Assembly: GCA_018394295.1 (NCBI GenBank)
Contig: CP074573.1
Coordinates: 496,001-560,000, forward strand
DNA from: Mycoplasmatota bacterium
Lineage (GTDB): Bacteria > Bacillota_I > Bacilli_A > Haloplasmatales > Haloplasmataceae
Reading direction: 5' to 3'
DNA: 64,000 nucleotides
Made by a program: the position numbers and the translations under genes. Position 1 is the first letter of the stretch, and each line of letters opens with the position of its first letter. Under the pieces are notes generated by a model, which did no database searches, had not been told where the DNA came from, and worked only from the letters and a program-made list of their open reading frames with translations. Shown here piece after piece: positions 1 to 64,000 of the stretch.

Positions 1-228
1 ACTGTTAAAACTGGTTGGACAATGTTATATGAGATTAAAGACTTATCAAATGACGAGTTTAAATTTACGGCTCCTTATACAAGTGGTGGGCACCCAATGA
101 TTGATTTAAATAATGGAAATTCATTTTTAAGAGAACAGACTTATTCTTTAGAAGAATTAAATCAAATATTAGTTAAAGATAGTACTAAATTTAAACAAAT
201 AAAAGAAAAATATCATTTATACAAATAG
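1..228 (+). CDS. NamZ-type exo-beta-N-acetylmuramidase (DUF1343), C-terminal part
   Basis: This gene enters from the left edge and the reading frame is open from base 1, so only the last 75 residues are visible. The tail, with a P-Y, a 'MIDL' segment and a final 'FKQIKEKYHLYK', resembles the C-terminus of DUF1343/NamZ proteins, which usually end in K-F-x-x-I-R-x-K-Y-L-L-Y. NamZ removes MurNAc from the non-reducing ends of peptidoglycan chains. NagZ follows 25 bases later and five further amino-sugar genes come next, matching the namZ-nagZ neighbourhood of Bacillus. The assignment rests on a short tail plus context. Confidence 0.6.
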   Translation, partial: TVKTGWTMLYEIKDLSNDEFKFTAPYTSGGHPMIDLNNGNSFLREQTYSLEELNQILVKDSTKFKQIKEKYHLYK

Positions 229-253
229 GGTAATTTTCAGAAAGGTTGATTAG

Positions 254-1813
254 ATGAAGCGAATAGAAGAGATGACTTTAAGAGAAAAAATTGGCCAGTT
301 ATTAATGATAGGGTTTCAGGAAGATGATTTTGACGGAATAATGGAAATGATTGAAAAATATAAGGTTGGAAATATTATTCTGTTTACTCGCAATGTAAAA
401 GATGCTAATCGTTTAATGCGTCAAAATCAAGCATTACAAAAAAAAGCATTAGAAACACTCGGTGTTCCATTATTCATTAGTATTGACCAAGAAGGTGGAA
501 TGGTCACTCGAATAATGCAAGATGCTACATTTTTCCCAGGTAATATGACATTAGGGGCAACAGAAAATGATAATAATGCTTATCATATTGGACAAATGAT
601 GGGAGAGGAAATGAAAACATTAGGGGTTAACCTCAATCTTGCACCTGTATTAGATGTTAACAATAATGTAAAAAATCCTGTCATTGGTGTTAGAAGTTAT
701 AGTGATAATCCAGAAGTTGTTGCAAAATTTGGAACACAATTTATAAAAGGGTTACAAGAAAATGGTGTTTTAGCAACAGGAAAACATTTTCCAGGTCATG
801 GGGATACAAGTGTTGATTCTCATTTAGATTTAACAAAGGTTAGTCATGATAAAAAAAGATTAAACGAAGTAGAACTAGTTCCCTTTAAACAAGCAATCAA
901 ATCAGGTATTAATGCGATAATGAGTGCTCATGTTCTATTTCCTTCTTATGAAGATGAATTCTTACCAGCTACATTATCAAGAAAAGTTTTAACAAACTTA
1001 CTTAGAAATGAGTTAGGATTTAAAGGGCTTATTGTGACTGATTGTATGGAAATGAAGGCGATTGACAATTATTTTACGACAGAAAAAGCAGTGGTAAAAG
1101 CTGTAGGAGCTGGTGCTAATTTAGTTTGTATTTCTCATACGAGAAATAGACAAATTGGAGCCATTGAAGAATTAGTCAAAGCAGTAGAAGAAAAAAGACT
1201 TGATGAGGCAATAATTGATCAAGCAGTGCAAAGAGTTTTAGCACATAAAGAGAAAATAGCAAATGATACATTGGATTTAATCAATAGAAGCACTGTCTCA
1301 TTAAATATTAAAGATCATAATCAATTTGCTCAACATATGAATGATATTGCCCTAACTTTAGTGAGTGGGAAAAGATTTATTCAAAAAGGTAAAGTGCTGT
1401 TTGTAGCACCAAATCCGGTTGCAACAACAATTGCTGATGATTCTTTAGATCAACAGAGCTTACTAGAAAAGGTAAAAAAATCATTTACCGATTGGAATAC
1501 AATTGAACTCAAAATAAAACCTTCAAAAGAAAATCAAGACGCAATATTAAAAGCAGTAACTGAGGTAGATCAGGTTGTGTTCTGTTCATACAATGCCCAT
1601 ATATATAAAACGCAGTATGAATTAATAAAACAAATCAAAGAAAAAACTAAAAATATTCACTTAATTGCTTTAAGAAATCCTTATGATGTAATGGATTTTT
1701 CTGATATAGATTGTATTTGTGCTTATGAATATACACCACATTCCATTCAAAGTATCCTTAAATATTTAAAATCTGAAATTGAGCCAGTTGGTTCAATACC
1801 AGTTGAAATCTAG
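254..1813 (+). CDS. nagZ: Beta-N-acetylglucosaminidase, glycoside hydrolase family 3
   Basis: This GH3 enzyme of 519 residues removes terminal GlcNAc from muropeptides or peptidoglycan fragments. The (beta/alpha)8 domain covers roughly residues 1-340. It shows the NagZ signature 'KHFPGHGDTSVDSH', which contains the Asp-His acid/base dyad specific to NagZ-type GH3 enzymes, and the nucleophile Asp in 'VTDCMEMKAI'. The remaining 170 residues form a second alpha/beta domain, as in the longer Gram-positive enzymes. No signal peptide is visible, so it probably acts in the cytoplasm, whereas Bacillus NagZ is exported. The start follows an AAGG site. It sits between the NamZ-like gene and the amino-sugar kinase in one gene run. 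Confidence 0.92.
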   Translation: MKRIEEMTLREKIGQLLMIGFQEDDFDGIMEMIEKYKVGNIILFTRNVKDANRLMRQNQALQKKALETLGVPLFISIDQEGGMVTRIMQDATFFPGNMTLGATENDNNAYHIGQMMGEEMKTLGVNLNLAPVLDVNNNVKNPVIGVRSYSDNPEVVAKFGTQFIKGLQENGVLATGKHFPGHGDTSVDSHLDLTKVSHDKKRLNEVELVPFKQAIKSGINAIMSAHVLFPSYEDEFLPATLSRKVLTNLLRNELGFKGLIVTDCMEMKAIDNYFTTEKAVVKAVGAGANLVCISHTRNRQIGAIEELVKAVEEKRLDEAIIDQAVQRVLAHKEKIANDTLDLINRSTVSLNIKDHNQFAQHMNDIALTLVSGKRFIQKGKVLFVAPNPVATTIADDSLDQQSLLEKVKKSFTDWNTIELKIKPSKENQDAILKAVTEVDQVVFCSYNAHIYKTQYELIKQIKEKTKNIHLIALRNPYDVMDFSDIDCICAYEYTPHSIQSILKYLKSEIEPVGSIPVEI

Positions 1814-1822
1814 GATACTTTT

Positions 1823-2752
1823 ATGAAAAATAAATGCATCATCTGTGTTGATGGTGGTGGAACCAAAACAGAGGCTGTTGCTTTTACCCCTTCAGGTGAA
1901 GCAATCAGTCGACATATTGGTGGAAGTGGTAACTTCTCTTTTGAAAAAGAACAAGCAATAGAGAATGTAATAAATACAATTCAAGCAGTGTTTAATGAGG
2001 TTAAAGAATTATACCATTGTGAAATGATTCAAATGGGAATCTCTGGCTATGGAGCCTTTCAAGAAAAATCAGCATATATTGAACAAGTTAAATTACGGTT
2101 TAATACTGATGTTAAGATTGTTGATGATGCAAGATTAGCTTTATACACCGTTTTAAAAGAAACATATAATGAAGGTATATTAGTTCTATCAGGGACTGGT
2201 AGTGCTTGTTATGGTTATTGTGATGGAAACACCTTATTAGTAGGTGGATGGGGATATTTGTTAGGTGATGAGGGTTCAAGTTACGATTTAGTAATGCGTA
2301 CTTTTAAATTAATGATTGAAGATGAAGAAAATGGACTAGCACTTAATGGATTAACAATAAATATGTTAAAGCATTTAGATCTTAATCATGTTACCGAACT
2401 AAAGAAATATGTTTATAAGAAAACTAAATCTGAAATCGCATCAAATGCTAAATTTATTAATGATTGTGCACTTTTAGGCGATGAAAGAGCAATTACCCTA
2501 TTAAAACAATCAGGAATTGATTTAGCAAGACAAGCCATAAAAATTTATGAACGTATGAAGTTATCTAGTCATGTACGAATAGGTTGTCAAGGGAGTTTTA
2601 TTTTAAACGCTAAATATGTCAATGTTAGTTTCAAAGAAGTAATAAAAAAAGTGATTCCTCATGCCTGTTTTGTTGAAACGTTAGATAGACCTGTTAAAGG
2701 GGCTTATTATCTAGCGATAAGAGAACATTTAAAGATAGATGGTGGTAGATAA
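1823..2752 (+). CDS. murK: N-acetylmuramic acid/N-acetylglucosamine kinase, BadF/BadG/BcrA/BcrD family
   Basis: This is a 309-residue sugar kinase of the ASKHA fold. The phosphate-1 loop 'DGGGTKTEA' lies at residues 10-18, an adenosine-type motif 'LSGTGSACYGY' near 123, and 'GGWGYLLGDEGSSYDL' near 142, all typical of N-acetylhexosamine kinases. In Clostridium the homologous MurK phosphorylates both MurNAc and GlcNAc at C6. Placed between nagZ and anmK/murQ, it should prepare MurNAc for the MurQ etherase. Its stop codon shares one base with the anmK start (TAATG), which suggests translational coupling. Substrate preference between GlcNAc and MurNAc is inferred from context. Confidence 0.82.
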   Translation: MKNKCIICVDGGGTKTEAVAFTPSGEAISRHIGGSGNFSFEKEQAIENVINTIQAVFNEVKELYHCEMIQMGISGYGAFQEKSAYIEQVKLRFNTDVKIVDDARLALYTVLKETYNEGILVLSGTGSACYGYCDGNTLLVGGWGYLLGDEGSSYDLVMRTFKLMIEDEENGLALNGLTINMLKHLDLNHVTELKKYVYKKTKSEIASNAKFINDCALLGDERAITLLKQSGIDLARQAIKIYERMKLSSHVRIGCQGSFILNAKYVNVSFKEVIKKVIPHACFVETLDRPVKGAYYLAIREHLKIDGGR

Positions 2753-3885
2753 TGTATGCTATCGGATTAATGAGTGGGACTTCACTTGATGGAGTAGATG
2801 CCTGCTTAATCGATATTGAATCAATTAATGGTAAAATCAATTATCAATTAATAGAGTTTATAACCAAACCCTTTAGTGAGACATTATTAAAAGAAATTGA
2901 AACATGTATTGCCTTAGAAAAATCTCATGTGCAAGCAATTTGTAGTCTTAATTTTAAATTAGGTCATGAATTTTCTGAAGCATGTAAACTCGTTTGTCTT
3001 GAAGCAAACGTTTCATTATCTGAAATTGAGTTTATCGCAAGTCATGGACAAACTATCTGGCATCAACCAACTGAAAGTGGTTCTTATGTCAAATCGACTC
3101 TACAAATTGGTGAAAGTGCAGTTATCGCATATGAGACCAATTGTCAAGTAATCTCTAATTTTAGAGTGATGGACATGGCTGCAGGTGGACAGGGGGCTCC
3201 TCTTGTTGCGTATACAGATTACTTATTGTATAAAAATGATCATAAAAATATTGTGTTACAAAATATTGGTGGAATAGGTAATATGACTTATTTACCAAAA
3301 GGCTGTTCAATCGATGATGTCATATCGTTTGATACAGGACCAGGTAATATGATGATTGATTACATCATGCAAAAATATTTTAATAAACCCTATGATAAAG
3401 ATGGGTTAACCGCAAGAAGTGGGCATGTTGTAGAGCCATTATTAAATGAATTAATGTCTCATCCATTCATAAATGAAAAGCCACCAAAAACAACTGGTCG
3501 AGAGATGTTTGGTAAGGAATTTGTCGAACAAATTTTAACAAAATATCATGAAGTTGATAAATTAGATCTTATCACCACATTTACTACATTTGTTAGTTTA
3601 TCTATTGTTAATAATTATAAGCAGTATTTAAATGACATTGATGAAGTAATTATATCCGGTGGTGGAAGTTATAATACTTATTTAGTAGATTTAATTAAGC
3701 AACAATTATCTTGTGAAGTAAAAACATTAGAAGAAATAGGAGAGAATGCAAGTGCTAAAGAAGCAATCGCATTTGCATTACTTGGCTATCAAACACTTCA
3801 CCATCAAAATAATAATGTAAAAAATTCCACAGGAGCATCTAGAGATGTAATTTTAGGTAATATTACACCTAAACCTTGGAGATAG
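2752..3885 (+). CDS. anmK: Anhydro-N-acetylmuramic acid kinase
   Basis: At 377 residues this is the usual AnmK length. It opens with the family signature 'GLMSGTSLDGVD', and 'ASHGQT', 'NIGGIGNMTYL', 'FDTGPGNMMID' and 'ISGGGSYN' follow in family order. AnmK hydrolyses the 1,6-anhydro ring and phosphorylates the sugar, giving MurNAc-6-phosphate for MurQ. Its presence implies that the cell meets anhydro-muropeptides, made by lytic transglycosylases, in addition to ordinary MurNAc made available by the NamZ-type enzyme. It is translationally coupled to the preceding kinase and lies 10 bases from murQ. Confidence 0.93.
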   Translation: MYAIGLMSGTSLDGVDACLIDIESINGKINYQLIEFITKPFSETLLKEIETCIALEKSHVQAICSLNFKLGHEFSEACKLVCLEANVSLSEIEFIASHGQTIWHQPTESGSYVKSTLQIGESAVIAYETNCQVISNFRVMDMAAGGQGAPLVAYTDYLLYKNDHKNIVLQNIGGIGNMTYLPKGCSIDDVISFDTGPGNMMIDYIMQKYFNKPYDKDGLTARSGHVVEPLLNELMSHPFINEKPPKTTGREMFGKEFVEQILTKYHEVDKLDLITTFTTFVSLSIVNNYKQYLNDIDEVIISGGGSYNTYLVDLIKQQLSCEVKTLEEIGENASAKEAIAFALLGYQTLHHQNNNVKNSTGASRDVILGNITPKPWR

Positions 3886-3895
3886 GAGAGATATA

Positions 3896-4804
3896 ATGGT
3901 AGATATTAGAAAAATTACAACCGAAAAACGTAATAAAAATACAATGGAGTTAGATGCTCAAGATACTTATAATTTAGTAAAATTGTTAAATGAAGAGGAT
4001 AAAACAGTACCGTTTGCAGTTGAAAAAGCATTACCTCAAATTGCTAAAGTTGTTGATTTAATTAATGAAAAATTTATTAATGGTGGTCGATTGGTTTATA
4101 TGGGAGCTGGAACAAGTGGTCGTATTGGGATTCTAGATGCAAGTGAATGTCCACCTACCTATGGAACAGACCCATCAATGGTGGTTGCTTTAATAGCAGG
4201 TGGAAAAAAGGCAATGACTGTTGCGATTGAAGGTGCTGAAGATAATGAGCAGCTGGCTGCAGAAGATTTAAAACAAATTGGATTGAATCCGAAAGATATC
4301 ATAATTGGGATTGCAGCAAGTGGAAGAACGCCATATGTCATTGGTGGTATAAAATATGCAAAATCAATCGGTGTTACGACTTCATGTATTACAACAAGTG
4401 AGAACTCTATTTTAGCTTCATTAGTAGACTGTCCAATTGAGGTTATAACAGGTGCTGAACCGGTAACCGGTTCAACAAGGATGAAATCAGGTACAGCGCA
4501 AAAATTGGTGTGTAACATGTTGACAACAGCTGCAATGATTAAAATGGGTAAAGTGTATGAAAATTTAATGATAGATGTTCAACCAACCAATAAAAAGTTA
4601 ATTAGTCGTGCAAATATGATCGTTTCCGAAGTTACAGGTATATCAGAAGAAGAAGCTTTTGAATATATCAAACGTTATAACTCAGTTAAAAAAGCAATAT
4701 TTTCAATTTTAACAGGGGTTACAGAAGAAGAATCAATCGACTATTATTTATCTATTGAACATGGACATTTAAGAAAAGCGATAACTAATTTTAACCAAAA
4801 ATAA
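3896..4804 (+). CDS. murQ: N-acetylmuramic acid 6-phosphate etherase
   Basis: This 302-residue SIS-domain lyase cuts the lactyl ether of MurNAc-6-phosphate, yielding GlcNAc-6-phosphate and D-lactate. The MurQ block 'YMGAGTSGRIGILDASECPPTYG' region lies near residues 65-87, with 'GAEPVTGSTRMKSGTAQKL' near 186-204, both diagnostic for the family. A clear AGGAG ribosome site precedes the ATG. The D-lactate product is notable because genes for an electron-bifurcating lactate dehydrogenase stand 2.7 kb downstream in the same run. Confidence 0.95.
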   Translation: MVDIRKITTEKRNKNTMELDAQDTYNLVKLLNEEDKTVPFAVEKALPQIAKVVDLINEKFINGGRLVYMGAGTSGRIGILDASECPPTYGTDPSMVVALIAGGKKAMTVAIEGAEDNEQLAAEDLKQIGLNPKDIIIGIAASGRTPYVIGGIKYAKSIGVTTSCITTSENSILASLVDCPIEVITGAEPVTGSTRMKSGTAQKLVCNMLTTAAMIKMGKVYENLMIDVQPTNKKLISRANMIVSEVTGISEEEAFEYIKRYNSVKKAIFSILTGVTEEESIDYYLSIEHGHLRKAITNFNQK

Positions 4805-4837
4805 ACACCTTTAATAAGGTTAAAAGTAGGAGGAACT

Positions 4838-5665
4838 ATGTATCAAGGAAAAATCATTAGTAAAATACAGTCATTAGATGGTTCATATACAAAAAGTGAA
4901 CAAAAAATTATTAAATATTTAATTAAAAATTTAAAAGAAACCGTTCATTTATCTGTTACTGAGTTTTCTGATGAAACTGGTGTAGGAGAAACAACGATTG
5001 TCCGATTTTGTAAGAAATTAGGATATAAGGGATATCATGATTTTAAACTAGCGATTGCACAAGATTTCACCATTACTAAAAAGATTAAAAGTAATCAACA
5101 GACAGCAATATGTGATAGAGTATTTCAAAATATGATGACAGTATTAGAAGATTCAAAAAATCTTCTAGATCATAATTCTATCGATAAAACAGTGAAAATG
5201 ATTGAAGAAGCAAGAAGTGTATATTTTTATGGGGTAGGAGCATCTGGAATAACCGCACAAGAAGCGCAAAGTAAATTTTTTAGAATTGCTCATAAATTTC
5301 ATGTGGTAACTGATAATCATTTTCAAATGATGGCATCTCAAATTATGAGTAAAGAGGATTTAATCATTGTTATAACAATTTCTGGTAGTACAAAAGATAT
5401 CGTTGATGCTGTCGCTTCAGCTAAACAACGAGGGGCGAAAGTTATCGCAATAACGAATTTTCAAAAATCACCAATCACTAAATACTCTGACATCGTGCTT
5501 TTAACATCTGGAAAAATGAGTTTATCTAGTGGGGGGTCTTTAGTTGAAAAAATATCACAATTATTCGTAATAGACATTTTATTTATGGAATATATTGCAC
5601 AAAATGAAGATTACTTAGAAAATCGTAAATTAACTGCAATGTCTGTTTCGTCAAAACGTTATTAA
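4838..5665 (+). CDS. murR: RpiR/MurR-family transcriptional regulator
   Basis: A 275-residue regulator with an N-terminal RpiR helix-turn-helix (about residues 1-78, containing 'VGETTIVRFCKKLGYKGYHDFK') and a C-terminal SIS sugar-phosphate-binding domain (about 110-250, 'YFYGVGASG' and 'VITISGSTKDIVDA'). MurR proteins sense MurNAc-6-phosphate and control MurNAc genes. Located directly behind murQ, it is the likely regulator of this operon. Its operator should be upstream of namZ, outside the window. The ribosome site AGGAGG lies seven bases before the start. Confidence 0.85.
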   Translation: MYQGKIISKIQSLDGSYTKSEQKIIKYLIKNLKETVHLSVTEFSDETGVGETTIVRFCKKLGYKGYHDFKLAIAQDFTITKKIKSNQQTAICDRVFQNMMTVLEDSKNLLDHNSIDKTVKMIEEARSVYFYGVGASGITAQEAQSKFFRIAHKFHVVTDNHFQMMASQIMSKEDLIIVITISGSTKDIVDAVASAKQRGAKVIAITNFQKSPITKYSDIVLLTSGKMSLSSGGSLVEKISQLFVIDILFMEYIAQNEDYLENRKLTAMSVSSKRY

Positions 5666-5697
5666 GAAAAGAAAGAAGAGAGAGGATGTAAATAAAT

Positions 5698-7530
5698 ATG
5701 AAGCAATTAATTATCTTTTTAAGTATTAGTTTCCTTATATTTTTAAGTACTACAGCTGCTAATGTTAAAGCTGAATCAAATATAGTTCATAATAAACATG
5801 AATTCAGAGGTGTTTGGGTAGCAACAGTTGCAAGTATTGATATTGGTTATCATATTTCTGAAGATCAATATAAAGAAGAGTTTACAAAAATATTAGATAC
5901 AGTAGAAGAATATAATTTTAACGCTATTATTTTCCAAGTGAGACCAACAAATGATGCATTCTATCCATCAAGTTTAAATCCATGGAGCCGTTATTTAACT
6001 GGAATTGAAGGAAAATCACCAGGATGGGATCCACTTACTTGGATGGTTGAAGAATCTCACAAACGAGGGATTGAGTTTCATGCTTGGTTAAATCCATATC
6101 GTGTTTCTCTAGAAAAAGTAGGAGATCATTATGATACAAAAGAAGATATCATAAGTTCACTTACAGACAAAAATTATGCTAAAAAGCACCCTGAATATGT
6201 TTTAGAAGGTGGAGATGGTCGTCTAATTTTAAATCCAGGTGAGCCTGCAGTTAAACAATTTATTAAAGATACAATTGAAGAGATTATTACAAATTATGAT
6301 GTAGATGCAATTCATTTCGATGATTATTTTTATCCATATAGTGGGGTAAAAGGTAATCTTGATATGGAAACTTATGATACTTATAAAAATGAATATGAAT
6401 CATTAGCAGATTGGCGAAGAAGAAATGTTGATGAAGTAATTGAAGGTATTAGTGGGTTAATTCGTACCTATGATCGTGAAAATGACAAAGCGGTACAATT
6501 TGGTATCTCACCATTTGGTGTTTGGAGAAATAAATCAACTGATCCATTAGGGTCTGATACAAGAGCTAGTCAAAGTTATGATATGCAATATGCTGATACT
6601 AGAAAATGGGTTAAAGAAGAGTGGCTTGATTATATTGCTCCACAATTATATTGGGAAATTGGACATAATTTAGCTGATTATGAAACATTAGCTTCTTGGT
6701 GGGCAGATGTTGTTCATGGTACCAAAGTTAATTTATATACTGGAAATGCAATCTATCGTTATGGTTCAAATTCAGCTTGGAATAAATATGATGAATTACC
6801 AAAACAATTACTATATAATAATCAATTTGAAGAAATAAATGGAAGTATTTTCTTTTCTTATAAACATTTAAGATCATCTGCTTCATCTGCACTAATTGCA
6901 GGAAGAACCTATATTAAAGAACGTATGTGGGATACAATCGCACTTCAACCAACTTTACCATTGATTAATGAAACAATTCCTGGTCAAATTGAAAATGTTT
7001 CAACAACAACAGGAAACATTAATTCTAGTGTAGATATTAGTTGGGATAAAGTTGAAAATAGTAAATATTATCTTGTTTATCGTTTTGAGAATGATCAAAC
7101 AGTAGATTTAAGTGATCCTGCAAATATCTATTCGTTAGTAACGAATGATGCACATGGTGATACAGTGACTTTTACAGATACAAACTTAGTAGCAGATACA
7201 GAATATGTTTATCATATCACTGTTGTAAGTAATAGTGTTCTTGAAGGCGATGCAAAAATTGTTAGATATAGTTATTCTGATGATACAGGTAGTACAACCA
7301 CAACAGAAGAAACTACAACGACAGAAGAAACTACAACAACAGAAGAAACTACAACAACTACAAAAGATACCACTACAACAGATGATACGACAACAACAAC
7401 CGAAGAAGTAGATACAAATAATGATAGTGATAATTCTAATAAAAATTTATATGTACTAGCGATAGCAGCATCAGCTCTTATCGTAATAGGGTCAATTACC
7501 TTTGCATTTCGTAAAGTTAGACGAGCATAA
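5698..7530 (+). CDS. Secreted GHL10/YngK-like glycoside hydrolase with C-terminal membrane anchor
   Basis: 610 residues. A signal peptide (about 1-26, hydrophobic core then 'VKAES') leads into a glycoside-hydrolase-like 10 domain (DUF187, about 35-400), with 'FRGVWVATVASIDIG', 'FNAIIFQVRPTNDAFYPS', 'HAWLNPYRV' and 'DAIHFDDYFYPY'. An FN3-like domain follows (about 430-525), then a low-complexity Thr/Glu linker built of TTTEE-type repeats and a C-terminal membrane helix ending in basic FRKVRRA. The tail looks like a sortase signal, but I see no LPXTG before the helix, so the protein is probably held by the helix itself. GHL10 proteins are linked to peptidoglycan or other polysaccharide breakdown, which fits the operon. 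The exact substrate is unknown. Confidence 0.82.
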   Translation: MKQLIIFLSISFLIFLSTTAANVKAESNIVHNKHEFRGVWVATVASIDIGYHISEDQYKEEFTKILDTVEEYNFNAIIFQVRPTNDAFYPSSLNPWSRYLTGIEGKSPGWDPLTWMVEESHKRGIEFHAWLNPYRVSLEKVGDHYDTKEDIISSLTDKNYAKKHPEYVLEGGDGRLILNPGEPAVKQFIKDTIEEIITNYDVDAIHFDDYFYPYSGVKGNLDMETYDTYKNEYESLADWRRRNVDEVIEGISGLIRTYDRENDKAVQFGISPFGVWRNKSTDPLGSDTRASQSYDMQYADTRKWVKEEWLDYIAPQLYWEIGHNLADYETLASWWADVVHGTKVNLYTGNAIYRYGSNSAWNKYDELPKQLLYNNQFEEINGSIFFSYKHLRSSASSALIAGRTYIKERMWDTIALQPTLPLINETIPGQIENVSTTTGNINSSVDISWDKVENSKYYLVYRFENDQTVDLSDPANIYSLVTNDAHGDTVTFTDTNLVADTEYVYHITVVSNSVLEGDAKIVRYSYSDDTGSTTTTEETTTTEETTTTEETTTTTKDTTTTDDTTTTTEEVDTNNDSDNSNKNLYVLAIAASALIVIGSITFAFRKVRRA

Positions 7531-7549
7531 GTAGTTAGGAGAGATTAAA

Positions 7550-8341
7550 TTGAAAATAGCAGTCTGTATTAAACAAGTCCCTGCATCAACTGATGTAAAA
7601 GTAGACCCGATTACAGGGGTTTTAATCAGAGATGGAGCTAAAAGTAAAATGAATCCTTATGACTTATATGCGATTGAAACGGCTCTACATATTAAAGAAA
7701 TTTGTGCAGATGCATCTATTGTAGCGATTACGATGGGTCCACCTCAAGCGAAAGAAGTTTTGAAAGAAGCAATTTGGATGGGGTGCGATGATGCTGTTTT
7801 AATCAGTGATCGTAAGTTTGCTGGAGCTGATGTGCTTGCAACTTCACGGACTTTAAGTCAAGGGATCGAGCAATTAGGAGATGTAGATCTTGTTATTTGT
7901 GGAAAACAAACAACAGATGGTGATACTGCCCAAGTGGGTCCTGAAATTGCAGAATTTTTGAATTTACCTCAAGCAACTTTTGTTAATGAGATTAAAGAAG
8001 TAAAAGATAAATCAATTATTGTAAGTTCAAATTACGAAAATCATTATGAAGTTTTAGAAGTTCTATTTCCTTGTTTAATTACTATTGATAAAGATATCTT
8101 TACACCACGTTTACCTTCGTATAAACGTGGCGTAAGTTATCAAAATTTAGAAATAAATACAGTTATGTTAAAGGACTTACCATTAAAAGATGAAACGATG
8201 TATGGTTTAAATGGCTCTCCAACACAAGTAGAGAAAATCTTTTCTCCGGATAAAAATACTGAACAAAAGGTCATTGAAGGTTGTGCGCTAGATGTGGCAG
8301 ACGCATTATTTAAGAAACTGAAAGATAGTAAGTTTATTTAG
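7550..8341 (+). CDS. lctB: Electron transfer flavoprotein beta subunit of a bifurcating lactate dehydrogenase (LctB/EtfB type)
   Basis: This 263-residue EtfB starts 'KIAVCIKQVPASTDVKVDP' and shows the ETF beta signature 'ICGKQTTDGDTAQVGPEIAEFLNLPQ'. It starts with TTG after AGGAGAG, only 19 bases behind the GHL10 gene, with no room for a terminator, so it should be co-transcribed with the MurNAc genes. In bifurcating EtfAB-Ldh complexes EtfB carries the bifurcating FAD and takes part in NAD+ chemistry. The order EtfB-EtfA-FAD dehydrogenase is that of Acetobacterium lctBCD. Assignment to lactate metabolism relies on the third gene and on the neighbouring D-lactate-forming MurQ. Confidence 0.85.
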   Translation: MKIAVCIKQVPASTDVKVDPITGVLIRDGAKSKMNPYDLYAIETALHIKEICADASIVAITMGPPQAKEVLKEAIWMGCDDAVLISDRKFAGADVLATSRTLSQGIEQLGDVDLVICGKQTTDGDTAQVGPEIAEFLNLPQATFVNEIKEVKDKSIIVSSNYENHYEVLEVLFPCLITIDKDIFTPRLPSYKRGVSYQNLEINTVMLKDLPLKDETMYGLNGSPTQVEKIFSPDKNTEQKVIEGCALDVADALFKKLKDSKFI

Positions 8342-8357
8342 TAAGGAGAGAGATAAA

Positions 8358-9560
8358 GTGAGTGAAATAAAGATAAATCATAGCCTATTAGATGATGGAA
8401 AAATTAAGCAGTTATTGAACATATGTCCTTTTAATGCATTTACCTATGAAAATAATGTCCTTTCAATTAGTTCAGCTTGTAAAATGTGTAAATTATGTGT
8501 AAAAAAAGGGCCAGCTGGTGTTTGTGAATTTATTGAAACTGTTAAAGAATCGATTAATAAAGATGATTGGAAAGGGATTTGTGTTTATGTTGAACATGAT
8601 GAGGAAAGAATTCATCCTGTAACGTTTGAATTAATCGGTAAAGCACAAGAACTAGCTAAAAAAATTAATCATCCAGTTCATGCGATTATTATCGGCGATG
8701 ATATTGATGATATGGTAGAAGAGATTCTACATTATGGTGTAGATGAAGTAATTAAAGTAAAAAATAATGAATTAAAACAGTTTAATATTGAATTATATAC
8801 AACTGTCTTAACACAGTATGTGAAACAATATAAACCTAGTTCAATTTTAATTGGTGCAACACCATTAGGACGTTCATACGCTCCACGTGTTGCCGCAAGA
8901 TTAAAAACTGGACTTACAGCTGATTGTACTTTTCTTGATGTGAAAGAGAATACCGACTTAATTCAAATTCGTCCAGCGTTTGGTGGAAATATTATGGCTT
9001 CTATTATCACACCGAATAATAGACCACAAATCGCTACTGTTAGATATAAAGTATTTAATAAACCAGAAGTAGGTAAGAAGATAGGTAAGGTCTCTTCATT
9101 ATCACTAGAAGGAATTAATTTAGATACGAAAATTAAACTTCATGAAATTAAACAGAAAGAAAAAGGAATTGACATCGCTGAAGCACCTGTAATTATAAGT
9201 TGCGGAAGAAGTTTTAAATCAAAAGAAGATTTAAAAATGGTTTATGAACTGGCTAATTTGTTAGGTGCTGAAGTAGCTTGTACACGTCCATTAATTGAGA
9301 ACGGCTGGTTTGACCCAAGAAGACAAATTGGTTTAAGTGGTCGTACAGTTGCACCTAAATTATTGATTAATTTAGGAATATCTGGTGCTGTTCAATATGT
9401 TGCTGGAATCAAAAATAGTGAAACGATTATTTCAGTTAATATTGACAAAAATGCTTCAATCATGGATGTATCTCATCTAGGAATTATTGGTGATATCTAT
9501 GAAGTAATACCAAATCTAATTAAAAAAATCAAAGAAGATGGTGAGATTAATGGCATATAA
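8358..9560 (+). CDS. lctC: Electron transfer flavoprotein alpha subunit with N-terminal cysteine-rich (ferredoxin-like) extension (LctC/EtfA type)
   Basis: 400 residues, longer than a plain EtfA (about 320) because of an N-terminal extension of some 65 residues. This extension contains the cysteine pattern C-x2-C-x2-C-x8-C ('[18 protein letters not shown]') plus an earlier 'CPFNAF', consistent with one iron-sulfur cluster as in bifurcating LctC-type EtfA. The EtfA core follows, with the FAD-binding C-terminal part '[33 protein letters not shown]'. A GTG start after AAGGAGAGAG is likely. Its last 11 bases overlap the dehydrogenase gene. The extension argues for the bifurcating type over a plain fatty-acid ETF. 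Confidence 0.85.
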
Positions 9561-10950
9561 ACAAATAGAAGAACAAGATATATTATATTTTAAAGAAGTT
9601 ATTTCAGATGATCGTGTATTTTCTCATGATGAAATTAATGAAGATTATGGAAAAGATGAATTAGGGACCATTGAAAAAATGCCAGATGTTCTCATTCAAG
9701 TACAATCTACAGAAGAAGTATCGAAAGTGATGCGTTATGCTTATCAAAAAGTTATCCCTGTTGTCGTTCGTGGAGCTGGAACAGGGTTAGTAGGTGGCTG
9801 CGTCCCTTTATATGGGGGTATTGTTTTAGATACTTCGAAAATGAATCAAATAGTAGACCTTGATGAAAATAATCTTACCTTAACCGTTGAACCAGGTGTA
9901 TTACTAATGGATATATATGATTATGTTGAACCAAAAGGTTACTTTTATGCACCAGATCCTGGTGAAAAAAGTGCAACCATTGGAGGAAACATTAGTACGA
10001 ATGCAGGTGGTATGCGAGCAGTAAAATATGGCGTAACTAGAGATTGGGTTCGTGCATTAGAAGTTGTTTTACCAAATGGTGATGTGGTTACATTAGGAAG
10101 TAAAGTGGTAAAAGATAGTACAGGTTACCCTTTAAAACAGCTGATGATTGGTTCTGAAGGAACCTTAGGTATCATCACTAAAGCTGTCTTAAAATTGATG
10201 GCACTTCCTAAGTATAATATGAGTTTATTAGTTCCATTTGAAAATATTGAAAAAGCGGTCAATGCGGTAACAAATATTACTAAATCTGAAACAATTCCAA
10301 CAGCTATTGAATTTTTCGAAAGAAAAACAATAGAATTTTCAGAAATCTTTTTAGGAAAGAAATTTCCTGATACTAAACATGATGCTTATATTTTATTGAC
10401 TTTTGATGGTAATAATCAGAGTCAAATAGATCATGACTATAAGACAGTTGCAAATTTATGTCTAGATGAATTAGAAGCGAAAGATGTATTTATTGTTGAT
10501 ACAGATGAACGTAAAGATTCAGTTTGGAAAGCAAGAGGCGCATTTTTAGAAGCGATTAAAGCATCCACTACTGAAATGGATGAATGTGATGTTGTTGTAC
10601 CTAGAGATAAGGTAGCTGAGTTTATTTTATTTACCCATCAAATATCTAAAGACTTAAATATTAGAATTCCTAGTTTTGGTCATGCAGGTGATGGAAATTT
10701 ACATATTTATGTTTGTAAAGATGATTTAAGTGATGAAGAATGGGAAACTAAGTTAAACCAAACATTTGCATTAATGTATCAAAAATCAATTGAATTAAAA
10801 GGTTTAGTTTCAGGTGAGCATGGGATTGGATATGCGAAAAAATCTTTCTTAAAAAGTCATTTAGGAGAATCTCAAATGCAGTTAATGCAAGGAATTAAAC
10901 GTGTGTTTGATGAAAAGAATATTTTAAATCCAGGTAAAATAGTTGAATAG
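9550..10950 (+). CDS. lctD: FAD-dependent lactate dehydrogenase of the GlcD/LctD family
   Basis: 466 residues from the ATG at 9550, chosen because GGTGAG lies just upstream. The FAD-binding PCMH domain covers about residues 35-215 ('[18 protein letters not shown]', '[13 protein letters not shown]', '[18 protein letters not shown]'). The FAD-oxidase C-terminal domain follows, with '[13 protein letters not shown]' and '[14 protein letters not shown]'. Such enzymes oxidise D-lactate, glycolate or other 2-hydroxyacids. Beside EtfBA this fits the complex that drives endergonic lactate oxidation by NAD+ using reduced ferredoxin. D-lactate from MurQ is the obvious local substrate, though this is inference. 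A strong terminator follows at once. Confidence 0.85.
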
Positions 10951-10959
10951 AAAAGATAA

Positions 10960-10998
10960 AGAGTAAATAGTTTCAAGACTATTTACTCTTTTTTTTCT
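10960..10998 (+). terminator. Rho-independent terminator of the namZ-lctD run
   Basis: A 12-bp perfect stem (arms AGAGTAAATAGT and ACTATTTACTCT, loop TTCAAG) is followed by eight or more T. It is the first terminator in the plus-strand run that begins before base 1. Confidence 0.9.
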
Positions 10999-11503
10999 AA
11001 GTATAGTACTAGATAACAAGACAACCACCTTCCTTTTGGAATTCGCCAGAGACGGTGATGTATCAGCATTTAGTATGGTTGATGAAAATGAAAACTCAAG
11101 AATTACTGTATTATATATGACAGAGTTTAAGTATTTAATTAGTGAAGATAGTGAATCTAAGTTAGCGCTTAAATATGCGCTAGATGACACTTCAAATGAA
11201 TTTGAAGCGAGTTTAGGTTATTTTACAGAGTTTCGAGATGACTTTATTTTTGAAGAGAAAACAGAGAATGTAGCTGTTGGTGATATCAATACAACATGTT
11301 ATGAATATACTTATCAAGGGATAAGTTATAAGAACTATGTAACAGATGAGGATAAAATAATTAAAATAGAGTATGAAGATGAAACAGGTTTTACTACAGT
11401 AGAGATTAAGAATTTAAAATTAACAGATATTGATACTAGTCTTTTAACAGAACCAACTGAAGAAGCAGGCTATAACATTACAGATCTAACAGACATGTCA
11501 TAA
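10999..11503 (+). pseudogene. 5'-truncated remnant of an uncharacterised protein
   Basis: The frame is open from the terminator at about 10990 to a stop at 11503, but no ATG or GTG with a ribosome site opens it. The first possible start is a TTG at 11036 without a Shine-Dalgarno site. The readable part is acidic and beta-rich ('RITVLYMTEFKYL', 'NTTCYEYTYQGISYKNYV', 'IIKIEYEDETGFTTVEIKNL'). This resembles the C-terminal half of a secreted or lipoprotein beta-sandwich domain whose signal peptide has been lost. I do not recognise the family. It is probably a leftover of a deletion that joined it to the lctD terminator. Confidence 0.5.
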
Positions 11504-11509
11504 TTGAAT

Positions 11510-11547
11510 AAAAAGGGCCTTTAATATAAACCTATAAGGCTCTTTTT
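11510..11547 (+). terminator. Rho-independent terminator
   Basis: Arms AAAAAGGGCCTT and AAGGCTCTTTTT form a 12-bp stem with one G-T wobble, ending in a T-run. It closes the truncated gene before the phosphoesterase. Confidence 0.8.
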
Positions 11548-11605
11548 GTTATAATAAAAGGGATGTATGATATAATATGATTATATAGATGAATTGAGGG
11601 ATAAG

Positions 11606-12322
11606 ATGAAATATTTTATTATGAGTGATATCCATGGTCATTATAAGGAAATGATGGAAGCTTTAAGTAAGACAGATTTTGATATGAACAATGAAAAACA
11701 CAAACTCATTATTAATGGAGATATGTTTGATAGAGGTAATCAAAGTAAAGAAGTATTTGAATTTTTATACCCTTTAAGTTTAGATGGAAAAGCAATCATA
11801 TTAAAAGGAAATCACGAATTTTTTTTAGAAGAGTTTTTAGAGGGAAATAAGGAGAGGGTTGAATTTAACTGTACTTATAATGGTTTTAAAAAGACTTTAT
11901 TATCATTTATCCCTAATTATGATAAGATTTCATTTGAAAATGCAAGTAGAATTTTACACAAACAATATCCTTACCTAAAGAAGTGGCTTTCTAATCTACC
12001 ATATTATTTTGAAACTAAACAATATGTTATCACTCATGCAGGATTAGATTTTAGTCATGGGGATTATAGATTAGGTAATTTTAAGCGAGCAGTTTGGACT
12101 AAACCAGAGGAATTTTTTGAAATTGATTTAGAAAAAGAGTTTAATTTTAAAAAGATTGTAGTGGTAGGTCACAGGTTTACTAGTAAAATAAGAAGTTATT
12201 TTAATTTGATTGATGAAGATAAACATTCAATATATTATCATAAGGATAAGCAAAAGATTGGTATAGATGGAGGATGCTATCATTCTAAACGGATTAATGT
12301 ATTTGAAATTATCGAAAATTGA
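11606..12322 (+). CDS. Calcineurin-like metallophosphoesterase (Ser/Thr phosphatase or Ap4A hydrolase type)
   Basis: 238 residues from the ATG at 11606, which is preceded by GAGGG; an upstream in-frame TTG at 11594 has no such site. The metal-binding motifs are in order: 'SDIHGHYKEM' (DxH), 'INGDMFDRGNQS' (GDxxDRG), 'LKGNHEFFLEEFL' (GNHE), 'ITHAGLDFSHGD' and 'VVGHRF' (GH). These are hallmarks of PPP-type phosphoesterases, including bacterial diadenosine tetraphosphatases and protein phosphatases; which one cannot be told. It ends with tandem TGA TGA stops, evidence that TGA is read as stop here. A TATAAT-like box precedes it at about 11573. Confidence 0.85.
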   Translation: MKYFIMSDIHGHYKEMMEALSKTDFDMNNEKHKLIINGDMFDRGNQSKEVFEFLYPLSLDGKAIILKGNHEFFLEEFLEGNKERVEFNCTYNGFKKTLLSFIPNYDKISFENASRILHKQYPYLKKWLSNLPYYFETKQYVITHAGLDFSHGDYRLGNFKRAVWTKPEEFFEIDLEKEFNFKKIVVVGHRFTSKIRSYFNLIDEDKHSIYYHKDKQKIGIDGGCYHSKRINVFEIIEN

Positions 12323-12325
12323 TGA

Positions 12326-12519
12326 GGTACAGCACAAAGTTTTATCGGAATCGGTGCTGGTGCTTTAACAATATCACATTCAAATGACAGTTATTTCTGG
12401 TTTGTTCTCAATTTACTGGTATGGATGTAAAAACAGCTTATAAAACACATACTATGGCAACACTTATTCAGGGAACAGTCACAATCATCGTAGTAAGTAT
12501 TTTAGCAATAATATTATAA
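12326..12519 (+). pseudogene. C-terminal remnant of a GntP-family permease
   Basis: Translation from 12326 gives 'IGAGALTISHSNDSYFWFVLN', and after a one-base frameshift continues 'FTGMDVKTAYKTHTMATLIQG' to a TAA at 12519. This matches the end of GntP gluconate/glycerate permeases, whose C-terminus reads GAG-LxxSHxNDSGFW, then a short loop and a final helix. About 85% of the gene is gone and what is left is frameshifted. It lies directly before glycerate kinase, so the lost permease was probably the glycerate or sugar-acid importer of that gene. Confidence 0.75.
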
Positions 12520-12549
12520 TTAGATTAATTTTGGAGAAGGGTGAAAATT

Positions 12550-13686
12550 ATGAAAATAGTAATCGCAATTGATTCCTTCAAAGGATGTATGACAACAAAT
12601 GAAGTAAGTCAAGCAGTTGAAAAAGGAATTAAGCAAGTTTATGAAGATGCAAATATCATCAAGGTTCCGATAGCTGATGGTGGTGAAGGAACAGTTGATA
12701 TTTTAATCGAAGGATTAGGTGGACATTTCGTATATAAAGAAGTAAATAATCCTTTGATGAAACCAGTGTTAGCTAAATATGGTATACTAAATGATCAAAC
12801 CGCTATTATTGAAATGGCAACTTGTTCAGGATTACCACTGTTAAAAGAGAGTGAACGTAATCCTTTAAAAACTACAACCTATGGTGTTGGTGAATTAATA
12901 AAAGATGCGATTAACAAAGGGTGTCGTGATTTTATCATTGGAATTGGTGGTAGTGCGACAAACGATGCTGGAATGGGTATGTTAGAAGCGCTTGGTTATA
13001 AATTTTATGATGAGAATCATCAACTCCTTAAAGGTATTGGTGAATCATTGAATTATGTACATCATATGGATGATTCAGGTAAGTTAAAAACATTGGATGA
13101 ATGTCGTTTTTCTGTATTATGTGATGTGGATAATCCCTTCTTTGGTCCAAAGGGTGCCTCTTATGTTTATGCAAAACAAAAAGGGGCAGATAAGGTTATG
13201 GTTGAAGAATTAGATCAAGGATTGAAACATTTTGCATCATTTATAGAAGAAACCCTTGGTAAAAATATCAGTTCATTTAAAGGTGCAGGTGCTGCTGGTG
13301 GGTTAGGTGGCGGAATTCATGCTTTCTTAAATGGAGAATTATTACCAGGTATAGAAATTATCTTTAATAAACTTGATTTAGAAATTAAAGTTAAAGATGC
13401 AGATATTTTTATCACAGGTGAAGGTAAAATGGATTTCCAATCAGTGATGGGTAAAGCACCAATGGGTGTATCTCAATTAGGAAAAAAACATCATATTCCT
13501 GTCATTGGAATCAGTGGTTCATTAATGGATGATGCTTATAAATTACATCAAGAGGGGATGACCTCACTATTTTCTATTATGAATTATCCAATGTCTTTAG
13601 AGGAAGCAATGGACAAAGAAAAAGCAATGAACTTTGTTGAAAAGAATACGAAAGAGTTATTTAGATTAATTAAGAGTATTAAATAA
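12550..13686 (+). CDS. Glycerate kinase (type I, GlxK/GarK family)
   Basis: 378 residues from the ATG at 12550; a GTG nine bases earlier lies too close to the GGAG site. The protein starts 'KIVIAIDSFKGCMTTNEV' and contains 'VPIADGGEGTVDIL', 'GIGGSATNDAGMGMLEALG', 'DVDNPFFGPKGASYVYAKQKGA', 'GAGAAGGLGGG' and 'FITGEGKMDFQSVMGKAP', the set expected for class-II bacterial glycerate kinases (2- or 3-phosphoglycerate formers). It feeds glycerate into lower glycolysis. Its presumed partner permease upstream is destroyed, so glycerate must come from inside the cell or by another carrier. Confidence 0.93.
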   Translation: MKIVIAIDSFKGCMTTNEVSQAVEKGIKQVYEDANIIKVPIADGGEGTVDILIEGLGGHFVYKEVNNPLMKPVLAKYGILNDQTAIIEMATCSGLPLLKESERNPLKTTTYGVGELIKDAINKGCRDFIIGIGGSATNDAGMGMLEALGYKFYDENHQLLKGIGESLNYVHHMDDSGKLKTLDECRFSVLCDVDNPFFGPKGASYVYAKQKGADKVMVEELDQGLKHFASFIEETLGKNISSFKGAGAAGGLGGGIHAFLNGELLPGIEIIFNKLDLEIKVKDADIFITGEGKMDFQSVMGKAPMGVSQLGKKHHIPVIGISGSLMDDAYKLHQEGMTSLFSIMNYPMSLEEAMDKEKAMNFVEKNTKELFRLIKSIK

Positions 13687-13690
13687 AATA

Positions 13691-13723
13691 AAGAACATTT
13701 TCCCAAGGAAAATGTTCTTTTAA
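13691..13723. terminator. Bidirectional terminator between glycerate kinase and methionine gamma-lyase
   Basis: Arms AAGAACATTTTCC (13691-13703) and GGAAAATGTTCTT (13707-13719) are perfectly complementary. They are flanked by an A-run on the left and a T-run on the right, so the hairpin can serve both converging genes. Confidence 0.88.
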
Positions 13724-13730
13724 TTTGTTT

Positions 13731-14909
13731 TTAGATACTTTCTAAAGCTTGTTTTAAATCATCAATAATATCTTCTACATCTTCTAATCCCACTGAAATA
13801 CGAATGAGTTCATCAGATATTCCAGCTTTTAAACGTTCTTCTTTTGTATATGGAGAATGTGTCATACTAGCAGGATGTTGTATTAATGATTCTAAGTCTC
13901 CTAATGAAACAGCTAATTTACATAGTTTTGTTGAATTGATAAGTTTTTTACCTTCTTCTAATCCACCTTTTAATTCAAATGAGATAATACCACCAGGTAA
14001 TTTCATTTGTCTTTTTGCTAGTTCATGTTGTGGATGAGATTCTAATCCAGGATAGTAAACGCGTTTAATTTTTGGATGGCTTTCTAAATATTTTGCTACT
14101 TCTAAAGCATTTTGACAATGTTTTTCCATACGAACACTGAGTGTTTTAATTCCTCTAAGTACTAAGTAAGAATCAAATGGTGACATAACAGCACCTGTCA
14201 TATCTTTTAATCCAAAATAACGGATATCATTTAATAATTCTTTTTTAGCACAAATTAGTCCAGAGATAACATCACCATGTCCATTTAAATATTTTGTTCC
14301 AGAGTGAATAACAATATCAGCACCTAAATCCATTGGTTTTGTTAGATAAGGTGTTGAGAATGTATTATCAACCATGAGATATGCATTAGCTTCTTTCGCA
14401 ATATCTCCTAATGCTTTTATATCAATTAATTTTAATGATGGATTGGTTGGCGTTTCACAATAAATAACTTTTGTATTCGGTTTAATCGCATTTTTTACGT
14501 TTTCAGGATTACTTGCATCAACAAATGTAACTTCAACCCCAAAACGTGTTAAACCATGTGAGAAATAAGCGAAGGTACAACCATATAAATTAGTGTCACT
14601 AACCATGTGGTCACCTTGTTTTAGAACACTCCATAGTGGAGTAGACACGGCACTAATGCCTGAAGCGGTTGCGATACAACCATCAGCATTTTCTAAAGCA
14701 GCCACTTTTTCTTCTAATACTTTAGTGGTTGGATTTCCAAGTCTTGTATAAATGTAGCCTTCTTCCTCTAAATTAAAACGTCTTCCACCTTGTTCTGCAC
14801 TATCAAATACGAAAGTAGATGTTTGATAGATTGGTGTAGCGAGTGTGCCATGAGGATTATTATCATGTCCTACATGGATTGCTTTTGTAGAAAAACCTTT
14901 ATGTTTCAA
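13731..14909 (-). CDS. megL: Methionine gamma-lyase (PLP-dependent Cys/Met metabolism enzyme)
   Basis: 392 residues, the usual length. The PLP lysine lies in '[20 protein letters not shown]'. The start '[11 protein letters not shown]'-like block, '[22 protein letters not shown]' and '[14 protein letters not shown]' place it in the trans-sulfuration enzyme family. '[25 protein letters not shown]' carries the cysteine that is typical of methionine gamma-lyase and usually absent from cystathionine enzymes. The reaction splits methionine into methanethiol, ammonia and 2-oxobutyrate. Cystathionine gamma-lyase activity cannot be excluded. It is a single gene, convergent with glycerate kinase, with an AGGAGGG site before the start. 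Confidence 0.82.
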
Positions 14910-15065
14910 ATTAATCCCTCCTATAATAATATAATAGCACTAAATGATAGCGTTTTCAATATTAAATGCATTTTTATGTCGATAATTTAGAGATGTATTG
15001 ATATCAGACTTTCCTATTAATATGTGGATATGTTATAATGGATTTATTATTGTAGGTGATGTAGT

Positions 15066-16118
15066 ATGAATTGTCAATTTAGTAATAAAAAATTTTCTGA
15101 TGCGTTAATTGATTGGTATAAAAAAAATAAAAGAGTGTTACCTTTTAGAGAAAATCAAGAGCCTTATCGAATATGGATTAGTGAAATTATGCTCCAACAA
15201 ACACAAATGAAAACCGTAATTCCATATTATACACGTTTTATAAAAAGGTTTCCGACAATAAAAGAACTGGCTAGTAGTTGTGAAGAAGAAGTTTTAAAGT
15301 ATTGGGAAGGATTAGGATATTATTCACGCGCAAAAAACATTTATAAAACGGCTCAAGATATTGTTTCAAAATATCATGGTGTTTTTCCTAGTGATTATAA
15401 GACAATTCTATCTTTAAAAGGAATTGGGTCTTATACAGCTGGTGCCATTAGTTCAATCGCATTTAATAAACCTTATCCTGCTGTAGATGGGAATGTTATG
15501 CGTGTTTTAAGTCGTGTATTAGATATATGGGATGATATTCGTTTATCAAAAACGAAATCAATATTTGAATCAATTGTTAAAGAATTAATCTCTAAGGATG
15601 ACCCTTCATCTTTCACGCAAGGTCTAATGGAGTTAGGAGCACTTATTTGTACACCAAAAGGTCAAAAATGCCATTTATGTCCAGTTAATTTTTGTTGTAA
15701 AGCATATCATGAAGGTTATGATGATGAGTTACCTGTTAAAGGAGAGAAAACGAAACAGACTAAAGTTAAATTAGTCATGGTCATTATCGAAAATGATAAA
15801 AATCAGTTCTTAGTGAGGAAAAGAAGTGCTAGTGGACTCCTTGCTAACTTTTGGGAATTCATACAATTTGAATCAAAAACTTTTGAGGAGTTTCAACAAA
15901 ATTTATTCGACCATGATGGAATTGAAATTAAAGAAGAATCTTATTTAGGTGAGTTTAAACATGTTTTCACACATCGTATTTGGGAGATAAAAGCCTATTT
16001 AGCGACCCTTTATGATTCATCAGATTTGCCACATCATTTTAAGTTGGTCACAAAAGATGAAATTGAGAAAATTTCATTTTCAACAATACATAAAAAAATA
16101 TTGCATCAGTTTAAGTAA
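15066..16118 (+). CDS. mutY: A/G-specific adenine glycosylase
   Basis: 350 residues, normal for MutY. The helix-hairpin-helix 'LKGIGSYTAGAISSIAF' is followed by the catalytic aspartate motif 'YPAVDGNVMRVLSR', and the catalytic glutamate is in 'SEIMLQQTQ'. The iron-sulfur loop 'CTPKGQKCHLCPVNFC' shows the C-x6-C-x2-C-x5-C spacing. The C-terminal NUDIX-like domain (about 235-350) recognises 8-oxoguanine. The enzyme removes adenine mispaired with 8-oxoG. A TATAAT box lies at 15034-15039. The ankyrin gene follows 18 bases downstream and may share its transcript. Confidence 0.95.
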   Translation: MNCQFSNKKFSDALIDWYKKNKRVLPFRENQEPYRIWISEIMLQQTQMKTVIPYYTRFIKRFPTIKELASSCEEEVLKYWEGLGYYSRAKNIYKTAQDIVSKYHGVFPSDYKTILSLKGIGSYTAGAISSIAFNKPYPAVDGNVMRVLSRVLDIWDDIRLSKTKSIFESIVKELISKDDPSSFTQGLMELGALICTPKGQKCHLCPVNFCCKAYHEGYDDELPVKGEKTKQTKVKLVMVIIENDKNQFLVRKRSASGLLANFWEFIQFESKTFEEFQQNLFDHDGIEIKEESYLGEFKHVFTHRIWEIKAYLATLYDSSDLPHHFKLVTKDEIEKISFSTIHKKILHQFK

Positions 16119-16136
16119 AGAAAAGGGTGATTTGTT

Positions 16137-18353
16137 ATGAAAAAGATTAGTTTAAAGGAATTATTAAAACAGAAAAGGGAGTCTCGAAGGGATTTTGAAT
16201 TATACGATACCTTTAGTATATTAGCATCACTTGATATATATTCTATAGAGAGATACTCTGATGAGTTATTACTAAAGAAATATTTAGAGAATGTTACCCA
16301 TAATAAAAGCCTAACATTTTTAGAAATACTACGTCGTATATATCATATTAAAGATGAAATTGCTGAATTATTATTTAATCAATTTAATGTTAATCCTCAT
16401 AATCCATATTTAAATGAACTCATAATCGCATTAAATAATCGAGCGAATGGATTAAAAATTGATGATCATAAAATGAAAGAACCTCTAGATAATACTGATA
16501 TAACTCTCGCAGATTTAGGAATTATTTTGTTTAAGGAATTACGTTTTGTAAATCCAGACCAACCTGGGAATGAAGATATTATTTGGGATGCATTAAAAGA
16601 AGATAATGTGCAAATGGTAAAAGCTTTTTATACGAATGCTGAATTGAATATTAAAGTAAGAAATTATTATAATGAAACCTTACTTCATTTAGTTTCAAAT
16701 GAAAATGCAGAAAAAAATCTTAGGTTGCTTATTGAACTTGGAATACCTATCAATGAACAAAGTGATGAAGGGAAGACTGCTTTACATAACGCTCTGTATC
16801 AAAAAGCAGATGATTGTGCAAAGACATTAATTGAACTAGGTGCATCTATCAATATTAAAGATATTTACGGTAATACACCGCTTCATATTGCGTGCTATCA
16901 TCAAAATAAGGAATTAATCGGATTGCTTATTTCACATCAAGCTAAATTATCAGTATTTAATCAAAATAATGAAACGCCATTATCTTTATCGATAGGTCAT
17001 GATAATGTTGATATTATTAAGTTATTAATTGATAGTGGACTAAATCTAAACCAATATAATAAAAATAACCATGTTTATTTTAATGTTGCTACTTATAATT
17101 CCCTTCATGCTTTTCAATATTTCTTAGAATTAGGAATTTCTCCAAATATAAAAGATAATGATGGATATACCCCTCTTCATGTCTCGACTTACTGTAATCA
17201 TATAGAAATTACGAAACTTTTCATCGCAGAAGGAATCTCTGTAAATGAAAAAAGTAAGCAAGGAATTACACCTTTACATCATGCTGTTTTATCAGGTTCA
17301 TTAGAAATGACAGAATTACTGATTAATTATGGAACTAAAGTTAATGTAGAAAATGATGAAAGGGTAACCCCTCTTCATTTAGCAGTTGAAAAACAAAATA
17401 TACCTATTGTTGAATTACTGATTAAATATCATGCAAATTTAGACGTAAAAACAAAACAGTATTTAACCCCTTTTTATTATTCGATTTTCACAGGTAATAT
17501 CGAATTAATCAAACTTTTAATTGAAAAAGGAGCTAATATAAATATTGGTGCTGATGATAATAAAGCAATTCCCCTTCATGAAACAGCTCATTTAGGACGA
17601 TGTGATATTGCTCAATTACTTGTCGAGAATGGAGCACTGATTAATGCTCAATCAAAAACAGGAATAACCCCACTACATAATGCGGTAATATATAATGAAA
17701 TAGATCTTGTCAAATTATTCATCGAAGAAGGGGCTGATATTGAATTAAGTAATGAAACAAATATATCACCTCTACAAACGGCTGCTCGAAATGGATTTAT
17801 TGATATTGTACAACTATTGATAGAGAACGGGGCTTATATAAACACCCACACTAATAAAGGGATAACGCCACTCATGAGTGCTATTAGCAATAATCAATTT
17901 GAGACAGCAAAATTATTAGTTGAACATCATGCTGAAATCAATGTTAGAAACAAATTAAAACGATATCCAATTCATTATGCTGCGGAATCAGGTAATATAG
18001 AAATTGTAGATTTGTTAATCAAAAATGGAGCTGATGTAGATGTACGGGCTGAAAAAGGGATGACAGCACTACATTTTGCGGTCACAAAAAATCATAAAGA
18101 AATTGTACAACTTTTATTAAATGCAAACGCAAATATGAATTGTTATGGAGCATTTACACTTTCTTTCCAATCGCCCCTATTAATGGCTAGATTCAAAAGA
18201 AAAAAAGAAATTATAAAGTTATTTAAATCTCAAGAAGATTATCACTTTATTAAGCATGAACTAGTCCCAATATTATACCACTTGATTTTCATTTTGATTT
18301 ATCTTTGTACCTTTATTATCTGTGGTATCATCATATACTATTTTGAGAGATAG
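16137..18353 (+). CDS. Ankyrin-repeat protein with a C-terminal membrane helix
   Basis: 738 residues. After a helical N-terminal region (about 1-175) come about fifteen consecutive 33-residue ankyrin repeats (about 180-690). They carry the usual 'G-x-TPLHxAxxxxxxxIxxLLIxxGAxxN' pattern, for example 'KGMTALHFAVTKNHKEIVQLLL' near the end. The C-terminus has a strongly hydrophobic segment ('LYHLIFILIYLCTFIICGIII') ending in YYFER, so the repeats are probably tethered to the membrane and face the cytoplasm; there is no signal peptide. Ankyrin arrays bind proteins; the partner is unknown. It sits behind mutY with a good AAAGGGTG site and ends at a shared terminator. Confidence 0.88.
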   Translation: MKKISLKELLKQKRESRRDFELYDTFSILASLDIYSIERYSDELLLKKYLENVTHNKSLTFLEILRRIYHIKDEIAELLFNQFNVNPHNPYLNELIIALNNRANGLKIDDHKMKEPLDNTDITLADLGIILFKELRFVNPDQPGNEDIIWDALKEDNVQMVKAFYTNAELNIKVRNYYNETLLHLVSNENAEKNLRLLIELGIPINEQSDEGKTALHNALYQKADDCAKTLIELGASINIKDIYGNTPLHIACYHQNKELIGLLISHQAKLSVFNQNNETPLSLSIGHDNVDIIKLLIDSGLNLNQYNKNNHVYFNVATYNSLHAFQYFLELGISPNIKDNDGYTPLHVSTYCNHIEITKLFIAEGISVNEKSKQGITPLHHAVLSGSLEMTELLINYGTKVNVENDERVTPLHLAVEKQNIPIVELLIKYHANLDVKTKQYLTPFYYSIFTGNIELIKLLIEKGANINIGADDNKAIPLHETAHLGRCDIAQLLVENGALINAQSKTGITPLHNAVIYNEIDLVKLFIEEGADIELSNETNISPLQTAARNGFIDIVQLLIENGAYINTHTNKGITPLMSAISNNQFETAKLLVEHHAEINVRNKLKRYPIHYAAESGNIEIVDLLIKNGADVDVRAEKGMTALHFAVTKNHKEIVQLLLNANANMNCYGAFTLSFQSPLLMARFKRKKEIIKLFKSQEDYHFIKHELVPILYHLIFILIYLCTFIICGIIIYYFER

Positions 18354-18375
18354 TCTGATTAATTTGACTATATAA

Positions 18376-18412
18376 AAAACCATCTTATCATATTGACAAG
18401 ATGGTTTTATTA
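18376..18412. terminator. Bidirectional terminator between the ankyrin gene and nfnB
   Basis: Arms AAAACCATCTT (18376-18386) and AAGATGGTTTT (18398-18408) are perfectly complementary and bordered by A- and T-runs. They serve the converging ankyrin and nfn transcripts. Confidence 0.87.
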
Positions 18413-19807
18413 TTATTTATTTTCTTTTTGTTTAATATATTCATCAATTGATTGAGCGGCAGTTTTTCCTGCACCCATTGCTAATATAACGGTTGCTGCA
18501 CCAGTTACTGCATCTCCACCAGCATAGATACATTCACGAGTAGTTGCCATTCCTTCGTTTACAACTAAGCAACCCCATTTGTTTGTTTCAATTCCTGGTG
18601 TGGTTTGACGGATTAATGGATTTGGTGATGTTCCAATTGACATAATTACTGTATCAACATCAATGGTATGGTTTGATCCTTCTATAGACATCGGACGTCT
18701 TCTACCAGAAGCATCAGCTTCTCCTAATTTCATCTCAATACACTCTATTTTAGTTACTTCATTATTTTCATCGCCAAGAATTTTAACTGGATTATTGAGT
18801 AACTTGAAGATGATACCTTCTTCCATTGCATGATGGACTTCTTCTTTACGTGCTGGTAATTCATCTAACGAACGACGATAGATAATATAAACATTTTCAG
18901 CACCTAATCGTTTAGCACTTCTAGCGGCATCCATCGCAACATTTCCACCACCGATAACCGCAACAGATTTACTTTTTCTAATTGGGGTATCGTAGCCTTC
19001 TATATAAGCTTTCATTAGATTAATACGTGTTAAATATTCATTTGCTGAATACACACCGATTAATGATTCACCTTCAATATTCATAAAGTTTGGTGTTCCA
19101 GCACCTGTTCCTACAAAGATGGCTTCATAACCCATTTCTTGTAACTCATCAATGGTTAATATTTTTCCAATAACCATATTTGTCATGATTTTAACACCAA
19201 GGTCTTTTAAATTATCAATTTCTTTTTGTACAATGCTTTTTGGTAAACGAAATTCAGGAATACCATAGACTAATACACCACCTGGTGTGTGGAAAGCCTC
19301 AAATATAGTAACTTCATAACCTAATTTCGCTAAATCAGAAGCACATGCAAGTCCACTAGGTCCAGAACCAACAACAGCGACTTTATGTCCATTAGTTTCT
19401 GGCTGAACTTGTTTTTCTGTACTATGTTTCATATGATAATCAGCAACAAAACGCTCTAAACGACCAATCGCTACTGGTTCTCCTTTTATTCCTCGTACAC
19501 ATTTTTGTTCACATTGTGTTTCTTGTGGACAAACTCGTCCACAAATAGCAGGAAGTAGATTTGATTCAGTAATACTTTTATAAGCTTCTTCAAAGTCTTT
19601 ATTTGCAACATGCTGTATGAAATCAGGTATATTTACTGAAACAGGACATCCAGATATACAAGGTTTGTGTTTACAGTTTAAGCAACGTTGTGCTTCTTCA
19701 ACTGCCATATCTTCAGTATAACCTAAGGTAACTTCTTTGTAATTCTTATTTCTTATATTTGGGTCTTGTTCTGGGATAGCGACCTTTTTTAATGACATGT
19801 TAGGCAT
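18413..19807 (-). CDS. nfnB: NADH-dependent reduced ferredoxin:NADP+ oxidoreductase, large subunit
   Basis: 464 residues from the ATG at 19807, which follows AAGGGGG and overlaps the end of nfnA; a longer frame to 19861 lacks a ribosome site. Two iron-sulfur cysteine groups are visible: 'CLNCKHKPCISGC' and 'CGRVCPQETQCEQKC'. Two dinucleotide folds follow ('VAVVGSGPSGLACASDLAKLGYEVTIFE' and 'VAVIGGGNVAMDAARSAKRLGAENV'). This is the GltD-like NfnB/NfnL architecture. With NfnA it forms a flavin-bifurcating transhydrogenase linking NADH, ferredoxin and NADPH. Taken alone it could be read as glutamate synthase small subunit; the nfnA partner decides. Confidence 0.92.
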   Translation of the reverse strand: MPNMSLKKVAIPEQDPNIRNKNYKEVTLGYTEDMAVEEAQRCLNCKHKPCISGCPVSVNIPDFIQHVANKDFEEAYKSITESNLLPAICGRVCPQETQCEQKCVRGIKGEPVAIGRLERFVADYHMKHSTEKQVQPETNGHKVAVVGSGPSGLACASDLAKLGYEVTIFEAFHTPGGVLVYGIPEFRLPKSIVQKEIDNLKDLGVKIMTNMVIGKILTIDELQEMGYEAIFVGTGAGTPNFMNIEGESLIGVYSANEYLTRINLMKAYIEGYDTPIRKSKSVAVIGGGNVAMDAARSAKRLGAENVYIIYRRSLDELPARKEEVHHAMEEGIIFKLLNNPVKILGDENNEVTKIECIEMKLGEADASGRRRPMSIEGSNHTIDVDTVIMSIGTSPNPLIRQTTPGIETNKWGCLVVNEGMATTRECIYAGGDAVTGAATVILAMGAGKTAAQSIDEYIKQKENK

Positions 19808-20645
19808 TGTGAACCCCCTTAAATAATCTACATTTATGATTTCTAGCTTCTTTTTCTTCATTTTTGTAAAATTTATTTCGAGTAATTAATTCATCAAAAT
19901 CAACTTGATGACCATCAAAGTCCGGTCCATCTACACAAGCAAATTTAGTTTCTCCATTCACTGTGACGCGACATCCACCACACATACCAGTTCCGTCAAT
20001 CATAATTGGGTTTAAACTTACTAATGTTTTAATGTTATATGGTTTAGTTACAAGTGACACATATTTCATCATCACTAAAGGTCCAATAGTGATTACTAGA
20101 TCATATTCATTTCCTTCATCAATTAAACGTTGAAGAATATTTGTAACTAATCCTTTTTCTTTATAACTACCATCATCAGTACAAATAAATAGGCGATTAG
20201 ATACTTTTTCCATTTCTTTTTCTAAAATAACTAATTCTTTATTTCTAAAACCTGCAATGACATCAACTTCAACACCCATATTAAATAATGCTTTAGCTTG
20301 TGGAAAAGCAATTGCACAACCAACGCCACCACCAACAACAGCGACTTTTTTCACATGTTCTAAGTGAGTTGGTACACCAAGTGGTCCAACAAAGTCAAGA
20401 ATTTCATCGCCAACTTCTAAACTCCCTAGTAATTTAGTTGATTTTCCTACTTCTTGAAAGATAATAGTAACAGATCCCTTTTTACGATCATAATCGGCAA
20501 TCGTAAGTGGGACACGTTCACCTTGTTCATCTACACGAAAAATAATAAACTGTCCTGCTTGTGCTTTTTTCGCTACAAACGGCGCATTAACTTCTAGTAG
20601 AGTAACAAATGGATTTAATTTTTCTTTTCTTATAATATTATACAT
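19800..20645 (-). CDS. nfnA: NADH-dependent reduced ferredoxin:NADP+ oxidoreductase, small subunit
   Basis: 281 residues of the ferredoxin-NADP reductase/dihydroorotate dehydrogenase electron-transfer type. An FAD-binding barrel (about 1-95, 'ERVPLTIADYD') is followed by an NAD-binding region ('VAVVGGGVGCAIAFPQAKALFNMG'). A C-terminal [2Fe-2S] motif 'GTGMCGGCRVTVNGETKFACVDGPDFDGH' is of the Nfn/PyrK class. The AGGAGG site before the start is strong and nfnB overlaps its last eight bases. The complex moves electrons between ferredoxin, NAD(H) and NADP(H), consistent with the bifurcating lactate dehydrogenase elsewhere in the window. Confidence 0.92.
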   Translation of the reverse strand: MYNIIRKEKLNPFVTLLEVNAPFVAKKAQAGQFIIFRVDEQGERVPLTIADYDRKKGSVTIIFQEVGKSTKLLGSLEVGDEILDFVGPLGVPTHLEHVKKVAVVGGGVGCAIAFPQAKALFNMGVEVDVIAGFRNKELVILEKEMEKVSNRLFICTDDGSYKEKGLVTNILQRLIDEGNEYDLVITIGPLVMMKYVSLVTKPYNIKTLVSLNPIMIDGTGMCGGCRVTVNGETKFACVDGPDFDGHQVDFDELITRNKFYKNEEKEARNHKCRLFKGVHNA

Positions 20646-20832
20646 TGTAATCCTCCTTATTCTAATACTTGATATAAAAAAGACATGTTCATTATATCAC
20701 AAGTTTAGATACATCTAAATATAATTTTTTTAGTAAACTAGAAATTATTATATAAAAATGTAAAAATTTATGGTTTTACATATATATTAAAGCTAATTTT
20801 TAATATGTATGTAAATTCTCTTTTGATAAATA

Positions 20833-20871
20833 GGTTATTTATAAAAAAATATAACCATTGTATGATATAAT
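20833..20871 (+). promoter_or_regulatory. Possible promoter and operator of the glucoside operon
   Basis: In the 257-base gap between divergent nfnA and the GH3 gene, an inverted repeat GGTTAT-N12-ATAACC (20833-20856) lies just upstream of a TATAAT box (20866-20871). No good -35 box stands at the right distance, which would suit activator dependence or a weak promoter. The arms are short and the region is AT-rich. Confidence 0.3.
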
Positions 20872-20902
20872 TTTATTAAGAAAAAGAGGGAGAGACGACA
20901 AT

Positions 20903-23317
20903 ATGGAAATAATTTCAATTATTGAAAAAATGACTTTAGAAGAAAAAGCATCATTATGTTCTGGGAAGAATGTATGGGAAACACAAGAGATTAACAGATT
21001 AAGTATTCCATCTATAATGATGGCTGATGGACCTCATGGGTTAAGAAAACAATATGATAAGTCTGATAATTTAGGGAATGAACCTAGTTATCCTTCTACT
21101 TGTTTCCCACCAGCTGCAACTACTGCCTGTTCTTTCGATAGAAAATTAATTAAACAAATGGGAGAAGCAATTGCTTTTGAGTGTAGGTATCATGATATTG
21201 ATATAATATTGGGTCCTGGAGTTAATATCAAACGTTCTCCTTTATGTGGTCGTAATTTTGAATATTTTTCTGAGGACCCCTACTTATCAGGAGAATTAGG
21301 TGCTTCCTTTGTAAGTGGCGTTCAGGAGAATGGAATAGGTGTTTCTCTTAAGCATTTTGTTGCGAATAATCAAGAAAAATTACGACAAGTAATTAGTTCA
21401 GAAATTGATGAAAGAGCATTAAGAGAGATTTATTTAACTAGTTTCGAACGAATTATGAAAGAAAAACCATATACTGTGATGTGTTCTTATAACCGAATAA
21501 ACGGAGAATACGCTAGTGAAAATAAATATTTATTAAATGATATTTTGCGTGATGAATGGGGGTTTGATGGCGTTGTTGTGACAGATTGGGGTGCTTGTAA
21601 TGACCGTGTATTAGGTCTTGAAAATGGACAAGATCTAGAAATGCCTACAAGTTTTGGGATAAATGATCAATTAATTATTGACGCAGTAAAAAATGGTACC
21701 TTAGATGAAAGGGTACTTAATAAAACAGTAGAAAGGCTACTAAACCTAATATATAATTGTAAAAAAAGTCAAAAAGTAATCATAAAAAAAGACCATCATT
21801 TATTAGCGAAAGAAGTAGCAGATCAATCGATGGTTCTATTAAAAAATGAAATGTCTATCTTACCAATCAAACCAAATCAATCCATTGGGATAATTGGTGA
21901 AATGGCATATATACCACGTTATCAAGGGAGTGGGAGTTCAAAAATTAATCCTATTAAATTAGAAAATGTATGTGATGTTTTATCTAAAAAAAATATAGAT
22001 TTTACTTATGCTAGAGGGTATTCAATTGATAGTGATGATATAAATCATGAATTATTAATAGAAGCAATTGAAGTAGCTAAAAGTGTAGATGTTCCTATTA
22101 TTTTTATCGGATTAACAGAAAAATATGAATCAGAAGGATTTGATAGAGAACATATGGACTTACCACAGGCCCATAATCATTTAGTAGAAGAAATCACAAA
22201 AATTAATCCCAATGTAGTGATTATTTTATCAGGGGGGTCTCCAGTTACAATGCCTTGGATTAATCATGTAAAAGGGATATTAAATGCTTATTTAGGTGGT
22301 GAAAGTGGCGCTTTATCAATCGTTGATATATTGTATGGTAATGTCAATCCTAGCGGGAAATTAGCAGAAACATATCCATTAAAACTAGAACATACGCCTA
22401 CATTCAATTACTTTCCTGGAGGTAATAATTCTGTATACTATGTAGAAAGTATATATGTTGGTTACAGGTATTATGAAAAGAAAGAACAAGAAGTTTTATT
22501 TCCATTTGGCCATGGGTTAAGTTATACAACTTTCTCATATCAAAATCTTAGGTTAAATAAATCTGAGATATTAGAAAATAAATTATTAGAAGTTTCATTT
22601 ACCATTAAAAATACAGGAATAGTAGCGGGAAAAGAAATTTGTCAATTATATGTAAGAGATATAGAGTCTTCAGTGTTTAAACCAGTGAAAGAACTTAAAG
22701 GTTTTGAAAAAATAAATTTATTAGTTGGAGAAGAAAAAAAAATCACCTTTAAATTAGATAAACGTACCTTTGCTTATTATCATATTACCCTTAAAGATTG
22801 GGTTGTAGAATCAGGTGACTATGAAATCTGTATAGGTTCTTCATCAAAAGATATTCATTTAAAAACAATTGTTAATATTAAACCTTTAGAAAAAGTTGTT
22901 TCACCCTATCAAAACATAGATTTGCATCATTATGAATCTTTAAAACATGGATTTAATAGTGAAACATATGAAATATTATTATCTAGAAAATTACCACCAT
23001 TAAATAAAAAATTAAAAAGACCTTACACATTTAATTCAACACTAGGTGATGTTTCTCATACTTTTGTAGGGAGAATTATTTTATGGATGGTTAAGAAACA
23101 AATAAAAAAAATATCAAAGGATGAATCTACCCGTTTGATGAGAGAACGATCACTTATTGATTTACCATTTAGATCATTAGTTAGTTTCAGTGGTGGGACC
23201 TTTAAAAAAGAAATGGCAGATGGATTACTTGAACTAATAAATAGGAGATATATTAAAGTGTTAAGAAAATTATTAAAGCTAAGTAAAAATAAGTTGAGGA
23301 GAAAAAGGGATGAATGA
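20903..23317 (+). CDS. Glycoside hydrolase family 3 beta-glucosidase with FN3-like C-terminal domain
   Basis: 804 residues from the ATG at 20903 (AGGGAGAG upstream). Domains run GH3 N-terminal barrel (about 10-290), GH3 C-terminal sandwich (about 310-510) and fibronectin-III-like domain (about 570-650), then about 120 basic residues of unknown role. Visible motifs are 'MADGPHGLRK', 'GRNFEYFSEDPYLSGELGA', 'SLKHFVANNQE' and the nucleophile block 'GFDGVVVTDWGACND'. The acid/base region 'GLTEKYESEGFDREHMDLPQ' is typical of beta-glucosidases. There is no signal peptide, so it acts inside the cell on an imported glucoside, presumably delivered by the next gene. Its TGA stop overlaps the transporter start by eight bases. 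Confidence 0.9.
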   Translation: MEIISIIEKMTLEEKASLCSGKNVWETQEINRLSIPSIMMADGPHGLRKQYDKSDNLGNEPSYPSTCFPPAATTACSFDRKLIKQMGEAIAFECRYHDIDIILGPGVNIKRSPLCGRNFEYFSEDPYLSGELGASFVSGVQENGIGVSLKHFVANNQEKLRQVISSEIDERALREIYLTSFERIMKEKPYTVMCSYNRINGEYASENKYLLNDILRDEWGFDGVVVTDWGACNDRVLGLENGQDLEMPTSFGINDQLIIDAVKNGTLDERVLNKTVERLLNLIYNCKKSQKVIIKKDHHLLAKEVADQSMVLLKNEMSILPIKPNQSIGIIGEMAYIPRYQGSGSSKINPIKLENVCDVLSKKNIDFTYARGYSIDSDDINHELLIEAIEVAKSVDVPIIFIGLTEKYESEGFDREHMDLPQAHNHLVEEITKINPNVVIILSGGSPVTMPWINHVKGILNAYLGGESGALSIVDILYGNVNPSGKLAETYPLKLEHTPTFNYFPGGNNSVYYVESIYVGYRYYEKKEQEVLFPFGHGLSYTTFSYQNLRLNKSEILENKLLEVSFTIKNTGIVAGKEICQLYVRDIESSVFKPVKELKGFEKINLLVGEEKKITFKLDKRTFAYYHITLKDWVVESGDYEICIGSSSKDIHLKTIVNIKPLEKVVSPYQNIDLHHYESLKHGFNSETYEILLSRKLPPLNKKLKRPYTFNSTLGDVSHTFVGRIILWMVKKQIKKISKDESTRLMRERSLIDLPFRSLVSFSGGTFKKEMADGLLELINRRYIKVLRKLLKLSKNKLRRKRDE

Positions 23318-24686
23318 GAAAATAAAGATTAAGGAAATAGCATCCTATGGATTAGCGGGAATGGGACAAAACATGGTCTATATTTTGTCTTCATCATTTC
23401 TAATGATATTTTATACGGATGTTTTTGGTATTAATGCTCGTACGGTAGGTACATTATTTTTAGTTGCTAGAGTTTGGGATGCCATAAACGATTTTATTAT
23501 GGGGAGTGTTGTTGATAACACAAGAACTAGATGGGGAAAATTACGGCCTTATCTATTAATTGCACCAATCCCTATCGCAGTACTAACAATATTAACCTTT
23601 CTATTAATTAATTATACCTACTCTCTAAAAATTGTATATATATTTGTTACTTACATCTTATGGGGAATGGTATATACCATTGGAGATGTACCATATTGGG
23701 GGTTATCTGCTTCAATGAGTAGTGATACAAGTGAAAGAACTAGATTAATCACTTTTACCCGGTTTATGACGATGGTTGGTTCTGGAGCTAGTATAGTAGG
23801 GATACCTTTGTTGGTAGAAAACTTAGGAAATGGATCAGAAAAACAAGGTTATTTACTTACAGCTATTATTGTCTCTATAATCGGGTGTAGTTTATTTTCT
23901 CTAGCTTATTTTAATACTAAAGAAAGAGTGATACCACAGAAAGAAAAAGTAACATTAATCGAAAATATGAAACTGTTTTTAAAAAATACACCACTTCTCA
24001 TTATTTTATTTTCAAGTATTTTGGGTTTTAGCCGATTTATGTCACAGTCAGCCGGAACCTATGTTACAAAATATAATTTGCATGATTCTGAATTATATTC
24101 TTTACTTGGTGGTGTATTAATTACTTCTGTTTTATTCGCGATTATTATAACGCCGTTATTGCTTAAATTCTTTACGAAAAGAAATCTATATATTTTGACA
24201 AGTATATTTGGTGCGATTATGTATTTCTTAATGTATTTAACTGGATATGATAGTTTAATTGATGTGTTAACTTTTGTATTTTTTAGTTCTTTATCCATGG
24301 GATTTTTCAATGTTTTACAAACCTCAATGATTGCTGATTCTGTTGATTATTTAGAATGGAAAACAGGCAAACGTGCAGAAGGATTATGTTATGCTTCCCA
24401 AACATTTTTCTTTAAATTAAGTGGTGGTTTAACGAATTTTACGATGGGTATGGTTTTGTATTATACAGGGTTTGTTAAAGATTCACCAAATCAATTACCA
24501 CAAGTCTATCATGGAATATTTAGTTTAGTTTCACTTATTCCTGGTATTGGATGTATTTTGAGTATAATTCCAATGTTCTTTTATAAATATACAGATAAAG
24601 ATCAGAGGTACTGGGTGGAAGAAATAAAACATCGAAAAGATAAAATGAAAGAAAAGGGGAATCAAATTGAAGAAAGCATGGTATAA
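23310..24686 (+). CDS. GPH-family sugar:cation symporter
   Basis: 458 residues with about twelve membrane segments. The N-terminal stretch 'WDAINDFIMGSVVDNTRTRWGKLRPYLLI' is the GPH (MelB/XynP/YicJ) signature, with the aspartates that take part in cation coupling. A second conserved region 'GMVYTIGDVPYWGLSASMSSD' follows. GPH carriers bring in glucosides, xylosides or melibiose with H+ or Na+. Overlaps with both neighbours (8 and 20 bases) show a tight three-gene operon, so the cargo is probably an oligosaccharide or glycoside cleaved by the GH3 and GH13 enzymes. Which sugar cannot be read from the sequence. Confidence 0.9.
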   Translation: MNEKIKIKEIASYGLAGMGQNMVYILSSSFLMIFYTDVFGINARTVGTLFLVARVWDAINDFIMGSVVDNTRTRWGKLRPYLLIAPIPIAVLTILTFLLINYTYSLKIVYIFVTYILWGMVYTIGDVPYWGLSASMSSDTSERTRLITFTRFMTMVGSGASIVGIPLLVENLGNGSEKQGYLLTAIIVSIIGCSLFSLAYFNTKERVIPQKEKVTLIENMKLFLKNTPLLIILFSSILGFSRFMSQSAGTYVTKYNLHDSELYSLLGGVLITSVLFAIIITPLLLKFFTKRNLYILTSIFGAIMYFLMYLTGYDSLIDVLTFVFFSSLSMGFFNVLQTSMIADSVDYLEWKTGKRAEGLCYASQTFFFKLSGGLTNFTMGMVLYYTGFVKDSPNQLPQVYHGIFSLVSLIPGIGCILSIIPMFFYKYTDKDQRYWVEEIKHRKDKMKEKGNQIEESMV

Positions 24687-26328
24687 AGAAGGCGTTGTTT
24701 ATCAAATCTATCCTCGGAGTTTTAAAGATAGTAATGGAGATGGAATTGGAGATATTCGTGGGATTATTGAGAAGTTGGATTATTTGAAAGAATTAGGTAT
24801 TTCTATTGTTTGGTTATCACCAGTCTATCAATCTCCTAATGATGATAATGGTTATGATATAAGTGATTATAGAGATATTATGGATGATTTTGGGAAATTA
24901 GATGATTGGAAAGAGATGATTAAAGGACTTCATGATAGAAATATTAAACTGGTGATGGATTTAGTTGTAAATCATACGAGTGATGAACATCCTTGGTTTA
25001 TAGAAAGTAAAAAAAGTAAGGATAATCCTTTCCGTAATTACTATATTTGGCGTAAAGGTAATGGGAGAAAGAAACCGAATAATTGGACATCCTTTTTTAC
25101 TGGAAGTGTATGGGAATATGATCAAACAACTGATGAATATTATATGCATTTATTCAGTAAGAAACAACCTGACTTAAATTGGGATAATCCTAAAGTTAGA
25201 CATGAAGTAAAGGACATTATTAAATATTGGTTAGATTTAGGCGTTGATGGATTTAGATGTGATGTGATTAATATTATATCTAAAAAAGAAGGATTACCTG
25301 ATGGAAAATTCTCTTTAGGTTTAATTGGATCTGAACATTACATGAACGGACCACATGTTCATGAGTATCTTAGAGAAATCAATAAGGGCGTTTTATCTAA
25401 ATACGATTGTTTTACCGTGGGTGAAGCTGTTTTTGTTAGTACAAAAGATGCATTGTCATACGTTGATGAAAAAAGAAACGAATTAAGTATGATATTTCAT
25501 TTTGATCATATGAATGTTGATAATATTTTTAAATGGTTTATTCGTCCTTTTAAATTACCTAAATTAAAAAAAGTATTATCTAAGTGGCAAAATGATATCA
25601 ATGGGAAAGGGTGGAATTCCTTATACTTAGAAAATCATGATCAACCACGTATTGTATCAAGGTGGGGCGATGATAAAAAATATAGAGTTGAAAGTGCTAA
25701 AATGCTTTCTACAATGATTTATTTCCAACAAGGAACTCCCTATATTTATCAGGGACAGGAAATAGGAATGACGAATGCTTATTTTTCTGAATTATCACAA
25801 TATAAAGATGTTGAAACACATAATATTTATAAACTTGGAAGAGAAAAATTACATATATCCCACAGAAGGATGATGAAGAAGTTTCAATATATGAGTAGAG
25901 ATAATGCAAGAACACCAATGCAGTGGAGTGATAAAATATATGCAGGATTTTCTACAAATAAACCTTGGATTGAAGTAAACACCAATTATAAGACAATCAA
26001 TGTTGAAAATGCGATAGTTGACAAATGTTCAATTTATCATTATTATAAAAAAATTATTGCCTTAAGAAAAGAGTATGAAATAATCATTTATGGAGATTAT
26101 AAAGAACATGATATTAAGAATAAATACTTATATATTTATGAAAGAAATTTAAATGATGAAAAATTATTGGTAATAACAAGTTTTACTTCTAAAAAAATAT
26201 TGTTTTCACTTCCAAAGTCAATTAAGTATAAAAGAGCTACTTTGTTATTATCAAATTATGAAGTTATGGATGATTTAAATAAATTCAAAACAAGACCATA
26301 TGAAGCACGGGTTTATTTATTAAAATAA
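24667..26328 (+). CDS. GH13 alpha-glucosidase (oligo-1,6-glucosidase type)
   Basis: 553 residues starting at a TTG behind AAAGGGG, with a 20-base overlap into the symporter gene. GH13 motifs appear in order: 'VWLSPVYQSPNDDNGYDISDY', 'LVMDLVVNHTSDEHPWF', 'GVDGFRCDVINII' (nucleophile Asp), 'FTVGEAVFVS' (acid Glu) and 'YLENHDQPRIVSRWGDD'. The 'LVVNHTSD' form of region I belongs to oligo-1,6-glucosidases and related subfamilies. Trehalose-6-phosphate hydrolase is closely related, but a PTS partner would then be expected and is absent. It is cytoplasmic and handles alpha-linked glucose in the imported sugar. Confidence 0.88.
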   Translation: MKKAWYKEGVVYQIYPRSFKDSNGDGIGDIRGIIEKLDYLKELGISIVWLSPVYQSPNDDNGYDISDYRDIMDDFGKLDDWKEMIKGLHDRNIKLVMDLVVNHTSDEHPWFIESKKSKDNPFRNYYIWRKGNGRKKPNNWTSFFTGSVWEYDQTTDEYYMHLFSKKQPDLNWDNPKVRHEVKDIIKYWLDLGVDGFRCDVINIISKKEGLPDGKFSLGLIGSEHYMNGPHVHEYLREINKGVLSKYDCFTVGEAVFVSTKDALSYVDEKRNELSMIFHFDHMNVDNIFKWFIRPFKLPKLKKVLSKWQNDINGKGWNSLYLENHDQPRIVSRWGDDKKYRVESAKMLSTMIYFQQGTPYIYQGQEIGMTNAYFSELSQYKDVETHNIYKLGREKLHISHRRMMKKFQYMSRDNARTPMQWSDKIYAGFSTNKPWIEVNTNYKTINVENAIVDKCSIYHYYKKIIALRKEYEIIIYGDYKEHDIKNKYLYIYERNLNDEKLLVITSFTSKKILFSLPKSIKYKRATLLLSNYEVMDDLNKFKTRPYEARVYLLK

Positions 26329-26425
26329 TGTAATTATTCCAAATAATTATAAAAAAGAAATAATTCAATTGAAAATTAAATGATTTTTATTTATAATGAT
26401 ACTATGAAGATAGGAGTTGGATAAA

Positions 26426-27013
26426 ATGAAAAGTATGATTACAAAAGTTGAGGAAAAAAAATATTATAAACGCATTTATTTTTTATTACCAATATATGTT
26501 GGGTTAGTGTTTTCAGTTATTATTTTTTTATTGTATAATTTGGTATCACTTGTTTTCTTAGGGACAGGTTTTGAATTAAATTGGTACTATATACTTATCG
26601 GATTTGTATTTGGATTTATAGAGGGATTATCAACTGTTTATTTCACCTTAAAATTCAATAAAAAGAAAAATACTTATTTCTCAAATTATCATAAAAAATT
26701 CAAATTGAATGTGTTTATTCCGGTTATATTTAGAAATGGTTTGTTCAATAATTCAAAGGGTGTATTATTAATAACAAAGGATACAATTGATTATAAAGTA
26801 TATCAAATGTTTGAGAAAAAAACATTGTTTTTTGTACCGTATAAAGATGCAAAGTTCACCATTGAAAGACAAGAGAATAATTGGTTTAAAAAAATATTGA
26901 CACTTACGAAATACTCAAATATATTAAAATTAATAACTAATGAAAAAGAATATGAATTCATCGTTCCTTGTTTAGAGGATGTTACACATCGCATTGAAAA
27001 TTATCATTTATAA
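26426..27013 (+). CDS. Small membrane protein of unknown function with two predicted helices
   Basis: 195 residues from the ATG at 26426, which has AGGAG nine bases upstream. Two hydrophobic segments ('VGLVFSVIIFLLYNLVSLVFL' and 'YYILIGFVFGFIEGLSTVYF') are followed by a cytoplasmic region of about 120 residues rich in Lys, Phe and beta-forming residues ('GVLLITKDTIDYKVYQMF'). The tail looks like a PH-like or YcxB-like beta domain, but I cannot place it in a family. It stands alone between terminators, with codon use like its neighbours. Confidence 0.6.
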   Translation: MKSMITKVEEKKYYKRIYFLLPIYVGLVFSVIIFLLYNLVSLVFLGTGFELNWYYILIGFVFGFIEGLSTVYFTLKFNKKKNTYFSNYHKKFKLNVFIPVIFRNGLFNNSKGVLLITKDTIDYKVYQMFEKKTLFFVPYKDAKFTIERQENNWFKKILTLTKYSNILKLITNEKEYEFIVPCLEDVTHRIENYHL

Positions 27014-27022
27014 TACTTAAAG

Positions 27023-27065
27023 AAGTTAGTTATCGTATTTTTATAACTAACTTTTTCTTTTTTTT
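27023..27065 (+). terminator. Rho-independent terminator
   Basis: Arms GTTAGTTAT (27025-27033) and ATAACTAAC (27043-27051) are followed by a long T-rich tract. It closes the preceding small membrane protein gene. Confidence 0.85.
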
Positions 27066-27122
27066 GATATAATCTGATGAACTAGACTATACTAATTAAT
27101 AGAAATATATTAGGAGTTATCT

Positions 27123-27653
27123 ATGGAATCAATTCAATTTCATTATAAAATAACAGAAAAGGATTTTATCGATTATTATCAAATTCACTTCTATGAAGAA
27201 AAGTTAAAATCAGTTGTAAATAAAATTCCCTTTCTCTTCGTCCTTTCTTTTATCTTATTTTTATTAGTATTAATACAACCAACGATCGCTAATATCAGTA
27301 TCATGGTTTTACTTGTTACTCTTTCTTTAACTTTATTGGTCCTAATACCGCTCTTAACTATTTGTTTCGCTAAAAAAGTATATCGAGAAAATCAACAGGT
27401 ACACCATATTAATGAATATTTTATTAATCATGATAAAATTACGATTACTACGAATCATAAAACTTCAGTTTTTCAGTGGTGTGATGTAAATTCAGTATTT
27501 GAAAGTTCACGAAACATTTATTGTATCTTTAATAATTCTCAAGTATTAATTATACCCAAAAATAAAATCGATGTTAATAATCTTATTAATTCTTTACAAG
27601 AAGCACTACCACTAATAAAATATCACTTGAAAAAACATAAACAATCAATTTGA
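27123..27653 (+). CDS. YcxB-like membrane protein
   Basis: 176 residues with an AGGAG site eight bases before the ATG. An N-terminal soluble segment ('IQFHYKITEKDFIDYYQIHFY') resembles the start of YcxB-like proteins. Two membrane helices follow (about 37-55 and 58-80), then a C-terminal YcxB-like domain ('HINEYFINHDKITITTNHKTSVFQWCDVNSVFESSRNIYCIF'). YcxB-type domains are found in many Bacillota with no firm function. The gene ends in TGA inside its own terminator hairpin. Confidence 0.65.
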   Translation: MESIQFHYKITEKDFIDYYQIHFYEEKLKSVVNKIPFLFVLSFILFLLVLIQPTIANISIMVLLVTLSLTLLVLIPLLTICFAKKVYRENQQVHHINEYFINHDKITITTNHKTSVFQWCDVNSVFESSRNIYCIFNNSQVLIIPKNKIDVNNLINSLQEALPLIKYHLKKHKQSI

Positions 27654-27667
27654 TTGTTTTTTTATTT
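27639..27667 (+). terminator. Rho-independent terminator overlapping the stop codon
   Basis: AAACAATC (27639-27646) pairs with GATTGTTT (27652-27659) and is followed by eight T. The hairpin includes the TGA stop of the preceding gene at 27651-27653. Confidence 0.75.
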
Positions 27668-27733
27668 GTGTATTAGTCATAATGATTAAAGGATTCAATA
27701 TATTTTAGTAATGATGATATTGGGAGGTTATGA

Positions 27734-28528
27734 ATGATTGAATCAAATCAGTATGTGAGAGAAGTCTTCTCGATGTTAGGTAATTTGTGTATTCCAACTA
27801 TAAATCATGTGATAAAAGAAGAATTAAATCACTTATTAAATGATACAGAAGAAGTTCTTGATGATAAAGATTTAACCTATTTAATTCAATTACTAATTAA
27901 ATTTGATATAAATGCATTAGAAAATAAACATGATCAATTAAATATTAATTTTGTAGAAATGATCTTTGCATTATATGAAGTATGGATTAAGTATATTGAA
28001 TCAGAAATAGATAATGAATTTGAAGTAAATTACCATATTGATAAACAGTTTTCAGAAAACATGAGTGAAAAATTTTTTATGTGTATATTAGATCAAAAAT
28101 TTTTATCTATTTATAAGAAACTTTATGATTATGATTTCTTAAAAGAGAAGTTAATTAATACCAAAATAGAAAATAAATACATAGAGAGTAAGATTAAGGG
28201 AAGTAAGAAAAATAATTGTGAAATGCTTTTGCGTATTAAACATGTATTTAAAGTGATAAAAGATTATTTAATTCAGCTTGATGCTGATTTATACTTATTT
28301 AAATTTATAGAAGGTTATGAACAATATTGTTTGATGATTTTAGAGAGTATAAATGATATTGATCAAATAATGATAGACTGTAAAGAAAAATATATCAATA
28401 TGTGTATTGAAGTGTTTGGAGAAAAAATTGAGTTATTGTATCAAGATTTAGAAAAAAGAAATATATACATAAGTATGATTAAATTGAAAGTACATATCCT
28501 AGAATTTTTAAAAATGATGGTTAAATAA
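27734..28528 (+). CDS. Uncharacterised helical soluble protein
   Basis: 264 residues, GGGAGG nine bases before the ATG. The sequence is strongly alpha-helical, acidic at the N-terminus and Lys-rich later, without signal peptide, membrane helix or a motif I recognise. Six cysteines are scattered and do not form a metal-binding pattern. It stands alone between two terminators. No function can be offered. Confidence 0.6.
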   Translation: MIESNQYVREVFSMLGNLCIPTINHVIKEELNHLLNDTEEVLDDKDLTYLIQLLIKFDINALENKHDQLNINFVEMIFALYEVWIKYIESEIDNEFEVNYHIDKQFSENMSEKFFMCILDQKFLSIYKKLYDYDFLKEKLINTKIENKYIESKIKGSKKNNCEMLLRIKHVFKVIKDYLIQLDADLYLFKFIEGYEQYCLMILESINDIDQIMIDCKEKYINMCIEVFGEKIELLYQDLEKRNIYISMIKLKVHILEFLKMMVK

Positions 28529-28586
28529 CAAAATTTATTATTCCTTATTTTTAGGGAATCTGAATAAATTAGTTCATTCTAAGTTT

Positions 28587-28624
28587 AAAAATGCCAATTG
28601 TATTTAGAAAATTGGCATTTTTTG
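28587..28624 (+). terminator. Rho-independent terminator
   Basis: Arms AAAATGCCAATT (28587-28598) and AATTGGCATTTT (28610-28621) make a 12-bp perfect stem ending in T. It directly precedes the -35 box of the ABC exporter promoter. Confidence 0.88.
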
Positions 28625-28653
28625 TTGGTAATTAAAAATTTTTAAGCTATAAT
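28625..28653 (+). promoter_or_regulatory. Promoter of the first ABC exporter pair
   Basis: TTGGTA (28625-28630) and TATAAT (28648-28653) are separated by exactly 17 bases. The GTG start of the exporter is at 28685 with GAGAGGG before it. Confidence 0.7.
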
Positions 28654-28684
28654 TAGATTAATATAAGAAAGAGAGGGATGCTAG

Positions 28685-30469
28685 GTGAAAAAGAGAGATA
28701 GTAGTGTTACAAAACAATTATTTTGACTGATTAGACTATTTCCTAAAAAAGGATTATTATCAATAGGAATCTTTACAACCATTTGTCTGTCAGTAATTAC
28801 TGTGTTACTTTCAGTATCACTCAAAAATTTGACTGATTATGCGATAGAAAAAAATGAACTTGGATTTTTTAATGTATTATATTTTATAGTCAGTCTTGCA
28901 TTAATTAACATTGTATTTAGTTATATACAAACAAAAACTATTGGATACTACACAGAATATGGACTTGCAAAATTACGAGGAAAAGTTGGGAAAAAGTTGA
29001 GTATAATTCCCTTTAGTCATTTAACTGAATCACATACAGGGGATTATGTTTCACGAGCAACGAATGATATGGCAAATGTAAAAACTTTTACGACATTGAA
29101 TCTTCCCTATCTGATTAGTATTCCATTAACTGCGATAGGTGCTTTGACTTGTTTATTTATATTAAGTTGGAAGTTAACATTATTTAGTTTAGTTTTAATT
29201 CCTGTATTAATTGTTGTGTCATCTTTATTATCACTTCCTATGGGTCCTATTAGTAAAAAGATGCAAGCTACATTAGGAAAAGTCAATTCAATTGTGACTG
29301 ATTTTATCAAAGGAATAGAAGTTTCAAAAGCTTATCTATTAGAAAGACCAATTAATGAAAAACATGATAAGAGTGTTTTAGAATCGGTGAAACATGCTAA
29401 AAATTTAGCCAAAAGAGAATCCATTCTTGATTCAGTTTCTTCTTTAATGAGTATTATTCCATTTGTTGTTTCCATGATTTTAGGTGGGTATTTAGCAAGT
29501 AAAGGTGAAATATCTGCAGGGGGGTTACTGGCGTTTATTGCTTTACTTAATGCAGTGACTTTTCCAATTAGTTATTTTCCAACACTTATTGGTCAATCAA
29601 AAATTCAATTAGTATCTGCTGAAAGAATATTTGAGATTATTGATGATGTAGAAGAACGAAAAACAGGAACTGATTTTAATTTTAATTTAAATAACCATAA
29701 GCGTATAATTGAATTTAGAGATGTTACGTTTACATATCCTAATCAAAATGAAACCTTATTTAAAGGGTTAAGTTTTAAAGTTGATTATGGTGAATCAGTT
29801 GCTTTTGTTGGTGCATCTGGATGCGGAAAAAGTACAATCATGAAGCTAATTCTAGGGTACTATGAAGATTATGAGGGAGAAATCTTCATTGGTGGACATG
29901 AATTAAAAGAATGGGATTTAGATGGGTTACGAAATAAGATGGCTTTAGTTAGTCAGGATACGTTTTTATTTCCTGTAACCATTGAAGAGAATATTCGTTA
30001 TGGAAGTTTAGATGCTACAGATGATGAGTTGATTTATAGTACTAAACAGGCGAATGCTGATTGTTTTATAACTGGTTTTAAAAAGGGTTATTTATCTGAG
30101 GTCGGAGAATTAGGAAATAGTCTATCAGGTGGTCAAAAACAAAGATTAACAATTGCAAGAGCAATATTAAAAAACGCACCAATTTTTTTACTTGATGAAG
30201 CGACTTCAAGTTTAGATACAGAATCAGAACAACTCATTACAGAGGCGCTTGATCGATTCATGTCAGAAAAAACAAGTATTGTTGTTGCTCACCGATTACA
30301 AACAATTAAACAAGTTGATAGAATATACGTTATGCAGAATGGAAAAATTATTGAAGAAGGTAAACATGATGTGTTAATCGCAAAAAATAGTGTGTATACA
30401 AGCTTATACAAAAAACAAATGAAATCTGAAGTCGACTCTTCTTTAAAGGAGGGATTATGTGATGAATAG
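28685..30469 (+). CDS. ABC exporter half-transporter, reading frame interrupted by TGA at codon 14
   Basis: The frame starts at GTG 28685 (GAGAGG upstream). It runs 13 codons, meets TGA at 28724-28726, then stays open in the same frame to 30469. The downstream part has the ABC membrane domain and a complete ATPase domain: Walker A 'GASGCGKST', signature 'LSGGQKQR', Walker B with catalytic Glu 'IFLLDEATSSLD'. The first membrane helix ('LLSIGIFTTICLSVITVLL') lies between the TGA and the first later GTG (28802), so restarting there would lose it. A tryptophan (TGG) at the TGA would suit the context '-QLF-W-LIRLFPKK'. This may be a point nonsense mutation, a sequencing error or recoding. It pairs with the next gene, a few bases away. 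Confidence 0.75.
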
Positions 30470-32207
30470 TACATTATTTAGATTGTTTGGATTTATGAAA
30501 AAAGCATTTTGGCCTTATTTTATTGGACTAATATTTATCGGTTTATTGACAATGGCTATTGATGTTAGTTTGGCTTTATTAATAAAAGAAATGTTTGATG
30601 TATTAGAACATAATCAAATTTTATTTAGTAAAATCCTAATACCTTTAAAACGTTATATGTGGATTGTCTTATTGATTTTAGTTATTAGACCAATATTTTA
30701 TTATATTGTGAATAAATCAGCAGCAATTACAACCGGTAATATAAGAACAACACTTTTTAATAAGTTGACTAAATTGCCCTTGTTATTTTACAGAGAAAAA
30801 CATAGTGGTGAAGTGATTTCACGGATGACTAATGATATTGTAGAAGCTGAAAAAGTTTATAAAACCCATTTAGTGAGATTTTTATCTTTTCTTATCGCAG
30901 GAATAGGTACAACAACTGTTGCTTTTATTATTCAATGGCGAATGGGTATTATTATGATTATAAGTGCTAGTATTACTATTTTGATTAATTTCTACTTTGC
31001 GAAAAAATTACGCTTTATAAGTCGTGATGTTCAACAAAAATTGGCAAACTTAACAAAAAGTTTAACAAATATTTTAGATGGAATGCATGTAATTCGTTGT
31101 TTTAATATACATAAAATCATACTAGGTAAATTCTATAATGATAATAAGGATGTATTAAACCGTTCAAATGATCGGGTTGATACGCAATCGATTATATCGG
31201 GATTAAATATGCTTGTTGAAATGGTTAGTTTTTTTGGAGTTGCTACATTTGGAGCTTTTCTAGTTTTAAAAGGAATTACAACAATTGGTGTAATTATCGC
31301 AACCGTTCAACTACAAAATTCGTTAGTTCAATTAATACAAGTATTATCTAGATTTATAACTAATATACAAGGTTCACTCGCTGCAGCTGATCGTATAATG
31401 GAAATTATTGATGAGGAAGAAGAACCTGAATATTATATTACTGAAGAAACCGATAAAGAGAACCTAAATTCTGCGATTTTATTTGACCAAGTGAGTTTTG
31501 GGTATGATGCAAATTTAGTATTAAAACAGTTATCTTTTATATTACCTAAAGATAAAGTGTATGCAATTGTTGGTTCTAGTGGTGGAGGGAAGAGTACAAT
31601 ATTTAAGTTGGCGCTTAATTTTTATCCACCATTGATGGGTAATATTGCGATTGACGGAGGATCTATTTCTCATCAATCTATTCAAAAGTTAAGACAGATG
31701 ATTGCTTATGTTCCACAGGATGCCCATTTATTTACGGGAACAATTAAAGAGAATATCGCCTATGGAAGATTAGATGCTAGTTTTGAAGAAATTCAAGAAG
31801 CTGCTAAACTAGCAAATGCAGATAACTTTATTAATGAGTTTAAAGAAGGTTATCATACTCATATCGGTGAAAATGGTGCTCAGCTTTCAGGAGGACAACG
31901 TCAAAGAATTGCGATTGCACGAGCTATTTTAAAAAATGCTCCTATTTTATTATTAGATGAAGCTACATCAAGTTTAGATAGTGAATCAGAACAACTCGTT
32001 CAAGATGCATTAGATAAACTCATGAAAAACAAGTCAACGCTGATTATTGCTCACAGATTATCAACAATCGAACATGCTGATCTAATACTGGTTGTACAAG
32101 ATGGTATTGTTAAAGAACAAGGGACTCATGAATCATTAATGCAAAGCGAAAAAGGAATTTATAAGATTTTGTATCAAACACAATATAACATGAGTGAAGC
32201 TACATAA
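30462..32207 (+). CDS. ABC exporter half-transporter (partner of the interrupted gene)
   Basis: 581 residues from the ATG at 30462, placed eight bases after AAGGAGGG and overlapping the previous gene's end. An N-terminal six-helix exporter domain (about 1-300) is followed by an ATPase domain with Walker A 'GSSGGGKST', 'LSGGQRQRIAIARAIL' and 'ILLLDEATSSLDSESE'. Both this subunit and its partner keep the catalytic glutamate. The family exports lipids, peptides or drugs; nothing in the sequence names the cargo. If the partner is truly broken, this subunit would have to work as a homodimer or not at all. Confidence 0.9.
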   Translation: MNSTLFRLFGFMKKAFWPYFIGLIFIGLLTMAIDVSLALLIKEMFDVLEHNQILFSKILIPLKRYMWIVLLILVIRPIFYYIVNKSAAITTGNIRTTLFNKLTKLPLLFYREKHSGEVISRMTNDIVEAEKVYKTHLVRFLSFLIAGIGTTTVAFIIQWRMGIIMIISASITILINFYFAKKLRFISRDVQQKLANLTKSLTNILDGMHVIRCFNIHKIILGKFYNDNKDVLNRSNDRVDTQSIISGLNMLVEMVSFFGVATFGAFLVLKGITTIGVIIATVQLQNSLVQLIQVLSRFITNIQGSLAAADRIMEIIDEEEEPEYYITEETDKENLNSAILFDQVSFGYDANLVLKQLSFILPKDKVYAIVGSSGGGKSTIFKLALNFYPPLMGNIAIDGGSISHQSIQKLRQMIAYVPQDAHLFTGTIKENIAYGRLDASFEEIQEAAKLANADNFINEFKEGYHTHIGENGAQLSGGQRQRIAIARAILKNAPILLLDEATSSLDSESEQLVQDALDKLMKNKSTLIIAHRLSTIEHADLILVVQDGIVKEQGTHESLMQSEKGIYKILYQTQYNMSEAT

Positions 32208-32223
32208 AACAAAATAGAAATAA

Positions 32224-32252
32224 AAAAAGCATGATGATTCATGCTTTTTAAT
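32224..32252. terminator. Bidirectional terminator between two ABC exporter operons
   Basis: Arms AAAAAGCATGA (32224-32234) and TCATGCTTTTT (32239-32249) form a tight hairpin between converging genes. Confidence 0.85.
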
Positions 32253-34089
32253 ATCCAAGAGATTGAGTTTGTTCTTCAACAAATTGATTCGTATATAAAC
32301 GGTAATAATAACCCTTTTGTTTGATTAATTCATCGTGGTTTCCTTGCTCAATAATTTTTCCACTTCTAATAACTAGTATCTTATCAGCACTCACTATCGT
32401 TGATAGTCTGTGAGCTATGATAAAACTAGTTCGTCCATGAAGCAATTTATTAATTGCTTTTTGAATTTTTTGTTCGGTTTCTGTATCGATAGAAGAAGTT
32501 GCCTCATCTAAAACAAAGATAGATGGGTTGGCTAATATCGCACGAGCGAAAGAGATTAATTGTTTTTGACCTGTTGATAGTCTTCCTCCACCTTCTCCAA
32601 CTTGTGTATCATATCCATCTTCAAATTCTTGAATAAAATGATGAGCGTCTACAAGTTTAGCTGCTTCAATAACTTCTTCATCGGTGGCATCAAGTCGACC
32701 ATAACGAATGTTTTGCATAATGGTTCCACTGAAAAGATGTGGGCTTTGTAAAACATAGCCAAGGTTTGAGTGTAACCAGCCTAAAGACCGTTTACGATAA
32801 TCAACCTCATCTATAAGAATATTCCCTTCGGTTGGTTCAAAAAAGCGACAAATTAGATTGACAACAGTACTTTTACCAGCTCCTGTTTCACCAACTAAGG
32901 CAATTGTTTCACCAGCTTTTACGGTTAGATTAAAGTTTTCTAAAATGTTTTCACCATCAGGATAGGAGAAGGTAACATCTTTGAATTCAATCTTTCCTTC
33001 AATTTCTTCCCAATTTTCTTCTTTAAAGTGTAGAAAATCACCATATTGTCTGATTACTTCATCACTATCTACGATTTCAGCTTCTGTTTCTAATAATGCG
33101 ATAATCCGTTCAGCAGATGCTTGTGCTTGTTGTAATTCTGCTAAAACACGAGCAAGTTGTAGGATTGGATCGAAAAATTGAGTGGAATAGGAAATGTAGA
33201 GTTGAAGGGTACCGATGGTTATAATCCCTTGAAGTACATAATTACCACCATTATAAATGGTTAATGCTGTTCCGACAAATCCTAAAACTAAAACTGCTGG
33301 AAAGAATAAAGATGAAATTACTGCAGCCTTAATGGATTTAGAACGCATAGAGGTTGTTAAATGATCAAATTCATGTAGATTTTTTTCTTCTAAAACGAGT
33401 GTTTTTGAAGTTTTAGCACCAGTAATTCCTTCATTAAAAGAACCTGTAATTTTAGAGTTTATTTTTCTAACTTCACGAAATAGTCGAAGCATCAGTTGTC
33501 TAAAGATAATACTAACAATAATAATAATTGGTGTTACAGCTAATGTGATTAGGGCAAGTTTAATATTAATGAAGAACATAACAATGATAATTGAAACCAT
33601 CATCATAAAGCCCCAACTCATATCAATAAGTCCCCAAGAGATGATTTCACTTAAGCGTCTAGCATCACTTGTGAGTCTAGCCATAATCCAACCAACCGGT
33701 GTATTATTGAAATAGTTAAATGATAAGGATTGAAGTTTCTCAAAGGCAGCTTTTCTTAGACTATAGGATAACTCAACTTCAATCGTTCCTGCATGTCTGA
33801 TAAATTTATAAATAAAGAATGTTTGTATTAATGCAAATATTAAGAATGCTGCTCCAAATAAATATAAGTAATTATAATTTAAAACTTCACCTTTATCAGT
33901 TACATCATATACATAATCAATGACTTCTCTTGTGATAAGAGGAAAGACAGCATCTAAAACGGCAATTAATACAACAAATACAATCCCCAATATAGCGTGT
34001 TTCTTTAGGGGTTTTAAATAAGTAAAGATCTTTTTCCAAGTCTTCAAATCTAGATTATTAGTAAAATCCTGTTCTTGAAATTTATCCAT
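32248..34089 (-). CDS. Heterodimeric ABC multidrug exporter, BmrD/YheH-like subunit
   Basis: 613 residues: a cytoplasmic N-terminus, six-helix exporter domain (about 35-330) and ATPase domain with Walker A 'GETGAGKST', the altered signature 'LSTGQKQLISFARAIL' and Walker B 'IFVLDEATSSIDTETE' with a normal catalytic Glu. It starts one base after its partner gene ends. The pairing of this complete site with a partner whose Walker B ends in Asp is typical of BmrC/BmrD and LmrC/LmrD exporters. Such pumps remove drugs including ribosome-targeting antibiotics. Confidence 0.88.
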   Translation of the reverse strand: MDKFQEQDFTNNLDLKTWKKIFTYLKPLKKHAILGIVFVVLIAVLDAVFPLITREVIDYVYDVTDKGEVLNYNYLYLFGAAFLIFALIQTFFIYKFIRHAGTIEVELSYSLRKAAFEKLQSLSFNYFNNTPVGWIMARLTSDARRLSEIISWGLIDMSWGFMMMVSIIIVMFFINIKLALITLAVTPIIIIVSIIFRQLMLRLFREVRKINSKITGSFNEGITGAKTSKTLVLEEKNLHEFDHLTTSMRSKSIKAAVISSLFFPAVLVLGFVGTALTIYNGGNYVLQGIITIGTLQLYISYSTQFFDPILQLARVLAELQQAQASAERIIALLETEAEIVDSDEVIRQYGDFLHFKEENWEEIEGKIEFKDVTFSYPDGENILENFNLTVKAGETIALVGETGAGKSTVVNLICRFFEPTEGNILIDEVDYRKRSLGWLHSNLGYVLQSPHLFSGTIMQNIRYGRLDATDEEVIEAAKLVDAHHFIQEFEDGYDTQVGEGGGRLSTGQKQLISFARAILANPSIFVLDEATSSIDTETEQKIQKAINKLLHGRTSFIIAHRLSTIVSADKILVIRSGKIIEQGNHDELIKQKGYYYRLYTNQFVEEQTQSLGY

Positions 34090-34090
34090 C

Positions 34091-35899
34091 CTATATCACC
34101 TCTTCCTTGTTTAATTTTTCCTCTAGTGTTGATTGAATACTCCAAATTTTCTTATATACTTTATCATTTTCAACTAATTCTTGATGAGATCCCATTTCAA
34201 GAATTTTCCCATCTTCTAAAACGATTATTTTATCAGCTTCCATCGCAGTTGAAATTCGATGGGTAATAATGATTTTTGTTAAGTCATTAGATCTATCAGA
34301 TAATGCTTTTCTAATAGATAAATCTGTTTCTGTATCGACAGCGCTTAATGAGTCATCAAAGATAATGATTGGTAAGTTTTTAACTAACATTCTCGCAATT
34401 GCGACACGTTGTCTTTGTCCACCTGATAAGGTAACCCCACGCTCTCCAATTAAGGTTTTATAACCTTTATCAAAATGTAAGATATCTTCATGAATAGAGG
34501 CGCTTGATGCAGCTTTATAAACCGCTTCATCATCAGGATTATCTGATATGATACCAATATTTTCATATATTGTTTTTGAGAATAAGAATGGTTCTTGTAA
34601 TACAATACCAATATTCTTTCTTATCCAATGTTTATCGATACTGTTAAGTTCAACACCGTCAATTTTAATAGAACCTGATGTATAATCATATAAACGAACA
34701 AGTAAATGAGCTAGTGTTGATTTACCACTTCCTGTTTTACCAATAATGGAAATGGTCTCTCCTTTTTTAATATTAAAGGAAATATCTTCTAAAGTTGGTA
34801 CAGATGCATCATCAAATGTGAAACTCACATGATCAAATGTTATATCACCATTTATTTCTGGTTTTTCTAAGTCTTTTTCTTGGTATTCAGTTTCTTCATC
34901 TAAAACTTCTTGAATCCGTTTAACTGATACTGTACTTTTTCCTAATTCGACAATAATACGTGCTAATTGACGTATTGGCCATAAAATAAAGTTAATAAAT
35001 CCAGAGAAAGCAACTAAATCACCAACTGTAATAAGTCCTCTTACAGCGAATAATGAACCCAATACGATTGTTGAACCGATTTGAAGCATACAAATGATAT
35101 CTGAACTTGACCAATAATAAGCCATATTATTAATTATTTTTTGTACATTATTAGAGTATTTACGGTTAAATTTATTAAATCTTTCGATTTCATATTTTTC
35201 TCTTGCGAATGCTTTTACAACACGTATACCTGTTAGGTTTTCTTGTAAAGCCGTTGACATTTTACCTTCTGATTCATCTGTTTCAGTAAATACTTTCTGA
35301 ATTCTTTTGAAAAAGATAAATGCAAAACTAAAGATGATTGGTACAACGATTAGAGAAATCAAAGTTAATTCCACATTAATCGCAAACATTTGAATTAGTA
35401 CGAAGATAAATAAAAATACAATTCTAAATATTTCTGGAAATTGGGTACCGATAAAGCGTCTAACAGTATCAACATCCGAAGTACTTCTTTGTATTAAATC
35501 TCCTGTTTCAGCTTGCGTATGATACGAATAAGGTAAGTTTTGTATGTGATTATATAATCTTACTCGTAGTTTATAAGCAACTTTTTCAGAGAATACTGCG
35601 TTAGACCGTCCTGATAAGAACATTAAGGAAGCACGTAGTAGCTGTAAAGCAACTAAAGCAATCCCTAAATAAAGTAACTTATCTAATGGAGATTGTCCGT
35701 TATTAATAAAATTGACAAATAAATCAGGAAGTCTTGTTGGCTTATCTGCTTCAAAAACAATAATTTTATCATATGCATGTTGATAAAATAATGGAACGAT
35801 TGTTAGTGTGTAAGTCACTATGATTAATGAAATGATGGAAATGAATAGATAAAAAATCTCTTCTTTAACCCAACCTAAGAGGATTTTAATATACTTCAT
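34091..35899 (-). CDS. Heterodimeric ABC multidrug exporter, BmrC/YheI-like subunit
   Basis: 602 residues from the ATG at 35899, eight bases behind AAAGGGG; a GTG nine bases upstream is inside the ribosome site. It has a six-helix exporter domain and an ATPase domain with Walker A 'GKTGSGKST', 'LSGGQRQRVAIARMLV' and Walker B 'IIIFDDSLSAVD', where Asp replaces the catalytic Glu. This degenerate site is the mark of the C-type subunit in BmrCD/LmrCD exporters. Upstream on the same strand lie a leader ORF and two terminators, so expression probably needs antitermination. In Bacillus, bmrCD is likewise preceded by the translated leader bmrB. Confidence 0.88.
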   Translation of the reverse strand: MKYIKILLGWVKEEIFYLFISIISLIIVTYTLTIVPLFYQHAYDKIIVFEADKPTRLPDLFVNFINNGQSPLDKLLYLGIALVALQLLRASLMFLSGRSNAVFSEKVAYKLRVRLYNHIQNLPYSYHTQAETGDLIQRSTSDVDTVRRFIGTQFPEIFRIVFLFIFVLIQMFAINVELTLISLIVVPIIFSFAFIFFKRIQKVFTETDESEGKMSTALQENLTGIRVVKAFAREKYEIERFNKFNRKYSNNVQKIINNMAYYWSSSDIICMLQIGSTIVLGSLFAVRGLITVGDLVAFSGFINFILWPIRQLARIIVELGKSTVSVKRIQEVLDEETEYQEKDLEKPEINGDITFDHVSFTFDDASVPTLEDISFNIKKGETISIIGKTGSGKSTLAHLLVRLYDYTSGSIKIDGVELNSIDKHWIRKNIGIVLQEPFLFSKTIYENIGIISDNPDDEAVYKAASSASIHEDILHFDKGYKTLIGERGVTLSGGQRQRVAIARMLVKNLPIIIFDDSLSAVDTETDLSIRKALSDRSNDLTKIIITHRISTAMEADKIIVLEDGKILEMGSHQELVENDKVYKKIWSIQSTLEEKLNKEEVI

Positions 35900-35971
35900 G
35901 AGAATCACCCCTTTTAAAATTTATTATAATTAACTCAGTATATTAGTGATGTGATTTTTTTGCTTGTAAAA

Positions 35972-36005
35972 ATAAAAAATAGGAGAAATGTCGTCCACTT
36001 CTCCT
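35972..36005 (-). terminator. Second leader terminator before the BmrCD-like operon
   Basis: On the minus strand the arms AGGAGAA and TTCTCCT (35999-36005 and 35981-35987) enclose an 11-base loop and are followed by TATTTTTTATTTTT. It lies between the first leader terminator and the exporter genes. A full-length exporter message must therefore pass two terminators. Confidence 0.7.
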
Positions 36006-36020
36006 ATATCATGATTAAAC

Positions 36021-36051
36021 GCAAAAAAATAGGAATCTCTTGAGAGATTCC
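36021..36051 (-). terminator. Leader-proximal attenuator terminator
   Basis: On the minus strand, GGAATCTCT (36051-36043) and AGAGATTCC (36040-36032) form a 9-bp perfect stem followed by TATTTTTTT. The upstream arm can instead pair with AGAGATTC inside the leader ORF (36111-36104), which would prevent the terminator from folding. Confidence 0.8.
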
Positions 36052-36084
36052 ATAATAATAACAATGTAAATAAGGATAAACTAA

Positions 36085-36180
36085 TTAATTATCCGAATGA
36101 AAAGAATCTCTAGTGAAGACAATGACTGTTTGATATTTAGTTTTATTTTTTGTAATAAACATATTTTTTAATTTAATCAT
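36085..36180 (-). CDS. 31-residue leader peptide of the BmrCD-like exporter operon
   Basis: A short ORF (begins MIKLKNMFITKNKTKYQ, ends DSFHSDN) has an excellent ribosome site, GGAGG eight bases before the ATG, and a promoter 30 bases upstream. Codons 24-26 contain AGAGATTC, complementary to the first arm of the terminator downstream. A ribosome that finishes the ORF would cover this segment and let the terminator form; one stalled near the Lys-rich codons 11-16 would leave it free for antitermination. The peptide belongs to no family I know. It plays the role that bmrB plays before bmrCD in Bacillus; the functional analogy is inference. Confidence 0.65.
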   Translation of the reverse strand: MIKLKNMFITKNKTKYQTVIVFTRDSFHSDN

Positions 36181-36217
36181 TTTCTTCACCTCCGTTTTTT
36201 TTATTTTTTACTTCACA

Positions 36218-36246
36218 AGTTTACCAGTTTAATTTTTAATTGTCAA
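36218..36246 (-). promoter_or_regulatory. Promoter of the leader-BmrCD operon
   Basis: On the minus strand TTGACA (36246-36241) and TAAACT (36223-36218) are spaced by 17 bases. Transcription would start near 36211, about 30 bases before the leader ATG. Confidence 0.75.
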
Positions 36247-36265
36247 TGATTTCCTTGTTTTTTTT

Positions 36266-36295
36266 GTAAAAAGTTAATTAATTAACTTATTTTAC
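36266..36295. promoter_or_regulatory. Operator-like palindrome between divergent transcripts
   Basis: A perfect 18-bp palindrome, AAGTTAATTAATTAACTT (36271-36288), is flanked by GTAAA and TTTAC with a two-base offset. It lies upstream of the -35 box of the exporter leader and upstream of the thioredoxin-like gene on the other strand, a suitable place for a dimeric repressor or activator. AT-richness lowers its weight. Confidence 0.45.
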
Positions 36296-36391
36296 AACTT
36301 ATGTTATTCTATTAAGTGTTAAAATGTGAAAGATATCATAATTTTTTATATAAATCAAATAATACAGATAGTATTTGTAAAAGGAGATAAC

Positions 36392-36703
36392 ATGAAAGAA
36401 ATCAAAAATATATTAGATATAAATTCTATTATTCAAAAAGATTTAGTAATTATAATCGCGAAAGCTAAAAACTGTTCAGTTTGTATTCCAGTAGGAAATA
36501 GATTAGAAATGCTTTTGAAAGATTACCCAAACATTCCCATCTATCAAGTGTATATTGATGAGGTAGAGGCTTTTAGAGGAGAATTTCTTGTTTTTACAGT
36601 TCCAACTGTTCTAATCTTTTCCTCAGGTAAAGAAATATTACGTGAATCTCGTTTTGTTGCGTTTAATAAGATTAAACGTTTGTTAGATTTATATGTATCT
36701 TAA
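36392..36703 (+). CDS. Thioredoxin-like protein with a CSVC motif
   Basis: 103 residues from the ATG at 36392 (AAGGAG seven bases upstream). The sequence 'IIIAKAKNCSVCIPVGNRL' holds a CxxC pair in the thioredoxin position and 'FTVPTVLIFSSGKE' supplies the cis-proline loop. The fold is complete, but the active-site dipeptide (Ser-Val) is unlike thioredoxin (Gly-Pro), so it may be a specialised thiol-disulfide protein. It is divergent from the BmrCD leader and ends in a terminator. Confidence 0.8.
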   Translation: MKEIKNILDINSIIQKDLVIIIAKAKNCSVCIPVGNRLEMLLKDYPNIPIYQVYIDEVEAFRGEFLVFTVPTVLIFSSGKEILRESRFVAFNKIKRLLDLYVS

Positions 36704-36712
36704 GTATATTCT

Positions 36713-36735
36713 AGACATGTTTTCATGTCTTTTTA
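36713..36735 (+). terminator. Rho-independent terminator of the thioredoxin-like gene
   Basis: Arms AGACATG and CATGTCT with a TTTT loop are followed by TTTTT. It ends just before the left end of the IS30 element. Confidence 0.78.
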
Positions 36736-36743
36736 TATACCTG

Positions 36744-36770
36744 AATTGTCAATACAAATCCGACAAATAA
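36744..36770 (+). repeat. Left terminal inverted repeat of the IS30 element
   Basis: It begins AATTGT and ends GACAAATAA. Compared with the reverse complement of 37820-37846, 21 of 27 bases agree, including AATTGT and 14 of the last 15 positions. Confidence 0.75.
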
Positions 36771-36779
36771 TTATGATAC

Positions 36780-37754
36780 TTAAGCAACTGGTAGTAGTGT
36801 ATCTACACCGGTTGTTTTTTTCAACACCTCTACAGGTGTTAAATAATTTAAAAACTTACGTGGAATGCTATTCCACTTATTTGCTATTAGGTTTAATTCT
36901 TCCTGGGTATAAACTGATAAATTAGTGGATTTAGGTAAATCTTTTCTTACAATACCATTGGAGTTTTCATTCAATCCTCTTTGTCCTGGAGAGCCAGGGT
37001 CACCAAAATAGATACCCGTATCTACTAAACTCTCCTGCTCAATTTCTTTCCATTTTGAGAATTCTTTTCCACGATCAAAGGTAATTGTTATAATACAGTT
37101 ATTAGGTAGTTCATTGAGCCAATTACATGTTGCTAATTTCACATCTTCACTTTTTCTACTTGCCTTTAACAAGATAATGTATTTAGTTTGTTTTTCAACT
37201 AATGTTACAATTGCAGACTTACGTTTCTCGCCCACAATTGTATCGCCTTCAAAGTGTCCATATTCCTAATTACTACTAGACATAGGGTACTTTTCATTGC
37301 GCTCATGAATCGTCTTACAGACGTTTATTTTACCTCTAGTTTCGTTATGCCCTTTAGGATTTCTTTTACCTTTGCGTCTTAGTTTATTCTTGTCTATTAA
37401 ATCTCTTTTAACCATGTTGTATAAAGTTTTAATTGAACATCTTTCTTCTACTTGATCTACTTTATCTCTACCAGCTATGGCATCTAGTGACCAATCAGAA
37501 TCTAACCTATAATCAATTTCTTTTAGTTTTTCTTCAGATAACTTAATATGTTTTCTTCCACATCTTTTTCTATTTTTTAGGTACTGATTATAAATTTGAA
37601 TTACTGTAAGTCCTTGAATAAACAACTTATAATACGTATAAACTTTATCTTTTCCTATTTGCATTCTGAGTGCACATTCTCTAGCTTTTATACCTAATCT
37701 ATAATTTGCCTCTATATTTGTTAATTCATTTATGGTAATATGTTTATATGACAT
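36780..37754 (-). pseudogene. IS30-family transposase with internal amber stop
   Basis: 324 codons from the ATG at 37754, which has AAGGAG eight bases upstream. An N-terminal helix-turn-helix region ('ITINELTNIEANYRLGIKARECALRM') leads to the IS30 block and the DDE catalytic core: 'HFEGDTIVG' (first Asp), 'TFDRGKEFSKW' (second Asp) and 'GLNENSNGIVRKDLP' (Glu). A TAG at 37268-37266 (codon 163) interrupts the frame just before the first catalytic Asp; both halves are otherwise in the same frame and undamaged. The break is therefore recent or suppressible. The start codon is buried in a hairpin (37750-37806). Confidence 0.88.
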
Positions 37755-37806
37755 GTATGATACTCCTTTATTTGTTTGGCGATGAATTAAGTGTATCATA
37801 CATGTC
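37750..37806 (-). promoter_or_regulatory. Hairpin that sequesters the IS30 transposase start codon
   Basis: A 14-bp perfect inverted repeat (GACATGTATGATAC at 37750-37763, its complement at 37793-37806) brackets the ribosome site. In RNA entering from outside the element, the arms would pair and enclose the start region, blocking translation. A transcript starting inside, after the upstream arm, would be free. This is a known strategy of insertion sequences against read-through expression. Confidence 0.6.
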
Positions 37807-37819
37807 TTTTTTTGACACT

Positions 37820-37846
37820 TTATTTGTCTGATTTAATTATACAATT
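37820..37846 (-). repeat. Right terminal inverted repeat of the IS30 element
   Basis: It is the counterpart of 36744-36770; read on the minus strand it begins AATTGT and ends GACAAATAA. Confidence 0.75.
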
Positions 37847-37925
37847 TGGGATATATAAAAAATTATTGTAGATATAGTGTTAAAAATAATGTATAATAAA
37901 ATATATTTGTTTATGGGAGGTAAGT

Positions 37926-39074
37926 ATGAAAGAGAAAATTATTGAATTACTACATGAGTTTCAAGAAACTTACGATAAAAAAGATGTAAATAATGTTGAT
38001 CAGTTTATGAAGAAACTTTTTATCGATAAGGAAAATATTTCGATTTTAGGGACAAGTTTTGGTGAGTTATGTTTAGGTTATGATGAATGTAAGAAGTTAT
38101 TTACAGATGATTGGGAATATTGGAGTTTTGAGCATTTAGATTTTGACCATCTTATTATTAAAGATTATGAGGATGCTGTTTTAGTTTATGCTCCTGCTTA
38201 TTTTTCTTTTACTTTTAAACATAATAATTATGGAGATTATATTGATGAACTTAAAGATCAATTAAATGATTCAAAAAATCTACAAAAAGATTTAACAGAA
38301 ATTAATTGGATTATAGCTCATTTTCTCCATGAAAGAGAAATAAAGGATAGAAAATATATGTTAGATTTAAGGTTATGTTTTATTTTTGTTAAAACAAACA
38401 ATGAGTTTAAAGTAAAACAAATTCAATTTTCTGTCCCTGAGGATTATTCAGATACTAGATTAGCGCTACCTGAAATCAAAAGTGCTTATGAAAGTGAGAT
38501 AGAAAAATATTTAGCACATAAGACTGCTGAAAACATTGAAATACAGGATGTATTAAAACCATTTAGTCATGATTTTATGAATCTTGATATTGATGAGATG
38601 ATACACAAGTATTTTGATTTAGAAAATCTTCTAATATTACATGTTGATAATCAAATCGCAGAAAATTTAGAAGACTTAAAATTACTTATCAAAGATATTC
38701 GGAAAAATTGGCAGTCAATAGAGATAAATAGTGATGTGGCATATATAAAAAATAATGGAAAATGTGTCTCTATACTATCTAATGGTTTAGGAAAAAGTTA
38801 TATTGATGAAGAAACTTTTTATAAAAATACTAAAGATAAAATTATTAAAATCGCTAATGGAAATCTTCATGAAAAAGAAAAATTATTTGTTATTAGAAAA
38901 GAAATTAGTACTGCAATGAGAGATGTTTCTGTTTCAAATGAATATGATTGGCCAATTCGTGTACACATGTTAATGAAAAAACATGAAAATCGTTGGTTAA
39001 TTCAATATTTACAATTTTCCTATCCTTTTTACTACATATTAGAAAATAAGAATCAGTTTATGAAATTAGTTTAA
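37926..39074 (+). CDS. Uncharacterised protein with two NTF2/SnoaL-like halves
   Basis: 382 residues, GGGAGG eight bases before the ATG. Two halves (about 1-180 and 200-375) share a layout: a helical start ('ELLHEFQETYDKKDVNNVDQFMKKLF' versus 'DVLKPFSHDFMNLDIDEMIHKYF'), then 'ISILGTSFGELCLGYDECKKLFTDDW' versus 'LLILHVDNQIAENLEDLKLLIKDI', then beta strands. This suggests a duplicated SnoaL/NTF2-like fold, often a ligand-binding or small enzyme domain. No catalytic residues can be assigned. It lies between an IS30 element and an APH-like kinase. Confidence 0.6.
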   Translation: MKEKIIELLHEFQETYDKKDVNNVDQFMKKLFIDKENISILGTSFGELCLGYDECKKLFTDDWEYWSFEHLDFDHLIIKDYEDAVLVYAPAYFSFTFKHNNYGDYIDELKDQLNDSKNLQKDLTEINWIIAHFLHEREIKDRKYMLDLRLCFIFVKTNNEFKVKQIQFSVPEDYSDTRLALPEIKSAYESEIEKYLAHKTAENIEIQDVLKPFSHDFMNLDIDEMIHKYFDLENLLILHVDNQIAENLEDLKLLIKDIRKNWQSIEINSDVAYIKNNGKCVSILSNGLGKSYIDEETFYKNTKDKIIKIANGNLHEKEKLFVIRKEISTAMRDVSVSNEYDWPIRVHMLMKKHENRWLIQYLQFSYPFYYILENKNQFMKLV

Positions 39075-39097
39075 TATTGGATAAATACGGAGGATTT

Positions 39098-40018
39098 ATG
39101 AATCTTGAATTAATTATTAATAATTTAAAAAGTAATTATTTTAAAAACAAAAAAATTATAAAAGTTGAACCAATTTTAAAGGGTTATTCTTTTGATAAAA
39201 AAGTATATCTAGAAGATGATAAAAATAATCAGTATGTTTTAAGAGTATCTGATTTCTCTGAATATGATAAGAAGCAAAAAGAATTTGAAGTGATGAAACA
39301 AGTTGAAAAGTTAAATGTAAAAATGAGTAAGCCACTATATATTGGAGTTAATGAAGATGAGGATGTATGTTTTCAATTAGTAAGTTATCTAAGTGGTCAG
39401 GATGCATCTGAAACATTATCACTTTATAGTGAAGATGAACAATATAATATAGGGTTTGAAGCTGGAATTGAGTTAAAAAAGATGCATAAATTAGTAGCTC
39501 CTAAAAATTATCCTGATTGGTTTTTGGTAAAAAGTAAAAAGAATAATAGATATATAAATGCTTATAAAGAATTAGGAATTTATATAAAAGGCGAAGAAAA
39601 AATCTTTAATTATATGAATGAAAATATGGATCTAATGAAAAATAGACCCAATCACTTTCAGCATGATGATTTTCATGTAGGTAATATTATTGTTGAAGAT
39701 AAAAGTTATAAAGGAGTGATTGATTTTAATCGATATGATTATGGAGATCCTATTCATGATTTTTATAAAGTTCCTATGTTTAGTACTGAAATAAGTATTC
39801 CTTTTTCAGTAGGACAAATTGATGGTTATTTTAATCATCAAGTCCCAAAATCATTTTGGGAATTATATACACTTTATCTATCAATGAGTTTTATTCCTTC
39901 TATTGTCTGGTCAAAGAAATATTATCCTGAAGATTTAGAAGAGATGACAGAACGTGTTTATAGAATATATGATGAACATAAAGGATTTGAAACAATTATT
40001 CCTAATTGGTATAAATAA
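39098..40018 (+). CDS. Aminoglycoside phosphotransferase (APH)-family kinase
   Basis: 306 residues from the ATG at 39098, which follows CGGAGG; the upstream in-frame ATG at 39077 has no ribosome site. The kinase-like fold shows an N-lobe ('NNQYVLRVSDFSEYDKKQKEFEVMKQVEKL'), the catalytic loop 'FQHDDFHVGNIIVED' (HxDxHxxN) and the metal motif 'GVIDFNRYDYGDPIHDF'. The family covers antibiotic kinases, choline and homoserine kinases; true resistance cannot be claimed. It is separated by 23 bases from the SnoaL-like gene and is likely co-transcribed with it. Confidence 0.82.
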   Translation: MNLELIINNLKSNYFKNKKIIKVEPILKGYSFDKKVYLEDDKNNQYVLRVSDFSEYDKKQKEFEVMKQVEKLNVKMSKPLYIGVNEDEDVCFQLVSYLSGQDASETLSLYSEDEQYNIGFEAGIELKKMHKLVAPKNYPDWFLVKSKKNNRYINAYKELGIYIKGEEKIFNYMNENMDLMKNRPNHFQHDDFHVGNIIVEDKSYKGVIDFNRYDYGDPIHDFYKVPMFSTEISIPFSVGQIDGYFNHQVPKSFWELYTLYLSMSFIPSIVWSKKYYPEDLEEMTERVYRIYDEHKGFETIIPNWYK

Positions 40019-40121
40019 TATATTATTAAGAACTAATATCTAACTATTATTTTTATATACACGTTTAAGTCAGTATTTACAATAAACACTACAGAGACTA
40101 TTTATATAGGGGGTGGGAAAT

Positions 40122-40649
40122 ATGTTATTCAATGATTTAGAAACAGAAAGATTATTTCTTAAAAATATAACTATTGACGATAGAGATTTTATATTTAGTC
40201 AGTTTTCAGATGATGTAGTGAACAGGTACCTATTTGATGCAGAACCAGTAACTGATATGCAAGGAGCAGATGAAATCATTTCATTTTATATACAACCTGA
40301 ACCACGATTGCAACACCGATGGATTATTGTACGAAAGTCAGATGGGATGAAAATGGGTACCTGTGGATTTCATTGTTGGAATCAGACAGATTGTAAAGTT
40401 GAAGTCGGATATGACCTCAAAGAAGAGTTTTGGGGAAGGGGTTATATGCAAGAAGCCATGAAAAAAATTATCTTATTTGCCATCAATGATATGCATGTAA
40501 AAGAGGTAAATGCATGTATTTATATTGATAATCAAAAGTCGATTCGTCTTGTGGAAAATCTTGGTTTTGTTTTATCGGGTTCAAGTTATGAGATGTTTAG
40601 AGATAAAGAATACTTACATAATAACTACTCGTTTTATTTCACTAATTAA
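40122..40649 (+). CDS. GNAT-family N-acetyltransferase (RimJ/RimL type)
   Basis: 175 residues from the ATG at 40122 behind GGGGGTG. The opening 'LETERLFLKNITIDDRDFIF' is typical of RimJ/RimL-like acetyltransferases, and 'VEVGYDLKEEFWGRGYMQEAMKKIILFA' contains the acetyl-CoA-binding Q/RxxGxG/A region as 'WGRGYMQEA'. 'NACIYIDNQKSIRLVENLGFVLSG' completes the fold. The substrate may be a protein N-terminus or a small molecule. It has its own terminator and belongs to the accessory block. Confidence 0.85.
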   Translation: MLFNDLETERLFLKNITIDDRDFIFSQFSDDVVNRYLFDAEPVTDMQGADEIISFYIQPEPRLQHRWIIVRKSDGMKMGTCGFHCWNQTDCKVEVGYDLKEEFWGRGYMQEAMKKIILFAINDMHVKEVNACIYIDNQKSIRLVENLGFVLSGSSYEMFRDKEYLHNNYSFYFTN

Positions 40650-40683
40650 CATAATCTATAATTGCATAACTTATAAAATATAA

Positions 40684-40716
40684 ATTAAAGGAAGTCTAAA
40701 TTGGCTTCCTTTAATA
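40684..40716 (+). terminator. Rho-independent terminator of the acetyltransferase gene
   Basis: Arms ATTAAAGGAAG (40684-40694) and CTTCCTTTAAT (40704-40714) are perfectly complementary. The T-run is weak, so efficiency is uncertain. Confidence 0.65.
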
Positions 40717-40840
40717 AATTATTATATTATCGACATCAAGTCAACAATTAAGATAACTATGACGAAAATGACAAAATGCTCGTAATATGTATATAATTTT
40801 GTTATCATTATATTATCTAAGAAAAGAGAGAAGTGATTGT

Positions 40841-41706
40841 ATGAATAAAATTAGGGTGGTTTATTTTTCGGGTACCGGAGGGACAAAGATAGTTGCCAAT
40901 TGTTTTGAAACTTTATTAAAAGAAAAGGGTTAATTGTTAATAAGACTGAAATTGATGCTAAAATGGAGATATTAGATGAAAAAGAGGACTTATTAGTATT
41001 GTTGTATCCTGTTTTTTCTGGTAATTCTCCTAGAATTGTTAATGAGTGGATTCAATTACAAAATAAGGTTGATAATACTTCAGCTGTTATAATTTCAGTA
41101 TCAGGTGGAGGAGAAATTAGTCCGAATACAGCTTCTAGAGTAAAGTGTAAAAAACAATTAAAAAGAAAAGGTTATAATATTTTTTATGAGAATATGTTAA
41201 TTATGCCAAGTAATTGTATTGTAAGAACCAAAGAAGATTTGGCAATCAGGTTACTGAAAGTTTTACCTGAAAAGGTCAATAATATTATAAATCAAATTAT
41301 GAAGGTCAATAAACATATTATGAAACCCTTGTTAATAGATCGATTTTTATCATTGATTTTTATACTAGAAAGTATTGGAGCCAAAAGGTTTGGAAGAAAG
41401 ATTAAGATTACCGATAGTTGTATAAGTTGTTCACTGTGTGAAAAAAATTGTCCTACTGAAAATATTAAAATGATAGACGGTAAACCTTCTTTTGGTAATA
41501 AATGCATTATGTGTTTAAAGTGTATATATAGTTGCCCTAAAAATGCGTTAAAATCAGGAGTATTTAAATCAATGGTATTTGAAGAAGGTTTTAATTTAAA
41601 AAGAATCGAAGATAAGTTAGATAAAAAAGACTTACAACCAGTCAGTGATTTAGCTAAAGGATATATATGGAAAGGTGTAAAAGAATATTTAAAAGATTAC
41701 GATTAA
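40841..41706 (+). CDS. EFR1-type flavodoxin-ferredoxin protein, split by a -1 frameshift
   Basis: The start at 40841 gives a flavodoxin N-terminus 'KIRVVYFSGTGGTKIVAN' with an FMN phosphate loop, then a TAA at 40931. The -1 frame takes over at the same point and continues to 41706 with '-LVLLYPVFSGNSPRIVNEW' (flavodoxin) and a two-cluster ferredoxin domain: 'CISCSLCEKNCPTENIKM' and 'CIMCLKCIYSCPKNALKSG'. The shift site is A-AAG-GGT (40924-40930), which fits the X-XXY-YYZ slippery pattern, directly followed by the stop. It is either a one-base deletion in a homopolymer or a programmed shift; the first is the simpler reading. The intact product would be about 288 residues, an electron carrier of unknown partner. 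Confidence 0.75.
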
Positions 41707-41896
41707 TTTTAATAGTGAAGAATAACCCCCTTTTCTTCAAGTAATCCTGGTATTTTTTAAAACTAGGAGACTTACTAGAAATGTAATACTCACCTATAAT
41801 ACAATCATCTATGTTGACGTAGTCACAAAGAGCTAGTAATTTCTTAATCTTTCTTTTATCATCTTTATGAAATGTTCCTCTATATATTACTTCCAT
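41654..41896 (-). CDS. Small hypothetical protein
   Basis: An 80-residue frame whose 3' end overlaps the end of the convergent flavodoxin-ferredoxin gene by about 50 bases. The first 50 residues ('MEVIYRGTFHKDDKRKIKKLLALCDYVNIDDCIIGEYYIS') look like a real small basic protein. The last 25 ('FFTIKINRNLLNILLHLSIYIL') read into the antisense of the neighbour, suggesting a lost original stop. The ribosome site GGTGAAAAG is weak. No family is recognised. Confidence 0.4.
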   Translation of the reverse strand: MEVIYRGTFHKDDKRKIKKLLALCDYVNIDDCIIGEYYISSKSPSFKKYQDYLKKRGLFFTIKINRNLLNILLHLSIYIL

Positions 41897-41922
41897 TTCT
41901 TTTCACCATTCTTATAATAATC

Positions 41923-42195
41923 TTAATATGTGGACATAACTTGAGTTTGTTGTTCAATAAAATACTTCTCTAAATGTTTCAGCATAAATACAATTCTTTC
42001 TTCCAATTCTTCTGTTTGTTTATGAGGGAGTATTTCATACATATCATTTACTCCATCTAAAGAAACTAATCTTATTAGATCACTATCAAAATGAATAACA
42101 AAAGCATTTAAACAATCATCTAGTATTACTGAATCTATATACTCATTATTGTTCACTTCATCAAGTATTGAATTGTAGTCAAAGGTGTAATACAT
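41923..42195 (-). CDS. Small acidic hypothetical protein
   Basis: 90 residues from the ATG at 42195, just after the APH-like gene ends at 42204. The sequence is acidic ('YNSILDEVNNNEYIDSVILDDCLNAFVIHFDSDLIRLVSL') and has a helical tail. An AGGG stands 13 bases upstream, rather far. It is likely translated from the kinase message. No family is recognised. Confidence 0.5.
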   Translation of the reverse strand: MYYTFDYNSILDEVNNNEYIDSVILDDCLNAFVIHFDSDLIRLVSLDGVNDMYEILPHKQTEELEERIVFMLKHLEKYFIEQQTQVMSTY

Positions 42196-42203
42196 TGTTA
42201 GAA

Positions 42204-43007
42204 CTAACCCTTTTTTATTATGGTTTGTAACCAATCTTTTTCATATAAATTAACTTCTAAATTATTTTGATAATTATCAAATAATCTACGAGTTGCGACT
42301 AAAGGTAAATATCTAATAATTATTTCTTTATCAATCTTCTTGAAATTACAATAATGTTTTAAATAATTTTCTGAAAATATTTTAACTATATTATATACTT
42401 CTTCACCATATACATTATTAATGTATGGTGAAATCATTGTTAAATAAGTCCATCCAACATCTAAAATGTAACTACCGATATTCGCACCATTCCAGTCAAT
42501 AATTGAGTATTTATCTGTTTTATTATCAACAATAACATTTAACGGATGAAAGTCGCCGTGACATAGCGTATAATCGTCAGTTAAGGTTTGAAGAAGGTCA
42601 TTCATATTAAAAGCGATATTTTCCATTGATTCGTTTGTTTTATCAATATACCATTTATATATATTTTTTTGGACAGGTAATCCATCAATCTTATTTTGAT
42701 GAATACTATAATGAATATTCGCAAATATATATGAGTAATCATTTTCTAAATCTTCAAAAAGAAAATCAGCAAGTAATTTACCTTCTGCTTTTTCATAAAT
42801 TAACGCAGTTTTATTATTATATATTATCTTTCCTTTATATAAAGGATTAAAGAGCATTAAGTTATTTAAAGTTAAATTGATACTTTCTTCTTTATCAATT
42901 GCGTAATCTGAAACGTGATTTTTAAAGATTTTTATTACTTCATTGTCCCCGTATTCATAAACTTTTGCAGTTCCTCCATCACCAATTAATTTACCAATTA
43001 CTTTCAT
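42204..43007 (-). CDS. APH/choline-kinase-like phosphotransferase
   Basis: 267 residues with AGGAGG eight bases before the ATG. The N-lobe has a glycine-rich loop 'IGKLIGDGGTAKVYEYG' and the lysine 'EVIKIFKNH'. The catalytic loop is 'LCHGDFHPLNVIVDN' and the metal-binding motif 'YSIIDWNGANIGSYILDVG'. The intact Gly loop resembles TOMM/Kdo-type and antibiotic kinases. It is a second APH-like kinase within 3 kb of the first but unlike it in sequence. The substrate is unknown. Confidence 0.8.
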   Translation of the reverse strand: MKVIGKLIGDGGTAKVYEYGDNEVIKIFKNHVSDYAIDKEESINLTLNNLMLFNPLYKGKIIYNNKTALIYEKAEGKLLADFLFEDLENDYSYIFANIHYSIHQNKIDGLPVQKNIYKWYIDKTNESMENIAFNMNDLLQTLTDDYTLCHGDFHPLNVIVDNKTDKYSIIDWNGANIGSYILDVGWTYLTMISPYINNVYGEEVYNIVKIFSENYLKHYCNFKKIDKEIIIRYLPLVATRRLFDNYQNNLEVNLYEKDWLQTIIKKG

Positions 43008-43249
43008 AGATGTTCCTCCTATTAATTTCTATTTATCTGCTTATTTTAAATTGATCATATAATTTTACTATTATTTAAGTTATATGAATCTACTAATGTA
43101 TAAAATCATATTCTATTTTTCTACCCTTTTTTTTAAATGTTATATGGATATACTAATTCATACAGATTTTTTCCTAGTGTTTTCAATTCTTATATGATTT
43201 TATCAGTATATTTCAAAACTCCTTTATGATATACTTCAACAATTATCTA

Positions 43250-44100
43250 CTTAGGTCCAGATACATCATATCTATTCAATGTTACATAGTTCGAATCCGG
43301 AGTAAAGAAAGGTATGTTTTGATCATTATAATAATTAGTATATCTCCATTTCGAGATTTTCTTTTGAAATAGAACCTTCTAACACCTTATCAATTCCTGA
43401 AATATCAATGTCAATTTATTTATCATAGTATGTATTGTCTATATTCATGTCTACAAAAGAATAAATACTAAGTTTATTATCTTCTTCAATTGAATTTGAG
43501 ACGAAATAATAACGATTAATACGACTGACGAAACAACTAAGACCGAAAATGATAATTGTACACGTGGTAGTTTATAGGTTTTTTTGATTGTATGAAGCGA
43601 TTTTTATTGCGATGGTAAAGGTAATTATATAAAATTATTAAAATTAACAACACAATAATTGTTGGATAAACACAGGGTGTAATAATGAATGGAACTGTTG
43701 CATTATATGTCAAGGCTTCATATGTGATTTCGCTTTCAAAACTATACAATTGATCAAAAACAAAAGTGGTTTCATAAAGAGGCTGATTACCCTTGAGTGG
43801 GTAACTATTTACAGACACTTTAATATTTTCCCTATTTTTACAATATTTGTCAACCTTTGTGTTAGATATTCCGCTAACTCCAGCTAACCTTTATCATTGC
43901 AACTTAGTCTGAAAATAATATCCTCATACGGCACAATTTGACATCTATAAATCCTCTCAGATCCCATAGGCTCGTATTATCAAATCAAATTCATCACTAA
44001 CATAATCAATAAAGGGTGTACATTCTATACTCTCTAAAATCTCGCTATTTGGCGATAAAAAAGGTACTATAGTGAAAATATCACTTATAGCACCTGGTAT
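43250..44100 (-). pseudogene. Decayed membrane-protein gene with several frameshifts
   Basis: Joined minus-strand fragments give a continuous trace. 'FIDYVSDEFDLIIR' (about 44030) and 'GSERIYRCQIVPYEDIIFRL' (about 43960) come first. 'NSYPLKGNQPLYETTFVFDQLYSFES' follows, with a membrane helix 'YPTIIVLLILIILYNYLYHRN' (43600-43815). Next is a second helix 'FSVLVVSSVVLIVIISS' (about 43540), then 'DNTYYDK' and 'IDISGIDKVLEGSISKENLEMEIY' (about 43400-43340). At least three frame changes and several stops separate them. A conserved-looking 93-codon piece at 43537-43818 is the longest open part. The family is not recognised. Confidence 0.6.
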
Positions 44101-44224
44101 ACTAAACCTAGTTGTCTTTTTGAACCTGCTAAGGTAGAGTTGTCTTGGCTAAGGCGCAATGGTTTTGTATGGAGTTACAATATTAATTTTGATTAGAATA
44201 GGACTCTTGAACCTAATCAACAAA

Positions 44225-44460
44225 GTACCTTTCGTGATTGTAAAAAAAATTGATTATTCTCTAAAACTCCTAAAGGAACAAAATCAAGTGCAACCATATA
44301 TAGTGTTATTGAAACCGCGAAGGAGAATAATATAAAACCAATTGAATATCTAACCTATTTATTTGATAGATTACCAAATGTAGATTTGAATATGAACAAA
44401 TTCTAGACACATTATTACCTTGGTCAGATGGACTCCCTGAAAATTGTAAATTAAATACAT
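44225..44460 (+). pseudogene. C-terminal remnant of an IS66-family transposase
   Basis: Translation gives 'LFSKTPKGTKSSATIYSVIETAKENNIKPIEYLTYLFDRLPNVDL' and, after a break, 'LPWSDGLPENCKLN'. This corresponds to the IS66 TnpC end (F-x-NTPKGA-ASA-IYSxxETAKENGLxPxxYLxYLFxxLPN). Upstream, 'TFRDCKKN' may derive from the 'FVIGRKNWLF' segment with indels. Only about 75 residues are left; no inverted repeats or other IS66 genes were found nearby. Confidence 0.8.
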
Positions 44461-44461
44461 A

Positions 44462-44492
44462 AAAAAATTCCTCGTTTTGAAGAATTTTTTAT
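44462..44492. terminator. Terminator between the IS66 remnant and the broken LytTR gene
   Basis: An AAAAAATTC-type arm (44462-44470) and a GAATTTTTT arm (44480-44488) flank a CTCGTTTTGA loop. A- and T-runs on both sides allow action in either direction. Confidence 0.6.
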
Positions 44493-44499
44493 GTGTGTT

Positions 44500-44885
44500 A
44501 TATTTGACTATTTGACGCTTACAAACTTTAAATTCAGGAATAATCGATATAACATGATTCTTATTTACAACATAGGATTTGTGAATTCTAATGAAACCAT
44601 ATTGCTCAAACATACCATGTATTTCATAGAACTTTAATCAATATAATAATCACCTTTAGTAGTGTGACAAATAATGTCATGTCCTTAACTCTCAACATAT
44701 ATGATATTCCTGTATTCAATAATAAAAAACTTATCGTCTCTTCTTCCGATAATCGTTGTACAATTTTTTGAGGATTTAGTTAATTGGTAATCTTCACCAC
44801 TTAATACAAACTCAAAATCCCCTTGATTTAATCGTTGTTTAACGAGTTCTAAATCTTCTATATTCCCTTTAAACAGTATTTTCAT
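44500..44885 (-). pseudogene. Broken LytTR-family DNA-binding protein
   Basis: From the ATG at 44885 the frame reads 'MKILFKGNIEDLELVKQRLNQ', then 'IIEYRNIIYVES', a TAA, 'GHDIICHTTKGDYYID', another stop, and after a frameshift 'HGMFEQYGFIRIHKSYVVNKNHVISIIPEF'. The last part is the LytTR core (F-x-R-x-HKSYxVN-xxI). Two stops and one frameshift within 130 codons show decay. Short LytTR proteins of this type usually control a neighbouring membrane protein; the decayed membrane-protein gene next to the IS66 scar is a candidate partner. Confidence 0.72.
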
Positions 44886-44972
44886 CATATCACCTTATTA
44901 ATATAATATCATAAATATATAAAGAGTTTTACTAATATATCATAAGATGCATTATTATATTCTTAATGTACA

Positions 44973-44999
44973 CAAAAAAAGAACTAATTTTATAGTTCT
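44973..44999 (-). terminator. Terminator after the 45.1-46.1 kb membrane protein gene
   Basis: On the minus strand GAACTA pairs with TAGTTC (44981-44999) and a run of seven T follows (44974-44980). Confidence 0.65.
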
Positions 45000-45117
45000 C
45001 TAAATATATGAATCATTATTTGGATAACCCTACTTGTTTTTATGGTGATACGATAGTATCACCAATTACATGATTTCTTATAGTGTTCATTTAATTACTT
45101 TATAATGTGTTATTGAC

Positions 45118-46116
45118 TCAAAATGTATTTGGACTATCCCAAAATACATGAAATGATGTATAATCAAAATTCAGTTGAACTTTAATTAATTCAGACTGAT
45201 AATACAATTTAGAAATTTCTACATCTCCTTTAGTTATAAATAATCCAGCAATTTCAAAATCGTTACAATTTTTTTGATATTTATCTACAGATGTGCCATT
45301 ATCATCATTTTCAGCAATAACATCAAAATTCATGTGTGGATTTTGTTTATATATTTCTTCAAATACACTAATAATTCTATCAAAGAGGTTATAAGCGGTT
45401 TCAAGCGAAATAAACACATTTCTTAAAAAATAGTTCAATTCATAAAATGTATTTACTTCATAATCAAAGCGATATGATTCAATTACAATATGAGGAAATG
45501 ACAATTTTAACATCTCATGTATATTTCTCATTTCAGCATCATTTATTTTATTCTTTGATAGAACTGATATATCTAAATTCATAAAATTATTACTTATTTC
45601 ATCAGTTATTAAATTTCTATAAAATAAATCATCAAGCTTGGAGTAACCAACAAATAACTTAATACCGAATACTTTGATTAACAATTTCTGAACTAATGGC
45701 AACTCATTGTGATAGTCTTTTTTCACTTTCAAACTTAAACCATCTAAATACAGTTTATCCCATGGAATGAATCTAACTGGAGCAATGAATATAAAAGCTA
45801 GAAATATTCCACCTATATTTGTATTATATACACCATTATCATCTATTGTTACTGGGGCTTTAACAATGAATCTTTGATAGCACAAAACAATAAATGAAAC
45901 TGTCCAAGTTAATCCGACTATTGACGCCGGAATCAAAAACTTCAACTTATCATGATTACTATGTAATTCACCAGTTTCTCCATCTATAACTGCAATTATA
46001 GAAATTCTTATTATGGCAAACCAAATAAATACAACAGCGATAAACAAGAAAAACATTGCAACGTAAAACATCCCACTAAAATTGTATTTCTTCATATTAT
46101 TATTAGTCATATTCAT
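45118..46116 (-). CDS. Uncharacterised membrane protein
   Basis: 332 residues from the ATG at 46116, which has AAAGGAAG seven bases upstream. Two strong membrane helices ('GMFYVAMFFLFIAVVFIWFAIIRISII' and 'FLIPASIVGLTWTVSFIVLCY') are followed by a weaker one ('GIFLAFIFIAPVRFI') and a cytoplasmic region of about 200 residues. The frame is intact although its neighbours are decayed. No known domain was recognised. Confidence 0.6.
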   Translation of the reverse strand: MNMTNNNMKKYNFSGMFYVAMFFLFIAVVFIWFAIIRISIIAVIDGETGELHSNHDKLKFLIPASIVGLTWTVSFIVLCYQRFIVKAPVTIDDNGVYNTNIGGIFLAFIFIAPVRFIPWDKLYLDGLSLKVKKDYHNELPLVQKLLIKVFGIKLFVGYSKLDDLFYRNLITDEISNNFMNLDISVLSKNKINDAEMRNIHEMLKLSFPHIVIESYRFDYEVNTFYELNYFLRNVFISLETAYNLFDRIISVFEEIYKQNPHMNFDVIAENDDNGTSVDKYQKNCNDFEIAGLFITKGDVEISKLYYQSELIKVQLNFDYTSFHVFWDSPNTF

Positions 46117-46185
46117 AATCACTTCCTTTTATTTCTAGTATCATTGTAGCATAATTATGGTAGGTTTATAACTATATATTATAAA

Positions 46186-46222
46186 AAAGGCACTATCACC
46201 TAAAAATAGTGATAGCGCCTTG
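46186..46222 (-). terminator. Terminator downstream of the 46.4 kb remnant
   Basis: Minus-strand arms AAGGCGCTATCAC and GTGATAGTGCCTT (one G-T wobble) form a 13-bp stem followed by six T. It lies between the remnant at 46391-46708 and the membrane protein gene. Confidence 0.75.
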
Positions 46223-46234
46223 GTATAATCAAAT

Positions 46235-46257
46235 TGTCTTGTCCGTACCGACTTTAT
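46235..46257 (+). repeat. 23-bp direct repeat, copy 1
   Basis: An identical 23-base sequence (core GTCCGTACCGACTTTAT) occurs again at 47164-47186, and its last 13 bases (TACCGACTTTATT-type) recur at 46297-46313. Both full copies are followed by a CTAAG-containing hairpin and a motif resembling a tRNA T-loop (about AGTTCAAATCC). Confidence 0.75.
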
Positions 46258-46390
46258 CTCGATTTTGGACCCTGCAGTACCGAGTTGCTTTCACCTGACG
46301 TACCGACTTTATTTTAAATAGGCTCTAAGCGTTTTTTCAGCAGTTCAAATCCAGACGGTTCTATAGAATACCATCTACTTTCTAATCCTA

Positions 46391-46777
46391 TCAACGCCTT
46401 TGAGATGTTTTACTCAAAAAATTGTAAGAATTCCTATTTTTTATCAGAACATTCTCTAAATACCAATCATAATTATATTGTGAATTTTTGTCTTCTCTAA
46501 TTCTAGCTTTTAATGGGATATCATCTTCTTGCATAAATTGTTTATGTGATTCCACAGCGAAAAAATGACAATCTAGTTGCTCAAGTTCACCTGAACGGTT
46601 TTCATAAACTATATATTTAAATACTTTCTCTTTAATAACAGTCTCAATTATTGCTTTGGAAACTGTTATTTTAGAAACATAGAGATTATAGCCTTCTTTG
46701 GTTGTCATTTCAGATACTTCATTTACTAAATTTATTTTATAAAATAGTCTAGCAATTGATAAAATAATTTCATTAAT
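46391..46777 (-). pseudogene. Small gene with a probable early frameshift
   Basis: A good ribosome site (GGAGG) and ATG at about 46777 open a frame that stops after 13 codons. The neighbouring frame runs on without a start: 'SIARLFYKINLVNEVSEMTTKEGYNLYVSKITVSKAIIETVIKEK' and ends at 46391. The ATG at 46708, inside that frame, has no ribosome site. Restoring one base would give about 128 residues. The product is soluble and unrecognised. Confidence 0.45.
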
Positions 46778-47328
46778 TGAACCTCCAAATTAATACAACC
46801 TATATAAATTACATGTAAAATTTCCCGAATATCATTATAACATATTTATATTATTTAAAAAACTTAGACCTTAAATAGTTAATGTAATAATTTATAAACA
46901 TGTTCTTATGTGCTGTCCAATTCCGGCAGGAACCACGATCTCCCTTAAAAATTGCATTAAATTGGCGAGTTCAAACGCTTTAAGCTTTCAATTATTGCTG
47001 AAACAGAGAAAAAAGGTAGTATTTGAGCGAAGTTTTGCTAAAGTTCAAATCCGGACGGAACCACACTGTATGTAATAAATTAAAAAGTTTATTTCATTTG
47101 ACCGCTAAACTAGGCCGTCTAAGGCGTGTTGCGATATTAGAAATAAACTCTGTATGATTTTAATGTCTTGTCCGTACCGACTTTATTTTTTTGACACGCT
47201 AAGAGCGTGTTTTTTTGTAGTTTAAATCCGGTTGGATACATATTAAATTATTTCAAACTTCTAGGCAATTTACATCTTTGCAGATATACTCCCTGATAAC
47301 TGGTCCCCCATCGGTTTATAATCAGCAA
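46778..47328. other. Gene-free degenerate stretch with tRNA-end-like motifs
   Basis: No open frame of note. Visible are short segments like a tRNA 3' end (AATTCCGGCAGGAACCAC near 46920, AGTTCAAATCCGGACGGAAC near 47047 and GTTTAAATCCGGTTGG near 47221), an inverted repeat GTTTATTTC/GAAATAAAC (47087-47150), the second copy of the 23-bp repeat and a hairpin ACACGCT-AAG-AGCGTGT with T-run (47194-47217). The stretch looks like the residue of repeated insertions and deletions. Confidence 0.5.
47164..47186 (+). repeat. 23-bp direct repeat, copy 2
   Basis: It is identical to 46235-46257. It is followed within 10 bases by the hairpin with T-run at 47194-47217 and then a T-loop-like motif. Confidence 0.75.
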
Positions 47329-47862
47329 CTAATTTAAATTTCTCCATGATTTCACCTGTTTCTTTAAGCTATCTAATATTTGATACTTTTCCTCATAATT
47401 AAAAATCTTAATAACTTCCACCTCAGGATAACGCCCAATTGTCTCTAAAACCCTAGGATAACTTTCCTTCTTAAAATTTTTAATGAATGAAAAGAAATCA
47501 GGATCGTAAATTGTATGATCAAATCCATGATTCATATCATCTCGCTTGGTATTATCTTCCATTCTTTCCCTAGCATTATCTAAACAAACTTCAGTCGGAA
47601 TATCAAACAAAAAGACCGTATCACAAAACTGAAGACGATATTCCATTGTTCCTAAATAATTCCCATCAATAATGAAGTTATCATTTTTTAAGGCAAAGTC
47701 CTTAATTTGCGCTTTAAGTTTATCTTTTGTAATTTGTATATAATTATTGATGTGATATATTTTATCAAGATGAAGAACCGGATAATCAAGTACTTTGGCT
47801 AACTCCCTAGCAAAGACACTCTTCCCGCTTCCCGGACTTCCAATAATCATAATTCTTTTCAT
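47329..47862 (-). CDS. P-loop nucleotide kinase-like protein (adenylate kinase/FlaR type)
   Basis: 177 residues from the ATG at 47862 behind GGTGATAAG. The Walker A loop 'IMIIGSPGSGKSVFARELAKVLDYPVLHLDKIY' and the following 'FIIDGNYLGTMEYRLQFCDTVFLFDIPTEVCLDNARER' are typical of the small kinase-like proteins annotated as DNA topology modulation protein FlaR. The reaction is unknown; a nucleoside or small-molecule kinase is likely. The gene is intact within the decayed region and is divergent from a truncated B12-binding gene. Confidence 0.8.
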   Translation of the reverse strand: MKRIMIIGSPGSGKSVFARELAKVLDYPVLHLDKIYHINNYIQITKDKLKAQIKDFALKNDNFIIDGNYLGTMEYRLQFCDTVFLFDIPTEVCLDNARERMEDNTKRDDMNHGFDHTIYDPDFFSFIKNFKKESYPRVLETIGRYPEVEVIKIFNYEEKYQILDSLKKQVKSWRNLN

Positions 47863-47926
47863 ACTTATCACCGCATTTATTTTACCACACTACTGGAAAT
47901 ATGTTAAGATTAATCAGGTGCTTACA

Positions 47927-48208
47927 ATGAAAGTTCTCTTAATCAGTATTAATGCCAAATACATCCATACTAATAACGCTGTCAGACTTCTTAAAGCTAA
48001 CAGTTCTTTTAATCCCATGATCAAAGAGTACACTATTAAAGATAACTACTTAAAAATTATTAATGATATTAAAGAAGAAACTCCAAATGTTGTTGCTTTT
48101 AGTGTTTATATTTGGAATGTTTCAATCATCACTAAGATTATTAATGATTTAAATATCCCCAAAACGAGAATTGCGACAATGTCGCAACTTATCCCTTACA
48201 TAGCATGA
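47927..48208 (+). pseudogene. N-terminal fragment of a B12-binding radical SAM protein
   Basis: 93 residues from the ATG at 47927 (CAGGTG upstream): 'MKVLLISINAKYIHTNNAVRLL', then 'IKEETPNVVAFSVYIWNVSIITKIINDL'. This matches the cobalamin-binding N-terminus of the DUF4080-type radical SAM proteins (M-K-V-L-L-x-x-x-NAKYIHTNLAxRYL). The homology stops at about residue 80, and the frame ends 13 codons later; the CxxxCxxC radical SAM part is missing. Two hairpins with T-runs follow, so the deletion has brought a terminator close. Confidence 0.7.
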
Positions 48209-48480
48209 GCGAGCACAAGCTCGCACATCCCCTTCCTTAAGACTGCATAGATGCAGGCTTTTTTATTACACCAATTTCGTTAAAAGTTGTCTATACGCCT
48301 AAATAAAGCCATTTTATTTTGTTACATAACACAAGTTCAAATCTGGCACGTTCTAGAGGATGCTTTAAGCGTATTCAAATTTGAAAAAACACTATTTTAT
48401 TAAAAAAATGGACCTATAAAAGGTCCAAATATCCTTATAAAAGTAAAGAGTTCATTTCTAAGAAATAAACTCAGTATTAT
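48209..48480. other. Gene-free stretch with several hairpins
   Basis: Hairpins are seen at 48209-48224 (GCGAGC/GCTCGC), 48244-48257 (CTGCAT/ATGCAG, followed by TTTTTT), 48410-48427 (GGACC/GGTCC) and 48448-48472 (GAGTT..AACTC). A T-loop-like motif AAGTTCAAATC lies near 48334. No frame worth calling was seen. Confidence 0.5.
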
Positions 48481-48485
48481 TAATA

Positions 48486-48529
48486 TGGAGGTCCCGACCA
48501 GATTCAAACTGGTGATTATGGAATTGTAG
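48486..48529 (-). pseudogene. 3' half of a tRNA-Cys-like gene
   Basis: On the minus strand the 44 bases read: anticodon-loop-like CTACAAT, a 3' stem and variable part, the T-arm ACCAG-TTTGAAT-CTGGT with a perfect 5-bp stem, the acceptor strand CGGGACC and TCCA. A U discriminator followed by CCA, with 'ATCACC' before the T-arm, matches bacterial tRNA-Cys. The anticodon (ACA in place of GCA) and T-loop (TTTGAAT in place of TTCGAAT) are mutated and no 5' half or D-arm is found. It is either a decayed gene or the scar left when an element used a tRNA-Cys 3' end as attachment site. Confidence 0.55.
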
Positions 48530-48693
48530 TTTTAGGGAAAACTATTAGAATGCAGAAATTAATAGAATTTACTGTTCGATATAAACTAGTGTATGAATGA
48601 GGAAAAAGGTATATAAACATGATTTGTAAACAGCCTTTATAATTAAAATGATACATGTTATACTAGTATATATTGTTTTAGAAGGAGATTAAA

Positions 48694-49416
48694 ATGAATA
48701 TTTTAGTTGTTAATGATGATGGATATCAATCTAAAGGAATTGAGATTTTAGCGAATGCTTTTAGAAAAATAGGAAATGTTTATGTTGTTGGTCCACATTT
48801 AGGACAAAGTGGTGCCTCTAGTTCAATTACAGTAGATAGAGGGTTAACAATTCATGAACATGGAAATCAGATATGGAGTGTTGAAGGAACCCCAAGTGAT
48901 TGTGTTAAGTTCGCTTTGTATGGTTTAAAATTAGATGTTAATTTGGTTGTCTCAGGAGTAAATAATGGATTTAATATTGGAATAGATACCATTTATTCTG
49001 GTACAATCGGTGCAACAATGGAAGCTTTATTTCATGGATATAAAGCGATTGCTTTTTCAACAGATTGGAATTATTATGATGTTGTAGTAAAAGAAATTGA
49101 TTCTGTTATCAAATATGTATTTGATTATGATTTGTTGTCGAATGAATATCTTTTAAATGTTAACTTTCCTAAAATAGGATTTAATGAATCAAAAGGAATT
49201 ATGATAACAGATTTAGCGATTAGAGGCTTTGATGTTAATTACTCTTTAAATGAAAATAAAATGGTTTCTAGTAGAACTTTTAAACCTTATGAGTATATTG
49301 AACAAACAGACTTATGGGCATTTAAACATGGGTATACTTCAATTACTCCTTTAAAATTAGGAAATGGTGATTCAGTAAACGTAAAAAAATTAAATGAAAA
49401 AATTAAGATGAAATAA
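48694..49416 (+). CDS. surE: 5'-nucleotidase SurE
   Basis: 240 residues, usual length. The metal site 'NILVVNDDGYQSKGI' (Asp-Asp), 'VVGPHLGQSGASSSITV' and 'LVVSGVNNGFNIGIDTIYSGTIGATMEA' are the conserved SurE blocks. The enzyme removes phosphate from nucleoside monophosphates and some polyphosphates. The AAGGAG site is seven bases before the ATG and TATACT lies about 30 bases upstream. It is a single gene with its own terminator. Confidence 0.95.
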   Translation: MNILVVNDDGYQSKGIEILANAFRKIGNVYVVGPHLGQSGASSSITVDRGLTIHEHGNQIWSVEGTPSDCVKFALYGLKLDVNLVVSGVNNGFNIGIDTIYSGTIGATMEALFHGYKAIAFSTDWNYYDVVVKEIDSVIKYVFDYDLLSNEYLLNVNFPKIGFNESKGIMITDLAIRGFDVNYSLNENKMVSSRTFKPYEYIEQTDLWAFKHGYTSITPLKLGNGDSVNVKKLNEKIKMK

Positions 49417-49420
49417 AAAG

Positions 49421-49446
49421 TCACAGAATTCTGTGATTTTTTATTT
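49421..49446 (+). terminator. Rho-independent terminator of surE
   Basis: TCACAGAATTCTGTGA (49421-49436) is a self-complementary hairpin followed by a T-run. Confidence 0.8.
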
Positions 49447-49454
49447 TTTATATA

Positions 49455-49468
49455 TGTTTACGTAAACA
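49455..49468. promoter_or_regulatory. 14-bp perfect palindrome upstream of the LysM-GH18 gene
   Basis: TGTTTACGTAAACA lies 117 bases before the GH18 start. A related sequence, TGTAAACGTTAAC, occurs near 51039, upstream of the YitT-family gene. These resemble sites for LacI- or TetR-type dimers, but no regulator gene adjoins. Confidence 0.35.
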
Positions 49469-49584
49469 AAATAGTAGAAATAGATATATTTTTCTTTATC
49501 TATGCATATGTTTTTGATAAATATAGCGCTTTTTATTAAGAATAACATACACTAGTATAGAGATAATTATTAGGAGGGGATAAC

Positions 49585-50874
49585 TTGCAAATTCATGTTG
49601 TGAAACCAGGAGAAACATTAAATTCAATTGCGAAAGAGTACAATACAACACCTAATGTGATTATAGAGGCTAATAAAATACCTCATCCTTATACACTTGC
49701 TGTTGGGCAAGCACTTGTCATTCCGATTGATGGTAGTTTTTATTATGTAAAACCTGGTGATACACTGTTTAAAATCGCACAATTATATGGTTTAAATTAT
49801 CAACAATTAGTAAACTCGTATGGAATACTACCAAATCAAATGTTGACTGAAGGGCAAAAAATATATATTCCACCATTACCAAAAAGAGAAGCAGAAATTA
49901 ATGCTTATATAGAACCGTTTGGAGATGAAGTAAATCCTAAGTTAATTTTGGCTGCGCAAGAGGCAGCACCAAATTTAACTTATTTAGCACCTTTTAGTTT
50001 TCAGATTTTAAGAGATGGTACTTTAAAAGCCCCACTTTTAAATGATTTTGCCAACATCGCTAAAGATAATCGAGCTGTATTAATGATGGTTATATCAAAT
50101 TTAGAAAATGGACAATTCAGTGCTGAATTAGGGAAAATAATTTTAAATGATGAAGCACTACAAGATAAGTTACTTGATAATATAATTAAAACTGCGAAGG
50201 AATTAGGTTTTAAAGATATTCATTTTGATATGGAATTTTTACCACCGGAAGAAAAGGATAATTATTTAAAATTTCTACGAAAAGCTAAACAACGTTTATC
50301 AGAAGAAGGGTTTTTAATGAGTGTTGCTTTAGCTCCAAAGATAAGTGGTGAACAAAAAGGGCCTTGGTATGAAGCACATGATTATCAAGGAATTGGTGAA
50401 ATCGCTGATTTTGTTATACCGATGACTTATGAATGGGGATATAGTGGCGGACCGCCTCGAGCAGTTTCACCAATAGATGAAGTAACAAAAGTTGTTGATT
50501 ATGCAGTTAGTGTAATTCCACCATCTAAAATATTGTTAGGACAAAATCTTTATGGCTATGATTGGACTTTACCTTATGTTCCAGGAGGAGAATACGCAAA
50601 AGCTATTAGTCCACAACAAGCAATTGAATTAGCAAAAACTTATCAAGTTCCAATTGAATATGATATTAAGTCACAAGCACCTTATTTCAATTATACAGAT
50701 GAAGAAGGGAAAGAACATACGGTTTGGTTTGAAGATGCTAGATCTATTCAGGCTAAATTTGATTTGGTAAAAAAATATGGATTAAGAGGGGTTAGTTATT
50801 GGAAATTAGGCTTACCATTCCCACAAAATTGGTTATTAATTGAAGATAATTTTAATGTCATAAAAAATATATAA
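49585..50874 (+). CDS. LysM-GH18 protein (SleL/YaaH-like)
   Basis: 429 residues starting with TTG behind AGGAGGGG. Two LysM domains (about 1-45 'IHVVKPGETLNSIAKEYNTTPN', and 50-95 'YYVKPGDTLFKIAQLYGLNYQQL') bind amino-sugar polymers. The GH18 barrel follows (about 100-425) with the catalytic DxxxDxE-type motif 'DIHFDMEFLPP' and 'FVIPMTYEWGYSGGPPRAVSP'. The family includes spore cortex-lytic N-acetylglucosaminidases (SleL, YaaH). There is no signal peptide, as in SleL-type spore proteins. Whether this organism forms spores cannot be told; an alternative role is degradation of muropeptides or chitin-like polymers. Confidence 0.88.
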   Translation: MQIHVVKPGETLNSIAKEYNTTPNVIIEANKIPHPYTLAVGQALVIPIDGSFYYVKPGDTLFKIAQLYGLNYQQLVNSYGILPNQMLTEGQKIYIPPLPKREAEINAYIEPFGDEVNPKLILAAQEAAPNLTYLAPFSFQILRDGTLKAPLLNDFANIAKDNRAVLMMVISNLENGQFSAELGKIILNDEALQDKLLDNIIKTAKELGFKDIHFDMEFLPPEEKDNYLKFLRKAKQRLSEEGFLMSVALAPKISGEQKGPWYEAHDYQGIGEIADFVIPMTYEWGYSGGPPRAVSPIDEVTKVVDYAVSVIPPSKILLGQNLYGYDWTLPYVPGGEYAKAISPQQAIELAKTYQVPIEYDIKSQAPYFNYTDEEGKEHTVWFEDARSIQAKFDLVKKYGLRGVSYWKLGLPFPQNWLLIEDNFNVIKNI

Positions 50875-50878
50875 ATAA

Positions 50879-50919
50879 AATAATACGCTCCAAGCTGATT
50901 AAGGAGTGTATTATTTTTT
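50879..50919 (+). terminator. Rho-independent terminator of the LysM-GH18 gene
   Basis: Arms AATAATACGCTCC (50879-50891) and GGAGTGTATTATT (50903-50915), with one G-T wobble, are followed by a T-run. Confidence 0.85.
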
Positions 50920-51146
50920 TATTAAACAAAAGAGATTAATTATGATTAGTTGTACTAATACAATGTAAATATAAAAAATAACTAATCCATGGTATAATAG
51001 ATGTAATATAATTCAAATTAATAATAAATGAGATACCATGTAAACGTTAACTTAAATTATTATTTGACATAAATCCTTATTATTCTTTACAAACAATAAG
51101 GGGTTATATATAATAAATTGGTGCTAAAAAAACGGAGGTGAACATA

Positions 51147-52091
51147 ATGATTGGATTACTTAATAAAATGAATATAGAATTTAAAAAACAATTTAAAGAT
51201 TATTTCTATATTACTCTAGGGTTATTTTTAGTTGCACTTGAAATACATCTGTTTATGGTGCCTAATAATTTTGTTACAGGTGGTGTTAGTGGGTTAGCCA
51301 TCGTTTTAAAAAATGCTGCGAGTCATATTCCTGAACAATATCAAACGATTCATTTATTTGGACAAGCAATTAATATTTCCTTTTTATTTTCTTTATCAGG
51401 AATTATGTTTATTTTAAATACCATTCTCTATATTCTTGGGACGATTTTTATCGGATTTAAATTTGGCGTTAGAACAGTTTATTCTGGGTATATGTTAAAT
51501 TTTCTGTATTATCTAATGGTAAAAATATACCCAATAAAGGAACCTTTAATAGACGATTTATTACTTCAGTTAATTATTTTATCAGTGATGAGTGCTGCAG
51601 GATTAGCCATCGTCTTTAGACATCATGCTTCTACAGGTGGAACTGATATTACAGGTAAAATACTTAATAAATACTTTCATATTGATTTAGGAAAAGCAGT
51701 TTTATTATCTGACTTAGTTATCACAATATCAGCCTTTTCTATTAATGGGTTTAGTTCTTTTATTTATGGACTATTTGGTATCTTTTTAAATGGGTTGATT
51801 ATTGATTACCTTCTTCGTAAATTTAGTGAAACAAAAGAAGTAGTGATAATTAGTGAAGAATGTGATAAAGTAAAAGAATTTATAATGTATTCTTTGGAAA
51901 AGGGAGCAACCATTTACGAAGCAAAAGGAGCTTATACAAATGATAAGAAAGAAATCATTCGTTCTGTCGTTACCAAAAGAGAGTTCTTTAAATTAAAGGA
52001 TTATATTATGTCGATAGATGCAAATGCATTTATTACTGTTAATGATATTCACGCGACATTTGGTTTGGGATTTAGGGATATTACAGATTAA
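51147..52091 (+). CDS. YitT-family membrane protein (DUF161/DUF2179)
   Basis: 314 residues from the ATG at 51147, nine bases after GGAGG. Five to six membrane helices are visible, with the family block 'VPNNFVTGGVSGLAIVLKN' and 'FRHHASTGGTDITGKILNKYFHIDLGKAVLLSDLVI'. The C-terminal DUF2179 domain (about 230-310) contains 'EKGATIYEAKGAYTNDKKEIIRSVVTKREFFKLKDYI' and 'DANAFITVNDIHATFGLGF'. Members are common in Bacillota and their function is not settled. The gene is a single unit or is followed by the next small membrane protein. Confidence 0.88.
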   Translation: MIGLLNKMNIEFKKQFKDYFYITLGLFLVALEIHLFMVPNNFVTGGVSGLAIVLKNAASHIPEQYQTIHLFGQAINISFLFSLSGIMFILNTILYILGTIFIGFKFGVRTVYSGYMLNFLYYLMVKIYPIKEPLIDDLLLQLIILSVMSAAGLAIVFRHHASTGGTDITGKILNKYFHIDLGKAVLLSDLVITISAFSINGFSSFIYGLFGIFLNGLIIDYLLRKFSETKEVVIISEECDKVKEFIMYSLEKGATIYEAKGAYTNDKKEIIRSVVTKREFFKLKDYIMSIDANAFITVNDIHATFGLGFRDITD

Positions 52092-52145
52092 TAATATACT
52101 GTTAATCTAGTAAGTTTTTGTTTAAAATGAGATTAGGAGGATACA

Positions 52146-52907
52146 ATGAAAAAAATAGAATTGTTGTTTAATGAATTATCCAAGATTAAAAATAAAAATA
52201 GAGTCAAGTTATTTATAATGGAGATTATCATTCTCCTACTTGTTTTTGGAAGTTTTTTGATGGATATAAGTTTTCAATATAAAATTATTATATTAGTCGT
52301 TCTTTCAATTATTTTTCTTATGATACTTGTATTATATCTAAAAAAACAAAAAATGATTTCTTATTCTAGAAACCATTATCAAAATCATCCTTTAGATGTA
52401 ATTCAAATATTAGAAAAACGTAAAACTTATTTTCTTGATATATTTGATTTTACCAATGAAACATTAATATTTAAAGAAATCATAAGAACCTTAAAGACTT
52501 ATAGAAAATATCAAGATAAATTTACCATTGGTCCTTGGGATATTATCTACAATCATCATAAAACTAAGGTGTTTAGTGAAAATCTTATTTTAAAAAATAA
52601 ATCTTCAATTAATCAATTAAATCAAAAGATAGAAAATATTGCACCTGAAGTAAAAACATTACTTAAGAGTTTAGGAATTGATTATCATAAAATATATAAT
52701 ACATGGGAAAGAAAAATTGGTGGTAAATCAAATTGTTTTGAACTAATGTATCCTGTATATGGATTAATTTTAAATGATTCTCAAGTATTAAGTCATGGTT
52801 TAAAATATAAAATCTATCAAATAAATGATGTAACTTCACTAAAACCATATGAAACTCAAATTGAAAATGAAGATGTTATTATGTTACATATTAAAGTTCA
52901 ATTTTAG
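52146..52907 (+). CDS. Uncharacterised protein with two N-terminal membrane helices
   Basis: 253 residues, AGGAGG six bases before the ATG. Two adjacent helices (about 24-42 'IMEIIILLLVFGSFLMDISF', and 47-66 'IIILVVLSIIFLMILVLYL') are followed by a basic cytoplasmic domain of about 180 residues rich in Lys, Tyr and His. No motif was recognised. It lies 54 bases after the YitT-family gene and may share its transcript. Confidence 0.6.
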   Translation: MKKIELLFNELSKIKNKNRVKLFIMEIIILLLVFGSFLMDISFQYKIIILVVLSIIFLMILVLYLKKQKMISYSRNHYQNHPLDVIQILEKRKTYFLDIFDFTNETLIFKEIIRTLKTYRKYQDKFTIGPWDIIYNHHKTKVFSENLILKNKSSINQLNQKIENIAPEVKTLLKSLGIDYHKIYNTWERKIGGKSNCFELMYPVYGLILNDSQVLSHGLKYKIYQINDVTSLKPYETQIENEDVIMLHIKVQF

Positions 52908-52933
52908 TAAATAAAAACGTATAATAATTATTT

Positions 52934-52972
52934 AGGATTTAGTATAGCTTAGTATTACTAAATCCTTTTTAT
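52934..52972 (+). terminator. Terminator after the 52.1-52.9 kb gene
   Basis: Arms AGGATTTAGTA (52934-52944) and TACTAAATCCT (52956-52966) are perfectly complementary and followed by TTTTT. Confidence 0.85.
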
Positions 52973-52974
52973 AT

Positions 52975-53008
52975 ATAAAAAAACCTTTATATAGAACATA
53001 TAAAGGTT
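52975..53008 (-). terminator. Terminator of the TetR-family gene
   Basis: Arms AACCTTTATAT (52982-52992) and ATATAAAGGTT (52998-53008) form a stem that yields a T-run on the minus strand (52975-52981 are mostly A on the plus strand). Confidence 0.8.
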
Positions 53009-53609
53009 ATTTTGATTTTGTAAACATACCATTTTCTAAAATGTCCATCACTTGATCAACAATATTATCGAATGGTTTACCATCTTCAAAAATCACATAT
53101 TTTAATCCAATAAAATTAGAGACTCCCATTAACATAAACGATAGTACAGTTGGGTTTATGTCTTTTACTTCATTATTATGCTGAGCAACACAAAGGCCTT
53201 TGGTGTAACGTAATCCAAAATTAATATAATATTCTTTAAATAATTCATAATCAATATAAAGGGATTCCCAAATGATATGGTAAGCATTTTTATGAGTGCG
53301 AATATATTCTAGAAAGGTTTTTAAACCAACTCTTTCTTTTTCATATCTGGTGTCACACTTTTCTATCGCTACCCCAATTGTTTTTCGAATGTCATGGCTA
53401 TACTGAAGTAATAAATATTTATATAAGTTGATCTTATCATTAAAATAGATATAAAAAGTGCCTGGTGCAATATTAGCACCATCCGTAATATCATTAATGG
53501 AAGTATTATAATATCCCTTTTCATAAAATAATTTTCGGGCACTATCACAAATCCGGTTTAATGTATTAAGTCCTCTTTTTGTTTTAGGTTCTTTAACTAA
53601 TAAATTCAT
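53007..53609 (-). CDS. TetR-family transcriptional regulator
   Basis: 200 residues. The N-terminal helix-turn-helix (about 15-65: 'ICDSARKLFYEKGYYNTSINDITDGANIAPGTFYIYFNDKINLYKYLL') is classic TetR. The C-terminal ligand domain (about 75-195) is not close to a characterised type. It is divergent from the acyl-CoA operon, whose promoter carries a 20-bp palindrome just after the -10 box. It is therefore the likely repressor, probably sensing an acyl-CoA or free acid of the pathway. Confidence 0.9.
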   Translation of the reverse strand: MNLLVKEPKTKRGLNTLNRICDSARKLFYEKGYYNTSINDITDGANIAPGTFYIYFNDKINLYKYLLLQYSHDIRKTIGVAIEKCDTRYEKERVGLKTFLEYIRTHKNAYHIIWESLYIDYELFKEYYINFGLRYTKGLCVAQHNNEVKDINPTVLSFMLMGVSNFIGLKYVIFEDGKPFDNIVDQVMDILENGMFTKSK

Positions 53610-53750
53610 GATTTTTAACTTCCTTACATTTAAGATTAAGTATGAAATTTCATCAAAAAATTTTTAAATCCTTAAAAATTCTATCATACTTTTTTTGAAA
53701 TATCAAAGCAATTTGGTTAAGTATGTGAAAAAAATAATTAAAAAAAGTTA

Positions 53751-53779
53751 TTGACAAATAAAAAATGTAGAATTATACT
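53751..53779 (+). promoter_or_regulatory. Promoter of the thiolase-CoA-transferase operon
   Basis: TTGACA (53751-53756) and TATACT (53774-53779) are spaced by 17 bases, close to the sigma-A consensus. The transcription start should be near 53786, giving an untranslated leader of about 160 bases. Confidence 0.82.
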
Positions 53780-53781
53780 AA

Positions 53782-53815
53782 ACATGAAGACATCTTCATG
53801 TGAAAGTATCTTCAC
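53782..53815. promoter_or_regulatory. Probable TetR operator
   Basis: A perfect inverted repeat ACATGAAGA-CA-TCTTCATGT (53782-53801) overlaps the expected transcription start, and a second weaker copy GTGAA-N6-TTCAC (53800-53815) follows at once. The position just after the -10 box suits a repressor. The adjacent divergent TetR gene is the obvious binder. Confidence 0.7.
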
Positions 53816-53896
53816 GTTAAGTATAAAGTATTTTATCAAAAAAGGCAATACAGATTTTATATTTATTATGTTGTTTTTAAATTTTTTTAAATCGTT

Positions 53897-53912
53897 ATAA
53901 AAGCGCTTTTAT
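53897..53912. promoter_or_regulatory. cre-like palindrome in the operon leader
   Basis: ATAAAAGCGCTTTTAT is a perfect 16-bp palindrome with the AAAGCGCTTT centre seen in CcpA catabolite-response elements. It lies in the transcribed leader, about 110 bases after the promoter, where CcpA would act as a roadblock. It departs from the usual cre ends (TG..CA). Confidence 0.45.
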
Positions 53913-53944
53913 CAAAATATAATATAAAAAAATAGGAGGTAAGT

Positions 53945-55156
53945 ATGAGCAGAGTGTTTATAGTAGCAGCTAAAAGAACAGCGATAGGTAGTTATCTTGG
54001 TACGATCAAAGATGTTCACGCAGCTGATTTAGGAGCTACATTAGTAAAAAATATTTTAGAAGAAGCAAAATTAGATAAAACAATGATTGATGAAGTTATA
54101 GTAGGGAATATACTCTCAGCAGGACTTGGTCAAGGGGTTGGAAGACAAGTAGCTATTAAAAGTGGTCTACCAGTAGAAGTTCCTGGATATAGTTTAAACA
54201 TGGTTTGTGGTAGTGGTATGAAAACAGTTATGAATGCCTTTGCCAATATCCAAGTGGGACTGCATCAACTAGTTTTAGCTGGCGGTGTTGAATCAATGAG
54301 TAAAGCCCCATTTTTAATTCCAGATAAAACAAGAAGTGGTTATAAAATGGGTGATATGAAGATTAAAGATCATATGGTCTATGATGCTTTAACGGATGTT
54401 TATAATGGGTATCATATGGGGATAACCGCAGAGAATATCGCAGAAAAATATCAAATAACACGTGAAGCCCAAGATGGATTTGCCTATCAATCACAACAAA
54501 AGGCGATAAACGCAATTGATTGTAGTAGATTTAAGGATGAAATTGTCCCTATTGAAGTAAAAACACGTAAAGAGACGATTATATTTAATCAAGATGAATA
54601 TCCAAATAGAAAAACAAATTTAGAAAAATTAGCTAAATTAAGACCAGTGTTTAAAAAAGAGGGTACGGTAACTGCTGGAAATGCATCAGGGATTAACGAC
54701 GGAGCTAGTATGATTTTACTAGCAAGTGAAGAGGCTATTGAAAAGTATCAATTAACGCCACTTGTTGAAGTAGTTGGTATTGGTCAAAGTGGAGTAGACC
54801 CTAGTGTAATGGGATTAGGACCTGTACCGGCGATAAATCAGGTACTAAAACAGACAGGATTATCGTTAACAGATATAGATTTGATGGAATTAAATGAAGC
54901 CTTCGCATCACAAAGTCTTGGTGTTATTCAAGAATTAAGTGATACTTATGGTGTAACTCATGATTGGATTTTAGAGAGAACCAATGTTAATGGTGGCGCA
55001 ATTGCCTTAGGTCATCCAGTAGGAGCAAGTGGTAATCGTATTATGGTTACATTATTGCATGAAATGAAAAAACGCGAATGTTCATATGGTCTTGCGTCTT
55101 TATGTATCGGTGGTGGAATGGGTACAGCAGTAATTTTAAAAAACATAAATAAATAA
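53945..55156 (+). CDS. Acetyl-CoA C-acetyltransferase (thiolase)
   Basis: 403 residues, AGGAGG seven bases before the ATG. Active-site blocks are present: nucleophile Cys in 'LNMVCGSGMKTVMNA' (about 88), His in 'NVNGGAIALGHPVGASGNRIM' and the second Cys in 'LASLCIGGGMGTAVIL'. It interconverts two acetyl-CoA with acetoacetyl-CoA, or cleaves longer 3-ketoacyl-CoA. As the first gene of an operon with a reductase and a CoA-transferase it may run in either direction: degradation of a 3-hydroxy or 3-keto acid, or synthesis of C4 products. Confidence 0.92.
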   Translation: MSRVFIVAAKRTAIGSYLGTIKDVHAADLGATLVKNILEEAKLDKTMIDEVIVGNILSAGLGQGVGRQVAIKSGLPVEVPGYSLNMVCGSGMKTVMNAFANIQVGLHQLVLAGGVESMSKAPFLIPDKTRSGYKMGDMKIKDHMVYDALTDVYNGYHMGITAENIAEKYQITREAQDGFAYQSQQKAINAIDCSRFKDEIVPIEVKTRKETIIFNQDEYPNRKTNLEKLAKLRPVFKKEGTVTAGNASGINDGASMILLASEEAIEKYQLTPLVEVVGIGQSGVDPSVMGLGPVPAINQVLKQTGLSLTDIDLMELNEAFASQSLGVIQELSDTYGVTHDWILERTNVNGGAIALGHPVGASGNRIMVTLLHEMKKRECSYGLASLCIGGGMGTAVILKNINK

Positions 55157-55175
55157 AAAAAATGAGGTGAAGAGA

Positions 55176-55895
55176 ATGAGATTAGAAGGGAAAATAGCGG
55201 TTGTGACCGGTGGAGCTCGAGGGTTAGGAGCTGAAATGGCAAAACTATTTGCGATAGAAGGAGCAAAAGTAATCGCTGCAGATATGAATGAGTTATCTTT
55301 TGAACAAGAAAATGTGGAGTATTATAAATTAAATGTTACAGATGTAGATAATTGTCAACAACTAGTTAACGATATATGTGAAAAATACGGAAGAATTGAT
55401 ATCTTAGTAAATAACGCAGGAATTACACGAGATGCATTAACGCATAAAATAACTGATGATATGTGGAATCTTGTAATTGATGTGAATTTAAAAGGTGTAT
55501 TTAATTTAACAAGATTAATTGGACCAAAAATGATGGAACAAGGTAGTGGGTCAATCATTAATATCTCTTCAATTGTTGGTGAGTATGGAAATATTGGTCA
55601 AGCGAATTATTCAGCAACTAAAGCTGGGGTTATTGGTTTAGCAAAAACATGGGCAAAAGAATTTGCCCGCAAAGGAGCGAATGTTAGGGTCAATGTGATC
55701 GCACCAGGATATATAATGACTGACATATTGAAAACTGTACCTCAGGATTTACTTGAGAAATTCGCAAAACTTACGATGCTAAAACGTTTAGGACAAGCAG
55801 AAGAAATCGCAAAAGCAGCATTATTCTTGGCTAGTGATGAAGCTTCATATGTTACAGGTCATGTACTTGATGTCAATGGTGGAATGAGATTATAG
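55176..55895 (+). CDS. 3-oxoacyl/acetoacetyl-CoA reductase (SDR family, FabG/PhaB-like)
   Basis: 239 residues from the ATG at 55176, behind GAGGTGAAG. It has the Rossmann start 'AVVTGGARGLGAEMAKLF', 'VNNAGITRD', the catalytic Ser in 'IINISSIVGEYGNIGQ', the YxxxK in 'NYSATKAGVIGL' and the C-terminal 'VTGHVLDVNGGM'. It is a complete SDR tetrad enzyme of the FabG/PhaB class, giving (R)-3-hydroxyacyl products. Next to a thiolase and with no other fab genes it is more likely a CoA-linked reductase or (R)-3-hydroxybutyryl-CoA dehydrogenase than a fatty-acid synthesis enzyme. Confidence 0.88.
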   Translation: MRLEGKIAVVTGGARGLGAEMAKLFAIEGAKVIAADMNELSFEQENVEYYKLNVTDVDNCQQLVNDICEKYGRIDILVNNAGITRDALTHKITDDMWNLVIDVNLKGVFNLTRLIGPKMMEQGSGSIINISSIVGEYGNIGQANYSATKAGVIGLAKTWAKEFARKGANVRVNVIAPGYIMTDILKTVPQDLLEKFAKLTMLKRLGQAEEIAKAALFLASDEASYVTGHVLDVNGGMRL

Positions 55896-55922
55896 ATTTT
55901 TTTAAAGATAGGAGAGATTGGT

Positions 55923-56831
55923 ATGTTAAGAGAAATTCCTGTATCTTATGTATCGTTGTCAAATGGTGAGAAATTAGCCTATAGGAAAATAGGTGATAAA
56001 GGAGAGACACTATTATTAATTCATGGGAATATGTCATCATCTATATTTTTTGATACCTTAATGGAAAATTTAGAAGATGATTATATCATTTATGCAGTAG
56101 ATATGCGTGGATTTGGTGATAGTAGTTATCATAAACCAATTGAGTCCTTAGCTGATTTTGCTTATGATATTAAGTTATTTATTGAAGTATTAGGACTAAA
56201 TAATCTAATTATAGCTGGATGGTCAACTGGTGGAGGCGTTGCTTTAGAATTGGCTGCTGATTTGAAAGAAAAAGTGAAAAAAGTCATGTTAATAGAATCA
56301 GTAGGTATAAAAGGTTACCCAATATTTAAAAAAGATGCTGAAGGGAAACCAATTCTAACTGAATTATTAAGTTCATATGAAGATATTGCAAATGATCCAA
56401 TTCAAGTTAAACCAGCAGTCACAGCGTTAGAAACAAAAAATAAGGAATTTTTTAGAAATATTTATAATTTATTGATTTATAATAAGCGACAACCAGAATC
56501 TCTTCGTTATGAGAGATATTTAGAAGCGATTGTAAAACAAAGAAACTTAATTGATGTAGATTATGCATTAGTACATTTTAATTTAACTAATGAATCTAAT
56601 GGTGTTTGTGAGGGGAATAATCGTAAAACATCTATTAAAGCTCCTATTTTAATTATACAAGGTGAAGATGATTTAGTTGTACCAGCTGTCTTTGCCCATG
56701 AAACCAAAAAACAACTTGGCGATATCGCAGATTTAGTTATATTTAAAGACAGTGGACATTCGCCTTTAACTGATCAATTAGAAAAATTGATAAAAGTGAT
56801 AAATACATTTATAAAAGAAGGAAGGAAATAA
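55923..56831 (+). CDS. Alpha/beta hydrolase
   Basis: 302 residues, AGGAGAG eight bases before the ATG. The fold is clear: oxyanion region 'LLLIHGNMSSSIFFD', nucleophile elbow 'IAGWSTGGGVALELA' (Ser), acid 'IQGEDDLVVP' (Asp) and 'FKDSGHSPLTDQ' (His). There is no signal peptide. In an operon with thiolase and 3-hydroxyacyl reductase it may split an ester, lactone or hydroxybutyrate oligomer after uptake; this is inference. It may equally be a thioesterase. Confidence 0.85.
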   Translation: MLREIPVSYVSLSNGEKLAYRKIGDKGETLLLIHGNMSSSIFFDTLMENLEDDYIIYAVDMRGFGDSSYHKPIESLADFAYDIKLFIEVLGLNNLIIAGWSTGGGVALELAADLKEKVKKVMLIESVGIKGYPIFKKDAEGKPILTELLSSYEDIANDPIQVKPAVTALETKNKEFFRNIYNLLIYNKRQPESLRYERYLEAIVKQRNLIDVDYALVHFNLTNESNGVCEGNNRKTSIKAPILIIQGEDDLVVPAVFAHETKKQLGDIADLVIFKDSGHSPLTDQLEKLIKVINTFIKEGRK

Positions 56832-56877
56832 GGACTGATTTCCTAATAATATAAAAGCAATAGATAGGAGGATGATG

Positions 56878-57903
56878 ATGCAAGGGATAAATGTTGGGAT
56901 TGTAGGTACAGGGATATATATTCCTGAAAGACATATGACCGCAAAAGAAGTTGCTGAAAAAACAAATGGTGTTTGGGCAGAAAGTGCTATTGTTGAAAAA
57001 TTAGGAATAATTAAAAAACCAATTCCTAGTGAAAATGATGGAACCCAAGAAATGGCGGTCCATGCAGCATTAGATTGTTTAAAGAATACACGAGTAGATC
57101 CGAAAGAAATTGATGTCATTTTATGTATGGGTGAAGAGTGGAAGGAATACCCGCTAACCACTTCTGCTTTATATATTCAAGATAAAATTGGTGCAGTTAA
57201 TGCTTGGGGAATTGATGTACAAAATCGTTGTTGTACGACAGTATCAGCGATGAAAATGGCAAAAGATATGTTGATTGCAGATGAAGATATTAAGACAGTC
57301 ATGGTCGTTGGAGGCTATCGAAATGTAGATTTTGTTGATTATAGTGATAAATTAATGTCGATGATGTATAATTTATCAGCTGGAGCGGGAGCAATTATAC
57401 TAAAGAAAAATTATAATAAGAATTTATTATTAGGTTCACATATAATTGCTGATGGATCTTTATCAAGAGATGCTGGTGTAGAAATCGGTGGAATAAATTG
57501 TCCTATTACTTGTGAAAACATTGATAAAGCCTATCAATCACTTAAATTATTAAATCCAGTTCATATGAAAGAACGTTTAAACGAAGTGTCACTTAAAAAT
57601 TGGTATCAGTGCATTGATAAAGCACTTAAAAAGTCTAATTTAACAAGAGATGATTTAGGATATTTAGCAATACTACACTTTAAACGTTCACAACATTTAA
57701 CTATGTTAAAAGATCTTGGTTTAAGAGAAAACCAAACGATTTATTTAGAAAATTATGGACACATGGGACAGGTCGATCAAATATTATCATTACATTTAGC
57801 TTTAGAACAAGGAAAAGTTAAAACTGGTACGGTGGTTAGTATGATTGCTGCTGGTATTGGTTATGTATGGGCAGCTAATGTAATAAGGTGGGGAGAGATT
57901 TAA
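56878..57903 (+). CDS. KAS III (FabH)-like thiolase-fold enzyme with altered catalytic triad
   Basis: 341 residues from the third of three consecutive ATG codons (56872, 56875, 56878), the one properly spaced from AGGAGG. The thiolase fold of the FabH/HMG-CoA synthase group is evident: 'GIVGTGIYIPERHMTAKEVAEKT' at the start, nucleophile Cys in 'DVQNRCCTTVSAMKMA' (Cys118) and a His in 'LAILHFKRSQHL'. Where FabH has Asn in 'GNTSAAS', this protein reads 'YGHMGQVDQ', so His replaces Asn. The change predicts a reaction different from normal fatty-acid initiation, perhaps acyl transfer or thiolysis without decarboxylation. It directly abuts livH. Confidence 0.82.
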   Translation: MQGINVGIVGTGIYIPERHMTAKEVAEKTNGVWAESAIVEKLGIIKKPIPSENDGTQEMAVHAALDCLKNTRVDPKEIDVILCMGEEWKEYPLTTSALYIQDKIGAVNAWGIDVQNRCCTTVSAMKMAKDMLIADEDIKTVMVVGGYRNVDFVDYSDKLMSMMYNLSAGAGAIILKKNYNKNLLLGSHIIADGSLSRDAGVEIGGINCPITCENIDKAYQSLKLLNPVHMKERLNEVSLKNWYQCIDKALKKSNLTRDDLGYLAILHFKRSQHLTMLKDLGLRENQTIYLENYGHMGQVDQILSLHLALEQGKVKTGTVVSMIAAGIGYVWAANVIRWGEI

Positions 57904-58800
57904 ATGGATTCCTTTTTAAGAATACTTTTTAGTAGTTTAGAAACTGGTAGTTTTTATGCCTTAGCAGCCTTAGGAATTATCATTATATTTAGAACATCTG
58001 TTATTCAAAACTTCTCTATAGGAGCAATTGGAATGTTCAATGCTTTTATTGCTACCTATATTTTGATGGAGTGGGGGGTTCCTACATGGGTTGCTGCAAT
58101 TATTGCTATGTTAGTGGCAATTATTGTTGGGATTGTCATAGATTTTGCGATTATGAGACCTTCAAAAAAAGTGACGAGAATCAATAAAGAAATAATGACC
58201 TTAGGTTTAATCATTATATTTATTGGAATATCCCCAATGATTTTTGGTGTCCTACCATTAAAATTTGGTAGATTTATCGAAGGGTCTATGAAAATTTTAG
58301 GTATTCATGTTGATTACAACACGATTTTAAATATTTCGATTGGAATTATTGTGATGGTTTTATTTGTTTTGTTTCTTCAAAAAACCAAATGTGGATTAGC
58401 TGTACGGGTAACCGCATCAAATGAAACAGCTGCAAGATTGATGGGTGTTCCATCTAAAAATATCACAACAGCAGCCTGGGCTGTTGGTGCTGCATTATCA
58501 ACGCTTGCAGCATTAATGCTAGCTCCACGAATAACAGTCAATACAGCAATGATGAATGGCGTACAGGTCAACGCCTTGATAGCATGCGTTTTAGGTGGAT
58601 TTCAAACATTTTATGGTCCTGTAATTGGAGCATATGTGATTAGTTTAGGAAGAAACGTTTTAATATATTATCTTCCTCATCTAGGAATTGAATGGTTAGA
58701 TTCTTCTTGGGCTGATCCTATTTTATATCTACTTATATTATTATTTATTGTTATTAGACCTAATGGAATTATTGGCAAGAAAATCATTAAGAAAGTTTAA
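57904..58800 (+). CDS. livH: LIV-type ABC importer permease LivH
   Basis: 298 residues with about eight membrane helices. The opening 'SLETGSFYALAALGIIIIFRTSVIQNFSIGAIGM' and the loop 'RVTASNETAARLMGVPSKNITTAAWAVGAALSTLAALML' with the EAA-like contact region are typical of LivH. Its ATG follows the KAS III-like stop without a gap. It is the first of five genes of a complete importer. LIV-type systems carry branched amino acids but also amides, urea, aromatic and short-chain acids, so the name reflects the family only. Confidence 0.92.
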   Translation: MDSFLRILFSSLETGSFYALAALGIIIIFRTSVIQNFSIGAIGMFNAFIATYILMEWGVPTWVAAIIAMLVAIIVGIVIDFAIMRPSKKVTRINKEIMTLGLIIIFIGISPMIFGVLPLKFGRFIEGSMKILGIHVDYNTILNISIGIIVMVLFVLFLQKTKCGLAVRVTASNETAARLMGVPSKNITTAAWAVGAALSTLAALMLAPRITVNTAMMNGVQVNALIACVLGGFQTFYGPVIGAYVISLGRNVLIYYLPHLGIEWLDSSWADPILYLLILLFIVIRPNGIIGKKIIKKV

Positions 58801-58813
58801 GGGAGGTATTTAA

Positions 58814-59854
58814 ATGAAAACAAGAGAAATTAACAGTTATACGAGCAATCGTAAAACAAATATCAATTACATGATATTTGGAGCAGTCATCGCTATATTA
58901 CCTCTTCTTAATGGATTCGGTATTATTCAAAGTAGTACGATGACGATATTAGGGACTGTAATGTTTTATTCAATTGTTGCGATGGGACTTACTATATTAT
59001 TAGGCTTTTCTGGACTAGTGTCATTAGGAACTGCTGGATTTATGGGGTTAGGGTCATATATGGCTGCTTACTTTACAGAAGATATGAAACTACCCTTTCT
59101 TCTCTCTCTTCTAATTTCTGTTTTGGTTCCAGTTATTATTGGTGTCTTAGTAGGACTCGTTTCATTGAGAATAGAAGGTTATTATTTAGCGATAGCAACA
59201 CTTGCAGTATCTGAGATTATTCGTCGATTATTTGATATTGATAAATTTACACATGGATACTCAGGTAAAAATGGGAATTACCCGATTATCTTTGGTTTAG
59301 AACTAGATAAGAGCTATACTTTTATCTTAATCACAATTGTTTTGGTATTAATTATGATACTGTCAAATAATTTTCTCAATGCTCAAACAGGCCGCGCACT
59401 ACTTGCTATGAAGGGCAGTGAAGCGGCTGCTCAAGCAATGGGAATTAACCTTTTAAAATATAAATTAACTGCATTTGGGATTGCAACATTGTATGCAAGT
59501 TTAGGTGGGGTATTATATAACCATTTTGTCAATTATACTTATCCTGATACTTGGAACTTACTACTTTCACTTAATTTCATCGGTATAATTATTATTGGTG
59601 GTATGAGATCTTTATCTGGAGCAGTATTAGGAACATTTATTGTCTTTGGATTCCCAGAACTAGTGTTAAAAGAAATCCCAGGTATTGCGAATATTGATGG
59701 ATTACAGTATGTAATGAGTGGGGTATTCCTTATCATAATTATCTTATTTTATCCTGGTGGTGCAATCAATATTTTTAAAGATATTAAGGATACATCTAAA
59801 AAAGTACTTCAAAAAATATTGAAAAAGCCTCAAGAAGCAGAGGTGGGATCGTAA
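58814..59854 (+). CDS. livM: LIV-type ABC importer permease LivM
   Basis: 346 residues, GGGAGG seven bases before the ATG. It has about nine membrane helices, with 'GLTILLGFSGLVSLGTAGFMGLGSYMAAYF', 'GYYLAIATLAVSEIIRRLF' and the ATPase contact loop 'RALLAMKGSEAAAQAMGINLLKYKLTAFGIA', all LivM hallmarks. The N-terminus is longer and charged. The stop codon shares its last A with the livG start (TAATG). Confidence 0.92.
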   Translation: MKTREINSYTSNRKTNINYMIFGAVIAILPLLNGFGIIQSSTMTILGTVMFYSIVAMGLTILLGFSGLVSLGTAGFMGLGSYMAAYFTEDMKLPFLLSLLISVLVPVIIGVLVGLVSLRIEGYYLAIATLAVSEIIRRLFDIDKFTHGYSGKNGNYPIIFGLELDKSYTFILITIVLVLIMILSNNFLNAQTGRALLAMKGSEAAAQAMGINLLKYKLTAFGIATLYASLGGVLYNHFVNYTYPDTWNLLLSLNFIGIIIIGGMRSLSGAVLGTFIVFGFPELVLKEIPGIANIDGLQYVMSGVFLIIIILFYPGGAINIFKDIKDTSKKVLQKILKKPQEAEVGS

Positions 59855-60684
59855 TGTCTAAAGTAGATAAAAAAATTGATGCAATACAAAAAGATACAGT
59901 ACTAGAAATTAAAAATCTCTCAATTGCATTTGGTGGATTAAAAGCAGTTGATAATTTAAATTTAGAAATAAAGAAAAATGAAATATTTGGCTTGATTGGT
60001 CCAAATGGAGCAGGAAAGACTACGGTTTTTAACTGCATAACTCAATTCTACCGTTCTGATCAAGGAGAAGTTATTTTCAGAACAAATAAAAATAAAATGG
60101 TTAACTTAGTTGGGTTGAAAGTGCACAATGTCATCCGTTTAGGACTTGTTCGAACATTTCAAAACGTAGAATTAATCAAGGAATTATCGATTGTTGATAA
60201 CTTGTTAATAGGAGCGCATATCAATTTTAACACAGGTATTTTTTCTCAAGCATTAAGATTACCGTGGGCAAATAGAGAAGAAAAAAATTTACGTGCTAAG
60301 GCCTTAGAAATATTACAGTTTTTAGGAATCGCTGATATTAAAGATGCTTATGTAGGAGGGCAACCATACGGTGTACTTAAAAAAGTTGAATTAGGAAGAA
60401 CGTTAATGAGTAATCCTAAATTAATTATATTAGATGAACCAGCTGCTGGATTAAACGATTTAGAGACTGAAAAATTAGCTGAAATTATTAAAACGATTCG
60501 TGATAAATATAACTGTTCAATTCTTCTTGTTGAACATGATATGCGTTTAGTGATGTCAATATGTGATCGTATATGTGCAATTTCATTTGGTAAAAAATTA
60601 GCGATAGGTACTGCAGAAGAAATTCAAAATAACAAAGATGTACAAGAAGCTTACCTTGGAAAGGATGATGGTAACATTGGATAA
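59854..60684 (+). CDS. livG: LIV-type ABC importer ATPase LivG
   Basis: 276 residues. Walker A is 'GPNGAGKTTVFNCITQFY', the LivG insertion 'RLGLVRTFQNVELIKELSIVDNLLIGAH' follows, and Walker B is 'PKLIILDEPAAGLND'. The ABC signature is degenerate: 'PYGVLKKVELGRTLM' replaces the usual LSYGQQRRLEIARAL, so the LSGGQ-like core is lost or changed ('YGVLK'). The partner LivF has a normal signature ('LSGGEQQ'), so the pair may be asymmetric. Translationally coupled to livM; it overlaps livF by 20 bases. Confidence 0.9.
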   Translation: MSKVDKKIDAIQKDTVLEIKNLSIAFGGLKAVDNLNLEIKKNEIFGLIGPNGAGKTTVFNCITQFYRSDQGEVIFRTNKNKMVNLVGLKVHNVIRLGLVRTFQNVELIKELSIVDNLLIGAHINFNTGIFSQALRLPWANREEKNLRAKALEILQFLGIADIKDAYVGGQPYGVLKKVELGRTLMSNPKLIILDEPAAGLNDLETEKLAEIIKTIRDKYNCSILLVEHDMRLVMSICDRICAISFGKKLAIGTAEEIQNNKDVQEAYLGKDDGNIG

Positions 60685-61396
60685 AATAGCTCTTTCCATA
60701 AAAAGTTTAGTCGTAAGATATGGTAGTATTGAAGCTTTAAAGGGAATAAATTTAAAAGTTCCAGAAGGGAAAATTGTTGCTTTACTAGGATCAAATGGTG
60801 CAGGTAAAACAACAACATTAAAAACGATATCAGGGTTAGTGGAGTCAGTGAGCGGAAATATTGATTTATATGATTTAGATATAACGAAATATCCAGCGGA
60901 AAAAATCGCTTCATTAGGAATTGTACAATCACCTGAAGGAAGACAGATTTTTAGAGACTTAACAGTTGAAGAAAATTTAAAAATAGGTGCCTTTACTGTA
61001 AAAAAACGAAGTGAAGTTAAAGATAATCTAGAGAGAGTTTATCGATATTTTCCAAATCTATTAGAGAGAAAAAAACAAATCGCAGCAACTTTATCAGGTG
61101 GAGAACAGCAAATGTTAGCGATAGGTAGAGCATTAATGGCGAAACCTAAAATATTATTAATGGATGAACCTTCACTAGGTCTTGCGCCAATTATTGTTCA
61201 AAATATATTCAAAATAATTAAAGAAATAAATAAAGAAGGGACCACTGTATTAATTGTAGAACAGAATGCATTGCAGACATTAAAAATATCTGATTATGCC
61301 TATGTTCTTGAAGTGGGAGAAGTTAAAATGGAAGGCCCTGCTAAAGTTTTGATTAATGATAATAAATTAGTTGAAGCTTATCTAGGTAGTCATTAA
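60665..61396 (+). CDS. livF: LIV-type ABC importer ATPase LivF
   Basis: 243 residues from the ATG at 60665 (GGAAAGG just upstream); the frame is open further upstream inside livG but without a ribosome site. Walker A is 'GSNGAGKTTTLKTISGLV', the LivF block 'GIVQSPEGRQIFRDLTVEENLKIGA' follows, then the signature 'LSGGEQQMLAIGRALM' and Walker B 'ILLMDEPSLGLAP'. It energises the importer together with LivG. Confidence 0.93.
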   Translation: MMVTLDKIALSIKSLVVRYGSIEALKGINLKVPEGKIVALLGSNGAGKTTTLKTISGLVESVSGNIDLYDLDITKYPAEKIASLGIVQSPEGRQIFRDLTVEENLKIGAFTVKKRSEVKDNLERVYRYFPNLLERKKQIAATLSGGEQQMLAIGRALMAKPKILLMDEPSLGLAPIIVQNIFKIIKEINKEGTTVLIVEQNALQTLKISDYAYVLEVGEVKMEGPAKVLINDNKLVEAYLGSH

Positions 61397-61401
61397 TAGT
61401 C

Positions 61402-61430
61402 AATAACAATTAGCAATTGCTGATGTTATT
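61402..61430 (+). promoter_or_regulatory. Intercistronic hairpin before the binding-protein gene
   Basis: AATAACA (61402-61408) pairs with TGTTATT (61424-61430), and inside it TTAGC..GCTGA continues the stem with a bulge. It has no T-run and lies between livF and livK. It may shield the 3' end of the upstream message so that the binding protein is made in excess, as is common in ABC importer operons. Confidence 0.5.
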
Positions 61431-61462
61431 AATAGATGTGATTAAAAAAATGGAGGAGAAAT

Positions 61463-62686
61463 ATGAAAAAATTGTTTACGTTGTTATTACTTGTTGTTGT
61501 AGCTGTATTAATAACCGGATGTAAGAAAGATGATGATGGTCAGCAAGGTGTTACAGACAAAGAAGTTAAAGTTGGTAACTGTGTTGCTACATCAGGGATT
61601 TTAGCACCAGTTGGTGTACCATTCAAAACTGGAATTGAAGCTTATTTTAAAATGATCAACGATGAAGGTGGCGTTAATGGACGTATGATTAAATACGTTC
61701 ATCAAGATGCTGAGTGGGATACAACAAAAGCAAAAGCATGTGTTGAAAAAATGATTGAAGACGAAAAAATCTTTTCATTTGTAGGACATTTTGGAACACC
61801 ACTTGTTGGCGCTACATTAAATGATATTAAAAAAGCTGGAATTCCATCAGTTTACTTTGCAACAGGAACTGGTATATTATATAATGAAAATGCATTCGGT
61901 CAAGATCGTGGTATTTATCCAGTGCAACCAGTATATCCAATGGAAGGTCGTATCATGGCTGCATGGGCAAAAGGTCAATTCGAAGGTAGTAAAATAGGTG
62001 TTATCTATACAAATGATGATGCTGGAAAAGATTTATTAAGTGGTATTAATAATCAAGCAGCTATATCTGGTGGAATGACTGTCGTATCATCACAAGTAGC
62101 TCCTGCTGCTGAAGATGTATCTGCAGCAGTTCAATCAATACTTGACATGAATGTCGATGTGATTATTATCGCTGCGATTCAAGGGACATTCCCACAAATA
62201 GCTAAAGAATTAGCTTCTCAAGGGAATGAAAGTCCAGTAATTACTACTTATGTAAATGCTAGTATTGAAATGACAAATGCTGTAAAAGATGAAGTTGGAA
62301 CATCATTTGACATTTATGCTAATTCATGGGTAGATGTAGTGAGCGACCCTCAAGCGGTAGCTGATTATGTAGAATGGATTGGAAAAGTTGATGGCGATGA
62401 AGACTATAGCGCTAATGCATATGCCATGACAGGTTGGATTGCAGGACATTTCTTCGTTGAAGGATTAAAAGCAATTCCTGAAGATGATGAAGTAACTTGG
62501 GCAAGTTATATGGATGCAATTGAATCTGCTCCAATTAAAAATCCATTTGGTGGATTAATTGATTACTCTGATGGTAAACGTTTAGGAACTCAAGAGATGT
62601 CTCTATCAAAAATGGATCCAACAAGTCCTATTGGATGGGCACCATTCCAACCAATGCAATCAATTGATGATATTTTAGATCAATAG
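61463..62686 (+). CDS. livK: LIV-type substrate-binding lipoprotein
   Basis: 407 residues, GGAGG seven bases before the ATG. A lipoprotein signal peptide ends in the lipobox 'LITGC' (Cys at about 20), followed by a charged linker 'KKDDDGQQG'. The mature part is a type-I periplasmic-binding fold: 'VKVGNCVATSGILAPVGVPFKTGIEAYFKMINDEGGVNGR' and 'VIYTNDDAGKDLLSGI'. It captures the solute outside the membrane for LivHMGF. The ligand cannot be read directly. Context favours a carboxylate or amide handled by the acyl-CoA enzymes around it. Confidence 0.92.
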   Translation: MKKLFTLLLLVVVAVLITGCKKDDDGQQGVTDKEVKVGNCVATSGILAPVGVPFKTGIEAYFKMINDEGGVNGRMIKYVHQDAEWDTTKAKACVEKMIEDEKIFSFVGHFGTPLVGATLNDIKKAGIPSVYFATGTGILYNENAFGQDRGIYPVQPVYPMEGRIMAAWAKGQFEGSKIGVIYTNDDAGKDLLSGINNQAAISGGMTVVSSQVAPAAEDVSAAVQSILDMNVDVIIIAAIQGTFPQIAKELASQGNESPVITTYVNASIEMTNAVKDEVGTSFDIYANSWVDVVSDPQAVADYVEWIGKVDGDEDYSANAYAMTGWIAGHFFVEGLKAIPEDDEVTWASYMDAIESAPIKNPFGGLIDYSDGKRLGTQEMSLSKMDPTSPIGWAPFQPMQSIDDILDQ

Positions 62687-62702
62687 TAAAAAATATAGTC
62701 TA

Positions 62703-62736
62703 ATTAATTGGGGGAGAATATTTTTCCCCAATTAAT
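62703..62736 (+). promoter_or_regulatory. Hairpin between livK and the CoA-transferase gene
   Basis: ATTAATTGGGG (62703-62713) pairs with CCCCAATTAAT (62726-62736), an 11-bp stem. The following bases lack a T-run, so it is more likely a message-stabilising or partial terminator element than a full stop. Confidence 0.5.
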
Positions 62737-62768
62737 AAATTAACAAATAATAGTTAGGGAGTGAGAAT

Positions 62769-64000
62769 ATGTCTTATAAAAATAAAATTATTACAGTTGA
62801 AAAAGCACTTTCTATGATTAAAACAAATGATGTTATAGTCACTGGATTAGGGGCAGCAGAAGCGCGTGAGACATTATCAAAATTACACACAATAGCTGAT
62901 AAAGTAAGAAATGTGAAAACAACTACTTGTTTACCGATGATTAATGCAGACTATTTTGTAAAGGCAGAATACAAGGAATCTTTTGCAATGGATGGATGGT
63001 TCTATACAGGACCGTTAAGAAAAGCGCATAAAAATGGAAATATTTCATTTATTCCCAATCATTTACACTTGTCTGGTACTAAAAGGTTAGACCATGTTAA
63101 ACCAAATATATATATTGGAAATGCTACCCCACCGGATAAGCATGGGTATGTTTCCTTATCATTAAGTAATACTTATGAGAAAAGAATGATAGAAGCTGCT
63201 GACTTAGTTATTTTAGAAATTAATCCAAAATTACCTCGTACATTTGGAGATGTTGAGGTATCTGTTGATGAGATAGATTATTTCATAGAAGTAAATTATG
63301 ATATCCCTGAGTTGCAAGATACAGAACCAAATGAAAGAGATTTAAAAATTGGGTCTTTTATCGCAGAATATATTAATGATGGCGATTGTATTCAATTGGG
63401 AATAGGTGGTATTCCTAATGCAGTTGCAGCATCATTAATGGATAAAAAAGATTTAGGTGTTCATACTGAAATGTTAACGACAGGATTGATGAAATTGGCT
63501 AAAGCAGGTGTTGTTACAGGTAAGAAAAAGACAATGCACAAAGGTAAAATGGTTGCTACATTTGCTTTAGGTACAAAAGAATTATATGATTTTATCGATG
63601 ATAATCCATCATGTTTAATATTAGATGGAAATTATGTGAATGATCCTTATGTTATCGGAAAAAATGATAATCAAGTTTCGATTAATACGACCATTGAAGT
63701 CGACTTAACAGGACAATGTGCATCAGAATCAATTGGATCAGTTCAATTTAGTGGGACAGGTGGCCAAGCAGATACTGCTATTGGTGCACAAAATGCGAGA
63801 AATGGTCGTTCATTTATTGCTTTATATTCAACTACTATGGTTAAAAATCCACAAACTGGTGAAAGAGAAGAAATTTCTAAAATCGTTCCACAATTAAAAC
63901 AAGGAGCAGCAGTCACTTTATCACGTAATGATGTGGATTATGTTGTTACTGAATATGGTGTTGCAGCATTAAGAGGGACAAATATACAAGAACGAGTTGA
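62769..64000 (+). CDS. Acetyl-CoA hydrolase/CoA-transferase family-1 protein (4-hydroxybutyrate or butyrate CoA-transferase type), cut by window edge
   Basis: 410 codons are visible and the gene runs past the end; the full family length is about 430-450. GGGAG lies upstream of the ATG. Family motifs are 'IQLGIGGIPNAVAASLMDKKDLGVHTEM', the catalytic Glu in 'TGQCASESIGSVQFSGTGGQADTAIGAQNARNGRSFIAL' and 'VTEYGVAALRG'. Such enzymes move CoA from acetyl-CoA to a short-chain acid (4-hydroxybutyrate, butyrate, propionate) or the reverse. Here it would activate the acid imported by the LIV system, or release the end product of the operon. Confidence 0.88.
   Translation, partial: MSYKNKIITVEKALSMIKTNDVIVTGLGAAEARETLSKLHTIADKVRNVKTTTCLPMINADYFVKAEYKESFAMDGWFYTGPLRKAHKNGNISFIPNHLHLSGTKRLDHVKPNIYIGNATPPDKHGYVSLSLSNTYEKRMIEAADLVILEINPKLPRTFGDVEVSVDEIDYFIEVNYDIPELQDTEPNERDLKIGSFIAEYINDGDCIQLGIGGIPNAVAASLMDKKDLGVHTEMLTTGLMKLAKAGVVTGKKKTMHKGKMVATFALGTKELYDFIDDNPSCLILDGNYVNDPYVIGKNDNQVSINTTIEVDLTGQCASESIGSVQFSGTGGQADTAIGAQNARNGRSFIALYSTTMVKNPQTGEREEISKIVPQLKQGAAVTLSRNDVDYVVTEYGVAALRGTNIQERV

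Follow-up and report, generated by a model that had tools for sequence, protein, structure and literature searches.

The window, a 64,000-nucleotide stretch of a Haloplasmataceae genome (contig CP074573.1), carries on its minus strand a two-gene ABC exporter preceded by a short open reading frame (ORF). An earlier note made from the sequence alone had described a promoter, a 31-codon ORF, two terminators and the exporter genes in this region, and we located all of them where it had placed them. Terminator 1 (T1), which had been credited with a 9-bp stem, has 8 pairs and a tetraloop. The features in the order of transcription are:

36218–36246, minus strand: sigma-A promoter, with TTGACA (36246–36241), a 17-nt spacer and TAAACT (36223–36218); TG precedes the -10 element
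36175–36193, minus strand: segment 1, Shine-Dalgarno sequence (SD) and start codon of the leader ORF (GGAGGUGAAGAAAAUGAUU), the predicted 5′ strand of an anti-antiterminator
36085–36180, minus strand: leader ORF of 31 codons, MIKLKNMFITKNKTKYQTVIVFTRDSFHSDN, sitting behind GGAGGTGA
36113–36127, minus strand: segment 2, AGUCAUUGUCUUCAC, predicted partner of segment 1 and probably, through a weak pairing, of the T2 loop
36104–36111, minus strand: segment 3, AGAGAUUC, predicted antiterminator strand, partner of the T1 5′ arm and loop
36032–36051, minus strand: T1, GGAAUCUC-UCAA-GAGAUUCC, followed by a U-rich tract
35979–36007, minus strand: terminator 2 (T2), AUAGGAGAAGUG-GACGA-CAUUUCUCCUAU, followed by a U-rich tract
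35906–35912, minus strand: Shine-Dalgarno sequence of the exporter, GGGGUGA and a flanking base
34091–35899, minus strand: ABC exporter subunit 1, Walker B FDD
32248–34089, minus strand: ABC exporter subunit 2, Walker B LDE, signature LSTGQ

Both subunits are halves of a type IV ABC exporter, and the combination of FDD in subunit 1 with LSTGQ in subunit 2 is consistent with a heterodimer that has one degenerate site. The pair had been called BmrCD-like, a description that suits its architecture only: in sequence comparison YheI/YheH (BmrC/BmrD) match the subunits at 1e-87/1e-96, and TM288, TmrA/B and Sav1866 score higher. Among named records the nearest is a MAG labelled Haloplasma contractile, with an exporter 81% identical.

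A second ABC exporter pair (28802–30469 and 30459–32207, plus strand; span 28802–32207) converges on the pair that follows the leader; two exporters of the heterodimeric type are arranged tail to tail. On the other side, a thioredoxin-like ORF (36326–36703, plus strand) diverges from the leader; a similar ORF with the same beginning diverges at the same place in G003 (L004). Further out lie an IS30-like transposase (36780–37799, minus strand), which we recognized by eye and which is split into ORFs 37799–37266 and 37235–36780 with no Pfam match at 0.001, and a phosphotransferase ORF (APH family, PF01636; 39077–40018, plus strand) that adjoins a SnoaL-like ORF (37926–39074).

Codons 24–26 of the leader ORF (AGAGATTC, 36111–36104) are complementary to GAATCTCT in T1, as the earlier note had recognized. 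We identified a further complementarity, absent from that note, between the ORF tail AGUCAUUGUCUUCAC and the ORF's own SD and start codon: GUGAAGA.AAUGAUU, which runs from the SD to codon 2, can pair with A(G/A)UCAUU.UCUUCAC. In the window this predicted anti-antiterminator covers segment 2 only. Dinucleotide shuffles of the window alone placed both complementarities only marginally beyond chance (p=0.037 for SD:tail, p=0.047 for tail:T1), and the case for them therefore rests on conservation and rank. The window leader is an outlier among the units of SD, ORF and terminator that we found in 464 kb of its own genome, scored on both strands (-27.9, with the next-best unit at -11.4), and its region holds 2 terminator-like sites versus 0.2 expected in shuffles. 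Pairing of the tail with T2 was not significant in the window (p=0.31); over eight related, non-independent leaders it gave a Fisher value of 0.0009, which is only suggestive for the family. A scan with Rfam 15 covariance models returned no above-threshold match to the window leader or to the nine relatives included.

Conservation within the Haloplasmataceae

The leader lies directly upstream of the same exporter orthologue (67–81% identity) in all eight family genomes, which represent eight species. Promoter, SD, ORF, T1 and second terminator keep their order in 8/8, and the seven promoters other than that of the window have TTGAC[AT], a spacer of 17–18 nt and a TGn-extended -10 element. The leader ORFs are 24–33 codons long, with the same SD at the same place throughout. 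The segment 2 motif is present as an exact GUCUUCAC in seven of the genomes and as AUCUUCAC in the eighth. Conservation of the complementary segments, on which the earlier note had made its reading depend, thus extends to 8/8 relatives.

To describe the pairings across the family we aligned blocks hand-cut from the eight leaders. The anti-antiterminator formed by SD, start codon and tail was found in all eight, its pairs being formed in 85% of alignment cells versus 36–54% in slid controls – controls that are somewhat flattering, because the blocks were cut with the pairings in view. Under the same controls, segment 3 of the tail paired with the T1 5′ arm in 8/8 leaders and in 90% of cells, versus 38–75% when slid. 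The T1 structure was formed in 100% of cells. Both sides had changed at four SD:tail pairs (a number reached by 24 of 500 shuffles), at one tail:T1 pair, the kind of covariation that the earlier note had proposed as a check, and at one T1 pair, where three of the eight relatives carry a compensatory A-U to G-C change. With segments that vary so little, only modest covariation is seen among the eight genomes.

Most of the other family genomes have, upstream of the SD, a GAAUC-like stretch that likewise pairs with segment 3; there the predicted SD hairpin occupies the antiterminator strand in full. The window has AAAAC in place of this stretch. A search for the motif pattern in 387 other genomes of the class gave six matches, which we treated as chance; L035, the only one that we inspected, has its match in another setting.

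The same layout in another order

We observed the same layout, spelled in different letters, upstream of a 49% identical exporter from a Tissierella MAG (L022). Within the order of this MAG, 54 of 70 exporter upstream regions were scored as leaders by the criteria used for the family, and two more (L145, L158) were recognized by eye. At least 56 of the 70 exporter relatives in this distant order therefore share the layout, mostly with different sequences and with replaced helices among them. A typical distant leader reads GGAGGUCGUG AAGAUG ... CACGACCUAUG ... stop ... CCAUAGGU-loop-CCUAUGG-U-run, often with a second such hairpin. Helices have been replaced with pairing kept (GGUCGUG/CACGACC, GGCCAUG/UAUGGCC, GGUUGCG/CGCAACC, GGGUAA/UUACCC); the replacement GGUCGUA/UACGACC goes with UGUAGGU in T1, and in a GGAGGA/UCCUCC variant the T1 loop GUUGUGU matches ACACAA in the tail. 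Of 249 genomes, 26 contain the exact pair AGGUCGUG...CACGACCU, and from sequence and position we judged about 21 of these to have it at the exporter.

Shuffle tests on the distant leaders gave p<0.05 for SD:tail in 38 of 54 and for tail:T1 in 46 of 54. Exchanging SDs and tails between leaders was a blunter test, because a tail holding CCUCC will pair with whichever SD it is given, and GUGAAGA is present in the distant SD too: own pairs on the diagonal averaged -12.1 versus -8.7 off it, and a Tissierella-type SD paired with a Haloplasma tail at -14.4, nearly equal to its own -15.7. The automatic swap, ribosome-footprint and shuffle/frame analyses used a wrong T1 boundary for L005, which affects that row only.

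Among other families, 4 of 65 exporter homologues were scored as having a leader, and two of these, from one family (L077, L087), look real on inspection. Their exporters are GC-richer and have an upstream SD:tail-paired short ORF and a terminator; they may represent a third lineage with this type of leader. Separately, in several distant leaders (L139–L142, L144, L157 and others) the region from T2 to the start of the exporter contains one or two extra short ORFs, each led by an SD, which may form a second layer acting on translation.

A tree of 63 exporters places the family in one clade (100/100), which groups with families that mostly have no leader and not with the Tissierella order. Given this grouping and the missing leaders of most closer relatives, the leaders may go back to a common, old one that has often been lost, or they may have arisen more than once.

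Folding and the position of the ribosome

A small ORF with a ribosome site, predicted to be translated, overlaps the switch segments in family and distant leaders alike. The tail motif falls in frames 0, 1 and 2 in 33, 9 and 4 distant leaders and in 5, 2 and 1 family members, and its occurrence in all three frames argues that RNA, not peptide, is conserved. Comparison of the peptides found no motif over the tail common to all leaders. The earlier note had placed the ribosome stall at Lys-rich codons 11–16 of the window ORF; this site is not conserved, since outside the genus the same codons read KQLNNF, NKITEY, LNIFQS and the like. What is conserved is the tail's pairing with the SD and start codon, and this suggests that arrest falls within the first ~5 codons rather than at the Lys codons.

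The earlier note had further proposed that the T1 and tail folds are mutually exclusive. Segment 3 does pair with the T1 5′ arm in 8/8 leaders, but the two folds are unbalanced and T1 wins at equilibrium. Folding with and without a ribosome footprint, a check that the earlier note had suggested, left T1 formed in the window with a probability of at least 0.97 in every ribosome state, and across the leaders the complete T1 prevailed in most combinations of leader and ribosome state. We therefore dropped equilibrium footprint folding as support for read-through. A switch would have to act kinetically, since the terminators are favoured at equilibrium in nearly all cases.

We then imposed ribosome footprints on 62 leaders, family and distant, with only the first half of T1 transcribed. 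A ribosome on codon 1 gave a mean of 10.7 nascent tail:T1 pairs in the family and 11.8 in the distant leaders, versus 5.5 and 6.6 with no ribosome and 1.1–2.7 with a ribosome at the ORF end. With no ribosome, SD:tail pairs averaged 16.7 (family) and 9.4 (distant). In these models the pattern agrees with a gate that frees the tail only when a ribosome is held at the first few codons. With a ribosome at codons 1–6 the T2 stem was lost in L003 and L007, and it was weakened at some of codons 1–4 in L005 and L006. In the window the SD hairpin leaves segment 3 free; the tail is therefore predicted to pair with T1 when no ribosome is present as well, and T2 would have to be the guard. The stop codon there lies five codons beyond segment 3, too far for a ribosome at termination to cover much of that segment.

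These considerations suggest the following switch. As long as the leader carries no ribosome, its SD and start codon would pair with the ORF tail as an anti-antiterminator, and transcription would terminate at T1 or T2. During normal translation the ribosome would reach and cover the tail, allowing T1 to fold and transcription to end. If a ribosome were arrested in the first codons, as a drug might do, it would cover the SD and start codon and leave the tail free; the free tail could then capture the emerging T1 5′ arm and loop, and probably the T2 loop, so that polymerase would read into the exporter genes.

That the element is a transcription attenuator of the exporter we regard as nearly certain, and the earlier reading of a translated-leader attenuator before a heterodimeric ABC exporter is well supported by the 8/8 conservation of its segments. 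The whole explanation – a ribosome-mediated attenuator that senses the position of the ribosome on the leader ORF – is likely, and the details of early arrest and start-site occupancy are favoured with more reserve. The exporter is probably made only when a ribosome is stuck at the start of the tiny leader ORF, as antibiotics cause.

Alternatives and relation to known attenuators

The arrangement could instead act as a sensor of growth rate or general translation, with any slow initiation or elongation switching the exporter on and no particular drug involved. Conservation of RNA rather than peptide means that arrest need not be context specific, which counts for such a sensor; its target is an exporter, however, and the attenuators known to work in this way are drug-responsive (PMC4191407, PMC9226507, PMC8079631). 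We consider a general sensor unlikely.

Somewhat less room is left for a peptide-specific attenuator of the erm, msrD or tlrB type, in which a drug-bound ribosome would stall at a defined nascent-peptide motif. Three of the eight family peptides have K-x-K or K/R-x-R at codons 3–5, as does the peptide of the Tissierella MAG (MIKLK, MIKVR, MLRVR), and +x+ is a macrolide arrest context; five family peptides also share a similar SLSS(R/Q/H)..(S/T) ending. The early +x+ motif is missing from the other family members, however, the peptides diverge widely and the conserved nucleotides are read in three frames, so that we think peptide-specific arrest improbable.

A pair of ordinary intergenic terminators that happen to follow a chance ORF, with another promoter driving the exporter, would suit an AT-rich genome and terminator folds that are stable in nearly all ribosome states. 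The promoter, SD, ORF and both terminators are nevertheless ordered alike in 8/8 genomes, with complementarity to the tail, and the arrangement recurs in another order; a chance origin is very hard to credit. An amino-acid attenuator, with lysyl-tRNA scarcity stalling the ribosome at codons 11–16, we rejected because those codons are not conserved: KNKTKY in the window and KNKIEY in the sister species give way to two or three Lys per peptide outside the genus, Lys codons are expected from an AT-rich genome and an exporter would be an odd target.

We return to the ribosome-position attenuator for what may be new in it. Tentatively, and as a possibility rather than an expectation, we propose an attenuator class that uses the leader's own ribosome-binding site as anti-antiterminator, lies outside Rfam and is present in two bacterial orders and perhaps in a third family (L077, L087). 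It would work as an AND gate that needs both a ribosome at the start and none on the tail, with helices replaced wholesale between lineages and the logic kept. As part of the same reading, such a gate would report early arrest whatever the peptide and would separate drug arrest from mere lack of translation. If the model holds, it explains how multidrug exporters are switched in little-studied lineages (Haloplasma relatives and the order of the Tissierella MAG), and why exporter leader peptides differ, the message being RNA plus ribosome position. The 62 natural variants (64 with the two seen by eye) provide material for the study of start-site occupancy in attenuation and a candidate Rfam family.

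The present layout was not found described in the open-licence papers that we searched. The 'ABC-leaders' of Naville and Gautheret 2010 are likewise computational attenuator candidates before ABC transporters, and the portion of that account consulted describes no family with this layout (PMC2965389). Attenuators also lie upstream of ABC transporters in rli59/lmo1652 of Listeria, which has a small ORF and responds to translation inhibitors (PMC8079631), and in patAB of Streptococcus pneumoniae, upstream of PatAB (PMC4319486); we compared both by description only.

Like bmrB of Bacillus subtilis bmrCD, the present leader combines an ORF, here predicted to be translated, with a terminator before a heterodimeric ABC multidrug exporter. 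For bmrB, an anti-antiterminator, antiterminator and terminator are predicted, all within bmrB nucleotides 60–162, with the terminator inside the ORF (PMC4191407). By that published description the two differ, since here the terminators lie past the stop codon, T1 beginning 26–69 nt beyond it, and the anti-antiterminator uses the leader's own ribosome site. The within-ORF terminator layout of bmrB was not encountered among our leaders, and we do not claim membership in bmrB.

The closest parallels in logic are the vmlR leader of Bacillus subtilis, which controls an ABC-F protein and has a 3-codon uORF inside the anti-antiterminator with a single-stranded SD (PMC9226507), and rli53/lmo0919 of Listeria, with a three-structure logic and a 3-codon uORF (reviewed in PMC8079631). 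Like these, the present leader would combine anti-antiterminator, antiterminator and terminator with a ribosome that stalls during or close to initiation on a small uORF, upstream of an antibiotic resistance gene. Unlike them, it has an ORF of 22–44 codons (31 in the window), an SD inside the hairpin and two terminators; and, unlike in vmlR, the SD and start codon form one strand of the predicted anti-antiterminator and the ORF tail forms the other.
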